The translations under genes were made by a program, and so were the position numbers. The notes beneath the pieces were generated by a model. It ran no database searches and was not told the DNA's origin. It saw nothing but the letters and a program-made list of their open reading frames with translations. Source: an uncultured Lactobacillaceae bacterium (GTDB lineage Bacteria > Bacillota > Bacilli > Lactobacillales > Lactobacillaceae). Taken from it: 64,000 nucleotides of DNA. Numbering within the stretch: position 1 is the stretch's first letter; each line of letters starts with the position of its first letter. The stretch lies in assembly GCA_945285405.1 (NCBI GenBank), contig CALYQJ010000008.1:1-64000 (forward strand). Direction: 5' to 3'. This document shows, one piece after another, positions 1 through 64,000 of the stretch.

Positions 1-138
1 AAATTAATGCGATTTAAATTAAATAAGTAGAATAAATGTATAAGTAAAATTAAAAAAATAATTGCTATTAAACATTTACTTTTGATGATAGAAATTGCAA
101 TGCCTAATCAATAAGAATAAAAATAAAAAGGTAATAAT

Positions 139-1386
139 ATGAAATATAGAATTGATAAAAATGAATTATTAAACAATTTTGTTACTTATGCCAAAATTAA
201 TACAAGGTCAAATGAATGGGTTCCAAAAGATCAAATACCTAGTACATCTGGTCAAATGGAATTAGCTCAGTTGCTTAAGCAGCAATTAGAAAATTTACAT
301 TTAAAAGATATAAAGCTCAACACTCAAAATGGCTTTTTAACCGCTTTATTACCCGGTAATACTAAAAATTCCAAACCAACTATTGGTTTTATTGCACACT
401 TAGATACAGCCAATTATGAATCAAGTAAAGTTTTACCGCAAATTCACCCAAATTATGATGGTAATATTATAAATTTTAAAAATGGATTAAGCTTAGATCC
501 AAATGTTTTTCCAAATTTAAAAAATTATTTAGGTCAGACATTAATTACTAGTGATGGTACTACTCTTTTAGGTGTAGATGATAAAGCTGGCATTGCGGGT
601 CTTATTAGTGCCATAGTTTTCCTTTTAAAGCATCCAGAAATTAAACATCAACCGTTAAAATTAGCATTTGGGCCTGATGAAGAAATTGGTAGGGGAGCTG
701 ATAACTTTGATGTTAAAGATTTCGCAGCTGATTTTGCTTATACGTTAGATAATGGTTTAGTAGGCGAAATGGAATATGAGACTTTTAATGCAGCTCAAGC
801 AATTATTGAAATTGAAGGCAAAAGTGTTCATCCTGGCCAAGCTAAAGGTAACTTAGTTAATGCAATTTCCATTGGAGAAAAAATTGATAGCTTAATTCCA
901 CGTCAAGAAAGAGCCGAGATGGTTTCGGGTGATGAAGGATTTTATCTATTATTAGAATTCAACGGTAAAATTGAGCATGCACAATTAATCTATATAATAC
1001 GAGATTTTAATCAAGATAATTTTATTAATCGCAAGCAAAAAATATTTGATGTAGTAACAGAAATTAATAAAGAGCTAGATTATCCTAGAATTAATCTTAA
1101 AATGAAAGATCAATATTATAATATGGGGAACATTATTAAAAAAGATCCTTATCCATTAGATCTTGCTCAAAGAGCTTTAAGAAATTTAGGTATTAAGCCA
1201 AAGATAATACCATTTCGTGGTGGAACTGACGGCTCTAAAATTACATATTTAGGATTACCCACACCCAATTTATTTAATGGCGGTGAGAATTTTCATGGCC
1301 CCTATGAATTCGTTACTGTTGAAGCAATGGCAAAATTAAGCGAAACTATTATCGAAATTGTTCATCTAGCACAAAGTGATCATTAA
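139..1386 (+). CDS. pepT: Peptidase T (tripeptide aminopeptidase, M20 family)
   Basis: 415 aa; M20 motifs (GFIAHLDTA, GVDDKAGIAG, FGPDEEIGRGAD, PFRGGTDGSKI) typical of PepT. Confidence 0.93.
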   Translation: MKYRIDKNELLNNFVTYAKINTRSNEWVPKDQIPSTSGQMELAQLLKQQLENLHLKDIKLNTQNGFLTALLPGNTKNSKPTIGFIAHLDTANYESSKVLPQIHPNYDGNIINFKNGLSLDPNVFPNLKNYLGQTLITSDGTTLLGVDDKAGIAGLISAIVFLLKHPEIKHQPLKLAFGPDEEIGRGADNFDVKDFAADFAYTLDNGLVGEMEYETFNAAQAIIEIEGKSVHPGQAKGNLVNAISIGEKIDSLIPRQERAEMVSGDEGFYLLLEFNGKIEHAQLIYIIRDFNQDNFINRKQKIFDVVTEINKELDYPRINLKMKDQYYNMGNIIKKDPYPLDLAQRALRNLGIKPKIIPFRGGTDGSKITYLGLPTPNLFNGGENFHGPYEFVTVEAMAKLSETIIEIVHLAQSDH

Positions 1387-1542
1387 GTTACGAATACTAT
1401 AAATTTAATTTTTTATTTGCATTTACTTTTAATTCTTTTTATTACTTTTATGGAATGTCATAGATAGTAAAAATAAAAAGATTTTGAAATATGCTTTACA
1501 ATAAACCTTTTGGTTTTATTTTTATATGTATGGGTTGAAGTT

Positions 1543-1614
1543 ATGCAAGGATTTATTTGTATTATAATTTTATCACTTATTATTAATTTTTTAGAACACT
1601 ATCATTTTAAGTAA
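1543..1614 (+). CDS. Possible 23-aa hydrophobic peptide (MQGFICIIILSLIINFLEHYHFK)
   Basis: Short ORF in an otherwise empty intergenic region; hydrophobic core with polar C-terminal tail; ORF not in supplied track. Confidence 0.25.
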   Translation: MQGFICIIILSLIINFLEHYHFK

Positions 1615-1711
1615 TGATCTTACTTAGTATTGTTGTTAATTAGGTTAGAAAAAAAATAATTTGCAAAATAATAATCATAAAAAAGGCAAAAATTTCTGCT
1701 ACATTAAATAG

Positions 1712-2242
1712 TTGAATTTAATTTTGGGAGATAAAAAAATGGATGATCATAAAAATTCAATTGCAAGTGGGTTTAGAAGGTTTTTATTACGAGATAATGT
1801 TATTGGAATGGCTATTGGCTTAGTAGTTGGGTCAGCCTTTTCAAGCATTATTCGTTCATTTGTTAATAATTTAATTAATCCTTTTTTAAGTATCATTTTA
1901 AATCGGGTTGATTTTTCACAAAAGGTTTTACAAGTTGGTGAAGGTCAAAATATTATTAATGTCCGTTGGGGCCAATTTTTAAGTGATTTAATTAACTTTT
2001 TAATTTTAGCTTTTATTGTCTATTTAATTATTTTTTGGTTGAATAAAACTTTGGCAAGAAGCCCAGAAGATCGTTTTGGTTATAGTGCTGAATTGGGAGA
2101 ATTAAAAGAAATTCGTAAAATTATGGCTTATCAAACGCTCCAACAAGATAAGGAACGGGAAGAACGTCAAAAATGGCAAGGGAACTATACTAATCAATCA
2201 ACGGTACATACAAGTCCAAAAGAGAATTATTATCGACGTTAA
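1712..2242 (+). CDS. mscL: Large-conductance mechanosensitive channel MscL (likely true start ATG at 1741 behind GGGAG)
   Basis: GFRRFLLRDNVIGMAIGLVVGSAFSSII N-terminal MscL signature, two TM segments. Confidence 0.93.
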   Translation: MNLILGDKKMDDHKNSIASGFRRFLLRDNVIGMAIGLVVGSAFSSIIRSFVNNLINPFLSIILNRVDFSQKVLQVGEGQNIINVRWGQFLSDLINFLILAFIVYLIIFWLNKTLARSPEDRFGYSAELGELKEIRKIMAYQTLQQDKEREERQKWQGNYTNQSTVHTSPKENYYRR

Positions 2243-2293
2243 ATTTTTAATAAAAGCTCCACAATTTTTTAAATTTATTGTTTAATATAATTT

Positions 2294-3475
2294 ATGGAAA
2301 TATCAAGAAAAAAAAGATCTCACGTTGATTATAGTCGTTACCGAAAATCAAATTTCGAAGTATTACGCATTTTAAGTATATATGCGATTATTATTCACCA
2401 TTTAATTGCACATAGTGGTTTTACTTGGAGTCAATTTAAAGTTACTCCTCAAAAAATTTGGTTAATGTCAATTTTGCCGATTGGTAAAGTAGGTGTTGGA
2501 ACTTTTATTTTGATTACAGGTTATTTTACTTTTCGTCATCCTCCAAAAGTAAAAACCTTGCTAAGAATTGTTACAACAACAGGATTTTATTCTATCTTAA
2601 TTTACATTTTGGCTAATTTGACGATACCTGGTACACGCGTCACGCCGCAAACTTTTTTTCAAAGTGTTTTTCCAATAATTTCTAATTTTTATTGGTTTGC
2701 AACAGCTTATTTTTTTATGTATATTTTAATGCCATATTTAAATCAGCTTGCAAAAAATATGGCGGTCAAACAATATGTTATTTTGTTGGCAATATTAATT
2801 TTTGTCATCTGTGGACCAGCTTATTTAATGTATTATGGTATACCAGTTTATGGTTATACAGATATTGCGGTAATGATTTTATTATGGTTTACGGGAGCTT
2901 TTATTCGAAAATTTGAATCTTTCTTCAAATTAAAAAGTTGGATTCTTTTTCTTATTTTGGTATTGTTAATTTGTGGAAATTTTTTATTTCATGTTTGGGG
3001 TTTTTACATAGGAGTGAAACATCCTAAAGTTTATACTTATACGTTAAATATCGGGATGTATAATTATAGTTTTTTTAGTTATGTTTTAGCTGTTGTCGTA
3101 TTTTTATTATTTAAGAATATGAAAATTCGTCCTAATTTCTTTATAAATTTTGCTGCTTCTGGAGTATTTGCTGTTTATTTAATTCATGATAATCCTTATG
3201 TTTCTAATTTGATTTTTCGCCATTTGATACATTTTACAGAAGTGAAAGACTTAGGTCTGATGATACAACAGACTTTTACTATTCCAGCTGTAATTTTAAT
3301 TGTTTGTTTATTGATTGAATATTCACGTTTAATTTTATTTGGACAAATTCAAAATCTGTATATTGGTCTTTGGGCAAAAATTTTGAAATGGTTGGATCAA
3401 ATTTTTGTTAAACTATTGGCTAAAATGTTTCATTATAACTATCACAATAATTACCACAATTTTTTCAAAAAATAA
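2294..3475 (+). CDS. Acyltransferase family 3 membrane protein
   Basis: 393 aa multi-TM; N-terminal NFEVLRILSIYAIIIHHL typical of acyltransferase-3 family. Confidence 0.8.
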   Translation: MEISRKKRSHVDYSRYRKSNFEVLRILSIYAIIIHHLIAHSGFTWSQFKVTPQKIWLMSILPIGKVGVGTFILITGYFTFRHPPKVKTLLRIVTTTGFYSILIYILANLTIPGTRVTPQTFFQSVFPIISNFYWFATAYFFMYILMPYLNQLAKNMAVKQYVILLAILIFVICGPAYLMYYGIPVYGYTDIAVMILLWFTGAFIRKFESFFKLKSWILFLILVLLICGNFLFHVWGFYIGVKHPKVYTYTLNIGMYNYSFFSYVLAVVVFLLFKNMKIRPNFFINFAASGVFAVYLIHDNPYVSNLIFRHLIHFTEVKDLGLMIQQTFTIPAVILIVCLLIEYSRLILFGQIQNLYIGLWAKILKWLDQIFVKLLAKMFHYNYHNNYHNFFKK

Positions 3476-3504
3476 TTAATATTTTCTACAAGGAGGTTCA
3501 ATAT

Positions 3505-4173
3505 ATGAAAGATAAAGATGATTTAAGAAAGAAGATAATTGAAGTTTTTAATCGAAGATATGCGACTAAAAAATTTGATCCGAATCGAAAAATTTCTGAG
3601 GAAGATTGGAATACAATTATGGAATCAGCACGTCTTTCTCCAAGTTCTTTTGGTTATGAACCATGGAAATTTTTATTAATTCAAAATCCAAAAATTAAAG
3701 AAGATTTAAAAAAAATTGCTTGGGGTGCAGTTAATAGTTTAAATGGAGCTAGCCGTTTTATAATTTGTTTAGCTCGTAACGATGTTACTGCTGATAGTGA
3801 TTATGTTAAATATATGGTTGAAAATGTATTTAAAGTTCCTTATCAAGTTCACTCCAAACAAACTGATTTTTTTCGAAATTTTCAAGAAAATGATTATGGT
3901 TTAAAAGATAAAAAATCTTTATTTGATTGGGCTTGTCGTCAGACTTACATTGCTTTAGGAAATATGTTAACTACGGCTGCTTGGCTTGATATTGATAGTT
4001 GTCCAATAGAAGGTTTTAATCGTCAAAAAGTTACACAGTATCTCATTGAACAAAATTTAATGGATCCTAAGCACTTTGGCGTTTCATATATGGCTGGATT
4101 CGGTTATCGCGCACAAGATATAACTCCTAAAAAGCGTCAACCACTTGAAAAAATATATCAAGTTATTAAATAG
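3505..4173 (+). CDS. Nitroreductase family NAD(P)H-dependent oxidoreductase
   Basis: FNRRYATKKFDPNRKISEEDWNTIMESARLSPSSFGYEPWKFLLI; RBS AAGGAGG upstream. Confidence 0.9.
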   Translation: MKDKDDLRKKIIEVFNRRYATKKFDPNRKISEEDWNTIMESARLSPSSFGYEPWKFLLIQNPKIKEDLKKIAWGAVNSLNGASRFIICLARNDVTADSDYVKYMVENVFKVPYQVHSKQTDFFRNFQENDYGLKDKKSLFDWACRQTYIALGNMLTTAAWLDIDSCPIEGFNRQKVTQYLIEQNLMDPKHFGVSYMAGFGYRAQDITPKKRQPLEKIYQVIK

Positions 4174-4192
4174 CTGATTATTTGATATAAAA

Positions 4193-4220
4193 TAAAAAGC
4201 AGTAATATTACTGCTTTTTA
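4193..4220. terminator. Bidirectional Rho-independent terminator between nitroreductase and convergent 163-aa ORF
   Basis: AAAAAGCAGTAATATTACTGCTTTTT inverted repeat. Confidence 0.75.
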
Positions 4221-4709
4221 TTTATTATTTTGTTTAACTCGATTAATGTATGTATCCCAGCCTATTGCCAAATAGTCTATTTGACTTTTATTGCGGTCAG
4301 GAAGATTAATTACGGCACTAAGTAAATTTATTGAGGCACCTTTAGTGTGATTATTAATTTTACCTTGAATTTCCCAACCATTTTTGCGAGGAGAATTACT
4401 GTTTTTGATGGCGTAAACACTAGAAGTTTTAATATCTGAAATTTCGATATCTGATTTTTTTATTTTCTGCTTTTTCTCCTTTGTCAAGTAATTATAAATT
4501 GCTTCTTTAGCAACTTTTTTTGCTTGGCTTTGTTTAGTAACCGGTTTTGGTTTTTGAGATTTCTTCGATTTAGTTTGAACTATTTCAGTAGGTTTTGTTT
4601 TTGTTTGAGTTAGTTTACTTACTCCAAAGACTGCTCCAATAACTACAATTGCTATTATTAACCAGAACCACCAGGTTTTGTAAAACGGTTGTTTTTTTTC
4701 TTCGTTCAT
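4218..4709 (-). CDS. Membrane-anchored hypothetical protein (N-terminal TM, Lys-rich linker, small extracytoplasmic domain)
   Basis: 163 aa; KTWWFWLIIAIVVIGAVFGVSKL TM segment. Confidence 0.7.
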   Translation of the reverse strand: MNEEKKQPFYKTWWFWLIIAIVVIGAVFGVSKLTQTKTKPTEIVQTKSKKSQKPKPVTKQSQAKKVAKEAIYNYLTKEKKQKIKKSDIEISDIKTSSVYAIKNSNSPRKNGWEIQGKINNHTKGASINLLSAVINLPDRNKSQIDYLAIGWDTYINRVKQNNK

Positions 4710-5067
4710 ACTTTCCTTCTTTAAATTTGTTAATTATATTATATGATATTTTTTCAGAAATATCTTATTTTTTAGTTTTTATGCTTCTAATTACATCAAA
4801 AAATAATTTTTGTTACATTTCACTCTTAAGTGAGAAAACAATTTTCTCTTTTTTACTTTGCTTAAAAAATAAATTTGGCGATTTTGGTCATTCATATTAG
4901 AATATAATCTTTTTCTGAAGTCAAGTAACTTGCAATAGTATTTATTTTGATAAGTCTATTTAATTTTTTCGACTAACATTAAGAATTTTTTTTATTTTTT
5001 TAATTAAATAAAAAAGTGAATTAACATCGAAGATAGATATTGTAGTAGTTTTAATAAATTTTATAAA

Positions 5068-5283
5068 TTATTCCTGAGCTTTATTTTTAAATAAAGTATT
5101 AGTCAAATGGTTATGATTATCTTTAATTAAAATTCCATTATTATCGTTCGAGGATAAAAATATCCGGTAATATTTAATATTGTTCTGGCTTTCTTCTTGA
5201 TAAATTTTAACAATTTTATCTAAATTAATACAAATTTCTCGTTCTCTTTTATTTACAACTTCAGTTAACCAAATAAATCCCAT
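5068..5283 (-). CDS. Small hypothetical protein (71 aa)
   Basis: ORF with plausible composition (IWLTEVVNKREREICINLDKIVKIYQE); no family assigned. Confidence 0.5.
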   Translation of the reverse strand: MGFIWLTEVVNKREREICINLDKIVKIYQEESQNNIKYYRIFLSSNDNNGILIKDNHNHLTNTLFKNKAQE

Positions 5284-5425
5284 TATTATTTACCTTATGC
5301 ATACTATTTTTGTGTTTAAAAAATTATAACTCAAATTTGGTATAAAATAGAAACCAAAAATGTTTTAGGGGGAGATCTTTATAAAACCAAAAAGTAATTC
5401 TAAAAATATTTTAAAAAATGGCAGA

Positions 5426-6748
5426 ATGAAATATAATTCGAAAAAGCACCATATGGCTATTCCTTGGTATGATCAAATTATGGCTGAAAATCAAACTGTA
5501 AATTCGGCTAGTTTGAAAGAAAAAGCAGCAATTGTTGGTCGTGTTGGAATTATGTTGTTAGCGTGTGGCACTGGAGCTTGGCGTGTTCGTGAAGCTATGA
5601 ACACAATTTCTCGGAATTTAAAAATAACATGTTCTGCTGATATCGGTTTAACTTCAATTTCGTTTACTTGTTTTTACCAAAGTCACTCATATTCTGAAGT
5701 TTTATCCCTAGCAAAAATTGGTGTTAATACAGATAAATTAGATGTTCTAGAACGCTTTGTGAAAGAATTTTCTTCTAATTGTCACAAAATGACACCACGT
5801 CAAATTCATAAACAACTTGATAGTATTCAAAAAAGGCCCAGTCCCTATGGTACATTAGCACAATCATTCGCAGCAGCAATTTCATGCAGTGCTTTTGTTT
5901 TTTTGTTGGGCGGCGGCATTGTGGAAATGTTGTGTTGCTTTCTTGGAGCTGGTTTTGGCAATTGGTTGCGTATTAATCTACTAAGAAAAAAACTAACCTT
6001 ACTTGTAGCTTTAGCAGCGGGTGTAGCAAGCTCATGTTTAGTTTATCTGTTATCATTTTTAGTTTTAAATTTATTTTTTCAAATTTTACCCCAACATCAG
6101 GCTGGTTATATTGGAGCAATGTTATTTGTAATCCCAGGTTTTCCCTTTATTACTAGTATTTTGGATTTAACAAAACTTGATTTACGATCGGGAATTGAAC
6201 GCTTTGTTTATGCTTTAATGATTACAACAGTTGCTACTATGGTTGGTTGGTTAGTGGCTATGATAGTTCACTTAAAACCAGCAAATTTTTTACCATTAAA
6301 TTTGAATCCAATTATTCACTTATTATTGCGGCTATTAGCTAGCTTTTTTGGCGTATTTGGATTTTCAATTATGTTTAATAGCCCACTAAAAATGGCAACT
6401 TTAAGTGGAATTATTGGCTCATTTTCTAATACTTTACGTTTGGAGTTAATTGATTATACAAATATACCGCCAGCTGCTGCAGCTTTTATTGGTGCTTTGG
6501 TTGCTGGTTTAATTGCTTCAATGTTAAATGTTGTAGCAGGTTATCCCCGAATTTCTTTAAGTGTTCCCTCAATTGTTATTATGGTTCCAGGATTATACAT
6601 TTATCGAGGAATGTATAATTTAGGTTTAAATAATATTAGTGTCGCAGCAACCTGGTTGACACAAGCAATTTTAATTATCATGTTGTTGCCTTTAGGATTA
6701 TTTGCCGCTCGCGTTATTTCTGATAAGAAATGGCGGCATAATGATTAA
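5426..6748 (+). CDS. Threonine/serine exporter family protein (fused ThrE-type)
   Basis: 440 aa; VGRVGIMLLACGTGAWRVREAMNTISRNL plus C-terminal multi-TM domain. Confidence 0.88.
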   Translation: MKYNSKKHHMAIPWYDQIMAENQTVNSASLKEKAAIVGRVGIMLLACGTGAWRVREAMNTISRNLKITCSADIGLTSISFTCFYQSHSYSEVLSLAKIGVNTDKLDVLERFVKEFSSNCHKMTPRQIHKQLDSIQKRPSPYGTLAQSFAAAISCSAFVFLLGGGIVEMLCCFLGAGFGNWLRINLLRKKLTLLVALAAGVASSCLVYLLSFLVLNLFFQILPQHQAGYIGAMLFVIPGFPFITSILDLTKLDLRSGIERFVYALMITTVATMVGWLVAMIVHLKPANFLPLNLNPIIHLLLRLLASFFGVFGFSIMFNSPLKMATLSGIIGSFSNTLRLELIDYTNIPPAAAAFIGALVAGLIASMLNVVAGYPRISLSVPSIVIMVPGLYIYRGMYNLGLNNISVAATWLTQAILIIMLLPLGLFAARVISDKKWRHND

Positions 6749-6751
6749 AAT

Positions 6752-6781
6752 AAAAAAAGCAGGGATAAAATCCTGCTTTTA
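6752..6781. terminator. Rho-independent terminator (exporter / convergent tRNA)
   Basis: AGCAGG-GATAAAAT-CCTGCT flanked by A and T runs. Confidence 0.75.
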
Positions 6782-6784
6782 ATA

Positions 6785-6856
6785 TCACCCGAACGGGAAT
6801 CGAACCCGTGTCTTCGCGATGAGAACGCGACGTCTTAACCCCTTGACTATCGGGCA
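6785..6856 (-). tRNA. tRNA-Glu, apparent CTC anticodon
   Basis: Reverse complement TGCCCGATAGTCAAGGGGTTAAGACGTCGCGTTCTCATCGCGAAGACACGGGTTCGATTCCCGTTCGGGTGA folds as a cloverleaf; anticodon stem TCGCG/CGCGA with loop TTCTCAT. Confidence 0.88.
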
Positions 6857-6954
6857 AATAAATTACAAACAAATAGTATTTTACCTGATTATTAAGTTTT
6901 GTCAATTTTAAATACTTACCCTATAATTGAAAAGAGTTTTTAGGGAGGATTAAA

Positions 6955-7548
6955 ATGGCGCAATTGTTTTTTCATTACGGTGCAATGAATAGCGGTAAAA
7001 GTATTGAAATTTTGAAAGTTGCACACAATTATGAAGAAGAAGGTAAAAAAGTTTTGCTGTTTACTTCAGGTCTTGACGACCGTTACGGCAAGAAGCAAAT
7101 TAAAAGCCGTATTGGTATTGGTCGAACAGCTAAGGTAATATATAAAGATACAGATCTTTTTGCAAAGGTTGAAAAAGCGACTCATGACACAAAAATTTCT
7201 TGTGTGTTAATTGATGAGGCACAATTTTTATCAAAAAAGAATGTTACTGATTGTGCTTTAATTGTTGATGAGCTGCATATTCCAGTAATGACCTTTGGCT
7301 TAAAAAATGATTTTCAAAATCATCTTTTTGAAGGGTCAAAGTATCTTTTACTTTATGCTGATAAACTTGAAGAAATAAAGACAATTTGTTGGTTTTGTGA
7401 CCACAAAGCTACGATGAATTTACGATTGGCAAATAACCAGCCCATTTATGAGGGTAAACAATTTATGATTGGAGGTAATGAATCATATTTGTCGGTTTGT
7501 CGCCATCATTATTTTCATCCTAATTTAAAGGAATTAAGAAATGGATAA
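6955..7548 (+). CDS. tdk: Thymidine kinase
   Basis: GAMNSGKS P-loop, [17 protein letters not shown]-terminal Cys motifs. Confidence 0.93.
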
Positions 7549-8632
7549 CTTTTTAGAAAAAATTAGTCAATTAGTTGAACATTATGGTGAATTACAAGGA
7601 ATGATGAGTGATCCAGAAATTATTTCGGATACGAATCGTTATATGAAATTAACAAAAGAAGAAGCCAAACTTCGACCAATAGTTGAAAAATATCATAAAT
7701 ATATTAAGAACCAGGATCTAATTAGTGAGAATAAAGAAATAATTAGCAGTTCTGATGATCAAGAATTAACTGATTTAGCTAGAGATGAATTAAAATCTGC
7801 AACGGAATCAAATCAAAAACTGGAACAAGAAATGAAAGTTGATTTGTTGCCAGAAGATCCTAATGACGATAAAAATATTATTTTAGAGATTCGAGGTGCT
7901 GCAGGTGGTGATGAAGCTTCTTTATTTGCAGGAGATTTGCTCAACATGTATGAAAAATATGTTGCAACTCAACCTGGTTGGAATTTAGAAATTGTAAGTT
8001 CCTCGCCAACTGAAGTAGGTGGATACAAGGAAGTTGAAGCAATAATTACGGGGGATCATGTTTATTCTAAATTAAAATATGAAAATGGAGCTCATCGCGT
8101 CCAACGAGTACCAGTAACTGAATCACAAGGAAGAGTGCATACTTCCACAGCTACAGTAATTGTAATGCCAGAATATAGTGAAACAGATTACCAGATTGAT
8201 CCTAAAGATATTAGGGTAGACATTTTACGGTCAAGTGGAGCTGGTGGTCAACATATCAATAAAACTTCTAGTGCAGTACGAATGCTTCATTTACCCACAG
8301 GAATTATGGTATTTATGGAAGAACAAAGATCTCAACAGCAAAATCGGGCTAAGGCTTTACAAATTTTAACTACAAGAGTACATGATTATTATGAGTCGCA
8401 AAATCAAGAAAAATATGACAATACTCGAAAAAATCTTGTTGGAACTGGTGATCGTTCTGAAAGAATTCGAACTTACAATTATCCTCAAAACCGAGTAACA
8501 GATCACCGTATAGGTTTGACTTTAAACAAGTTGGATAAAGTAATGGATGGAGGATTAGCTGAAGTGGTGGATGCTTTAGTTGCTTATGATCAAGCTCAAA
8601 AGTTGGAAGATCTTGAAAACAGTAAAAACTAA
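7541..8632 (+). CDS. prfA: Peptide chain release factor 1
   Basis: GGQ motif [19 protein letters not shown]; class I RF architecture, 363 aa. Confidence 0.96.
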
Positions 8633-9437
8633 GCCATTAGTAATTGATTTTTTAAATTTAGCTCGTGCTTTATTAGCTTCTGATGCCATTATTGCTGATT
8701 ATATTGTAGCTGATTTATTGCATGTTCCCTTAACGCAATTACCTTGTTACTATCAGCTTCCTTTTGACGAATTTCCTACAGCTCAAGTATGGCTTAGAAA
8801 ATTCTTAGATGGGGTACCTTATCAATATATTAGTCATCAAGCTTACTTTTATGATTTAGATTTTTATGTTGATCAGCGAGTATTAATTCCTCGCCCAGAA
8901 ACAGAAGAATTAGTCGCTTGGATATTACGTCTATATGATAATTATCCTTTAAGAGTTTTGGATTTAGCCACCGGTTCTGGAGCTATTGGAATTACTTTAA
9001 AAAAGCATCGCCCTCAATGGCGAGTTACTGCAAGTGATGTTTCAGTTGCAGCATTACAAGTTGCAAAAAAGAATGCTCAGAAAAATCAAGTAGCAATTAA
9101 TTTTGTTTTAAGTAATTTATTTCAAAAAATTGAAGGGAAATATGACTTAATTGTAACTAATCCTCCCTATGTTTCTTCAAGTGAAATTGATGAAATGGAT
9201 TCAAGAGTAATAGATTATGAGCCACCATTGGCTTTATTTGCGCCTAATTTGGGACTTTATTTTTATAAAAAAATTTATCAGCTCATTCAAAATTACTTAA
9301 ATACAAAAGGAAGTTTGTTTATGGAATTTGGATTTAAACAAAAAAAAAGTTTGGAAGAAATTTTTAAAGAAGGGCAATTAGTTTTTAAATCTGACTTGGC
9401 AGGTCATGATCGCATGCTTTGGTGGCGAAATGACTAA
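8580..9437 (+). CDS. prmC: Release factor glutamine methyltransferase (likely true start TTG at 8613)
   Basis: RPETEELV, LDLATGSGAIGITL, NPPYVSSSEID. Confidence 0.93.
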   Translation: MLMIKLKSWKILKTVKTKPLVIDFLNLARALLASDAIIADYIVADLLHVPLTQLPCYYQLPFDEFPTAQVWLRKFLDGVPYQYISHQAYFYDLDFYVDQRVLIPRPETEELVAWILRLYDNYPLRVLDLATGSGAIGITLKKHRPQWRVTASDVSVAALQVAKKNAQKNQVAINFVLSNLFQKIEGKYDLIVTNPPYVSSSEIDEMDSRVIDYEPPLALFAPNLGLYFYKKIYQLIQNYLNTKGSLFMEFGFKQKKSLEEIFKEGQLVFKSDLAGHDRMLWWRND

Positions 9438-10350
9438 AATTTTTCATCAAAAAGATTTTTTTGCTGCGGTACCATTAATTAAATCTGGTGCCACTGTAGT
9501 TTATCCGACGGAAACGGTTTATGGATTGGGAGCTGCGCTTAATAATGTTGAATCTCTAAAAAAAGTTTTTAAAATAAAACATCGTTCTTTTGATAAACCT
9601 TTGAGTTTAAATATTGCTGACGCAACAATGGCACGACCTTTTATAAATGAAAAAGATTATTTAATTTATAAAAGAATAGCAAAAAAGTTTTTGCCAGGTC
9701 CATTGTCAGTAATTTTTAAAACAAATTATTGTGGAGCAACCAGTAGTTATTTTACTCATAATCATACAATTTCTTTACGTATGCCAGATAATGATTATTT
9801 TTTGGCAATTTTAAACAAAATTGGACCTTTACCAGGTACATCAGCTAATTTAAGTGGCCAATTATCACTAACTCAAGAAGAAACAATTATTTCTTCAATG
9901 AATAATTTAGCTGATGTCATTCTTTTAAACGGAGAAGGGAAAGTAGGAGTTGAGTCAACAATTTTAGATTTGTCAAATGATCCGTTGATTCGACGCCAAG
10001 GAGTTATTTCGGTATCTGAATTAACAAATTTTTTACAAAAAGAAGTGAAGGTTTTATCAGATCAAAGGCATTATCAATTAACAAAACCTTTGTATATCTA
10101 TCAAAATTATTCCGAACTAGCTAATTTAATTACAGTTCATTCTAGAGAAAATTATTTTATTTTAGGAAATAATTTTGATTTACCAGGAAACCATTTAGAT
10201 TTAAGTAGTAATCCATTATCAGAATTGTTTAAAATTGTTAAAGCATTGAATGATAATCCAGAAATTACAGTTATTTTTGCTCAAGTGACTGGTAATAATT
10301 TGTATTCTAAAAAAGTTGAGGAAATGGTGAACCATGAAATTGGCCTTTAA
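9406..10350 (+). CDS. L-threonylcarbamoyladenylate synthase (YrdC/Sua5 family)
   Basis: YPTETVYGLGAALNN, KIKHRSFDKPLSLNI, GTSANLSGQ; extended C-terminus. Confidence 0.9.
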   Translation: MIACFGGEMTKIFHQKDFFAAVPLIKSGATVVYPTETVYGLGAALNNVESLKKVFKIKHRSFDKPLSLNIADATMARPFINEKDYLIYKRIAKKFLPGPLSVIFKTNYCGATSSYFTHNHTISLRMPDNDYFLAILNKIGPLPGTSANLSGQLSLTQEETIISSMNNLADVILLNGEGKVGVESTILDLSNDPLIRRQGVISVSELTNFLQKEVKVLSDQRHYQLTKPLYIYQNYSELANLITVHSRENYFILGNNFDLPGNHLDLSSNPLSELFKIVKALNDNPEITVIFAQVTGNNLYSKKVEEMVNHEIGL

Positions 10351-11281
10351 TTCTTCTAAAAATTTAGCTCCTTTTGAAGAAATTAAATGGCAAAAATTAT
10401 TTGGTGAATCTGTATTTATAGAAGAATTTTCCAATGAACAAATTGCTCTAAATGTTTTATTCAATGCTTTGATGAGATCAAATGATCGCTTTTTAATTAT
10501 TTCAGGTGCTACTATTACTCTGAATTCTAAATTTCGTTGGATTTTGAATCATTATTCAGGAAAATATTTAACCGTGGACTTTTTAGATCCAGATTTTGCT
10601 GAAATTAAGTCAGTGGTTAAGAATTATTGTCCACAATTTATTGTTTATGATTTTTTAAATATAGCTCCTAAACCTAATTTGAATTATTGGCATCATTTAA
10701 CTCGTATAAATGGTTCTAAACTTATAATTAGTTTAGGGGAGGGTATTAATAGCAATTTTATTCAAGAATGCAGTTTGATTTCTCATGCTGATTTTTTGAC
10801 TGCTTTTTGGGGGATGGGACTAATTGTTACTTCTCCACAAAATCGTAATGTGATTAAAGATAGTAAGCGTGATTTTTTAGGAAAAGATAACTTAGTCAAA
10901 CCTAATTGGGTAACCCCTAAAACTGCAGTAGCCAATTTTAAATATCTATTAAAAGAAATTGATTCGAGTTTTATTTATGGTAAAAAAGGGAGTTATGCTC
11001 TTTTTGGTTTTCAAGAAACGGCTCAACGTGTAGAAAATTTTCAACAAATTTTAAAACAAATCGGAATTGAATTATTACAAGTCCCTTTAAAAAATAAAAA
11101 ATTATCTTTCTTAGAGCTCTCAAGTTTTAAGTTAACTCAGCAGGAGTATTCAATTAATTCATTCACTAAATTAGGAAAAATAATAATGATGGCGTTTTAT
11201 TATCAAAAAGATATAATAAAGCTTGAAGATTTGCATCAAGAAGTATTAAATATCTATCGGGATCATTTAGAATCTCAATAA
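10334..11281 (+). CDS. Highly diverged GlyA (serine hydroxymethyltransferase)-like protein lacking recognisable PLP-lysine motif
   Basis: 315 aa; collinear similarity to SHMT ([38 protein letters not shown]...HYSGKY...CPQFIVYDF...[17 protein letters not shown]); position between sua5 and upp. Confidence 0.7.
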
Positions 11282-11312
11282 TAAATTAAAAAATTTATCA
11301 GGAGGTATTATT

Positions 11313-11942
11313 TTGAGTAAGTTTACAGTTTTAAACCACCCATTAATTCAACACAAGTTGACAATTATTCGGGATAAAAATGCCGGTACTAAGGTGTTTC
11401 GGGAAGTTGCTAATGAAATAGCTGAATTAATGGTATACGAGATTACTCGGGATTTACCATTGAAAGATGTAAAAATTGAAACCCCAATGGGACAAACTGT
11501 TCAAAAAACATTGGCGGGTAAAAAATTAGCAGTAATACCAATTTTAAGAGCAGGTCTAGGAATGGTAGATGGGGTTTTACGTTTAATTCCAGCAGCTAAA
11601 GTTGGTCATATCGGAATGTACCGTGATGAAAAAACTTTAAAACCCCATGAATATTTTGTAAAAATGCCTTCAGATATAGATAAACGGATTTTATTTATTG
11701 TTGATCCAATGTTAGCAACTGGTGGTTCTGCTAATATGGCAATCGAAGCCTTAAAAAAACGTGGGGCTAAATCAATTCGTTTAGTAGTATTAGTTGCAGC
11801 CCCAGAAGGTGTAAAAGCGGTACAAGAACAAAATCCTGATGTAGATATTTATGCAGCAGCTTTAGACGAAAAAATAAATGATATTGGTTATATTTTCCCA
11901 GGTCTAGGTGATGCTGGAGATAGATTATTTGGGACTAAGTAA
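11313..11942 (+). CDS. upp: Uracil phosphoribosyltransferase
   Basis: [23 protein letters not shown], 209 aa. Confidence 0.96.
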
Positions 11943-12055
11943 AACGTTTTAAAAAAAAAATATAGTTTATATATCTTTTTTATGGTGTATGATATCTATT
12001 TGGCAAGAGTAACTGATTTTCAACTCTTATTATTGTCGAAAGAGAGGTAAGGAAT

Positions 12056-12766
12056 ACGGATAAAGATGCAACAATAATAATTTTTGGTTTGCGCTTTAAC
12101 CTTGCCAATGATATACCCATTTTGGTAATTGCCGTTTTAATTTTAGCATTGGTAATCTCATGGTCACGTAATTTGAAGTTACGACCGGGGCGTAAGCAAA
12201 ATGCTTTAGAATGGTTGATTAATTTTACCAATAATGTAGTTAACAGTAATTTGTCAGGAGAAGCCAGAAAGCCCGCAAAGCTCTTTGGCTTTGTCGTTTT
12301 CTTATTCATTATTTTTAGTAATGAAATTGGATTATTTTTTCAAGTATCTAATAATGGCTATAGCTATTTTAGATCACCTACAGCTTCGGCTATTGTTACA
12401 ATGACTTTAGCAACGATGGTTTTGGCTTATTCTCATTATGCCGGAGTAAAGAAACACGGTTTGAAAAAGTATCTGAAAAGTTATATTGAACCATTTCCTT
12501 TCTTTTTACCAATCAATTTAATTGATGACTTTTCAAGTTTTTTAACCCTATCTTTAAGGTTATATGGCAATATTTATGCAGGGGAAGTTTTGGTTCATTT
12601 AATTTCAAGTTTAGCTTTTGGAATTAAAGGATTAACTTTTATTACGGCTCCTTTTGCCTTCATCCTGATGTTAATCTGGCAAGTATTCTCTTTATTTATT
12701 GGTGCAGTCCAAACTTATGTCTTTTTAAATTTATCAATGGTTTACATTGATCGAAAAGTAAATTAA
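12056..12766 (+). CDS. atpB: ATP synthase F0 subunit a (start placed at in-frame ACG 12056; first TTG is 12089)
   Basis: DDFSSFLTLSLRLYGNIYAGEVLV and QVFSLFIGAVQTYVFLNLSMVYI subunit-a signatures; SD AGAGAGG at 12041-12047. Confidence 0.9.
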   Translation, partial: TDKDATIIIFGLRFNLANDIPILVIAVLILALVISWSRNLKLRPGRKQNALEWLINFTNNVVNSNLSGEARKPAKLFGFVVFLFIIFSNEIGLFFQVSNNGYSYFRSPTASAIVTMTLATMVLAYSHYAGVKKHGLKKYLKSYIEPFPFFLPINLIDDFSSFLTLSLRLYGNIYAGEVLVHLISSLAFGIKGLTFITAPFAFILMLIWQVFSLFIGAVQTYVFLNLSMVYIDRKVN

Positions 12767-12792
12767 TAAAACGTGGAGGAAATAGAATAAAA

Positions 12793-13014
12793 ATGACTGG
12801 AATTAATTTAATCGCCGCTGCAATTGCAGCAGCCTTTGCAGCCATCGCTGGTGGTTTCGGTGATGCGATCGTAGTTAGTAAAGCTTTAGAAAGTATGGCG
12901 CGTCAACCAGAACAAAGTGGTACTATTCGCGGTACCATGATCCTTGGTGTGGGGTTGACTGAGTCTACTCCAATTTTAGCGATTGTTATTGCCTTGATTT
13001 TGGTATTTAAATAA
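12793..13014 (+). CDS. atpE: ATP synthase F0 subunit c
   Basis: 73 aa; GGFGDAIVVSKALESMARQPE ... GVGLTESTPILAIVIALIL. Confidence 0.96.
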   Translation: MTGINLIAAAIAAAFAAIAGGFGDAIVVSKALESMARQPEQSGTIRGTMILGVGLTESTPILAIVIALILVFK

Positions 13015-13047
13015 TTAAGGGCAGGCAAAAAGAAAGGGGTTAATAAA

Positions 13048-13551
13048 ATGCTCAGTTTAGGAATGGAATCTCTTGAATTAGGCGATACCCTACTGCTATT
13101 AGTTACCTTGATTGTAATGATTTTTTTAATCGGGAAATATGCTTATGGACCGGTTAATAAAATTCTTGAGGATCGTCGAAAAAAAATTAATGATGATCTT
13201 GATTCAGCACAAAATAAGCGTAAAATTGCTGAAAAATTAGTAAATCAACGCCAAAAAGAAATTGATACTAGTCATGATGAAGTTAGTGCCATCATTGCTA
13301 AAGCTAAAAAAGATGCAGAAAAGCAACGAATAAAGATTATTGAACAAGCCCACCAAGATGCAGCAGCAGTTGAAGAAAGATCAAAAAATGATTTATCTCA
13401 GCAGAAAGCTCAAATGATGGGGCAAGTTAAAGATAATTTAGTTGACATTTCGACTAAAATGGCAGAACAAATCTTGCAAGATCAAGTTGATCAAGAAAAG
13501 CAGAAACAATCAATTGATGACTTTTTAAAGAAACTTGAGGCTAATAAATGA
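13048..13551 (+). CDS. atpF: ATP synthase F0 subunit b
   Basis: N-terminal TM, YGPVNKILEDRRKKINDDLDSA coiled coil; operon position. Confidence 0.94.
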   Translation: MLSLGMESLELGDTLLLLVTLIVMIFLIGKYAYGPVNKILEDRRKKINDDLDSAQNKRKIAEKLVNQRQKEIDTSHDEVSAIIAKAKKDAEKQRIKIIEQAHQDAAAVEERSKNDLSQQKAQMMGQVKDNLVDISTKMAEQILQDQVDQEKQKQSIDDFLKKLEANK

Positions 13552-14117
13552 GCTATGATCGTGAAAAGTATGTGAAAGCTTATGTTTTAGCTTTAGGGTC
13601 AATTGTCTCAGTAACTGAAGCTGATGAATTTATTAGGCAATTACAATCAGTAGTTAAAATAATCGAAGAGCAAAATTTGTTAATTACTGCTTTAGCTAGT
13701 CGACGATTACCTGCTAATTTTGAACAAAATTTGTTAAAAAAATTGACTCAAGATTGTAATGAAAAGGTTGGTAGATTTCTTCAGGTTATTGTTAGAAATG
13801 GGCATATTAATATTATTAAAAACGTATTAACTGAATTTTGTAATTTTCAGGATCAACGTCAAAATAAAATGGTTTTTATTGCTCGAGTCCCTTATTTACC
13901 ACCTCAAGATCAACAAGAGAAAATAGTAGAGGTACTTAAAAACAAATTTAATTTGGATAAAATTCAAATTAATTATCAAATAGATCGTAGCCTTATCGGA
14001 GGCATTATTCTGAAAAGTAAGCGATATTTAATTGATGATTCGCTGCGTACCCGTTTAAGTCGCGTTAGAGATTCATTATTGCAAATGAAAATTAGTAAAA
14101 AAGAATTGGAGGCATAA
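13548..14117 (+). CDS. atpH: ATP synthase F1 subunit delta
   Basis: 189 aa; C-terminal [33 protein letters not shown]; operon position. Confidence 0.92.
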
Positions 14118-14119
14118 TT

Positions 14120-15679
14120 TTGGCAACTACTGAGGCATTGGCTGAGGCTATAAAAAAACAACTTAGTCAATACGAAGAAGAAATTAAAGTTGATGAAATT
14201 GGTGCCGTAACATATTTAGGTGATGGAATTGTCAGAGCTTCGGGCCTAAACAATGCAATGTATGGTGAACTAGTCAAATTCCAAAATGGAGTTTATGGAT
14301 TAATTCAAAATTTAGAAAGAGACGACGTTGGAATTATTGTTTTAGGTGCCTATGATAAAATTTCTGAGGGTGATACGGTTACCAGAACAGGCCGAATTAT
14401 GGAAGTACCAGTTGGAGATGCTTTAATCGGACGAGTTGTCGATCCACTGGGTCGACCGATAGATGGAGCTGGTGAGATTACGACAACTCAAACTCGTCCA
14501 ATTGAATGTCAAGCTCCAGGTGTTATGCAACGAAAATCGGTGGATCAGCCTTTGCAAACTGGAATTAAAGCAATTGATGCTATAGTACCAATTGGCAGAG
14601 GACAACGGGAATTAATTATCGGTGATCGAAAAACAGGTAAAACTTCTTTAGCAATTGACACTATTTTGAATCAAAAAGATCAAAATGTAATTTGTATTTA
14701 TGTGGCAATTGGTCAAAAACAATCTACGGTACGTACACAGGTTGAAACTTTAAAAGAGCACGGGGCTCTTGATTATACAATAATTGTGGAAGCAGGACCT
14801 TCTCAACCAGCACCACTTTTATACATATCACCTTATGCTGGTTCAGCAATGGGTGAGTATTTTATGTATAACGGTCGTGATGTTTTAATTGTATTTGATG
14901 ACTTATCGAAACAAGCTGTTGCTTATCGTGAGATATCTTTATTACTTCGTCGACCGCCGGGAAGAGAAGCTTATCCGGGGGATATCTTTTACACTCATTC
15001 GCGTCTTCTTGAACGTAGTGCTAAATTGAGCGATGATTTAGGTGGAGGTTCAATGACAGCATTACCAATCATTGAAACTCAAGCAGGAGATATTTCTGCT
15101 TACATTCCCACTAATGTAATTTCTATTACTGATGGGCAAATCTTTTTACAAAGTGACCTATTTTATGCGGGAACACGTCCAGCAATTGATGCGGGAGCTT
15201 CGGTTTCTCGTGTTGGTGGTTCTGCTCAAACAAAGGCAATGAAGAAATTATCAGGTACTTTGCGAATTGATTTAGCAAGTTACCGTGAACTTGAATCTTT
15301 TTCCCAATTTGGAACGGATTTGGATGCGGCAACTCAAGCTAAACTAAATCGGGGTCGACGCACAGTCGAGGTTTTGAAGCAAAAATTACATCAATCATTG
15401 ACTGTGGCTGAAGAAACCGTAATCCTCTATTCTTTAACTCAAGGATATATTGATGATGTACCAATTAACAACATAAGTGATTATGAAGATACTTTAGTTA
15501 AAGAAATGCATGAACAATATAATGAAATTATGGATCAAATTACTCAAACAAAGGATTTACCAAAAGGGAATGTATTGAAGGAAGCAGTTGAAGCAATTAC
15601 CCATAATTTTATTACAAAAATAAATCATAATAGTGGTTCAAGTATAGCTAATAATATCGCAAATCAAATTTCAAATTAG
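14120..15679 (+). CDS. atpA: ATP synthase F1 subunit alpha (TTG start)
   Basis: [15 protein letters not shown] Walker [19 protein letters not shown]. Confidence 0.97.
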
Positions 15680-15687
15680 GTGAAAAA

Positions 15688-18179
<2,492 letters not shown>

Positions 18180-18187
18180 GTGGACTA

Positions 18188-18616
18188 ATGAATGAGCATA
18201 AGATTTTTCGGATTAATATTGTGACCCCTGATGGACTTGTTTATGATCATCGTTCAACTTTGGTTGTAGTACGAGCAATTGGCGGCGAAATTGGTTTTGA
18301 AGCTGATCATGAGCCAACTCTAGTTTCATTACAAATTGCTCCGGTTAAAATCTACCGTGTTAATGGACAAATTCAATATGTTGCCGTTAATGGTGGCTTT
18401 TTGGAAATGGACGATAATGTAGCGACAATTGTAGCTAATACTGCGGAAAGGCCTAGTGATATTGATGTTGGAAGGGCTCAAACTGCTGAAGAAAGAGCTA
18501 GAGAACAAATAAAAAAAGCAAAGCAAGATCATGATAAAGCCGCTTTAAGAAGAGCTACTGTTGCTTTAAATCGAGCAATCAATCGAATTAGTACAGCCTC
18601 ATTAAAAAATCATTAA
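18188..18616 (+). CDS. atpC: ATP synthase F1 subunit epsilon
   Basis: 142 aa; NIVTPDGLVYDHRS, GGEIGFEADHEPTLVSL; operon end. Confidence 0.94.
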   Translation: MNEHKIFRINIVTPDGLVYDHRSTLVVVRAIGGEIGFEADHEPTLVSLQIAPVKIYRVNGQIQYVAVNGGFLEMDDNVATIVANTAERPSDIDVGRAQTAEERAREQIKKAKQDHDKAALRRATVALNRAINRISTASLKNH

Positions 18617-18629
18617 TATTTAAAAAATT

Positions 18630-18667
18630 AAGTCCAGTTTAAATGAAAAAATTTAAACTGGACTTTT
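18630..18667 (+). terminator. Rho-independent terminator of atp operon
   Basis: AAGTCCAGTTTAAAT-GAAAAA-ATTTAAACTGGACTTTT. Confidence 0.85.
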
Positions 18668-18846
18668 AGTGTTATCATGAAACTAATACTAAATTTGATT
18701 TTATAAACTTTTATGATACGCTGAATTTTTTAAGGATTTCTAAAATATTTGGAAATCCTAATTAACTATAATCAATAAGAATATAAAATGATATAATTAA
18801 GATCAATGGGTATTCAGAATTTATAATAAATACGGAGTAGTTTAGC

Positions 18847-19836
18847 ATGGCAAAAGAAATTGGCATTGATTTAGGAACGGCCAATGTTTTGATTAATCAA
18901 AAAGATAAGGGAATTGTTTTAAATGAGCCTTCTGTAGTAGCTGTGGAAACTCGATCAAATCGAGTTGTTGCAGTTGGATCGGAAGCTTATCGGATGGTTG
19001 GAAGGACACCAGGAGATATTAGAGTAATTCGTCCTTTAAAAGACGGGGTTATTGCGGATTTTGATATTACAGAGCAAATGTTGACTTATTTTATGAATAA
19101 GTTGAATCTTAAAGGATTTATGTCTCGTCCTACTATTTTAATTTGTTGCCCAACCAATATTACTTCAATTGAACAAAAGGCAATAATTGACGCTGCTGAA
19201 AAAGCAGGTGGTAAGAAAGTTTATTTAGAATTAGAACCTAAGGTTGCAGCAGTTGGTGCAGGTTTAGATATTTATGAGCCTAGTGGAAATATGGTTGTTG
19301 ATATTGGTGGCGGAACTAGTGATATTGCTGTTTTGTCAATGGGTGAAGTAGTAACTAGTCGTTCTCTACGTTTAGCCGGTGATGCGATGGATACTGAGAT
19401 TGCTAATTTTGTACGGCAAAAACATAATCTGTTAATAGGTGAAAGAACTGCTGAGAAAATTAAAATAGATATTGGTTATGTTTATAAACCAGATCCGGAA
19501 GTATCTGTTGAAGTTCGGGGTAGAGATATGGTTTCTGGATTACCAAGAGAAATTACAATTAGTTCAGTTGAAGTTTCTGAAGCTTTACATGATTCTATGC
19601 TTTCAGTTATTGCTGCTGCAAAAGAAGTATTAGAAAAAACACCTCCAGAATTATCTGCGGATATTGTAGATCGTGGCGTTATGCTTACTGGTGGAGGTGC
19701 TTTACTAAGAGGCATTTCACAGATGTTCTCTGATAGTTTACAAATTCCTGTAATTGTTGGCGATGAACCTTTATTAGCGGTTGCTTTAGGTACTGGAATT
19801 TTGTTGGATCATCTTGATAAAGGAATGAAGATTTAA
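18847..19836 (+). CDS. mbl: MreB-family actin-like rod-shape protein (Mbl/MreB)
   Basis: IGIDLGTANVLI, VVDIGGGTSDIAVLSMG, LTGGGALLRGI; locus like mbl of lactobacilli. Confidence 0.9.
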   Translation: MAKEIGIDLGTANVLINQKDKGIVLNEPSVVAVETRSNRVVAVGSEAYRMVGRTPGDIRVIRPLKDGVIADFDITEQMLTYFMNKLNLKGFMSRPTILICCPTNITSIEQKAIIDAAEKAGGKKVYLELEPKVAAVGAGLDIYEPSGNMVVDIGGGTSDIAVLSMGEVVTSRSLRLAGDAMDTEIANFVRQKHNLLIGERTAEKIKIDIGYVYKPDPEVSVEVRGRDMVSGLPREITISSVEVSEALHDSMLSVIAAAKEVLEKTPPELSADIVDRGVMLTGGGALLRGISQMFSDSLQIPVIVGDEPLLAVALGTGILLDHLDKGMKI

Positions 19837-19837
19837 T

Positions 19838-20014
19838 TTGTGGAAAAATAAAGAAACAAAAAATTTTTTACTCAGGGTTATAGTTTATTTACTACTTCTG
19901 ATTATTTTGGTTTTTGTTGGTACCGGCATCGGCTTTATGGTCAGTGGCGGTAATTTTTTTCAAGCCTTCAATTGGGGAACCTGGCAACATTTATTAGATT
20001 ACTTTAAAAGGTAG
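19838..20014 (+). CDS. EpuA-like small membrane protein (often annotated DNA-directed RNA polymerase subunit beta)
   Basis: 58 aa from TTG: MWKNKETKNFLLRVIVYLLLIILVFVGTGIGFMVSGGNFFQAFNWGTWQHLLDYFKR; sits between mbl and yidD; not in supplied ORF track. Confidence 0.75.
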   Translation: MWKNKETKNFLLRVIVYLLLLIILVFVGTGIGFMVSGGNFFQAFNWGTWQHLLDYFKR

Positions 20015-20020
20015 GAAAAG

Positions 20021-20296
20021 ATGGAGAAAATTTTAACTTTTTTAGTAAAATGTTACCAAAATTTTATTTCACCACTTTTTCCACCTAGTTGCCGTTTTTA
20101 TCCAACATGTTCAAACTATATGTTAGTGGCTTTAAAAAAACATGGCCCTTTTTTAGGATTAATTATGGGTATTGCTCGAATATTAAGATGTAATCCTTTT
20201 AACTCAGGAGGGATTGACCATGTTCCTGATTATTTTACAATTTTCAAAAATAGTGAAGATAAAAGAAATTCAATCGTAAATAACAATGGAAAATGA
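20021..20296 (+). CDS. yidD: Membrane protein insertion efficiency factor YidD
   Basis: [32 protein letters not shown]. Confidence 0.95.
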
Positions 20297-21497
20297 AACA
20301 AAACTTGATAACAAAATTGATTATGGAATCCTTTCTAGTGTATTTCTTTTAATGATTATTGGTTTAGCATCGCTTTATGTTGCTTTAAAGCATGATCCTA
20401 ATGTTGAAGGTATATTGCGACCAATGGTTTCTCAAGGTGTTTGGTATATACTGGGCGCCGTTTGTATGTTTTCACTAATGCAATTGGATTCAGAACAGTT
20501 ATGGAAATTGACTCCATATTTTTATGCAGCAGGAGTTTTTATTTTAATTTTAGTTTTAATTTTTTATGACCGGCAAATTTCTGATAAAGTTGATGCCAAA
20601 AGTTGGTTTCGAATTGGATCATTTACCTTTCAACCATCAGAAGTTGCAAAACCTGCTTATATTGTCATGTTAGCAAGAGTTACTACTTTACATAATACAA
20701 AATATCCTCAACATAATTTACATAATGATTTTATTTTAATTTTTAAATTAATTGGATGGACGTTACCTATGGTTGGTTTAATAGTTTTACAACCAGATTT
20801 AGGAACCAATTTAGTTTTTATTGCTATTTTCTTAGGAATTATAATAATGTCAGGAATTATGTGGCAAATACTCGTTCCTGCCTTTGTGGCATTGGGTGGT
20901 TTAATTGTAGGAGTTTTGGCTCTAGTAATTTTTAATCAACAATTTTTAGAAAAATTAGGTTTTAAACTTTATCAATTTAATCGAATTTTTGATTGGTTAA
21001 ATCCAACCAGTGGATCCAGTTCTGCTGATCAAGTTTTAAATAGTATTCGAGCGATTGGTTCCGGTCAATTATTTGGGAAGGGTTTTGGAGTTTCTCAAGT
21101 TTATGTACCGGTCAGAGAATCTGATATGATTTTTTCGGTGATTGGTGAAAATTTTGGTTTTATTGGTGCATGTGTTTTAATTTTTATCTATTTTATTTTA
21201 ATTTATCAAATGCTTAGTACAACTGTTGAAACAAAAAATGAATTTTATGCTTATATTTCAACAGGTGTAATTATGATGATTTTATTTCATGTTTTTGAAA
21301 ATATAGGGATGTCTATTGGATTACTTCCAATGACTGGAGTCCCCTTACCGTTTATTTCACAAGGTGGGTCAAATTTATTAAGTAACATGATTGGGATTGG
21401 ACTAGTTATGTCGATGAAATTTCATTATAAAAATTATATGTTCTCACGTAATAGTGAAACATTTAGCTCAACAGAAAGTGAGTCTTATATTAAATGA
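20286..21497 (+). CDS. rodA: FtsW/RodA/SpoVE family peptidoglycan polymerase (RodA)
   Basis: [55 protein letters not shown]. Confidence 0.92.
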
Positions 21498-22252
21498 GTA
21501 GATTAGAAATTAAAAATCTCTACGTTGAAGTAACCAATGACGAAAATGAAAAAGAAACTATTTTAAAAGGGGTTAATTTGACCATTAATACTGGTGAGAT
21601 CCATGCAATAATGGGACCTAATGGGACAGGTAAATCAACACTATCTGAAACAATTATGGGAAATCCACATTACCACATAATTAAAGGTGATATTTTAATT
21701 GATGGGGAATCATTAATTCCTTTAACTGTTGATCAAAGAGCTCGCAAGGGGATTTTTTTGGGGATGCAATATCCTGCTGAAGTTCCAGGAGTTACTAATA
21801 CAGAATTTATTCGTACAGCGATGAATGCTAAAGATCCTGATCATAAAATTTCTATTCCAGATTTTATAAAAAAGCTTGATCATACGATGAAGACCTTACA
21901 TATTTCAGAAGAATTTGAAGAACGTAATCTAAATCAAGGTTATTCTGGTGGAGAAAAAAAAAGAAATGAAATTTTACAGTTAATGATGCTAGATCCTAAA
22001 TTTGCAATACTTGATGAGATTGATTCTGGATTAGATATCGATGCATTAAAAATTGTTGCAAAAGGTGTTAATTCAATGCGATCAGATCATTTTGGAGCGC
22101 TGATTATTACTCATTATCAAAGGCTACTTAACTATATCATTCCAGATTTTGTTCATGTAATGATGAATGGTAGAATCGTTAAAACTGGGGATGCAGCTTT
22201 AGCTGCTGAACTAGAACGAGTTGGTTATGATGGCATCAAAGAGGAAATCTAG
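21494..22252 (+). CDS. sufC: Fe-S cluster assembly ATPase SufC
   Basis: GPNGTGKSTLSETIMG, YSGGEKKRNEILQLMMLDPKFAILDEIDSGLD. Confidence 0.96.
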   Translation: MSRLEIKNLYVEVTNDENEKETILKGVNLTINTGEIHAIMGPNGTGKSTLSETIMGNPHYHIIKGDILIDGESLIPLTVDQRARKGIFLGMQYPAEVPGVTNTEFIRTAMNAKDPDHKISIPDFIKKLDHTMKTLHISEEFEERNLNQGYSGGEKKRNEILQLMMLDPKFAILDEIDSGLDIDALKIVAKGVNSMRSDHFGALIITHYQRLLNYIIPDFVHVMMNGRIVKTGDAALAAELERVGYDGIKEEI

Positions 22253-23480
22253 AATGCAGAAAGAATCTTATTTCCAATGGCTTCATGATTTTCAGAAACG
22301 TTTAATTCAACAAAATACGAAGAAACTTGCTTTGCCTTTATATGACAAAATTGATGTTAAATCATTACAGATTTTTCGCGAGCAGTCACAAAAAAAATCA
22401 ACTTCAAAAGAATTACCGGTAAAAACTAATTTAGCTAATGAATTTGGTTTTGTTTTTGCTCAAAATCAACTTATGAAGGTTAATATACCTGAGAAATATC
22501 AAAAAAAAGGATTAATAATTTGTGATTTAGCGACCGCCTGGCTCAAACATCAAGATCTTTTTTTAAATTATTTTGCTAAATTGATTTCTCCACAAGAAGA
22601 TCAGTTAGTTTTTGAACACTATCAACGTTTAAATGGAGGAGTGTTAATTTTTATCCCGGATAACTTATCAATTGATGAAACTTTGCAAGCTTATTTTGAA
22701 TATCCAGTTGATAGTCAAAGTTTGCAAATTATTTTAATAGTGGGAAAAAATACCAAATTATCAATTACTGAAAATCAGTTATCGGCCCAAAAAGTAGATG
22801 GAGATTATACAATTTTTGGAGAAATTTATTTGGGTTCTAACTCTACTTTATCTTATGTGGTTAATGATCAGGCGAAGACTACTGGCCATAACTATTTTTA
22901 TCGACGGTTTTTGCCACAGAATCGAGCAGTAGTTAATTTAACTTCTGGTGAATTTACCGAAGGTAATGTGTTGGTTAGTAATAAAATATTGCTGAAGGGA
23001 AATGATACATCAGGTGAAGTAAAAACAGTGGCTATTGCCCAACAGGATCAAATTTGTGCGATTAATAGTCGTGTAACTAATTATGGTTTGCGAACTAGAG
23101 GTAATATTTTGCAACATGGTGTAATTTTAGATCGTTCAAAATTAGTTTTTAATGGAGTTGGTGAAATTATTAAGGGCTCACGGGGTTCGGATTCTCAACA
23201 AGAAAACCGGGTTTTGATGTTGAGTGAAAATGCACGTGGTGATGCTAATCCAATTTTATTAATTGATGAAAATGATGTTACGGCTGGTCATGCAGCTTCT
23301 GTTGGACGAATTGATGAAGAACAACTTTATTATTTAGAGAGTCGGGGCTTAAATGCCGATGTTGCTAAGCGTTTAATTATTCGAGGATTTTTAGAATCAG
23401 TTATTACGGTAGTTGAAAGTCATAAAACTCGTGAAATGTTACGTTCAGTTATTGAAAGGAGTTTAGCAATTGATGATTGA
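22221..23480 (+). CDS. sufD: Fe-S cluster assembly protein SufD (likely start ATG 22254)
   Basis: C-terminal INSRVTNYGLRTRGNILQHGVILDRSKLVFNGVGEIIKGSRGSDSQQENRVLML. Confidence 0.93.
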   Translation: MVMMASKRKSRMQKESYFQWLHDFQKRLIQQNTKKLALPLYDKIDVKSLQIFREQSQKKSTSKELPVKTNLANEFGFVFAQNQLMKVNIPEKYQKKGLIICDLATAWLKHQDLFLNYFAKLISPQEDQLVFEHYQRLNGGVLIFIPDNLSIDETLQAYFEYPVDSQSLQIILIVGKNTKLSITENQLSAQKVDGDYTIFGEIYLGSNSTLSYVVNDQAKTTGHNYFYRRFLPQNRAVVNLTSGEFTEGNVLVSNKILLKGNDTSGEVKTVAIAQQDQICAINSRVTNYGLRTRGNILQHGVILDRSKLVFNGVGEIIKGSRGSDSQQENRVLMLSENARGDANPILLIDENDVTAGHAASVGRIDEEQLYYLESRGLNADVAKRLIIRGFLESVITVVESHKTREMLRSVIERSLAIDD

Positions 23481-24702
23481 GAGTCCATATCGTCATGATT
23501 TTCCATTTTTTTACTCTCAGAAAGAAAAATTGAAAAGAGCTTATTTAGATAGTGCAGCTACAACTCAAAAACCAAGTTCAGTAATTGAAGAATTAGTTCA
23601 TTTTTATACAGAAGATAATGCTAATATTTATCGAGGAATTTATGCAACTTCACAACGTGCTACCAGTAAATTTGAAGCAGTAAGAGATCAAGTTAAAACA
23701 TTTATTAATGCTTCAGAACGTACAGAAATTATTTTTACAAAAGGAACTACTCAAAGTTTAAATTGGATAGTTTTTGGATATTTTTGGGATCGGTTACATT
23801 CCGATGATGAAATTTTAATTTCAGTAATGGAACATCATAGTAATTTAGTTCCATGGCAACAGTTAGCCATTCATACAGGAGCCAAATTAAATTATGTTAA
23901 TTTAAATGAGGATCAGCAGCTGGACATTGATGATTTTAAAGCAAAGCTTAATTCTCGGGTTAAGGTTGTAGCGTTAACTCATGTTTCTAATGTTTTGGGA
24001 TGCTTAAATCCTGTAACTCAAATTACTACTTTAGCTCATAAATTTGGAGCAAAAGTTGTTATTGATGGAGCTCAAGCAATTGGACATCTTCAAGTAGATG
24101 TTCAAGAAATTAATTGTGATTTTTATGCATTTTCAGGTCATAAAGCTTTTGCTCCTACTGGAGTAGGTGTTTTATATGGAAAAAAAGAACTTCTTGAAAA
24201 AATGAAACCATTGGAATATGGTGGGGAAATGATTTCTGATGTAAATTATCAGAATACATCTTTTAAAGATCTTCCCTTACGTTTAGAAGCAGGAACTCAA
24301 AATATATCTGGAGTAATTGGATTAGGTGCAGCACTTGATTATCTGAATAAATGTAAATTAAATGAAATTGAATGCTACATTAAAAAATTAACGAAACTGG
24401 CGTTTGAACAATTGATATCAATACCTGAGGTAATTATTTATGGTTCAAAAAATGCTTCTTTTCATCAGGGCATAATTTCATTTAATATAAAAGGAATTCA
24501 TCCTCATGATGTAGCTACAGTATTGGATATTAAAGGAGTTGAGGTTCGGGCAGGGCATCATTGTGCTCAAGTTTTGATGCGGTATTTAAACATTCCTGCT
24601 TGTTTACGCTTAAGCTTGCATATATATAATGATGAAACTGATATTCAGCAATTAATAATTGCTTTGCATGAAGTTTTGAGGTTTTTTAAACATGGATCAT
24701 GA
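23470..24702 (+). CDS. sufS: Cysteine desulfurase SufS
   Basis: YLDSAATTQKPSSVIEEL, FSGHKAFAPTGVGVLYGK, RAGHHCAQVLM. Confidence 0.96.
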   Translation: MMIESPYRHDFPFFYSQKEKLKRAYLDSAATTQKPSSVIEELVHFYTEDNANIYRGIYATSQRATSKFEAVRDQVKTFINASERTEIIFTKGTTQSLNWIVFGYFWDRLHSDDEILISVMEHHSNLVPWQQLAIHTGAKLNYVNLNEDQQLDIDDFKAKLNSRVKVVALTHVSNVLGCLNPVTQITTLAHKFGAKVVIDGAQAIGHLQVDVQEINCDFYAFSGHKAFAPTGVGVLYGKKELLEKMKPLEYGGEMISDVNYQNTSFKDLPLRLEAGTQNISGVIGLGAALDYLNKCKLNEIECYIKKLTKLAFEQLISIPEVIIYGSKNASFHQGIISFNIKGIHPHDVATVLDIKGVEVRAGHHCAQVLMRYLNIPACLRLSLHIYNDETDIQQLIIALHEVLRFFKHGS

Positions 24703-25138
24703 TAATTTATCAACTTTATATCGACAAGCTATTTTAGAAGCTGGTGAAGATCCCCATAATTTTGGTGATCTTTTAAGACCAACTGTAAGTACTGAATTAC
24801 ATAATCCTACTTGTGGTGATGTTATTATTTTACAATTAAAAATTAGTGATCATATAATTAAAGATATAAAATTTAAAGGTCAAGGGTGCATTATATCTCA
24901 AGCTAGTGCTTCAATTATGACTGATTTAATTAAAGGAAAATCACTTGATCAAGCTAAGAAACTAAGAATAGCTTTTTCTCAAATGATCACGGATGATCAC
25001 TTTATTGACAATGATAAATTAAAAGATGCATTAATCTTTAAGGGAGTTCGTAAGTTCCCTCAAAGAATTAAATGTGCAACTTTAGTTTGGAATGCATTAG
25101 AAAAGTCAATTCAACATGTGGAGGAAACCAATGGTTGA
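24692..25138 (+). CDS. sufU: Fe-S cluster assembly scaffold/sulfur-transfer protein SufU
   Basis: [48 protein letters not shown]. Confidence 0.95.
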
Positions 25139-26570
25139 AGCAAAAACTAAAAATACTAAAAATAACGAAGAAATAGCGGCAAAAGTTGATATAAACGAAA
25201 ATTTTGATTATGGTTTTTCAGATAAATTTACACCAGTTTTTTCAACAGGTCGAGGTTTGACTGAAGAAGTAGTACGTTCAATTTCTCGAGAAAAAAATGA
25301 GCCCCAATGGATGCTAAATTATCGGCTTCATGCTTTTAAAGTTTATCAACAATCAAAGATGCCTGACTATGGGCCAGATCTTAGTGAGTTGAACTTTAAA
25401 GATATGTTATATTATCAAAAGCCAACTGATCGTAAATATCGTGATTGGGCTGATGTTCCAGATACAATAAAAGAAACATTTGAACGGCTAGGTGTACCTC
25501 AAGCTGAAAGAAAATTTTTAGCTGGTTCTTCAGCTCAATATGAATCGGAAGTTGTTTATCATAATATGAAAAAGCAATTTGATCAATTAGGAATTATTTT
25601 TACAGATACTGATACGGCTTTACATGAATATCCTGAAATTTTTAAAAAATATTTTGGAAAATTAGTTAAACCAAATTTAAATAAATTTACAGCATTAAAT
25701 GGTGCAGTTTGGTCAGGAGGAACTTTTATTTATGTTCCAAAAAATGTAGAAGTAAAAGTTCCAATTCAGTCATATTTTCGAATTAATGCTGAAAATTCTG
25801 GGCAATTTGAGCGAACACTAATTGTAGTAGATGAAGGTGCTTCTGTTAATTACGTTGAGGGTTGTACTGCTCCAAACTATTCTAGCGATAGCTTGCATGC
25901 CGCAGTAGTTGAAGTATTCGTAGAACCAAATGCTTATTGTCGTTATACTACTATTCAAAATTGGTCTAAAAATGTTTATAGTTTAGAAACTAAACGTGCT
26001 CAAGCCATGGAAAATTCTACAATGGAATGGGTAGATGGTAATTTAGGTTCTAAAACTACTATGAAATATCCAGCAGTTTATCTTGATGGTCGTGGAGCAA
26101 AAGGGACCATGCTTTCAGTAGCAATTGCTTCGAAAGGAGTTGATCAAGATAATGGAGCACGGATGATACATAATGCTCCGGACACAACAAGTTCAATCAT
26201 TTCAAAATCAATATCTAAGGATGGCGGAGCTGTTGATTATCGTGGAACTGTTCGTTTTGGACCGCATTCTGATCGATCTTTTTGTCATGTAGAATGTGAT
26301 ACCATTATTATGGATGAAGAATCTAGCTCTGATACTATTCCATATAATGAAATTTTAAATGGTAATGTCACTATGGAGCATGAAGCTAAGGTATCGAAGA
26401 TTTCAGAGGAACAATTATATTATTTGATGAGCAGAGGAATTTCAGAAGAAAAAGCCACGGAAATGATAGTTATGGGGTTTGTAGAACCTTTTACTAAGGA
26501 ATTACCAATGGAATATGCTGTTGAATTAAATCGTTTAATTGGAATGGAATTTGTAGGGGGAATTGGCTAA
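25116..26570 (+). CDS. sufB: Fe-S cluster assembly protein SufB
   Basis: [55 protein letters not shown]. Confidence 0.96.
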
Positions 26571-26572
26571 TA

Positions 26573-27418
26573 TTGATTCCGTTAAAACTTAATGAAGTTT
26601 TAAAAATTATAAAATTGAATTCCAATGTTGAATTTATTGAGCAACGAAAGTCACAAATAGAATATCAGTTAGAATTAGTAAATCAATGGCAATTAAAAAC
26701 TGGAGGCAAATATCTTTTAATTGGACCTAATCAAAGTGATTTAACTTTAATTATAGCTTTAGCAATTGGCGATAAGGGTCTAATTGAATCATTTGAAGTA
26801 ACTCCTGGTTGTGGAAGTGCTCCGGTTACATTTGGTGTTTCTGACACTAAATTATTAAACTTAAATTGTAGAATTCATTTTCACTCCGCTAAGATTTTTC
26901 CTTTTGCGGAGTTTAATTTTTCTTCTAATTATTTTGATGGAGTGATTATTGCACATGCAACTTGGTATTTTGCAAAATATGATGAGTTGGCTAAAATATT
27001 GCAGCAAATCTCTAAAATAATTCCAATAATTTATTTTGTTGAGTGGGATTTAAACTTTACAAATTTTCATCAATGGGGGGCATATTTAGCTTATTTATGG
27101 CAAGGTGAAATTGCCCAGATGGCAAATAGTAATATAACGAATATACGGTCAATAATTTCATCAACTGAAGTGATTAATCTACTTATTAAGAATCATTATA
27201 ATATTAAGCAGAAAAAAATAATCGATACATCTAAACTTTTGGATGGGTCATGGCAGTTAATGTATGTTTTAATCAATGGTAAAAAGATATTAAAACAGCT
27301 TTCTTCAGATTTGGTTACCGATAATTTTTTAAAGCAGGAACTATCAGTAATTAAAAAGTTTGATTTTGAAAAAATACAATCACTCCCTAGTTATTCTTTA
27401 ATTGCACAAAAGGATTAA
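26573..27418 (+). CDS. Orphan protein, possibly a diverged class I methyltransferase-like fold
   Basis: 281 aa, TTG start; GGKYLLIGPNQSDLTLIIALAIGDKGLIESFEV vaguely motif-I/II-like; immediately after sufB. Confidence 0.4.
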   Translation: MIPLKLNEVLKIIKLNSNVEFIEQRKSQIEYQLELVNQWQLKTGGKYLLIGPNQSDLTLIIALAIGDKGLIESFEVTPGCGSAPVTFGVSDTKLLNLNCRIHFHSAKIFPFAEFNFSSNYFDGVIIAHATWYFAKYDELAKILQQISKIIPIIYFVEWDLNFTNFHQWGAYLAYLWQGEIAQMANSNITNIRSIISSTEVINLLIKNHYNIKQKKIIDTSKLLDGSWQLMYVLINGKKILKQLSSDLVTDNFLKQELSVIKKFDFEKIQSLPSYSLIAQKD

Positions 27419-27447
27419 TTGTAATAAAATTACTTTTATGCAAAAAA

Positions 27448-28509
27448 ATGTTTAAAAATAAAGGGGGATTTAATTTGATGAGTAAAGCTAAACCAACAGA
27501 TTTTGATTGGGCTAATCTTGATTTTTCATATCATGATTTACCATTTAGGTTTCGTGCGTTTTATCGTAACGGAAAGTGGGAAGAAGGTAAATTAGTCACT
27601 GATTCTCAAATTTCTTTATCTGAAGCTTCACCTTCGATTCATTATGGACAGCAAGTTTTTGAAGGATTAAAGGCTTACCGTCGTCCTGATGGTGGAATTA
27701 ACCTTTTCCGACCAAACGAAAATGGGAAACGGATGAATCGTTCAGCTAAACGTTTATTAATGCCAGAATTTCCAGTAGATCGTTTTGTTGAAGCAATTAA
27801 GCAAGTGGTTTTAGCAAATAAAGAATTTGTCCCACCTTATGGTACAGGAGCAACACTCTACTTAAGACCTTTGATGATTGCAATTGATTCGGTTGTTGGT
27901 GTACAACCAGGTAAAGAATATATGCTGAATATTTATGCGACTCCAGTTGGACCATATTTTAAAGGAGGACTGACTCCAACGGCTTTTGTTACATCGCAGT
28001 ATGATCGAGCAGCGCATGGTGGAACTGGGCGAGCTAAAGTAGGTGGAAATTATGCTGCTAGTCTATTACCAGGGTCAAAGGCTCATGAAACTGGTTATTC
28101 TGATGTAGTATATCTCGATCCCATACATCATGAGTATATTGAAGAACTAGGATCTGCTAATTTTTTTGGAATTACTAAACTTGGACAATTCTTAACTCCG
28201 AAATCACCATCAATTTTACCTTCCATTACTAAATTATCAGTTTTAGATTTATCGAAAGAAATGGGCTTGAAACCAGCACAAGTTCAAATTTCAATTAATG
28301 ATCTTGATTTATTTGCTGAAGCAGGAGCAATGGGTACTGCTGCAGTAATTTCCCCAGTTGGATCTATTACGAATCATGGGGAAAAGCATGTTTTTTATTC
28401 TGAAACCGAACCCGGCCCAATTACGTTAAAACTCTATAATCGTTTAACTGGAATTCAATTTGGTACTGAATCTGGACCGGAAGGTTGGGTTATTGATTTA
28501 GGTAAATAA
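27448..28509 (+). CDS. ilvE: Branched-chain amino acid aminotransferase (likely start ATG 27478)
   Basis: HYGQQVFEGLKAYRRPDGGINLFRP, EELGSANFFGI. Confidence 0.94.
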   Translation: MFKNKGGFNLMSKAKPTDFDWANLDFSYHDLPFRFRAFYRNGKWEEGKLVTDSQISLSEASPSIHYGQQVFEGLKAYRRPDGGINLFRPNENGKRMNRSAKRLLMPEFPVDRFVEAIKQVVLANKEFVPPYGTGATLYLRPLMIAIDSVVGVQPGKEYMLNIYATPVGPYFKGGLTPTAFVTSQYDRAAHGGTGRAKVGGNYAASLLPGSKAHETGYSDVVYLDPIHHEYIEELGSANFFGITKLGQFLTPKSPSILPSITKLSVLDLSKEMGLKPAQVQISINDLDLFAEAGAMGTAAVISPVGSITNHGEKHVFYSETEPGPITLKLYNRLTGIQFGTESGPEGWVIDLGK

Positions 28510-28518
28510 AATAATTTT

Positions 28519-28567
28519 AAAAAAAGAATTCAAATTTTTTTCTATATAAAATTTGAATTCTTTTTTG
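28519..28567. terminator. Bidirectional terminator between ilvE and uspA-like gene
   Basis: AAGAATTCAAATTTT...AAAATTTGAATTCTTTTTTG. Confidence 0.8.
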
Positions 28568-28581
28568 TTTTGTAGTTTAGG

Positions 28582-29007
28582 TTATTTTTTTACTACTAAG
28601 CAATTACAATTGGAATGTTGTACAACATATTCTGTTACAGAACCAACAAATAATTTTTCAACTTTACTCATCCCTGTAGCGCCCAAAACAATTAAATCGT
28701 GAGGATTAGTGAAGCGGTCTTGGCTAATAATTACTTTAGGATTTCCTAATTCTATATATTTATTTGCTAAGATATTTTTCTCTTTCGCTTTTGCAACTAA
28801 GGAACTTATTTGATTTTTAACTCCATCAGTTATTCGGTGTAAAGCATCCGTATCAAAACTTGATACATTTTTTAAAAGCTGATTATCAATCACTGCAATT
28901 ATATCTAAATTAGCTTTTGATTTTTTTGCAAGATCCATAGCCTTTTTAAAGGCTAAAAAAGACAGTTTAGAACCATCAAATGCTGTTAGGATATTTTGAT
29001 AAACCAT
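28582..29007 (-). CDS. Universal stress protein (UspA family)
   Basis: NILTAFDGSKLSFLAFKKAMDLA, LIVLGATGMSKVEKLFVGSVTEYVVQHSNCNCLVVK. Confidence 0.92.
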   Translation of the reverse strand: MVYQNILTAFDGSKLSFLAFKKAMDLAKKSKANLDIIAVIDNQLLKNVSSFDTDALHRITDGVKNQISSLVAKAKEKNILANKYIELGNPKVIISQDRFTNPHDLIVLGATGMSKVEKLFVGSVTEYVVQHSNCNCLVVKK

Positions 29008-29072
29008 TGTTTCCCTTTCGAAAATTATTATATTTTTTTGAAATAAAAATGTAGCTTAATTTATAAAAAGAG

Positions 29073-29330
29073 TTATTTATTTTTCATAGATTTAATTAAA
29101 ATTCGATTGATAGTAAAAGTTACTATCACACCAAGAATTAGTGAAAAAAATTCTAACCACGCATTTTCTGTAATAACTGCACAAATGGTGATAATGACGA
29201 TAATTACAATAGATAAATTATATAAAAGTACTTGATACGGTGATAATTGTAAAAAATTACGTTTGATAGTTATAAATATACCGCATAAACTTATTAAAAT
29301 CGCGTAAATACTAAATAATATTTTCATCAT
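29073..29330 (-). CDS. Small membrane protein (85 aa, 3 TM)
   Basis: Hydrophobic translation with downstream spacing to 6S-like RNA. Confidence 0.6.
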   Translation of the reverse strand: MMKILFSIYAILISLCGIFITIKRNFLQLSPYQVLLYNLSIVIIVIITICAVITENAWLEFFSLILGVIVTFTINRILIKSMKNK

Positions 29331-29345
29331 AATAGTTAATCCTTA

Positions 29346-29561
29346 AAAAAAATAAACTGGAAAATTCCAGTTTATTAATCTCTCTTGATGCCGTTCACCG
29401 AGTTGATTTGGTTGATCCCGCGATTAAACTAAGTGGGAACTATTTTCATTTGCTTTAATTACCTTTGTGCCAGGCCTATCTTAACAAATGCGATTCATTC
29501 CCAATAATCAATGGTTGTCGGTCAACACAATTTTTGACTCAGTTCGAACATTAGAGATTAT
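29346..29561 (-). ncRNA. ssrS: 6S RNA (ssrS) candidate with intrinsic terminator
   Basis: Minus-strand rod: AATCTCT/AGAGATT, ATGTTC/GAACggCAT, ACTGAG/CTCGGT, GTTGACC/GG(GA)TCAAC, central bubble containing TTGGGAATG and AGTTCCCACTTAG, then GCATTTG/CAAATG; extended -10 TGCTATATT upstream; terminator AATAAACTGGAATTTTCCAGTTTATTTTTTTT. Confidence 0.75.
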
Positions 29562-29604
29562 TATCAATATAGCACAAAGACTATTATTCAACAATAGAAA
29601 AAGA

Positions 29605-30219
29605 TTAAAGTCGCTTATTATAGTACTCAACAATTAACTGTTCATCAATATCAGGATCTAATTCATCACGTACTGGTTCTCGAACAAAGGTACCTTCTAA
29701 CTTTTTATCATCAAAAGTTACATAATTAGGACGACTAACAGTACTGTCAAGTGCAGTTTTTACTATATCCAAATTTTTAGATTTTTCTTTTAAACTAATG
29801 ACTTGACCAGGTTTTACTATATATGATGGAATATCAACTCTTTTACCATCTACTGTTACATGTCCATGATTTACCATTTGGCGAGCTTGTTTTCTAGTTA
29901 AAGCAAACCCCATTTTATAGACTAAATTATCTAGTCTGGATTCTAACAAGTTTAAAAGGTTTTCACCATGAGTGTATTCACTTTTAATTTTGCCAGCACG
30001 AACAAATAAATTTTGAAATTGACGTTCATTTAAACCATACATTAAACGAACCTTTTGTTTTTCTCTAAGTTGAGTTGCATATTCTGATGGTTTAGAACGG
30101 TTATTTCGTCCATGATCACCAGGAGCATATGGTTTGCGTTGTAATTCTTTGCCTGTACCAAGTAAAGAATAACCTAATCTTCTTGATTGTTTCCAAACTG
30201 GTTTAATATTTCGAGACAT
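29605..30219 (-). CDS. rpsD: 30S ribosomal protein S4
   Basis: [58 protein letters not shown]. Confidence 0.97.
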
Positions 30220-30224
30220 TTTGT

Positions 30225-30410
30225 TCCTCCAATTTATTTGTCTTGGAGTAAAATAACTATCATCTCAATCTCGTACAATTTATCCTAATTTTCACTTTAG
30301 CAGCAAAGTTACTCATTCCTTTAAATGTGTAAATTGTTGACGTCCGATCAGATGATTGCTGCTATTCTACACAGTGGAATATTTTACTTGATTTGTGTCA
30401 GGCAGTCAAT
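30225..30410 (-). promoter_or_regulatory. Possible S4 autoregulatory mRNA leader of rpsD
   Basis: Long structured-looking 5' region upstream of rpsD; Firmicute rpsD leaders are known S4 targets; structure not verified. Confidence 0.35.
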
Positions 30411-30482
30411 TTATGAATAAAATTTTTTATCGTGGTAGTAATTTGGTATAATTTATCATATTAAGAGAGGCTTTAATATACT

Positions 30483-32231
30483 ATGTGGTGGATCATTGTT
30501 TTTATCGTTTTTATCGTCATCCTCTTAGTTTGGCTAGGAGTGATTTTTTATCAACGAAGAATTAATTTAAAAATTGAGGCGTTAGATCAAGAAAAGAACC
30601 ATTTACTGGATCACCATCTTGATGAAGAATTTGCTAAACTTGAGCAAGAAAATCCTACTGGAGAAAGTTTAGCTAGTTTAAATCGTTTGCAACAAGAATA
30701 CAATCATTTAAAGAATCGAAAATTAGTTGATTTAGAAACTTTCTTTTTTGAAGCAGAAGATTCAAATAATAAATTTCAATTTTTGCAGGGCCGTCGCAAA
30801 ATTACTGAATTAGAAAAAAGAATTAAAGAAGCTAAAGATTTATTAACTAAAATTCAATCCGCTTTATCTCAAATTCAAAATGTACAAAATCAGGATAAAG
30901 AATTGATGAGTCAAATTAATGACGATTTGAGCACGGTAAAAAGGAAGATTCTGTCACAAGGTTATGCTTATGGTCCGGCTCAAGATAATTTAGAACACCG
31001 ATTGGCAAAAATTGATGAAAATTACGATCAAGTACAACAGGTCTATTTAAGTGGTGATTATGCAAAAGCTAAAGTTCAATTTACTGTTGTAAAGAAAGAA
31101 ACTGCAGATTTAAATCACGATATGCAAAAGATTGCTGATTTGTATGAACGTTTAAATAAAAGTTTTCCTGAACAGATTGATGAAATTAAAACTACTTATG
31201 TCAAATTTAAAAATTTAGGGTATTGTTTTATTGATGATGATTTTGATGATCAACTTTTAGATTTGCAAAATTCTCTTAATCAAACAATTGAACTTTTAAA
31301 TCAGGCAGCTGTAACTGATATTCAACAGAATTGTGCTAAAATTTCGGAAAAAATTAAAAAATTATATACTGTTTTACAGCGTGAATATAATTCTCGGCGG
31401 CAAGTTCAACGTGATAAAACTGAACTTTATCAATTTATTGTTCATGCAGAGAGGCAAAATCGCTCATTAAGGGATACTGTATATCATTGTGCAAATGTTT
31501 TTATAATTCCAGATGAAGAACTCAAAAAAGCAACTAAGTTTGAAATTCAAATTGAAGATATTCGTTTAAACTATAATCGTGACATGCAGAAGGTTTTTGA
31601 TAAGGAAGCAGTTTTTAGTGTAATTAATCGAAATTTTGAATTATATCGAAAAGAATTAACTGAAATTGAAAAAAATCAAGTAAAAATTGCAAATTTAGTT
31701 GCTCAAGATTATCAGGATTTATCTGTTTACAAAAAAGATCTATTAGTAGATGAATCTGCTTTAAAGGTTATTGTTAGATACGTTGAAAAAGAGAATTTAC
31801 CAGGAGTACCTCAAGATTATCAAGAATTTTATTTAGTAGTAAATAATGAGCTAAAAAAATTTCATAACCTTTTGCAAACTGATAAGATTAATTTAACTGA
31901 TATTAAAAAGGTTGCGAATATGCTACAAGAAGATTTACTATCTTTAGCGGATCGCACGAATGAAATCGTTAAAAATTCTCGATTAACGGAAATTTTGATT
32001 CAAAATGTAATTCAACATCAATCTAAACGACCAGAAGTAACTACTAAAATTAACCAAGCTAAACAAATTTATTCAAAAAAATATGATTATGAAGCTTCAA
32101 TGAATATTTTAGCTAAAGAATTAGAGCTAATTAAGCCAGGAGCTTTTCAAGAAATTGTAGATAATTATGATAATCATGATCAGTTAAATTTAAAATTAAA
32201 TGAAATGGAGCCGAATGAAAAGAATTTATGA
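30483..32231 (+). CDS. ezrA: Septation ring formation regulator EzrA
   Basis: 582 aa, N-terminal TM then long coiled coil; TYYQRR-like start, EYNHLKNRKLVDLETFFFEAEDSNNKFQF; next to iscS-thiI. Confidence 0.88.
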   Translation: MWWIIVFIVFIVILLVWLGVIFYQRRINLKIEALDQEKNHLLDHHLDEEFAKLEQENPTGESLASLNRLQQEYNHLKNRKLVDLETFFFEAEDSNNKFQFLQGRRKITELEKRIKEAKDLLTKIQSALSQIQNVQNQDKELMSQINDDLSTVKRKILSQGYAYGPAQDNLEHRLAKIDENYDQVQQVYLSGDYAKAKVQFTVVKKETADLNHDMQKIADLYERLNKSFPEQIDEIKTTYVKFKNLGYCFIDDDFDDQLLDLQNSLNQTIELLNQAAVTDIQQNCAKISEKIKKLYTVLQREYNSRRQVQRDKTELYQFIVHAERQNRSLRDTVYHCANVFIIPDEELKKATKFEIQIEDIRLNYNRDMQKVFDKEAVFSVINRNFELYRKELTEIEKNQVKIANLVAQDYQDLSVYKKDLLVDESALKVIVRYVEKENLPGVPQDYQEFYLVVNNELKKFHNLLQTDKINLTDIKKVANMLQEDLLSLADRTNEIVKNSRLTEILIQNVIQHQSKRPEVTTKINQAKQIYSKKYDYEASMNILAKELELIKPGAFQEIVDNYDNHDQLNLKLNEMEPNEKNL

Positions 32232-33373
32232 TTTATTTTGATAATAGTGCAACTACTCCAATTGACCCTCGAGTTCTGGATACTTTTGTTAAAGTTTCAC
32301 AAACTTATCCAGGAAATCCCTCAAGTTTACATCAATTGGGACGTAAAGCAACTGAAGTTTTAGAATTATCCCGCCAACAAATTAAAGATATATTAAATCT
32401 TAAAAATCGGGAAGTACTTTTTACTAGTGGTGGATCTGAAGGTGATAATCTTATAATTAAAGGTGTTGCTCATAATCGAAAGTTAAGTGGTCATCACATT
32501 ATTGTCAGTGCAATTGAACATGCTGCTGTATTAAATGCAGCAAAGCAACTTGAAAAAGAAGGATTTGAAGTAACTTATCTATCTCCAGATAAAAATGGTC
32601 AAATCAGGCCAGAAACTCTTAGTAACGCAATTCGTAATGATACTATTTTAGTATCGATTATGGCTGTTAATAATGAGACTGGTGCAATTCAACCTTTGAA
32701 TGAATTATCAGATATTTTACAAAAGTATCCCCAGATTGTTTTTCATGTAGATGCAGTTCAAGCAGTAGGAAAACAGTTAGAATCAATTTATTTAAATGAT
32801 CGAATTGACTTTTTAAGTTTTTCAGGTCATAAATTTCGTGGGCCAAAAGGAATTGGGTTCGTTATCTATCATCCTAATCGACATTTTGATCCTTTAATAG
32901 CCGGTGGAGGACAAGAAAATGGTTTACGTGGAGGAACGGAAAATATTCCTGCCATAGCTGCAATGGCTAAAGCTTTAAGATTAAGTTTTGATAATATTAA
33001 TCAATGTCAGAAAAAATATATTGAAATGAAAAATATTTTACTGAATTTTTTGGATAAAGATCCTGATTTTTATGTTATTTCCAAAAATTCAAAAATTTAT
33101 ACACCATCAATTATTTCATTTGCTTTAATTGGGGTAAAAGGGGAAACAGTGATTCACTACCTGGAAGCTCAAGAAACTTTTATTTCTACAACTAGTGCTT
33201 GTTCGTCAAATAGAAATCAACCATCTCATGTTTTAATGGCAATGAAAGAACCTGACGAAGTAATTAAGGGAGAATTAAGAGTTAGTTTAGGACCACAGAA
33301 TGACATTTCCGAAATGAAAAATTTTGTGAATCAACTAGAAAAGATGAAAGATAAACTGAAGGTATTTATTTAA
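32228..33373 (+). CDS. Cysteine desulfurase (NifS/IscS-like)
   Basis: YFDNSATTPIDPRVLDTF, FSGHKFRGPKGIGFVIY, SACSS. Confidence 0.94.
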   Translation: MIYFDNSATTPIDPRVLDTFVKVSQTYPGNPSSLHQLGRKATEVLELSRQQIKDILNLKNREVLFTSGGSEGDNLIIKGVAHNRKLSGHHIIVSAIEHAAVLNAAKQLEKEGFEVTYLSPDKNGQIRPETLSNAIRNDTILVSIMAVNNETGAIQPLNELSDILQKYPQIVFHVDAVQAVGKQLESIYLNDRIDFLSFSGHKFRGPKGIGFVIYHPNRHFDPLIAGGGQENGLRGGTENIPAIAAMAKALRLSFDNINQCQKKYIEMKNILLNFLDKDPDFYVISKNSKIYTPSIISFALIGVKGETVIHYLEAQETFISTTSACSSNRNQPSHVLMAMKEPDEVIKGELRVSLGPQNDISEMKNFVNQLEKMKDKLKVFI

Positions 33374-34593
33374 TGGAATATAATGAATTAATGGTTCGCT
33401 ATGGTGAACTTTCAACTAAGGGGAAAAATCGCCGGCAATTTATTGAGCATTTGAGAATTGATATCAAAAAAAAATTAATAAAGTTTCCAGTTACTATAAA
33501 GGCTAGTCGTGATCATTTACATATTTTGCTTAATGGGGAAGATCCACAACCAATTATAAAAAAGCTGCAAACAATTTTTGGAATTCAAAGCATTTGTAAA
33601 ACAGTAAGAGTAGACTTAGCTATTGAAAAAATAAAAAAAGCAAGTCTTTTTTTAGCACAGCAGGCAGTACCTTACTCAAAAACCTTTAAAGTGAAAACCA
33701 AAAGAATTAATAAAAATTTTTCTATTGGTACATTTGCTTTAAATAATTTAATTGGCGATTTGATTTTAGAAAATTATCCAGGATTAAAAGTAGATGTACA
33801 TCAACCAGACTTTGAATTAACTATTGAAATTAGAAAAGATGCCGTTTATCTTTATGATAACGTGATTCCTGGAGCTCATGGTATGCCGGCTGGAACTGCT
33901 GGGAAAGTTCAAGTGATGCTTTCGGGAGGTATTGACTCCCCGGTGGCTGCTTATTTAGCCTTAAAAAGAGGTATGCGTATCGAAATGCTGCATTTCTTTT
34001 CTCCACCTTATACATCACCTCAAGCTTTAGCAAAAAGTAAGGAGTTAACTAAAAAATTAATTCCTTATACTGGTAACTCTTCAATTCAGTTTATTGCCGT
34101 TCCTTTTGCTAAAATTCAGGAGCAAATTAAAGTTAAAGTTCCTGAAGGTTATTTGATGACAGTCCAGCGGCGTTTGATGTTAAGATTAGCTGATAAGATT
34201 CGTGCTCAACGAAATGGTTTAGCAATTGTTACTGGAGAATCTGTGGGGCAAGTAGCCTCACAGACTTTAGAAAGTATGATGGCAATTAATGATGTAACAT
34301 CAACACCAGTATTACGTCCTTTAGTTTCTTTTGACAAAAATGAAATTATCGCTGTAGCAAAAAAAATTGATACTTTTAATCTTTCAATTATGCCTTTTGA
34401 AGATTGTTGTACAATTTTTGCGCCACCTCAACCAAAAACTAAGCCACATTTGATTAAGGCTCGTGAATATGAAAAATTAATTGATGTTGAACAATTAATG
34501 GCAGAATCGTTAAATCAACTTGAAATTACTAGTATAAAAGCTGATCAAAATTACCTTACCAAAGAGAAGCCTCAAATTTTAAGCTTATTGTAA
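33373..34593 (+). CDS. thiI: tRNA 4-thiouridine synthase ThiI
   Basis: THUMP N-terminus and [33 protein letters not shown]. Confidence 0.95.
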
Positions 34594-34615
34594 ATTTTTC
34601 AGAAAAGGTGAAAAT

Positions 34616-37261
34616 ATGGATCAAAAAAAATCAGAAATTGCCAGTAAATATGATGGCAAAATAGTAGAGGATGGTCGTTATCAATGGTGGTTAGACCATG
34701 ACGAATTTAAACCTAAAGGAACATTGAAAAAACGTTATTCAATAGTCATTCCGCCGCCAAATGTTACTGGGAAATTACATCTTGGTCATGCATGGGATAC
34801 TACGTTGCAGGATATATTAATTAGATTAAAGAAGATGCAAGGATTTGATGCCTTATGGGTACCTGGAATGGACCATGCTGGAATTGCAACTCAAGCCAAA
34901 GTTGAAGCAATGTTGCAAGAAAAGGGCATTTCTCGTTACGATTTAGGACGAGAAAAATTTATTGAAGAAGTATGGAAATGGAAAGATGATTTTGCAAAAA
35001 TAATTAAAGAACAGTGGGCTAAATTAGGATTATCACTTGACTATTCTCGAGAGCGTTTTACCCTTGATGAAGGACTTTCTAATGCTGTTAAAAAAGTGTT
35101 TATTGATCTTTACAATAAGGGATTAATTTATCGAAAAAAATATATTATTAATTGGGATCCTAAAGCGCAAACTGCTTTGTCCGACATTGAAGTTATCTAT
35201 AAAGAAGAGAAAGGTTATCTTTATTACTTTAATTATCCTTTAGAAGATGGTAGTGGTTCTTTACAAATTGCTACTACACGTCCTGAGACTATTCCAGGTG
35301 ATACAGCTGTTGCTGTCAATCCTAATGATGAAAGATATCTTAATCTCATTGGCAAAAACTTAATTTTACCGATATTTAATCGAAAATTGCCAATTATTGC
35401 AGATGAGTATGTTGATCAATCATATGGTACAGGAGTTGTAAAAATTACTCCAGCCCATGATCCTAATGACTTTGAAGTAGGTGTAAGGCATCACTTAAAA
35501 GTAATAAATATTATGAATAAAGACGCTACTTTGAATGAAGCTGCAGGGAAATATCAGGGTTTAGATCGTTATCAAGCTCGTAAATTAATTACTGATGATT
35601 TAACAAAGGCTGGCTATTTTGTAAAAAAGGAGGAATTAATTCATAATGTCGGACATTCTGAACGTACAGATGTTGAAATTGAGCCTAGACTTTCAACTCA
35701 GTGGTTCGTTAGAATGAAAGAATTAGCTCAGCAAGCAATTGCTAATCAATCAACAGATGACCGAATTAATTTCTACCCTCCTAAGTATGAACAGACTTTT
35801 TTGCAGTGGATGGGAAATGTTCATGATTGGGTTATTTCAAGGCAATTATGGTGGGGTCATCGAATTCCAGTTTGGTATCGTAAATCTGACGGAAAAGTTT
35901 ATGTTGGAATGAAGGCACCTGAGGATAGTGAAAATTGGGATCAAGATCCAGATGTATTGGATACTTGGTTTTCTTCCGCGTTATGGCCCTTTTCAACTTT
36001 AGGTTGGCCAGATACAGATTCAAAAGATTATAAAAAGTATTTTCCAGTAGATACTTTGGTTAGTGGATATGATCTTATCTTTTTTTGGATTTCTCGTATG
36101 ATTTTTCAAAGTTTAGAGTTTACCGGGCAAAGACCATTTAAGAATGTAATATTACATGGATTGATCCGAGATTCACAGGGAAGAAAGATGAGTAAATCTT
36201 TGGGAAATGGATTAGATCCAATGCAAGTGATTGACCAATATAGTACTGATTCTTTAAGATGGTTTTTCATTACTGGATCAACACCAGGCCAAGATATTCG
36301 TTATCAAACCGAGAAAATGGATGCATCATGGAATTTCATTAATAAAATTTGGAATGCAAGTCGTTTTGTTTTAATGAATTTAGACGGTGATGAAGATATT
36401 TATAGTTTACCGGAGGATTTGTCACAAGACCTTTCTGATCGCTTTATTTTAGCTCGCTTAAATCAAGTTACTAAAAAAGTTAATGAATTATTTGAAAAAT
36501 TTGAGTTTGGAGAAGTTGGTCGTACATTATATGACTTTATTTGGAATGATTTTTGTGATTGGTATATTGAAATGGCTAAAGAGAGCCTGTATGGTAATGA
36601 CATTGAAATTAAAAAGGCTAAGAAGTGGCATTTAGGTTATGTACTTTTTCATATTTTATTGTTGTTACATCCAATCCTTCCATTTGTTACAGAAAAACTT
36701 TACCAATCACTAAATAAGAAAAAAGTTTCAATAATGGAAGAATCATATCCTCAACCAAATTCACGCTTTGAAGATCAAGAAGCCATTAAAGCAATGAATT
36801 CTTTGATTGAAGTCATTAAAGCGGTAAGAAATATTCGTGGTGAATATCATGTTGCTTTGAGTAAACCAATTAATCTTTATTTGAATTTGCATGACCCTAA
36901 ATTATTTGAACTTTTACAAACTAATCGACAATATATTGAACGTTTTACTAATCCTCAAAAATTAATAATTAAACAAGATTTAGAAGTTAACTTTTTAGCA
37001 GCTAATATAATTATTAAAGGGGGAGCGGTTCTTATACCTTTGTCGGGATTAGTAAATAAAGATATTGAATTGAAGAAGTTAAATAAATCTCGAGACAAGT
37101 TAAATAAAGAATTACAAAAAATAAATAAAAAGCTTCATAATCCAGGCTTTTTAGCTAAGGCCCCTGATACTGAAGTAAAAAAGCAGCAACAAAAAGCGAA
37201 AGTTGTTAATGAAAAAATTATTGAAACTGACAAGCAAATCATGACAATTAAAAAGATTTAA
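34616..37261 (+). CDS. valS: Valyl-tRNA synthetase
   Basis: [28 protein letters not shown]; 881 aa. Confidence 0.97.
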
Positions 37262-37312
37262 AATAACTTTGCGTAATTTCTTATATAAACTTACATAAGG
37301 AGTTACTGATTC

Positions 37313-37960
37313 TTGGATGAAATTAAAATTGCTGAAATTTATGAATTAATAGAAAAATTTGGACCAAGCATTGTTCCAACTAAAGACCTAATCTCACTGA
37401 TTATCGCACCTGATTGTTTAGATTTAGCTAAATTCCCTGAATGTTTTGGATTAAGAGATTTAATTTTTCTTGATTTTAAGCAACTTAAAAGTGAACTATC
37501 TTTTTCCGATGTTATAATTTTTAAATTGTTAGCTGCAGTAGAATTGGGTAATCGCACTTTTCAAAATTGCCAATTAAAATTTGGAGAATTTACATCAAGT
37601 AGTAAAGTTGGAGAAACCTCACTAAAATTCTTTGAAAATGTTTATCAAGAGTGTTTAGTGGGTTTTTTCTTAGATATTAATAGAAATTTAATTCAAAGAG
37701 TCCTGCTTTTTAAGGGTTCACTTAATAAAAGCTTGGCTTTTCCTCGTGAAGTATTAAGTTACGCCCTTAAAAATCATGCTTACAGTTTTATTTTGGTACA
37801 TAATCATCCAAGTGGTTCTTGTAAAGTTTCAAAAGCTGATATAATTTTTACTAAACGGATGGAGCGTGCGGCAAAGATTATGGGAATTCATTTTGATGAT
37901 CATCTAATTATTGGTGCAGCTCAATATTTATCACTTCGAGAAGAGAATATTTTAAAATAA
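37313..37960 (+). CDS. radC: RadC/YsnA-family JAB-domain protein
   Basis: FILVHNHPSGSCKVSKADIIFTKRM, HFDDHLIIG. Confidence 0.93.
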   Translation: MDEIKIAEIYELIEKFGPSIVPTKDLISLIIAPDCLDLAKFPECFGLRDLIFLDFKQLKSELSFSDVIIFKLLAAVELGNRTFQNCQLKFGEFTSSSKVGETSLKFFENVYQECLVGFFLDINRNLIQRVLLFKGSLNKSLAFPREVLSYALKNHAYSFILVHNHPSGSCKVSKADIIFTKRMERAAKIMGIHFDDHLIIGAAQYLSLREENILK

Positions 37961-38182
37961 ATTGTAATTTTTTGTTGTTTAATTTTAGATATTTTAATTA
38001 AGCGTAAATTTTTTATTAATCGCATGACAAAATGGTTAAAAAAGCGCAAAATTAAAGTTAGTGAAGAAAATTTAAAGCTTTCATTTATAACTTCATTATG
38101 ATAGCTTTTAAAAATTAGCACTTTTAAAAAAATTTTCATTTTTTTCAAATTTTTTATAATAAGTTTAAGAGCCTAAATTAAT

Positions 38183-38299
38183 TTGAAGGTTAGAAAATTT
38201 AAGCTTAATTTATTATTATTTGATCCAATTAACGTGAAGAAAAAAGCCGCAGTTAAAAGGATTGATAAATTAGGAAATGACTTTTTGCGGCAAAAATAA
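38183..38299 (+). CDS. Possible 38-aa basic protein
   Basis: TTG ORF: MKVRKFKLNLLLFDPINVKKKAAVKRIDKLGNDFLRQK in radC-mreC gap; ends 17 nt before mreC. Confidence 0.25.
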   Translation: MKVRKFKLNLLLFDPINVKKKAAVKRIDKLGNDFLRQK

Positions 38300-38315
38300 A
38301 AAAGAATAAGAATCA

Positions 38316-39173
38316 ATGCCTAAACTTTTTTCAAACAAAAGATTAATTGTAATTTTAGTATCATTTATTTTAGCGGCTGCTTCAATTGTTTTTTCAATTC
38401 GAATTATTAATTATTCGCAAACGCCGCCTTATCTTTTAAAATTAACTAACGATGTCATTGACGTAACAAGTTATGTTGTTAATGAACCTGGTAGATTTTT
38501 AAAAAATGGTTTTAATTTTCAAACAGAATTACTATCAACTTATCAAGAAAATCAAAGACTTAAAAAGAAAGTTGATCAATTAGAACAAAATCAAACTAAA
38601 ATAGCAATTTTAACTAGAGAAAATAAAGAATTAAAAAAAGAATTACAATTAAATGCTACTTTATCCGATTATTCTCAAATTACTGCAGCTGTTCTTTCAC
38701 GCTCGCCTGCTAATTGGCAGGATGTTTTAATAATTAATCGAGGCTCGGTAAACGGGATTAAGAAAAATATGCCAGTAATGTCTGGTTCTGGTGTAATCGG
38801 TCGTATAATGGAGGTAAATCACTTAAATTCAAAAGTCGAATTAATATCTTCAAATAGTAAAATAGCAAATCATTTTGCTGCTCAAATAACTACTAAAAAA
38901 GGAGAAGTAATTAATGGCGTAATTACTGGGTATTCAGAGGCAGAAAATGCTTTGATTTTTGGAAATGTTTCGACTGATACGGAAATTCATGTAGGAGATG
39001 CTGTAGTTACTTCAGGATTAGGTGGTGTTGTTCCTAAAGGTTTGTTAATTGGAAAAGTTAACAAAATCGAAAAAAAAGATTATGGTTTATCTACAATGAT
39101 TTACGTAAAATCGGCAACTAATATTAATGATTTTAGTGTAGTTACTGTAATTGATCGAACGGTTGGTAATTAG
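38316..39173 (+). CDS. mreC: Rod shape-determining protein MreC
   Basis: N-terminal TM + coiled coil; VLSRSPANWQDVLIINRGSVNGIKKNMPV, GDAVVTSGLGGVVPKGLLIGKV. Confidence 0.94.
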   Translation: MPKLFSNKRLIVILVSFILAAASIVFSIRIINYSQTPPYLLKLTNDVIDVTSYVVNEPGRFLKNGFNFQTELLSTYQENQRLKKKVDQLEQNQTKIAILTRENKELKKELQLNATLSDYSQITAAVLSRSPANWQDVLIINRGSVNGIKKNMPVMSGSGVIGRIMEVNHLNSKVELISSNSKIANHFAAQITTKKGEVINGVITGYSEAENALIFGNVSTDTEIHVGDAVVTSGLGGVVPKGLLIGKVNKIEKKDYGLSTMIYVKSATNINDFSVVTVIDRTVGN

Positions 39174-39719
39174 ATGAAAAAACGAAACAATTTTAAAATT
39201 TACTTTTTCGCTTTATTCTTAATTTACTTATTAATTTTAGTAGACGGTTCAATCAGTTTTATTGCTCATTTTTTTTCAGCAGTAGTTGCTGGAAAAATTT
39301 TTTGGCTTGGTTCTTTAAGTGTCTTGACTGTTTTAAGTTTTGAAATTAATGTTAATTTTCTGGGGATTGCAGTTGTTTCTGGGATAATAGCTGATATTTT
39401 TTACTCAGGAATTATTGGCATCTATACAGTATCATTTGCTATAACAGCAATATTTTTAAAATGGATAGTACAATATTTGCCACATAATTTTATTTACATA
39501 GTATCTTCTTATTTTCTTTCAGTAACAATCTTTAGTACCATATATTATGGAATTAATAATTATTTGGGACTAACACGAATTGTGCCTTTTCAATATTTAG
39601 CGACTTATTTGCCGGCTACTTTGCTATTTAATTTAATTTATTTTATTATTTTATATGTTCCTATGTTAAAAATTATTGAGAACTTTAAAAGAAAGCTGGC
39701 ATTAAAAGATGAAAAGTAA
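39174..39719 (+). CDS. mreD: Rod shape-determining protein MreD
   Basis: Multi-TM 181 aa immediately after mreC. Confidence 0.88.
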   Translation: MKKRNNFKIYFFALFLIYLLILVDGSISFIAHFFSAVVAGKIFWLGSLSVLTVLSFEINVNFLGIAVVSGIIADIFYSGIIGIYTVSFAITAIFLKWIVQYLPHNFIYIVSSYFLSVTIFSTIYYGINNYLGLTRIVPFQYLATYLPATLLFNLIYFIILYVPMLKIIENFKRKLALKDEK

Positions 39720-40299
39720 CCAAGAAAAAAAAGAACTATTTACAGTAAGATTAATTGTTGAAGATGCATTATTTGCTGCTTTAGCGATGGCTTTAAATTA
39801 CATTAAACCAGATATGGGAATATTGAATATTTCATTTGGTTTTATCCCAATAGCGTTTTTAGCTTTAAAAAGAGGGCTATTAAATGGAATGGTTTCAGGA
39901 TTGATTTTTGGAATTTTAGATCTATTTTTGAAAGGGATGGGAACACCAAATGTTGTATCGGTAATTCAGGCCCTATTTGAGTATATAGTAGCGTTTACCT
40001 TAATCGGTTTGGCTGGATTGGCGCATGGTCCGCTTCAATTAGCGATAAATAAAAAACAGCACGGATTTGCAGTGCTGTCATTGTTTTTGGGAACATTAAT
40101 TGGTTCTTTAGGAAAATTTGCTTGTCATACAATAGCTTCGGCTACTTTTTTTAGTAAATATTTGACGATTCCTAAGCATGGAAATGTCTGGATTGCAGCT
40201 TTACTTTATCAGGCTCCTAGTTTCTTTACTACCTTTATTCTAGCTGCTTTTTGTTTAATTCTAATTTACGCAATTCGACCTACTTTGTATGAAGGTTAA
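39709..40299 (+). CDS. ECF-type thiamine transporter S component (ThiT-like)
   Basis: 196 aa; EDALFAALAMALNYIKPDMGILNISFGFIPIAFLALKRGLLNGMVSGLIFG, YLTIPKHGNVW. Confidence 0.78.
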   Translation: MKSNQEKKELFTVRLIVEDALFAALAMALNYIKPDMGILNISFGFIPIAFLALKRGLLNGMVSGLIFGILDLFLKGMGTPNVVSVIQALFEYIVAFTLIGLAGLAHGPLQLAINKKQHGFAVLSLFLGTLIGSLGKFACHTIASATFFSKYLTIPKHGNVWIAALLYQAPSFFTTFILAAFCLILIYAIRPTLYEG

Positions 40300-40412
40300 A
40301 ATTCTACAAATTGTAAAACTACTGAGAGTATAACTCCAAGAAGAGTAACAATAATCATTAACCAAATGGAAATACTTGTGATAATACTAAATTTACTTTT
40401 TTTCTTTTTCAT
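40296..40412 (-). CDS. DUF4044-like small membrane protein
   Basis: 38 aa: MKKKKSKFSIITSISIWLMIIVTLLGVILSVVLQFVEF; ORF not in supplied track; resembles the small protein near mraZ in lactobacilli. Confidence 0.7.
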   Translation of the reverse strand: MKKKKSKFSIITSISIWLMIIVTLLGVILSVVLQFVEF

Positions 40413-40464
40413 ATTTTTTCCTTCTAGAATTTATTCTATCAAAATTATAGCTGAGTGTTAAATA

Positions 40465-40827
40465 ATGAATAATTTTCAATTGTTTAGTTTAATCATTTTA
40501 ATTGGGTTTATCGTTTTTGTAGCAACAATTAATATTTTTTTAATTAATTTTGCACCAAAGTATAAAATCAAATTAAGTCATTGGTTTTGGGCTCCACTAA
40601 TTGGTGCTCTTTTTTTTGTAACAAAAGAACAATATATAAATTCAATTCTACCTTTATTTTTTCTTTTATTTTTTAGCTTTGAAATTATTTTTGCTTTAGC
40701 ATATGCCTTTTATTTTCATCGATTTAATATCTATTATTTCTTCAAACAGTCACGTAAATTTTTAACAATTATGTTGTTGTTTTGGTACATAATATTTTTT
40801 GCTTTAAATCTTTTTAATATTATCTAA
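40465..40827 (+). CDS. DUF3397-like membrane protein
   Basis: 120 aa multi-TM directly upstream of mraZ, as in lactobacilli. Confidence 0.7.
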   Translation: MNNFQLFSLIILIGFIVFVATINIFLINFAPKYKIKLSHWFWAPLIGALFFVTKEQYINSILPLFFLLFFSFEIIFALAYAFYFHRFNIYYFFKQSRKFLTIMLLFWYIIFFALNLFNII

Positions 40828-40835
40828 AACTAATT

Positions 40836-40850
40836 AGGAACATATGTTCG
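40836..40850. promoter_or_regulatory. LexA/SOS-box-like palindrome
   Basis: GGAACATATGTTCG contains perfect palindrome GAACATATGTTC; matches Gram-positive LexA consensus CGAACNNNNGTTCG except first base. Confidence 0.6.
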
Positions 40851-40872
40851 CTTATTAAAATTATGTTACAAG

Positions 40873-40912
40873 GTGTCACTACGTGGTTCGAAGTGGTGCA
40901 TTGTGGTAGAAT
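40873..40912 (+). promoter_or_regulatory. Putative MraZ operator: GTGG direct repeats overlapping extended -10
   Basis: GTGTCACTAC GTGGTTCGAA GTGGTGCATT GTGGTAGAAT; GTGK at 40873/40883/40893/40903; TGGTAGAAT extended -10 at 40904-40912. Confidence 0.7.
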
Positions 40913-40932
40913 TTTTTTGAGGGTAATTAGTT

Positions 40933-41367
40933 ATGTTTATGGGCGAATTTCACCATAGCTTGGATGAAAAAGGCAGGATTATAATTCCAGCTAAGTTTCG
41001 TAATGAGCTAGGTAGTTCTTTTATTATTACACGAGGTATGGATGGCTGTTTATTTGGTTATTCGTTAAATAATTGGGATGTTTTAGTAAAAAAACTGTCT
41101 ACGTTATCTTTAACTAAAAAATCTTCAAGATTATTTAGTCGATTTTTTTATTCTGGAGCAAGTGAAGTTCAGCTAGACCGTAATGGTCGTGTGAACTTGC
41201 CGGTTAACTTAATTTCCTTCGCAAAATTAAAAAAAGATTGTGTAATTTTGGGTGTAAATTCTCGAATTGAAATTTGGGATGCTGCATCTTATCAAGAAAT
41301 GGATACAGAAATGGCTGATAATATTAGCGATATTTCAGAAAATTTAATGGATATTGATTTTGACTAA
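40933..41367 (+). CDS. mraZ: Transcriptional regulator MraZ
   Basis: MFMGEFHHSLDEKGRIIIPAKFR. Confidence 0.97.
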   Translation: MFMGEFHHSLDEKGRIIIPAKFRNELGSSFIITRGMDGCLFGYSLNNWDVLVKKLSTLSLTKKSSRLFSRFFYSGASEVQLDRNGRVNLPVNLISFAKLKKDCVILGVNSRIEIWDAASYQEMDTEMADNISDISENLMDIDFD

Positions 41368-42316
41368 TTTATTACATTGCAGTGTTTTATTAAATGAAGC
41401 AATAACTTCTTTAAATGTAAAGCCTGAAGGTAATTATATTGATGCTACATTTGGTCGTGGCGGTTATACTCAATCGATACTAAACCATATATCTACTGGT
41501 CATTTAATTAGCATTGATCAGGATTCTGAAGCTATAAAATATGGAGAAAAGAAATTTAAAGATGCCATTTCAGCTAAGCGACTTTTTTTAATTCAAAATA
41601 ATTATGAGCATATTGATTCGATTATCAACGAAGTTGGTTTACAAACAATTGATGGGATTGTTTTTGATTTAGGGGTTTCTTCACCTCAGTTTGATGACCC
41701 TAAAAGAGGCTTTAGTTATCGTTTTACTGGACCTTTAGATATGAGAATGGATCAAAGGCAAACACTAACAGCATTTAAAGTTATTAATAGTTATGATGCA
41801 GTTCATTTAAAAAAAATTTTTAAAGATTATGGGGATGCTCCTTGCTCCTGGCAAGTAGCACAAGCAATCGTTAAAGAACGAAAAAAGCATCCAATAGAAA
41901 CAACAATGCAACTAGTTGATATTATCTTTGGTTATTTACCAGAAGCTGTTAAAAGGAAAAAAGGTCATCCAGCCAAAAAATTTTTTCAAGCTTTAAGAAT
42001 TGAAGTTAATCATGAAGTGTTTGCTTTGAAAACTGCTTTAGAAAAAAGTTTAGAGAATTTAAAAATTGGGGGCATTATTTCTGTAGTAACTTTTCAATCT
42101 TTAGAAGATAAAATTGTTTCTCGTCTGTTTAGAAAATTAGCTAAATATCAAGATTATCCTAAAGGAATACCAATTATTCCTGAAAATGTTAAACCTAAAT
42201 TAGAGCTAACTACTCGGCAGGCCATTAGACCTTCTGAGTTAGAACTAAAACATAATCGGCGGGCGCATAGTGCACGATTAAGAAGTGCAAAAAAAATTAG
42301 AAATATTAGTTTTTAG
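41354..42316 (+). CDS. rsmH: 16S rRNA (cytosine1402-N4)-methyltransferase
   Basis: YIDATFGRGGYTQSIL, GIVFDLGVSSPQFDDPKRGFSYRFTGPLDMRMDQ. Confidence 0.96.
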   Translation: MILTNLLHCSVLLNEAITSLNVKPEGNYIDATFGRGGYTQSILNHISTGHLISIDQDSEAIKYGEKKFKDAISAKRLFLIQNNYEHIDSIINEVGLQTIDGIVFDLGVSSPQFDDPKRGFSYRFTGPLDMRMDQRQTLTAFKVINSYDAVHLKKIFKDYGDAPCSWQVAQAIVKERKKHPIETTMQLVDIIFGYLPEAVKRKKGHPAKKFFQALRIEVNHEVFALKTALEKSLENLKIGGIISVVTFQSLEDKIVSRLFRKLAKYQDYPKGIPIIPENVKPKLELTTRQAIRPSELELKHNRRAHSARLRSAKKIRNISF

Positions 42317-42325
42317 GAAAATATC

Positions 42326-42769
42326 ATGAGAGAAGATAGATTAAATTCAGATATTATTTACAATGGTACTAATTCACCGGAATTAACTCCGACTACTGAT
42401 GTATCAAATTTGGCTCATCTTCATTCAGGTTCTGCTGTACGTCGTAAATCGCAGTCTGGTAATCGTGAAACCGTTAAAAGTGTTAGTATTGGTAGAGTTC
42501 GTTTAAGTATTTTAGAAAAATTGTTGATTTTTCTTTGTGGTGTAGCTGTGTTTGTAGGATTGTTTTTTATTTTACAAGGTCGCATTAAAACTTCTAATGT
42601 GAGCTATCAAATTGATTTAACAAACAAACAAATTCAATCAATTAGTCAGGAAAACCAAGATTTGAATTCTGAAGTACAAACTTTATCCAATGATTCGCGA
42701 TTGGCAAAGTTAGCTGAAAAATATGGTTTTCAAATTAATGAAAGTCGTATTAAAAATATTTTGAAATGA
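42326..42769 (+). CDS. ftsL: Cell division protein FtsL
   Basis: Single TM + short coiled coil between rsmH and PBP. Confidence 0.85.
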   Translation: MREDRLNSDIIYNGTNSPELTPTTDVSNLAHLHSGSAVRRKSQSGNRETVKSVSIGRVRLSILEKLLIFLCGVAVFVGLFFILQGRIKTSNVSYQIDLTNKQIQSISQENQDLNSEVQTLSNDSRLAKLAEKYGFQINESRIKNILK

Positions 42770-42775
42770 TAATCG

Positions 42776-44974
42776 ATGAAACAAAAGAAAAGTCAAAAAT
42801 TACATCAAGAAATTAATTATCGAAACCGAAGAAGATTCGGTTTATTTTTTCTTTTAATTGTAATTAGTGTTTTTATTATTTTTTCATATCGTTTTATTTG
42901 GATCGTTAGTACTCACCAAGCAAGTGGGGTAAATTTAAACCAAAAACAAGAACAAATACATCAGTCTAAAACAATTTTACCAGCAAATCGAGGTCACATT
43001 TTTGACCAAAATGGTAATATTATTGCTCAAAATGATAGCAAGTTCACGATAACAGCTACTACTGATAAAAGGGCTGGAATGGAAATTGATGGTAACAAAA
43101 GTATACCTTTGTATGTTACGAACAAAGAGGCAGTTGCTAAGTTAATTAGTGATAATTTGCCAATTACTAAAGATTTAATTTTTAAGCAATTAAAACTAAA
43201 TGGTTACCAAATTAGATTTGGTGCTGGTGGTGATAATATTCCAGTAGCTGTAAAAGATAAGATTGAGAAACAAATTAAAAAAGAAAAAATAACTGGAATT
43301 GAGTTTTTGCGTCGTCCAGCTCGTTTATATAATGGGGGAATTTTTGCTTCACAGATAGTGGGAATTGCTGATTTAATGATTGATGATCAAGAAAAGTCAA
43401 ATGCACAATTAGTTGGTAAATTAGGAATAGAACGAGAATTTAATGCTCAATTAAGTGGTAAAAATGGTTATATTGAACGTAAAGTTAATTTAAGAGCAGG
43501 ATTTGGTGATCGAATTGTTGAAAATCGTGTTAATCCGAGTGATGGTAAAGATATATATTTAACTTTAAATAGTGATTTTCAAAAACATTTAGAAACGCTT
43601 GTGACTCAAGTTAATGAGAGTTATCATCCTTTAGAATTAAATTCGGTGATGATGGAAGCAAAAACTGGTCGAATTGTAGCAGCAACTCAACGACCTTCTT
43701 TTGATACTAATACTTTAAAAGGTTTATCAGATATGTGGCGAGATCATCTTGTTGAAGATACCTTTGAACCAGGCTCCGTTTTTAAAGCAGTGACTTTAAG
43801 TACAGCAATTGATTTGGGTGTTTATAATCCTAATGAGTATTATGACTCAGGGTCTATAAAAATTGGGCCAAATATAATCTATGATTGGCAAAAGAATGGT
43901 TGGGGGTTGATCCCGATGTCTCAAGCTTTCCCTCGTTCAAGTAATGTTGGTTTTGTTCATCTCGAACAAAAAATTGGAAAAGATCGCTGGCAAAAAGCCA
44001 TTAAAAATTTTGGATTTTGTCAAAAAACAGGAATTACGTTACCTAATGAGCAGGCGGGATTTCTATCTTTTAAACAGCCTATTGATCAGGCAACTACAGC
44101 TTTTGGACAAGGAATTAATGTAAATGTGATTCAATTACTACAAGCATATACTGCTATTGCAAATCAAGGGCAAATCATTAAGCCACAAATTGTTAAAAAA
44201 ATTGTTAATCCAACCACTAAGAACATAGAATTTTTTAAAATTATCAAAAAAGGTCGACCAATTAGCGTCAACGCTGCTAATGAAACTCTTAATGAAATGC
44301 GCCGAGTAGTTAATGAAAAGTATGGTACGGGAGTAGTTTATGCAGTACCTAATTTGGATCTAGCTGTAAAAACTGGTACTGCAGAAATATCAACTTCCAA
44401 TGGCAGTGGGTACTTAGGTGGTTCGTATGACTATTTATACTCCGTAATGGGAATTTATCCAGCAAATAATCCGCGTTATATTTTTTACGTATCAATGAAA
44501 AAGCCTCAAGTAATTAATAAACAACCTGAGCAAATGCTTAGTGAGATTTTTAAGCCAATGATTACGTATTCAATGTCATATAGTAAAAACTATCAATCAT
44601 TGCAAAATTCTGATGTTACTGTACCAAATTTGGCTAATTTTTTGCGTAATGAGGCACAAGATAAATTATTAAAAAAGGGATTAAAGCCCATAATTATTGG
44701 AAGTGGAACAAATATAGTTCAGCAGTTACCTTATCCTCAAACTAAAGTTTTAAATGGTGACAAAATTATCTTATTAACAAATGGTGCCATGGTTCTACCA
44801 GATTTAAAAGGATGGTCCAAGAGTGATGTAATTAAATTGGGACAAATTACTGGTAAAAATATATCTATTAATGGTAATGGATATGTTAGCAAACAAAGCT
44901 TACCTCCAGGAAGCTCTATTGATTTCACAAAAAAAATTTCTGTAGACTTGAAAGAAAATACTAATGAAAATTAA
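42776..44974 (+). CDS. Class B penicillin-binding protein with C-terminal PASTA domains (PBP2B/FtsI-like)
   Basis: EPGSVFKAVTLSTAID (SxxK), SSNVG, KTGTAE; two C-terminal PASTA-like repeats. Confidence 0.94.
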   Translation: MKQKKSQKLHQEINYRNRRRFGLFFLLIVISVFIIFSYRFIWIVSTHQASGVNLNQKQEQIHQSKTILPANRGHIFDQNGNIIAQNDSKFTITATTDKRAGMEIDGNKSIPLYVTNKEAVAKLISDNLPITKDLIFKQLKLNGYQIRFGAGGDNIPVAVKDKIEKQIKKEKITGIEFLRRPARLYNGGIFASQIVGIADLMIDDQEKSNAQLVGKLGIEREFNAQLSGKNGYIERKVNLRAGFGDRIVENRVNPSDGKDIYLTLNSDFQKHLETLVTQVNESYHPLELNSVMMEAKTGRIVAATQRPSFDTNTLKGLSDMWRDHLVEDTFEPGSVFKAVTLSTAIDLGVYNPNEYYDSGSIKIGPNIIYDWQKNGWGLIPMSQAFPRSSNVGFVHLEQKIGKDRWQKAIKNFGFCQKTGITLPNEQAGFLSFKQPIDQATTAFGQGINVNVIQLLQAYTAIANQGQIIKPQIVKKIVNPTTKNIEFFKIIKKGRPISVNAANETLNEMRRVVNEKYGTGVVYAVPNLDLAVKTGTAEISTSNGSGYLGGSYDYLYSVMGIYPANNPRYIFYVSMKKPQVINKQPEQMLSEIFKPMITYSMSYSKNYQSLQNSDVTVPNLANFLRNEAQDKLLKKGLKPIIIGSGTNIVQQLPYPQTKVLNGDKIILLTNGAMVLPDLKGWSKSDVIKLGQITGKNISINGNGYVSKQSLPPGSSIDFTKKISVDLKENTNEN

Positions 44975-46007
44975 AGAAAACTTTTTATTTAAAATTATTT
45001 TTATAAGTTATATTGTAATTTTTACCTTAATTATAGATCGTATACCCTTATCTATGATTTTAATTGGTGTTTCATTTGCCATTTGTTGGTTAATTTATCC
45101 ATTTTTTATTAAATTTTTAAAAAGTGAAAAAGACGTTCAACAAATAAAAGAAGATGGTCCTACTTGGCATGAAAGTAAAACTGGAACTCCAACCATGGGT
45201 GGATTATTGTTTATTCTTGTTCCAATTTTATTAGGAATTTCTTTTACAATATATTATTTGTTTACTCGAGTAAAATTAGATCAAATTCAGGGAATTATCA
45301 GTTTGATTTTTGTTTTGCTTGCTTTTGGATTAATCGGTTTTATTGATGATTATAAAAAAGTTTCTAAAAAACAAAACTTGGGATTACGAGCGCGTGATAA
45401 ATTTATTTTACAAATTTTAGCTGGGTTAATTTATTTATTCTTAAGTCCAACACAACCTTTTAAAAATAGTAAAGGACTAATCATTAGTGGATTAGTTTTT
45501 CTTTTTGCTTTAATTTGGATTGTTGGTTTTTCTAATGCAGTTAATTTAACTGATGGTATCGATGGTTTGGCTTCAGGTACAACATTAATTGTATTATCTT
45601 TTTATATTATTTTAGCTATAAAGCAAGACAATATTGCTGTTATTTTAATTGGATCACTTTTATTCGGTGCTATTTCTGCTTTTTTGTGGTTTAATTTTAA
45701 GCCAGCACAAATATTTATGGGCGATTTGGGTTCATTATCAATTGGTGCCTTTTTAGCAGCAGCATCAATTCAATTAAATGCTATTTGGTCTTTACTTTTT
45801 GTAGGTATAATTTTTGTTGGTGAAACTTTATCTGACATAATTCAAGTTGGAGTTCATCATTTTACGGGAAAAAGAGTTTTTAAAATGGCTCCTTTACATC
45901 ACCATTTAGAGTTAACTGGTTGGAGTGAGGTCAAGATTAATTATGTTAGTTATGGTATAACATTGATTATGGCAATTTTGACTTCGATAATTTTAATTGC
46001 AAATTAA
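44964..46007 (+). CDS. mraY: Phospho-N-acetylmuramoyl-pentapeptide-transferase
   Basis: TPTMGGLLF, NLTDGIDGLASG, FMGDLGSLSIG, PLHHHLELTGWSE. Confidence 0.96.
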   Translation: MKIKENFLFKIIFISYIVIFTLIIDRIPLSMILIGVSFAICWLIYPFFIKFLKSEKDVQQIKEDGPTWHESKTGTPTMGGLLFILVPILLGISFTIYYLFTRVKLDQIQGIISLIFVLLAFGLIGFIDDYKKVSKKQNLGLRARDKFILQILAGLIYLFLSPTQPFKNSKGLIISGLVFLFALIWIVGFSNAVNLTDGIDGLASGTTLIVLSFYIILAIKQDNIAVILIGSLLFGAISAFLWFNFKPAQIFMGDLGSLSIGAFLAAASIQLNAIWSLLFVGIIFVGETLSDIIQVGVHHFTGKRVFKMAPLHHHLELTGWSEVKINYVSYGITLIMAILTSIILIAN

Positions 46008-46139
46008 TTATGGTAAAAACTAATTAAGTTTAAATAATAAATGAGCTAGTTTAATTTAGTAAAAATTAATATATAATTATCATAATTTTGTATTAATTTT
46101 TATTTTATAGGATATATAAATTATTATTAAGGAAAAAAA

Positions 46140-47468
46140 TTGATCAAACATAATTTAATAAATAAAAAAGTTTTAGTTTTAGGATTAGGGTTAAGTGGTA
46201 AAAGTGCTATTAAATTGCTGAAAGTTCAAAAGGCAAAAATCTATTTTCATGATGATCAAATTAATCAATTTAATGATCCAGAAGTATATAAATTTGACCA
46301 GATTACAAATATGGAAAAAGAGAACTTTAATTTAATTATAAAAAGTCCGGGAATCCCTATAGAAAATCCATATGTTAATATGGCGTTGAAGTTAAAAATT
46401 CCTCTTGTAACTGAGTTAGAGTTTGCTTCATGGTATTGTAAAGCTCATTTAATTGGAGTTACTGGTACTAATGGAAAAACGACGGTAACGACTTTAATTG
46501 CCGAAATGCTAAAAAAATCTACGAAAAATTGTGTTTATAAAGCTGGTAATATTGGAATTCCATTATCGGAAGTATCATTAAAGGCACAAAAAAATGATTA
46601 TGTAGTTTGTGAATGTTCAAGTTTTCAATTAGAGTTTACTGAAGAATTTCATCCGGAAATAGCCTTAATTAATAACACTTTTCCTCATCATTTGGAACAT
46701 CATCATACATATAAAAATTATTTGTATGCCAAAAGTAAGATATTTGCAAATCAAACTCATAATGATTATCTAATAATTAACGGTGATCAAAAAGATTTAG
46801 ATTCTTACATAAAATCAGCTAAATCTAAAATAATTAAATTTGGGTTATCTTTAGATAAATCAAATTCTTTAGTTTATTTAAAAAATAAAACAATTTATTC
46901 TCAAGATAGCAAAATTTGTGCAACATCGTTAATAAAGATTCCTGGATTACATAATGTAGAAAATATTTTAGCAGCTGCTACAGTTGCTAAAATATTAGGA
47001 GTTTCTAATCAAATAATTTCTGAAGTTGCTGAATCATTTCCAGGTGTTGAGCATCGTTTAGAATATGTTGGAGAAAAATCAAATCGAAAATTTTACAATG
47101 ATTCTAAAGCTACTGATGAAGAGGCGACAATTGTTGCATTAAAAAGTATGAAAAAACCAGTTATTTTGATTGCTGGTGGTATGGATCGGGGTGATAAATT
47201 TCCAAAATTAGGGTTGGCTCTTAAAAATGTAAAATTAGTTGAATTATTTGGTGAAAATCAGGAACAATTACGGAAAGTAATTAATTCAGTTAAAATAAAA
47301 ACTGTTTGTCACCAAGGTTTAACTGAAGCTTTTAATGATTCATTTAAACGTTCAGAACCTGGAGATACAATTTTACTTTCACCAGCGAGTGCGAGTTGGG
47401 ATCAATTTAAAAGTTTTGAAGCTAGAGGAAAAAAATTTAAGGAACTTTATCGGAAGTTAAAACCATGA
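46140..47468 (+). CDS. murD: UDP-N-acetylmuramoylalanine--D-glutamate ligase
   Basis: GVTGTNGKTTVTTLI, FPGVEHRLEYVGE, NDSKATDEEAT. Confidence 0.96.
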   Translation: MIKHNLINKKVLVLGLGLSGKSAIKLLKVQKAKIYFHDDQINQFNDPEVYKFDQITNMEKENFNLIIKSPGIPIENPYVNMALKLKIPLVTELEFASWYCKAHLIGVTGTNGKTTVTTLIAEMLKKSTKNCVYKAGNIGIPLSEVSLKAQKNDYVVCECSSFQLEFTEEFHPEIALINNTFPHHLEHHHTYKNYLYAKSKIFANQTHNDYLIINGDQKDLDSYIKSAKSKIIKFGLSLDKSNSLVYLKNKTIYSQDSKICATSLIKIPGLHNVENILAAATVAKILGVSNQIISEVAESFPGVEHRLEYVGEKSNRKFYNDSKATDEEATIVALKSMKKPVILIAGGMDRGDKFPKLGLALKNVKLVELFGENQEQLRKVINSVKIKTVCHQGLTEAFNDSFKRSEPGDTILLSPASASWDQFKSFEARGKKFKELYRKLKP

Positions 47469-48568
47469 GAATAATATTTGCTGGAGGAGGAACTGGAGGA
47501 CATATTTACCCAGCTCTTTCTGTTATTAAGAAGTTAAGAGAGAAAGATCCGAAAGTTGCAATTTTATTTATTGGAAGTGATCGCGGATTAGAAAAACGTT
47601 TGATGAAAGAATCTAAAATAGATTTTATACCGATTAAAGTTCAGGGATTACGACGTTCGTTTTCTTGGCGTAATTTTCAAGCTATAGGTAAGTTTTTGAA
47701 AACAATTCCTGAAGCTAAAAGAATAATTAAGAAATTTAAACCCGACGTAGTTGTTGGGACAGGAGGCTATGTTTCAGCACCTATTCTTTATGAAGCTTCA
47801 CGTCTTACAATCAAAACTTTAATTTTTGAACCTAATTCTTATCCCGGATTAGCAAATCGCATACTAGCTAAAAAAGTTGATTGCGTAGCAATTTCTGATC
47901 AAAACTCTGCTCAATTCTTTCCTAGTAAAAAAATTGTATTTACTGGGAATCCTAGATCCCAGGAAGTTTATGAATCTTCTTTAAATTCTGCTGAAATTAG
48001 TAAAGACAATATTAAATTACCTCAAGTTTTGATTTTTGGTGGATCTTTAGGGGCTTTAAAAATTAATGAAGCAACAGAACAAATGATTCAGTCTTATCAA
48101 ATTAAAAATTTTAATTTGATTTTTGCAACAGGCCGCCGCTATTATGATGCAAAAAAGAACTTTTTTGAAAAACTTCAAAAAAAAGATAATGTTACAATTA
48201 AACCTTATATTGATAACATGTTGGATTTATTGCCACAAATTTCTTTGATGATTTGTCGATCTGGAGCTACAACTATAGCAGAATTGACCGCTTTAGGAGT
48301 TCCAGCAATCTTAATTCCAAGTCCTAATGTAACTCATGATCATCAAACTTATAATGCAAATACTTTAAGTAATCTTAATGCGGCTATTTTATTACCTGAA
48401 GATCAGTTGTCTGCAAGTGAATTATATAAATTAATTAATGAATTAATCTCTGATTCAAAAAAATTGTCCCTGATGAAGAAAAATGCTTTTAAATTAGGAC
48501 AAAGACATGCGACCGATCGGTTTATTGACGTTTTAAAGAAGCTAATTAATGAAGACAGTAGAAAATAA
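47465..48568 (+). CDS. murG: UDP-GlcNAc:lipid-I transferase MurG
   Basis: AGGGTGGHIYPALSVI, VVGTGGYVSAPILYEA, CRSGATTIAELTALGVPAILIPSP. Confidence 0.96.
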   Translation: MRIIFAGGGTGGHIYPALSVIKKLREKDPKVAILFIGSDRGLEKRLMKESKIDFIPIKVQGLRRSFSWRNFQAIGKFLKTIPEAKRIIKKFKPDVVVGTGGYVSAPILYEASRLTIKTLIFEPNSYPGLANRILAKKVDCVAISDQNSAQFFPSKKIVFTGNPRSQEVYESSLNSAEISKDNIKLPQVLIFGGSLGALKINEATEQMIQSYQIKNFNLIFATGRRYYDAKKNFFEKLQKKDNVTIKPYIDNMLDLLPQISLMICRSGATTIAELTALGVPAILIPSPNVTHDHQTYNANTLSNLNAAILLPEDQLSASELYKLINELISDSKKLSLMKKNAFKLGQRHATDRFIDVLKKLINEDSRK

Positions 48569-49274
48569 TTTTTATTTTAAAAAAATAAGTTATAGCTATA
48601 TTTTTAAAACTGCAATCGTGGTATTATTAAATATCATAGGGATTATTGGATGTGTTTATTTTTTGTTGAATTTGAATTTGATTAGAGTAGTTAATGTAAA
48701 TGGTAATAATGAAATTCCTGCTCAAGAAATTATTGATGCATCAAAATTAAAAGTTAACCAAAACGTTTTTCAAATATTTTTTAATCAAAAAAAAATTAAA
48801 AGACAAATAAAAAAAAACATTCCTCAAATTAATCAAATAAGTTTAGAATTGCATGATTTTAATTCGGTGAAAATAACAGTAACTGAATTTCAAATTATTG
48901 GTTATATTCAAAAAAATAAATATTATCGATCAGTTTTTACAAATGGAAATGTTGATCATCTATTGAAAAAGAAAATTTATCAAAATCGTCCGATTTTTGA
49001 TAATTTTAAAACAAAGGAGGAAATTCAACGAATTGCCATTGTTTTTCAGAAAATTCCAGCTTCGGTAAAAAATAATATTTCTGAAATTAAGTTAACACAT
49101 TCAACTATTAATCCGAATCAAATTACTTTAAATATGAATGATGGAAACAAAGTAATTGGGGATTTGACAACAATTAGTAAGAAAATTGTCGATTATTCTT
49201 TTTTAACAAGAAATCGTAAAGAAAAATTACTAATTGATTTAGAAGTTGGAACTTTTGTTAGAAAATTAGAATGA
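48549..49274 (+). CDS. Cell division protein DivIB/FtsQ
   Basis: N-terminal TM, POTRA-like (VNVNGNNEIPAQEIIDASKL); between murG and ftsA. Confidence 0.88.
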   Translation: MKTVENNFYFKKISYSYIFKTAIVVLLNIIGIIGCVYFLLNLNLIRVVNVNGNNEIPAQEIIDASKLKVNQNVFQIFFNQKKIKRQIKKNIPQINQISLELHDFNSVKITVTEFQIIGYIQKNKYYRSVFTNGNVDHLLKKKIYQNRPIFDNFKTKEEIQRIAIVFQKIPASVKNNISEIKLTHSTINPNQITLNMNDGNKVIGDLTTISKKIVDYSFLTRNRKEKLLIDLEVGTFVRKLE

Positions 49275-49349
49275 ATTGAAAAAGCTTTCGTTTCCATGCT
49301 TTTTCATATGTTAGAATGAGTTTAGAATAATCCGTAGGAGGCCGGGTAT

Positions 49350-50678
49350 TTGAATAATGAGTCTCAAGTATTTGTTGGGATCGATATAGGAACTTCCTTT
49401 ATAAAAATCATCGCAATTCAAGCTGCAAATAATAGTATGAATGTAGTTGGGGTTGGGGTGGCTGAATCTAAAGGAGTTAATAAAGGCATGATTGTTGATA
49501 TTGATCAAACTATTGCTGATATTAAAGCTGCCCAAGCTGATTTGAATAAAAAAAGTCAGATTCCTATGGATCAAGTAACTGTAGGCATTCCTACAGGACA
49601 TTTAACAATTGAAGAATTAAAAGGATCAATTAAACTTGGAGATAATCCTCGAGAGATCACGGAAGAAGATTTACGTAATTTAGTAACTCAGATTTTAGGT
49701 AAACATCAAGTATTGGATCGTGATTTTGTTGGATTTTCAAGTGAGGAATTTATTGTAGATAATTTTGATGGAATTCATGATCCATTTGGAATGATGGGGA
49801 TGTCATTGAGCATTAAATGTTTGGCTTACTCAATTCCTAAAACGATTTTTCAAAATATTATTAAAGCTATAAAAGGTGCTGGATTTACTGTAAGGAATGT
49901 TGTATTAAATCCTGTGGCAATAGCTGCTGTTGCATTGAGTGGTGCTCAAAGAGAAATGGGAACAGTTCTTATCGATGCTGGTAGTGGAGAAACAAGTGTA
50001 AATGTATTTCAAAATGGTTGTTTGCAAATTAGTGACACAATTTTTGAAGGTGGAAAGAATGTAACTTCTGATATTTCAAAGGTTTTGCAAATAAGTAACC
50101 AAGATGCTGAAACTGTTAAAATAGATTATGGAAGTTTAAGGTCACAAAATATTCCAGCTGGAGAATCTTTTGTTATTAAGTCTTTAGATAGAGTTAAAGA
50201 AATTGAAATTAGTGATCAATATTTATCTGAAATCATTGGAGCACGTTTTGAACAAATTTTTGATAAAGTTAAACAAATTTTAGTTTCATCTAGTGCGTTT
50301 AATTTGCCAGGGGGTATAATTATTACTGGTGGAAATTCAGCACTCCCTGGTACTAAAGATCAGGTTAGTAAATTATTAGAAAAGCAAGTTACAATTTATG
50401 TTCCTGATCAAATTGGAGTCAGAAATCAAATTTATACTGTAGTTTATGGATTAATAATTCATACACTTCACATTTCTAAAGTTCAAAAGACGCTAGAAGA
50501 AACATTAAATTTTAATTTTCATGAAACCACTCCTTCTGGAAAGCAGACAGAACAAGCAATTGAGTCAGAAGAGGATTTAACTTCGGAAGCTGAAAAAAAA
50601 GTTAAAAGTAAAAAAAATAAAAAAAATAATGGTATTATGTCTTCATTAAAAAAATGGATATATAATTTATTTGAATAA
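49350..50678 (+). CDS. ftsA: Cell division protein FtsA (TTG start, SD GGAGG)
   Basis: VGIDIGTSFIKIIAIQ, GTVLIDAGSGETSVNVF, IIITGGNSALPG. Confidence 0.95.
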   Translation: MNNESQVFVGIDIGTSFIKIIAIQAANNSMNVVGVGVAESKGVNKGMIVDIDQTIADIKAAQADLNKKSQIPMDQVTVGIPTGHLTIEELKGSIKLGDNPREITEEDLRNLVTQILGKHQVLDRDFVGFSSEEFIVDNFDGIHDPFGMMGMSLSIKCLAYSIPKTIFQNIIKAIKGAGFTVRNVVLNPVAIAAVALSGAQREMGTVLIDAGSGETSVNVFQNGCLQISDTIFEGGKNVTSDISKVLQISNQDAETVKIDYGSLRSQNIPAGESFVIKSLDRVKEIEISDQYLSEIIGARFEQIFDKVKQILVSSSAFNLPGGIIITGGNSALPGTKDQVSKLLEKQVTIYVPDQIGVRNQIYTVVYGLIIHTLHISKVQKTLEETLNFNFHETTPSGKQTEQAIESEEDLTSEAEKKVKSKKNKKNNGIMSSLKKWIYNLFE

Positions 50679-50690
50679 TTTGGAGGAATC

Positions 50691-51899
50691 ATGGATAATC
50701 AGCAGGAAGTAACCGAAAAGCAAGATGGTGCTAAAATTAAAGTAATCGGAGTCGGTGGTGCCGGAGGTAATGCGGTTAATCGAATGGTAGAAGAAAACGT
50801 TAAAGGTGTAGAGTTTTTTGTTGCTAATACTGATCGTCAGGCTTTAGCTTCTTCCAAAGTTAATCAACATATTCAATTAGGACCAAAATTAACTAATGGA
50901 TTGGGTGCTGGTTCAGATCCCGAAGTTGGTCAAAAAGCTGCTCTTGAAAGTGAAGAAGAAATTAGAAATGCTTTACAAGGTGCAGATATGATTTTTGTTA
51001 CTGCTGGAATGGGTGGTGGTACTGGAACAGGTGCCGCTCCAGTAATTTCTAAAATTGCTAAAGACTTAGGGGCTCTTACGGTTGGAGTAGTTACACGTCC
51101 ATTTAAATTTGAAGGAACTAAGCGCTCACAGTTTGCAATGACTGGGATAGCTGCAATGAAATCAAATGTTGATACTCTAGTTGTAATTTCAAATGATAAT
51201 CTTTTATCTTTAGTGGATAAAAAAACTGGATTAAAAGAAGCTTTTTCAGTTGCTGATGATGTTTTACGTCAAGGTGTTGAGGGTATTACTGATACAATTA
51301 CTGAAACTGGCTTGGTTAATCTTGATCTAAATGACGTACGGACCGTAATGGAAAATCAAGGTACTGCAGTAATTGGTATAGGTACAGGCAGTGGTGATAA
51401 TGCAATTGATGAAGCTACTGAGGCTGCAGTAGCTTCACCTCTTTTAGAAAGTGATATTACTGGAGCTAAACAAGTTTTACTAAATATAGTTGGTGGCAGT
51501 AATTTGACTATCTTTGATATTCAAGCTGCTGCTGATACCGTTGCTCAACGTGCTTCTAATGATGTCAACGTAATTTTTGGAGCATCTATTGATGAAAATT
51601 TTGATGATAAAATTAAGGTTACATTGATTGCTACAGGTATTGATTCATCAGGAAGTCCCAAAACGAATGTTTCAAGTAAAAAAGTTGAATCTAATGATGA
51701 TAATAAAGTGGTTGATTGGCGTGATAATCAAGTACTTTCAAATGATACTCAAAAACAAGATAAAAGTAGTGATTCACAAAAGAGTTCTTTTATGAATTCC
51801 AATTTTGAAGTATTTAATGGTAATCATGATCATTCTGGTGAAAATCATGAAGATGTTGATGATGATGATGTGCCACCATTTTTAAGAAGAAACAAATAA
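50691..51899 (+). CDS. ftsZ: Cell division protein FtsZ
   Basis: [29 protein letters not shown]-terminal [11 protein letters not shown]. Confidence 0.98.
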
Positions 51900-51920
51900 G
51901 TAATAACTTGAGGAACAATT

Positions 51921-52334
51921 ATGGCGTTTAATAAAAGCATCCTAAAAAATATTTTTGGTTCTGATGAAGATGAATATGAAGAAGAGCAAGCTGATAATTA
52001 CCAAGAAGATGAATCAGAAAATAAAGTAATTCCAATGAGCAAACAAAAGGGATCAAAAAAGTCGGATATGGATCAAAGTAAAATTATAGTAGTTGAGCCT
52101 CGTATTTATAGTGACGCTACTGAAATCGTTAATAAATTAAAGAATGATTTTGCAGTAGTTGTGAATTTTGAACGAATTGAAGCTGAACAGGCTAAACGAA
52201 TTATTGATTTCTTGAGTGGTGCTACGTGTGCGATGAACGGAACTACCCAAAAAGTTAGTCCGCAAATTTACTTATGTACGCCTAATAATTTTGATGTTGA
52301 AGCAAATTTAAATGATAGTGAGTCAAATATTTGA
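51921..52334 (+). CDS. sepF: Cell division protein SepF
   Basis: IIVVEPRIYSDATEIVNKLKNDFAVVVNFERIEAEQAKRIIDFLSGATCAMNG. Confidence 0.95.
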   Translation: MAFNKSILKNIFGSDEDEYEEEQADNYQEDESENKVIPMSKQKGSKKSDMDQSKIIVVEPRIYSDATEIVNKLKNDFAVVVNFERIEAEQAKRIIDFLSGATCAMNGTTQKVSPQIYLCTPNNFDVEANLNDSESNI

Positions 52335-52606
52335 TAAATCAAACTTTGCAAGTAATTTATTTGGTCGGTGATCGATTAATTTACATTTATATGTTGTTAA
52401 TTGTAGTTACTGCTTTTTTATCTTGGATTCCCCCTCTCTACAATTCTCGGTTTGGGGAAATTTTACGACGTATTACTGAACCTTTTGAAAATATTATAAG
52501 TCGTTTTATTCCTCCAATCTTTGGAATTGATTTTTCTCCAATCATTGTTTTATTACTTTGTGAGGTATTTAGAGTAATTTTTAGATTTATTATATTGGGA
52601 ATTTAA
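52331..52606 (+). CDS. YggT/YlmG family membrane protein
   Basis: FLSWIPPLYNSRFGEILRRITEPFENIISRFIPP. Confidence 0.9.
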   Translation: MINQTLQVIYLVGDRLIYIYMLLIVVTAFLSWIPPLYNSRFGEILRRITEPFENIISRFIPPIFGIDFSPIIVLLLCEVFRVIFRFIILGI

Positions 52607-52610
52607 TTTA

Positions 52611-53357
52611 TTGACCACTGAATCAAATATAAAAATAAATCAGATAAAAAATGCTGTTCAGAGGGTTTGTTCAAAAAAACAAATTTATGTCAGCAATTTT
52701 TTGAATCCTTTTGAACAGCAGTTATGGTCAAATGAACATCAAAAAGTGGATTTATCTTTTTATGGTGGATATCCACAAGCTGAAAGAAAAGTTGTTTTGG
52801 TAAAACCCTTAAATGATAAAGATGTATTATCGATGGAAGATTACAAGTTGGGATGGATTGCTGCATCTATTAATGGATTTAATTCTTTAACCCATCGCCA
52901 AGTTTTAGGTACCTTAATGCATAATGGTTTAAAGAGGCAAGTTATAGGTGATATTTTATTAACTGATAATTTAGTTCAAATTGCTGTCAAAAAGTCGATT
53001 GTTAAATTTTTTCTGAGTCAATCATTTAAAATTAGGCAAAATATTCTTAGTTTTAAACTAATTAATTCTAGACAACTGATTATACCTAAATCCACTGAAT
53101 CACTTAAAAATATTGTAGTTGCTTCTTTAAGATTAGATGCGTTTTTGGCAAAAGCAATTAATTTATCGCGTAGAAGAGTACAACAATTAATTGTTCAAAA
53201 TAAAGTTTTTGTTAACTTCAAGTTAGTTAATAAATCTACATATCTTTTAACAGAAAATGATTTAATAACAGTACGAGGATTTGCTAAAATTAAAATGAAA
53301 AAAATTTTTGGTCGATCGAAAAAAGGTAAAATATTGATCGCTTATCAAAAAGTATAG
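52611..53357 (+). CDS. YlmH-family S4-domain RNA-binding protein
   Basis: LRLDAFLAKAINLSRRRVQQLIVQNKVFVN; cluster position. Confidence 0.9.
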   Translation: MTTESNIKINQIKNAVQRVCSKKQIYVSNFLNPFEQQLWSNEHQKVDLSFYGGYPQAERKVVLVKPLNDKDVLSMEDYKLGWIAASINGFNSLTHRQVLGTLMHNGLKRQVIGDILLTDNLVQIAVKKSIVKFFLSQSFKIRQNILSFKLINSRQLIIPKSTESLKNIVVASLRLDAFLAKAINLSRRRVQQLIVQNKVFVNFKLVNKSTYLLTENDLITVRGFAKIKMKKIFGRSKKGKILIAYQKV

Positions 53358-53372
53358 CCTGGAGGTTATGAA

Positions 53373-54344
53373 ATGGCACTTACACCTGAAGATATTGCAA
53401 ATAAAGATTTTAGTCGAAGTCTAAGAGGATTTAATGAAAATGAGGTAAATGATTTTTTAGATGAGATTAATGATAATTATGCACGAACTTTAGATGATAA
53501 CGCCGCCTTGAAAAATCAATTAGCGGCTGCTCAAGAAAAAGTAAAATATTTTTCTGGCTTGCAAGATGCATTGAATAAATCAATCTTAATTGCTCAACAA
53601 ACTGCGGATCAAGTTAAAAAAGATGCTGAAAAAGAACGAGATCGGATTATTTATGATGCTGAGAATGATTCTAAAAAAATTCTTAAAGCAGCAACTGATA
53701 AAGCTAATCAAATTCAAGATGAAGCTATAGGTCGAAAACATGAGTTATTACAAAAAGGTCAAGCAATTGAAGATGGATTAAAGAAGTTTCACCAACAATT
53801 AATAAAAACTCTTCAGGGACAGTTGAATGCGGCTAATGATCAAGACTGGATAGACTTGTTAGAATCTCATTTCTCAAATGATTTAGCAAGCTTTAAACAT
53901 TATAAATCTTCAGATGCTTATGATGATGTAACTAAATCTTTATTGCAAGAAAACCCTGATTTAAAATTAGACGTAAATCAAGGAAATTTAGCTGATTCAT
54001 CGACCGATAATTCTGATTCAATACGTTCAATGAATAATTTTAGTGAACAATCTCAAATTAATTCTACATCTTCAGTTGCAGAAACTGCTGAAAATAGTAA
54101 TAATTCAAATGATTATCAAATGAACAACAAAAATGAATCAGTTGAATCACAAGTAAATCATAATGTTAAAAACTTTTCTGATACATCGGAAATGCAATCT
54201 GGCGATCCAGGATTTATGGTTAATTCTGAAAACTCTAATTTTGTGTCACCAAATTCTCAAAATAATTCTGTTACAAGTAATTCAACTTCAACTGAACAAC
54301 CTAAAACACCAGAAGAATCAACACAAAGTGAGGGACTAAATTAA
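53373..54344 (+). CDS. divIVA: DivIVA with long Ser/Asn/Gln-rich C-terminal tail
   Basis: MALTPEDIANKDFSRSLRGFNENEVNDFLDEINDNY; coiled coil; low-complexity C-terminal ~120 aa. Confidence 0.94.
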   Translation: MALTPEDIANKDFSRSLRGFNENEVNDFLDEINDNYARTLDDNAALKNQLAAAQEKVKYFSGLQDALNKSILIAQQTADQVKKDAEKERDRIIYDAENDSKKILKAATDKANQIQDEAIGRKHELLQKGQAIEDGLKKFHQQLIKTLQGQLNAANDQDWIDLLESHFSNDLASFKHYKSSDAYDDVTKSLLQENPDLKLDVNQGNLADSSTDNSDSIRSMNNFSEQSQINSTSSVAETAENSNNSNDYQMNNKNESVESQVNHNVKNFSDTSEMQSGDPGFMVNSENSNFVSPNSQNNSVTSNSTSTEQPKTPEESTQSEGLN

Positions 54345-54694
54345 TGAGCCAAGTGGAGCGGCCCAATGCCCTAAAAAATTTGGTTCAAAATATTAAATTA
54401 TTTACATCAAAATCTATTTCCAATAAATTTTTTGTAAAACCTTTAAAAAATGGAAATTATTGGGAAAACGAATTAAACCGTTTAATAAAAAAGCGTAAAT
54501 ATTCTTTGGTACTAAAAAAACTTTTTTCTTGGCGTTCTCAAATGTCAACTACTGAATTTGTTGCTTTGGGTAAAAAGACTATTAAAATTTTAAAGAATTT
54601 AAAACCTCAAGATTTAGAAAATAGTGGCATAAATAGTGACGAATTGGAACGCTTTTTTAACCGTATATCACTTATTGAACGTGAAAAAATTTAA
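54344..54694 (+). CDS. Orphan basic protein (116 aa) coupled to divIVA
   Basis: Starts at last base of divIVA stop codon (TAATG-type overlap); no recognised family. Confidence 0.6.
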   Translation: MSQVERPNALKNLVQNIKLFTSKSISNKFFVKPLKNGNYWENELNRLIKKRKYSLVLKKLFSWRSQMSTTEFVALGKKTIKILKNLKPQDLENSGINSDELERFFNRISLIEREKI

Positions 54695-54720
54695 GTCAGA
54701 TCAAAGTGATCTGACTTTTT
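54692..54720 (+). terminator. Rho-independent terminator ending dcw transcription unit
   Basis: AAGTCAGATCA-AAG-TGATCTGACTTTTTC. Confidence 0.85.
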
Positions 54721-54798
54721 CATTGAGAAATTTTGGTGAATAGAAAAAAATGTATTAAACTAAAAAAAGATTTAATAATTGGAGTTTAAAAATAACTA

Positions 54799-55332
54799 AT
54801 GAACAATCAGCGGCCACATAAGTGGTACTATCCAACTTGGACAACTAAAAAGTTTACTGATTTGGATCCTTCCTCTTTAAAAGCACATAATATAAAAGGA
54901 GTTATTTCTGATCTTGATAATACTTTAATTGCTTGGGATCTTAAGAATTCTGATTTTATGGCTAAACAATGGATAAACACATTAAAAGATGCAAATATAC
55001 CCGTTATCGTCGTTTCAAATAACAATCGTAAACGGGTATCCAAAGCGGTAAAAAATTTAGATATTCCTTTTATCGCTTCGTCTTTAAAGCCATTACCATT
55101 TGGGATTAATCGGGCTTTAAATAAATTAAAACTTTCTCGCAATGAAGTAATATTAGTTGGAGATCAAGTTTTAACTGATCTTTTTGCTGGAGTGACGGCT
55201 CGTATAAAAACTGTTTTAGTTGATCCGTTAGTTGAAACTGACAATTGGAATACAAAAATTAATCGTTTTTTGGAGAAACCTTTTAAAAAAAGAATTAAAA
55301 AAGCAAAGGATATTCAATGGAAAATAAATTAG
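54799..55332 (+). CDS. yqeG: YqeG-family HAD-IIIA phosphatase
   Basis: GVISDLDNTLIAWD, VSNNN, VGDQVLTDLFAG. Confidence 0.93.
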   Translation: MNNQRPHKWYYPTWTTKKFTDLDPSSLKAHNIKGVISDLDNTLIAWDLKNSDFMAKQWINTLKDANIPVIVVSNNNRKRVSKAVKNLDIPFIASSLKPLPFGINRALNKLKLSRNEVILVGDQVLTDLFAGVTARIKTVLVDPLVETDNWNTKINRFLEKPFKKRIKKAKDIQWKIN

Positions 55333-56438
55333 GTCATTTCCAGTGCCGTGGTTGTGGTTCACAAATTCAAGAAATTGCACCACAGCAGCCTGGATACTTG
55401 GAACATCGTAATTTAGTTAATTTAATTTCAAAACAGCAGCCAATTTTATGTAAAAGATGTTTTAAATTAATACATTATAAAGAAGTAACTCCATTAACTA
55501 TCCAAGCTAATGATTTTGAAAAAATTATTTCTCGAATCCCATCAGGGGTTACAATTATTGCAGTAACAGATATATTTGATTTATCTCTGGACTTTTTTAA
55601 TTGGCTAAAAAAAATTTCAGATCAAAATAATTTTATTATTGTCATTAATAAAATTGAGGATTTACCTCGTGATTATAAGATATCAGCAATTCAAAATTGG
55701 GTACGTAAGACAGCCAAAGCTAATGAAATTAATTTGCAATATATCGTACCTGTTAGTGCAAAAACTAAATACAACATTGATTTGCTTTATCAAATTTTAG
55801 ATCAGGAAGTTAAACAAAACAGAATTTATTTTGTAGGTAATGCCAATGTTGGAAAATCAAGTTTAATTAATGCATTAATTAAAAGCCAAAATCAGAATAT
55901 TACTGAGCCGGCTATTTCTGCATTACCAGGCACTACTTTAAATCTACTAACATTTCAAAATGGTGATCAAACATGGGTGGATACTCCTGGGTTAGTTTTA
56001 AAAAATCAGTCGCTGTCCTTTCTTAAATTATCAGATTGGAAATTGGTTTTGCCTAATCGCCGCATTCGACCTGTCACATATCAACTTGATCCTGGACAAA
56101 GTATTTTTGTAGGTGGCTTTGGTTGGATTGACTATCTTGATGGACCAAAAGCATCATTTACTTTTTATTTTAATGAGCAGGTACGTTTGCATCGTAAAAA
56201 AACTAATCCTGACAATCAAGAATTTTTTGTTAAACACTTTGGTGAAATCTTAGTTCCGCCTAAAGAAAGAAGTGTTGACCCTTGCAAAATTGATATTGCT
56301 ACTAAAATTGAAAATTTTTCGTATAAAACTGACTTAGTTTTTTCTGGTTTGGGTTGGATTTCAATAACTAAAGGTAAAAAAATTCGCTTAAATTTTAACA
56401 AAGAGTTAACAATTAATCGACGAGATTCTTTGATTTAG
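55317..56438 (+). CDS. yqeH: Ribosome biogenesis GTPase YqeH
   Basis: N-terminal Cys4 zinc finger (CRGCG...CKRC), NKIEDLP and VGNANVGKSSLINALI (circular permutation). Confidence 0.95.
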   Translation: MENKLGHFQCRGCGSQIQEIAPQQPGYLEHRNLVNLISKQQPILCKRCFKLIHYKEVTPLTIQANDFEKIISRIPSGVTIIAVTDIFDLSLDFFNWLKKISDQNNFIIVINKIEDLPRDYKISAIQNWVRKTAKANEINLQYIVPVSAKTKYNIDLLYQILDQEVKQNRIYFVGNANVGKSSLINALIKSQNQNITEPAISALPGTTLNLLTFQNGDQTWVDTPGLVLKNQSLSFLKLSDWKLVLPNRRIRPVTYQLDPGQSIFVGGFGWIDYLDGPKASFTFYFNEQVRLHRKKTNPDNQEFFVKHFGEILVPPKERSVDPCKIDIATKIENFSYKTDLVFSGLGWISITKGKKIRLNFNKELTINRRDSLI

Positions 56439-56451
56439 ACGAGGAGAAACA

Positions 56452-57084
56452 ATGAATCAAGTAAAAAAAGAAAATGTTATTTTAACTCTACCTAAAGAAA
56501 AGTTAAAAACTAATCATGAACCACAAGCTGTAGGACTTTTTACTGGTAAGTTTGATCCAATTCATTTGGGCCATTTAGCAATTGCTGAAAATATTTGGGA
56601 ATATTTACATTTAAAAAAAATATATTTTATTCCCGTGACTCATCATGATATCATCGAAAATGATTCTAAGAAAGATTTTCATCGTTTAACAATGATTAAG
56701 GATAGTATTCGTGACAATGACCACTTTGAATTATTATATTCTAAAATGTTGTTTGAAAATCCTAAAAATTTAGAGGATCTTTTTCGAATGCTTCATGAAA
56801 AGAATCCAGAAACAATATATTATTGGATTGCTGGTAATGAGTTTATTAATTCGATTAGTATGGGAACATTTTCAACTAAATTATTAGATTACGTAAGGTT
56901 AATAGGTACTCGTAGATATAATTTTGCCCTACGTTCGAGAGTTCCAATTACTTGGGTTGATGTTCCTGCTATTAATATTTCAAGTTCGGATATTCGTAAA
57001 CGGTTACGAAACAAAATGACTATTCGCTATTTGGTACCTGATCAAGTGTTTCGTTATATTTTAAAGGAAAATCTTTATGCCTGA
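56452..57084 (+). CDS. nadD: Nicotinate-nucleotide adenylyltransferase
   Basis: GLFTGKFDPIHLGHLAIAENI, ISSSDIRKRL. Confidence 0.93.
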   Translation: MNQVKKENVILTLPKEKLKTNHEPQAVGLFTGKFDPIHLGHLAIAENIWEYLHLKKIYFIPVTHHDIIENDSKKDFHRLTMIKDSIRDNDHFELLYSKMLFENPKNLEDLFRMLHEKNPETIYYWIAGNEFINSISMGTFSTKLLDYVRLIGTRRYNFALRSRVPITWVDVPAINISSSDIRKRLRNKMTIRYLVPDQVFRYILKENLYA

Positions 57085-57685
57085 TAATTCATATCAATTT
57101 TTTAGTAGATTAGAAGAAAAACAATTATCAACTAAACGATATCATCATTGCCTTGGGGTTGCAAAAACGGCTGAACAATTGGCAAAAAAATATCAAGTGA
57201 ATTCCAAAAAAGCTAAATTAGCTGGTCTTTTACATGATTTTTATAAAGAAACCCCTAAAGAGATTTTTATTAATTTAATAAAGCAAAATCATTATAATCC
57301 TGACCTTTTAAATTATAATTTGGGAGTTTGGCATGGATTTTTAGGAGCGGATTTATTGCAGCATGAATATCATGTTACTGACATTGAAATTTTAAATGCA
57401 GTTCGTTATCATACAATTTCAGATCCTCAAATGGATACTTTAGCTAAAATTGTTTTTGTAGCTGATTATATTGAACCGCATCGTAACTTTAAGGAAGTAG
57501 AATTAGCAAGAAAAATTGCTAATAAAAATCTTGACGCGGCCGTACTATTCGAAATTATAAATAGTGTTAATCTTTTGATGAATCAAGGCAAGAAAGTGCA
57601 TCCTCAAATGTTATTAACTTATAATACTCTTTACACAAAAGATTCAACCGCTTATAAATTGATTAAAAAAATGGAGGAAAATTGA
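57077..57685 (+). CDS. yqeK: YqeK HD-domain (Ap4A hydrolase-type) protein
   Basis: RYHHCLGVAKTAEQLA, LAGLLHDFYKE, ADYIEPHRNF. Confidence 0.94.
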   Translation: MPDNSYQFFSRLEEKQLSTKRYHHCLGVAKTAEQLAKKYQVNSKKAKLAGLLHDFYKETPKEIFINLIKQNHYNPDLLNYNLGVWHGFLGADLLQHEYHVTDIEILNAVRYHTISDPQMDTLAKIVFVADYIEPHRNFKEVELARKIANKNLDAAVLFEIINSVNLLMNQGKKVHPQMLLTYNTLYTKDSTAYKLIKKMEEN

Positions 57686-58050
57686 CCAATTTGTTAAATA
57701 ATACAGTAGAAGATTTAGTAAAAAATGCCGACCAAAAACAGGCTAATAATATCATTTTACTTGACTTATCAGGCATTAGTACTTTAGCTGATTATTTTTT
57801 AATTATGGATGCAAGAAATATAAGACTATTGGAAGCTTTAAGTAAGGATTTAGTTGATATAGCCGAAAAAGATGGTTTGGATATCAAACGTGTTGAAGGG
57901 CGAGCAAAATCTGAATGGATTTTGTTAGATTTCGGAGATTTAGTTATTCATCTCTTTACTCCAGAAAAGCGCCAATTTTATAATTTGGAGCGACTTTGGA
58001 GTGCAGCAAAACAAATTAATATTAGTAAATGGTTGAATTTACATGTATAA
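57682..58050 (+). CDS. rsfS: Ribosomal silencing factor RsfS
   Basis: ADYFLIMDARNIR, VEGRAKSEWILLDFGDLVIHLF. Confidence 0.94.
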   Translation: MTNLLNNTVEDLVKNADQKQANNIILLDLSGISTLADYFLIMDARNIRLLEALSKDLVDIAEKDGLDIKRVEGRAKSEWILLDFGDLVIHLFTPEKRQFYNLERLWSAAKQINISKWLNLHV

Positions 58051-58777
58051 GTCGTTCGCCGAAATTTACGATGAGCTAATGGATAAAAGTCTTTATTATA
58101 AATGGCTTAATTTTACTGATCGTTTTGCTCCTTTAGGTAGTAAAAAGGTTTTAGATTTAGCTTGTGGTACAGGAGATTTTTCATTTATGCTCTTAAAAGA
58201 TGGGTATAAAGTAATGGGATTAGATCTCTCGGAAGAGATGTTATCAATAGCTTCAAGTAAATTACCAGATAATGCTCGTAATATTATTTTTATTAAACAT
58301 GATATGCGTGATTTGAATGGAATTGGTAAATTTGATATTATTACCTGTTTTGCTGATTCATTAAATTATTTATATCATTTCGATGAAGTTGAAAAGGTTT
58401 TGATTAATGCTTATAAGTGTTTAAATTCTAATGGAATTTTACTTTTTGATGTAATGTCACTTTATCAAGCAGATGTTATTTACCGTAACTATTATTATAA
58501 CTATAGTGATCAAAAGAATTCATTGTTATGGAATTCTTATCCTGGTAAATTATCTCATTCAGTTATTCATGATTTGACTATTTTTAAATATGATGAGCAA
58601 GTTAAAGCATATCAAAGGTACGTTGAACAACAAAGTGAACGTGCTTATGAAATGTCTCAATATATACAAGGTTTAAAGAGAGCTGGTTTTAAGCAAATTC
58701 AAACTTTTGCTAATTTTGGATTAAAGGAAATTGATCAAAAAACAAGACGGTGGTTTTTCGTTGCCCAAAAATCTTAG
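58043..58777 (+). CDS. Class I SAM-dependent methyltransferase
   Basis: YKWLNFTDRF... VLDLACGTGDFSFML; yqeM-like position. Confidence 0.92.
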   Translation: MYKSFAEIYDELMDKSLYYKWLNFTDRFAPLGSKKVLDLACGTGDFSFMLLKDGYKVMGLDLSEEMLSIASSKLPDNARNIIFIKHDMRDLNGIGKFDIITCFADSLNYLYHFDEVEKVLINAYKCLNSNGILLFDVMSLYQADVIYRNYYYNYSDQKNSLLWNSYPGKLSHSVIHDLTIFKYDEQVKAYQRYVEQQSERAYEMSQYIQGLKRAGFKQIQTFANFGLKEIDQKTRRWFFVAQKS

Positions 58778-59870
58778 AATTGCTGGAATTATTGCCGAGT
58801 ATAATCCTTTTCATTATGGTCATGCTTGGCAAATTAAAGAAGCTAAAAAAAAAATAAATCCTGATTTAACAATTATTATTTTAGGAGGTAATTATACTCA
58901 ACGTGGAGAAATGTCTGTGCTTCGGCGGGCTGATAAAGTTAATTTGGCTTTGAATTTTGGCGCAGATTTGGTAGTTGGAATTCCTTTTTATAATAATATC
59001 CAAGCAGTTAAAGAGTTTGCTCTTGGGAGTGTCAAAGTTGCCCAGCAAGTTGGTGTAACTGACTTGGTTTTTGGAACAGAAATTCCAGAATTTCATTACC
59101 AAGAACAAGCGCATCGTTACTTTATGAGCAATTCAGCGAAGAATCCAAAAATCTCTTTAAAAAATGCTAATTTTGCAAGTAATATTGCTCAAAATTTTGC
59201 TAAATTTGATATTTCAATAAATCAATCTAATCATTTATTAGCTTTATATTATGCTATAGCAGCAGAAGAGTTAAATTTTAAAATTAATTTCATTCCTTTA
59301 AAGAGATTAACCACATCTGGAATAAGTAGTCATAAAATTAGAAAGTTACTTAAAGAAAATAGATATAAAGATTTAGTAAATTTAGTGCCCTCTGAAACTT
59401 TGTCGGTTATAATTCCGAATGCTGTAAAAAAATTTGAAAATACTTTTAAATTAGTAAAATCCCGATTACTTTTAAATGATTATAATAAATTTTCTTCATT
59501 TTTTTTATTTAATCAGGAATTATTTTATCGTTTTCATAGAGCAATAGAAGTAAGTAATTCATATGAAGAATTTATTCATATTGTAAAGACAAAACGTTAT
59601 ACTTTAACTCGAATTAAAAGAAATTACTTATATCTTTTGTTAGAAATCACCAAGGAACAAGTAATGAATTCAAATTCAATAGAAGTTTGGGGGTTTAACA
59701 AAAAGGGTCAAAAATATTTGTCTACAATAAAAAAGAAAGTAAATTTAATTACTAACCTACAAAAAAGTGTTTATCGTTATAATAAGGTTTTATATGATGA
59801 ATATCATTTTAATCAGTTTTATGATTATATAATGGATACTTCTCCTTCTAAGATAGTAATAAAGAGGTAA
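58731..59870 (+). CDS. TmcAL/YlbM-type nucleotidyltransferase (tRNA Met cytidine acetate ligase-like)
   Basis: GIIAEYNPFHYGHAWQIKEAK, GGNYTQRGEMSVLRRADKVNLAL. Confidence 0.92.
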   Translation: MIKKQDGGFSLPKNLRIAGIIAEYNPFHYGHAWQIKEAKKKINPDLTIIILGGNYTQRGEMSVLRRADKVNLALNFGADLVVGIPFYNNIQAVKEFALGSVKVAQQVGVTDLVFGTEIPEFHYQEQAHRYFMSNSAKNPKISLKNANFASNIAQNFAKFDISINQSNHLLALYYAIAAEELNFKINFIPLKRLTTSGISSHKIRKLLKENRYKDLVNLVPSETLSVIIPNAVKKFENTFKLVKSRLLLNDYNKFSSFFLFNQELFYRFHRAIEVSNSYEEFIHIVKTKRYTLTRIKRNYLYLLLEITKEQVMNSNSIEVWGFNKKGQKYLSTIKKKVNLITNLQKSVYRYNKVLYDEYHFNQFYDYIMDTSPSKIVIKR

Positions 59871-59872
59871 AA

Positions 59873-60442
59873 ATGAAATTAACATTTGATTTTGAAAAAA
59901 TTTTAGAAAGAAAAAAAAATATCACAGTTGAAAAACAAATTAATCTAAATTCGGAAATTTTTAATCGTCAACCAACTTATCAAGCACCTAATCCTTTTAA
60001 AATTTCTGCAATTCTTCATCCAGTTCAAAATCGCTATGTTTTAGTTAATTTGAGTATTGAAGGGAATATAATTGTTCCTTCAACCAGAAGTTTGAAACCT
60101 GCTAATGTTAGAGTATCACAAAATATCACTGAGATTTTTATGCGAGAATCTGATGAACAGCAATTAGATGAAGATTATAATGAACCAGTAATCACTTATG
60201 TTGAGAATAATATGATTGATTTGTATAATATGATCGTTGATTATATTCTTCTATCAGTCCCACCGCAGGTTTTAACTTCGGAAGAACAAAAGGAAAATAT
60301 AATGCCCTATGGAGATGAGTGGCAGGTCATGTCAGAAAGTGATTTTCAACATATTAAGCATGATTCTAGAAAGCTGCCAAATCAGGAATTTAGTAAATTA
60401 GCAGCGTTAAAAAATCAACTAGATGAGGAGAATAATGAATAA
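59873..60442 (+). CDS. YceD family protein (DUF177)
   Basis: 189 aa; [22 protein letters not shown]; position after ylbM. Confidence 0.82.
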
Positions 60443-61862
60443 AAAAGCAGAAATTGGGGTCATTGGTATGGCTGTAATGGGTAAAAATTTAGCTTTGAAT
60501 ATCGAACGTAATGGTCATGTTGTAGCTATTTTTAACCGAACTGGATCAAAAACTGAAAAAGTAATTGCAGATCATCCTGATAAAAAACTAGTTCCAAGTT
60601 ATGATTTGAATAATTTTGTTAACAGTATTGCTCAACCCCGTAAAATTATTTTAATGGTTAAAGCTGGTAAACCAACGGATTCTGTGATTGATCAGTTGTT
60701 ACCTTTACTGGATCAAGGAGATATTTTAATTGATGCCGGCAATACTTATTTTGAAGATACCATACGCCGAAATGAAAAATTGGATGCTTCGGGTATTAAT
60801 TTTATTGGAATGGGTGTTTCTGGTGGTGAATTAGGAGCCCTAAATGGGCCTTCAATGATGCCAGGTGGTCAAAAATCAGCTTACAATAAGCTTGCTAACA
60901 TTTTTCAAGAAATGTCTGCAAAGGCTGAAGATGGAGCTCCATGTGTTGCTTATATTGGACCTAATGGTGCTGGCCATTATGTTAAAATGATACATAATGG
61001 TATCGAATATGGTGATATGGAGTTAATAGCTGAAACTTATAATATTATGAGGCAATTACTTGGTCTAAGCATTTCTGAATGTGCAAATATTTTTAAATCA
61101 TGGAATCAGGGTGAACTTCAAAGTTACTTAATTGAAATTACTGCCGATATTTTAACTCGTAAAGATGATTTGGGCAGTGATAAACCAATTGTTGAATTAA
61201 TTTTGGATGAGGCAGCTAATAAAGGTACAGGAAAGTGGAGTTCCCAAAATGCTTTGGAGCTAGGAGTACCTCAATCGGTTATTACAGAATCAGTTTATAG
61301 TCGTTATATTTCGTTTATGAAAGACGAGCGTGTTGCTGCTAGTAAAAAACTAAATGGTCCAAAGGTTCAGATTGTAAGTCAACAAGAAAAACAACAAATT
61401 ATTGATCAGTTGGAACAGGCTCTTTATTTTAGTAAACTAATTAGTTATGCTCAAGGATTTGAACAAATTAGAGTTGCTTCTCTAAATTATAATTGGGATA
61501 TTAATTTTGGAGAAGTAGCTAAAATTTGGCGAGCTGGTTGCATTATAAGAGCACAATTTTTACAAAATATTACTAATGCTTTTGATAAAAATCCTGATTT
61601 AAATAATTTACTTTTGGATCCTTATTTTAAAGATATTACTGAACGTTACCAAAATTCTTTAAGAAAAATTGTGGCAAGAACAGTCGAAGCTGGAATTCCG
61701 GTTCCTGTATATTCGGCAGCAATTTCTTATTATGATTCTTATCGTAGTGAAGTATTACCTGCCAATTTAATTCAAGCACAACGAGATTATTTTGGAGCTC
61801 ATACCTATCAACGTCTAGATCGAGAGGGAAACTATCATTATCCTTGGTATGAAGAACAATAA
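60423..61862 (+). CDS. gnd: 6-phosphogluconate dehydrogenase (likely start ATG 60435)
   Basis: [61 protein letters not shown]. Confidence 0.96.
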
Positions 61863-61880
61863 TGTGAATAGATTTAATTA

Positions 61881-61917
61881 AAAAAATAAGTTTCTCCATT
61901 AGGAGGAACTTATTTTT
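61881..61917. terminator. Terminator between convergent gnd and yidC
   Basis: AAATAAGTTTCTCC-ATTA-GGAGGAACTTATTTTT. Confidence 0.8.
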
Positions 61918-61956
61918 GTGTTTAGTTAAAATAGTTTAATAAGTTAATTTTTATAC

Positions 61957-62922
61957 TTAAAGATGGTGTTGTTTACCAGCATTATGTTTTCTTAGCTCTT
62001 CTTCAGTTAAATCATTACTATGAGTGTTATTATCCGATTGTACATTGTTTGTTTGATTAATATTATTTTCATTAACTACTTCAATTATTGGATTTTCTTT
62101 TAATCTTTTATCAATTTCTTTACGAATTTGCGGTAGAATTAAATAGTTTGTGATAGCCTGTTGTACAATGTTTAAAACACCTGTTCCTAAAAAGTAAAGA
62201 CCTAATCCTGCAGGAGAAGCAAAAGTAAACAATAAAATCATTAGTGGAGAAATGATCAAAATAGATTTTGATTGTCGCTTTTGTTCAGGTGACATTGTTA
62301 ATAATGACATGTATCCTTGAATAAGATAGGTTAAGGAAGCTAAAATAACAATTAGAAGATTTGGTTTGCCTAAATGTATTCCAAAAAAACTACTTTGTTG
62401 TAACACTTTGGAATATTCAATTCCTAAAAATAATCCTGAGAAAATTGGTAATTGAATAATTAAAGTTAAACAACCTATACTTGGAATCATCTTTGTGTTA
62501 TTACGACGATAGACTTCCATCATCAACTGATTTAACCGTAATTGTTCTTCTTGATTCTTTGTTTTTTTTAATTTTTGATTGATTAAATTAATTTGCGGTT
62601 GAATTAAACGTAACTGCTCTTGCTGCATTGTTTGTTTACGAGTTTGATTAAGTCTTAAGGGTAAAATAATTAAATTAACTACTATTGTAATAATTATAAT
62701 AGCAAATCCATAACCATTTTTTCCGCCTAAAAAATTCCCTAATGAAATAATAATGTTCTGGGTAGGGATTCCAAAAACTTTATAAATGGTTCCATAAAAA
62801 AAATCAGTAGGTGGTTTTTGAATTCCAGAACCACGGCGAGAGCAAGATGTTAGAAATAGTAAAATTGGTAGTAAAGACCATGTTATAAATCTTTTGTTTT
62901 TCAATCGTAAATCCTTTTCCAT
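61957..62922 (-). CDS. yidC: Membrane protein insertase YidC (lipoprotein-type)
   Basis: LLFLTSCSRRG lipobox, IIPLRLNQTRKQTMQQEQLRLIQPQI, C-terminal tail. Confidence 0.94.
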   Translation of the reverse strand: MEKDLRLKNKRFITWSLLPILLFLTSCSRRGSGIQKPPTDFFYGTIYKVFGIPTQNIIISLGNFLGGKNGYGFAIIIITIVVNLIILPLRLNQTRKQTMQQEQLRLIQPQINLINQKLKKTKNQEEQLRLNQLMMEVYRRNNTKMIPSIGCLTLIIQLPIFSGLFLGIEYSKVLQQSSFFGIHLGKPNLLIVILASLTYLIQGYMSLLTMSPEQKRQSKSILIISPLMILLFTFASPAGLGLYFLGTGVLNIVQQAITNYLILPQIRKEIDKRLKENPIIEVVNENNINQTNNVQSDNNTHSNDLTEEELRKHNAGKQHHL

Positions 62923-62978
62923 ACTTTTATTGTAATTAAATGATTATTATATCATATAGGTTTTTGGTCTATTTGATT

Positions 62979-63254
62979 TTATATAATTCTAAAATCATGA
63001 TAAACTAAAGTTTGTGGTATTTTTGTTCTTTCCACTTTAGAAATGCGAGCCCAGGGTGAAATTTTTTTAGGTAAATTTCGAATAAAATAATTAATTAATT
63101 CAGAGTCGCCTTGTAAAGTAGCAATAACTCTGCTATCCCATTCATTATGTATTGTTCCAAATAATCCTATTTCATCAGCGAACATTTTACATGAATAACG
63201 AAATCCTACTCCTTGTACTCTACCTGAGAAAATTACTTTTTCTGTTACCATCAT
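62979..63254 (-). CDS. Acylphosphatase
   Basis: FSGRVQGVGFRYSCKMFADEIGLFGTIHNEWDSRVIATLQG. Confidence 0.93.
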   Translation of the reverse strand: MMVTEKVIFSGRVQGVGFRYSCKMFADEIGLFGTIHNEWDSRVIATLQGDSELINYFIRNLPKKISPWARISKVERTKIPQTLVYHDFRII

Positions 63255-63276
63255 AAATAAAACCTCCTAGAAATAA

Positions 63277-64000
63277 ATGATAATCGATTCAATTAAAAAT
63301 AAACATATTAAAACAATAAAAAAATTATCGCAAAAAAAATATCAAAAGAAAACTCATCAATATCTAATTGAAGGCCGTCATCTAGTGGATGAAGCTTTGA
63401 AATATGGCACACCTATTGAAGTGCTAAGCACCCCTGCTACCCAAGATAATTATACTAAAGTACAGTGTAGGTTTACTTTAATTAGCAATCAAGTTGCTAG
63501 TTTTCTTTCGGATACAATGACTCCAGAGGGTGTATTTGCGGTAATGCCTATATTTCAATCTTCTTGGACAATAGGAAATTGGATAATTTTTGATGGGTTA
63601 CAAGATCCAGGAAATGCTGGTACTATTTTACGTACTGCTGATTTTTTTAATTATCAAGGAGTTTTTTTTAGTGATAATTCAGTTTCTCCATATATGCCGA
63701 AACTTTTGAGAGCGGCTCAAGGTAGCAATTTTCACTTACAAATAATAACAGGTAATATTATTACTTTTTTAAATAAGTTACGCCAATGTCAAATTCCTAT
63801 TTTAGGAACTGTATTACACCATTCGGCTCAAAATTTAGCAAATTATCATCCGCCAAAACCTTATGCCTTAATTTTAGGTAATGAAGGTCAAGGAATAAGT
63901 AAACCTGTTGCTGAATTGATCGATCATAATGTTATTATTCCAGCAAGTGGTCAAGCTGAAAGTTTGAATGTAGCAGTAGCAGCAGGAATTTTAATGTATA
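63277..64000 (+). CDS. TrmH/SpoU-family RNA 2'-O-methyltransferase (truncated by window end)
   Basis: IIDSIKNKHIKTIKKLSQKKYQKKTHQYLIEGRHLVDEAL ... DGLQDPGNAGTILRTADFF ... LILGNEGQGIS; runs off the end. Confidence 0.92.
   Translation, partial: MIIDSIKNKHIKTIKKLSQKKYQKKTHQYLIEGRHLVDEALKYGTPIEVLSTPATQDNYTKVQCRFTLISNQVASFLSDTMTPEGVFAVMPIFQSSWTIGNWIIFDGLQDPGNAGTILRTADFFNYQGVFFSDNSVSPYMPKLLRAAQGSNFHLQIITGNIITFLNKLRQCQIPILGTVLHHSAQNLANYHPPKPYALILGNEGQGISKPVAELIDHNVIIPASGQAESLNVAVAAGILMY

Follow-up and report, generated by a model that had tools for sequence, protein, structure and literature searches.

GlyA (SHMT) ranks among the most conserved metabolic enzymes. A literature search for SHMT pseudoenzymes returned a single precedent, SHMTm of Plasmodium, and none from bacteria. 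The Plasmodium falciparum SHMTm lacks most of the conserved active-site residues and is inactive as a recombinant protein, yet its gene is retained (PMC3014972). It is a second copy beside the active SHMTc, and hetero-oligomerization with SHMTc has been proposed (PMC3014972). The passages searched in a review of pseudoenzymes (PMC10211241) describe no bacterial member of the SHMT family.

Here we describe a locus in a 64,000-nucleotide stretch of DNA (the window) from an uncultured Lactobacillaceae bacterium, where a highly diverged but intact gene descended from glyA, which we call pseudo-GlyA, lies between sua5 and upp.

A diverged glyA in its usual slot

The gene order in the window is prfA–prmC–sua5–pseudo-glyA–upp–atpB. 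The pseudo-GlyA frame (10334..11281, + strand) is open for 315 codons, encodes a 315-aa protein with a predicted SHMT fold, and starts 17 bases within the end of sua5 (9406..10350, +), the gene for L-threonylcarbamoyladenylate synthase. The downstream flank of the slot is upp (11313..11942, +), encoding uracil phosphoribosyltransferase and preceded by a strong Shine-Dalgarno sequence of its own, AGGAGG. In other Lactobacillales the order is prmC–sua5–glyA–upp, with a canonical glyA of ∼415 codons, and in all four members of the genus examined here pseudo-GlyA occupies the same sua5–upp position, as expected for descent from SHMT. The first-pass annotation, made from the sequence of the window, had described an open 315-codon frame coupled to its neighbors in the usual place of glyA, and the slot comparison agrees.

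Searched as a single protein, pseudo-GlyA matches nothing significantly in Pfam or NCBIfam and falls below the Pfam gathering score for PF00464, so annotation pipelines would probably label it hypothetical. The Kinase-PolyVal (0.018) and NYN (0.16) matches from these single-sequence scans are insignificant, and a weak PADLOC match to JukB (0.011) was discarded. Elsewhere in the window, an ORF at 5426-6748, lying upstream of prfA and the thymidine kinase gene, weakly resembles the threonine/serine exporter ThrE (51 bits versus a cut-off of 550).

The relationship to SHMT is clear when the family is treated as a profile. An hhalign comparison of the four family members with 25 SHMTs gives a score of 75.3 (P = 7.7e-10) over 289 collinear columns, compared with scores of at most 26.6 for 60 column-shuffled profiles and 16.5 for the reversed profile. 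Residues 19-308 of pseudo-GlyA align with residues 86-413 of canonical lactobacillar GlyA. When the PDB was searched with a profile of the four family proteins alone, SHMT was the first match (E = 0.0016) and SHMTs were the top three, with collinear alignments; more SHMTs appear lower down, interspersed with weak matches to two other families. An AlphaFold model built from the four family sequences only has low confidence (pLDDT 51), and its top Foldseek match is SHMT (E = 5e-6) with a low TM-score. A model built from a mixed alignment is more confident (pLDDT 78, pTM 0.72; Foldseek match to SHMT at 1.8e-14, TM 0.63), its fold being partly imposed by the canonical SHMT rows in that alignment. 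SHMT therefore tops the Foldseek search for both models, one of low confidence and the other built with SHMT sequences, which is consistent with an aminotransferase fold. Because the profile–profile alignment lies far above the shuffled controls and SHMT is the top match in the PDB and fold searches, we conclude that pseudo-GlyA descends from SHMT. Profile and fold searches against SHMT had been proposed in the first-pass annotation, and they bear out the collinear similarity that it had drawn by eye, except that an 11-residue stretch matched there to NFSGKLYN is not supported; the alignment pairs FRWIL there instead.

Restriction to one SHMT-less genus

Pseudo-GlyA is present, intact and in the same slot, in four species of one genus, the window genome (G000) and three others (G001, G002 and G003). 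Among 60 relatives compared it was not found outside this genus, the three other members all belonging to it, and a search of 399 Lactobacillaceae with the family profile likewise placed all true members in this genus, its remaining weak matches falling either within canonical SHMTs or in short stretches. One near-identical MAG was the sole find in a scan of 84,980 genome species, and a plasmid search returned no homologue. The window protein is 93, 38 and 36% identical to those of the three other species, and identity between the diverged species is 36-47%.

The possibility of a second, canonical glyA was raised at the outset, but no canonical SHMT (PF00464) was found in G000 or its three congeners. 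The sample comprises four species in three well-separated lineages, and two of the genomes are incomplete MAGs (∼85% estimated completeness). The absence of SHMT is not an artefact of MAG incompleteness, because two of the SHMT-less genomes are single contigs (G003, 2,271,855 bases; G001, 2,311,735 bases). We infer that the genus is Xylocopilactobacillus, and its members are probably carpenter-bee gut bacteria. Two NAD-auxotrophic carpenter-bee isolates have been described, KimC2 (2.27 Mb) and XA3 (2.31 Mb), in a paper that does not mention SHMT (PMC10433979).

Loss of the active site

The alignment and a residue table locate the changes within the protein. In the counterpart of LFGAEYANVQPHSGSQA (10388..10447, +), the S-G-S of the PLP-phosphate loop is replaced by N-E-Q or S-E-Q/I. 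LIISLGE (10721..10741, +) is the counterpart of LMVDMAH, where the four species have S/S/C/M for the Asp that contacts the PLP ring nitrogen and E/E/E/S for the His. In the 11-residue counterpart of ADVVTTTTHKTLRGPRGG (10787..10819, +), the Schiff-base Lys (of TTTHKT) falls within a 7-residue deletion and is missing from all four species; a Trp and two Gly residues there are invariant in the new family. The TLRGPR segment that follows this Lys and the QGGP loop are also deleted. In the 11-residue counterpart of KTSGIRIGTPAITTRGF (11117..11149, +), a 5-residue deletion removes the substrate-carboxylate Arg of GIRIGTPA. The N-terminal region, SHMT residues 1 to ∼80 with the conserved IELIASEN and NKYAEGYPGKRYYGG motifs, has a counterpart in none of the four species; the open frame begins at the pseudo-GlyA start, and neither IELIASEN nor NKYAEGYPG is matched. 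This absence was overlooked in the first-pass annotation, which had reported replacement of the HGGHLTHG, VDMAHIAGL and TTTHKTL elements and a likely loss of PLP chemistry, a loss that the alignment confirms.

Only 10 of the 136 columns that are invariant in 25 SHMTs are kept in all four family members. Among aligned columns, 28/94 SHMT-invariant and 74/208 SHMT-variable columns are kept, and this lack of preference for invariant columns indicates that catalytic constraint is entirely gone. Within the four-member family, ∼80 columns are invariant, including RINGS, ADFxTAxWGxG and the FQxILxQxGxE stretch. With the PLP and substrate residues all gone, pseudo-GlyA is, as judged from its sequence, catalytically dead.

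Purifying selection and alternative explanations

Between G000 and G002, the two closest species, pseudo-GlyA has accumulated 41 synonymous and 28 nonsynonymous changes, corresponding to a dN/dS of 0.142, compared with 0.145 for sua5 and 0.013 for upp. A binomial test rejects neutrality (p = 4e-10), and pseudo-GlyA is under purifying selection. The rapid evolution of the protein across the genus indicates that this constraint is moderate. Differences between G000 and G002 are unevenly spread, at ∼2-4 per 100 bases in 10300-10700 and 9-14 in 10700-11200; in the latter interval divergence exceeds that of the flanks, synonymous sites included, and a recombination mosaic is possible.

Loss of SHMT is not confined to this genus. 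Forty of the 399 Lactobacillaceae are SHMT-less. Five genomes without SHMT that belong to other genera or families (G011, G019, G030, G041 and G049) have an empty slot, with sua5 adjoining upp; a sixth (G004) has upp in another neighborhood. In another Lactobacillaceae genome, G010, glyA (G010:C8:53294-54423) is split by an in-frame TAA and may represent genuine decay under way. The empty slots and the split gene indicate that SHMT loss is tolerated and usually ends in deletion, and the empty slots also make the retention of pseudo-GlyA special. Fhs and FolD, which provide methylene-THF from formate, are encoded by all 14 genomes tested. Of the four members of the genus, only G001 and G003 have thyA (PF00303) and strong threonine-aldolase-like matches. 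The G000 and G002 MAGs lack thyA, though the window encodes a thymidine kinase (6955-7548); thymidine auxotrophy or incomplete assembly could account for this. Many genomes of genera g23 and g26 among the 399 Lactobacillaceae have two PF00464 matches.

The first-pass annotation had left the choice between decay in progress and a repurposed pseudoenzyme. A plain pseudogene in slow decay, its frame surviving by chance, would account for the fully lost active site, the deleted N-terminus and the fast evolution, and the stop-split gene of G010 shows that broken glyA does occur in a relative. However, the random frameshifts that the first-pass annotation had said would point to a simple pseudogene are absent from these species, all four frames being open despite near-saturated synonymous sites across the genus. 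Simulated neutral evolution always introduced stops, whether at 0.26 or at 0.8 substitutions per site, and essentially no frame stayed open. Together with the dN/dS of 0.14, which had been suggested as a check, these observations reject decay, and we consider it very improbable; the repurposed pseudoenzyme stands, its new role being the inferred part. Even less probable is that the ORF is kept merely for translational coupling of sua5 to upp, the protein itself being irrelevant. The sua5 overlap of 10-17 bases in 4/4 species and the closeness of upp fit such a role, but the constraint acts at the amino-acid level, and the five genomes with sua5 directly beside upp, as well as the AGGAGG of upp itself, indicate that upp expression needs no filler.

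A harder alternative to dismiss, albeit still an improbable one, is a neofunctionalized enzyme in which the SHMT fold supports another, PLP-independent reaction or uses a different cofactor in a remodeled pocket. New invariant residues do lie in or near the old pocket, namely TAxWGxG, the Glu of the phosphate loop, KFR and HLxRINGS. They form no recognizable catalytic constellation, however; the Asp position varies freely (S/S/C/M), and a search found no known PLP-free enzyme in this fold family.

Divergence of the neighboring Sua5

The sua5 product is the sole PF01300 protein in each of the four genomes and is unusually diverged. Its identity to the Sua5 proteins of other lactobacilli is 24-30%, whereas those proteins mostly share 50-60% among themselves (37-42% for G030), and it has lost the linker motif KAPGMKYKHYAP. 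No such acceleration is seen in prmC, upp or atpB; TsaD may be somewhat diverged as well, judging from a rough comparison of partial reading frames. Loss of t6A synthesis from the genus is ruled out by the retention of TsaD and TsaB, and the pathway is presumably still needed. The translational overlap and the co-divergence would make Sua5 the most economical partner for pseudo-GlyA and the leading candidate, although this is a guess, and the acceleration of Sua5 may be independent of pseudo-GlyA. An extension of this idea, which we think unlikely but less so than the alternatives above, is that the pseudo-SHMT is an obligate Sua5 subunit that supplies in trans the function lost with the linker, gating or handing over threonylcarbamoyl-AMP. 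If so, t6A synthesis in this genus would be carried out by a two-subunit synthase built in part from a dead folate enzyme.

A model for the origin of pseudo-GlyA

The simplest interpretation of these results, to which we assign a probability of roughly 0.85, is that the sole glyA of the genus became a PLP-free pseudoenzyme with an SHMT fold, selectively kept for what is presumably a binding or scaffold role. The vertically inherited glyA would have lost its catalytic role in the ancestor of the genus, where the retained formate route (Fhs and FolD) and external glycine could have covered for the missing activity. Remodeling would have followed, in which the first ∼80 residues and the active-site loops were lost, to give a PLP-free protein kept by selection. 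Pseudo-GlyA would then fold stably and, instead of carrying out SHMT chemistry, act as a scaffold or regulator that binds a partner or ligand. At the former PLP site, the invariant Trp-Gly-x-Gly that replaces the Lys loop may plug or reshape the pocket. As an enzyme homologue that has lost its catalytic residues and is kept under purifying selection, pseudo-GlyA qualifies as a pseudoenzyme on these features.

Ancestral, decayed and deleted states of glyA are all visible among the relatives, and the locus offers a clean and directly testable natural case of an enzyme becoming a pseudoenzyme without gene duplication. It also brings to light a protein overlooked by homology-based annotation and, alongside it, an oddly diverged Sua5.

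Comparison with known systems

Pseudo-GlyA shares with GlyA (PF00464) its slot, collinear homology over 289 columns and a predicted fold; unlike GlyA, it lacks the N-terminal ∼80 residues, the Schiff-base Lys, the PLP Asp and His, the phosphate loop, the QGGP loop, the substrate Arg and a significant Pfam match. The genomes with clean glyA loss resemble those of the pseudo-GlyA genus in being SHMT-less and in keeping Fhs and FolD, but their slot is empty. Prokaryotic pseudoenzymes covered in the review (PMC10211241) likewise keep a fold, lose catalytic motifs and presumably function by binding. The closest precedent is Plasmodium SHMTm, also an SHMT homologue that has lost active-site residues and yet is kept. 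SHMTm, however, is an extra paralogue in a eukaryote, whereas pseudo-GlyA has replaced the only copy, in genomes with no active SHMT, and has a deleted N-terminus. Pseudoenzymes as such are known, but a bacterial genus whose sole SHMT has turned into a conserved pseudoenzyme appears to be new.
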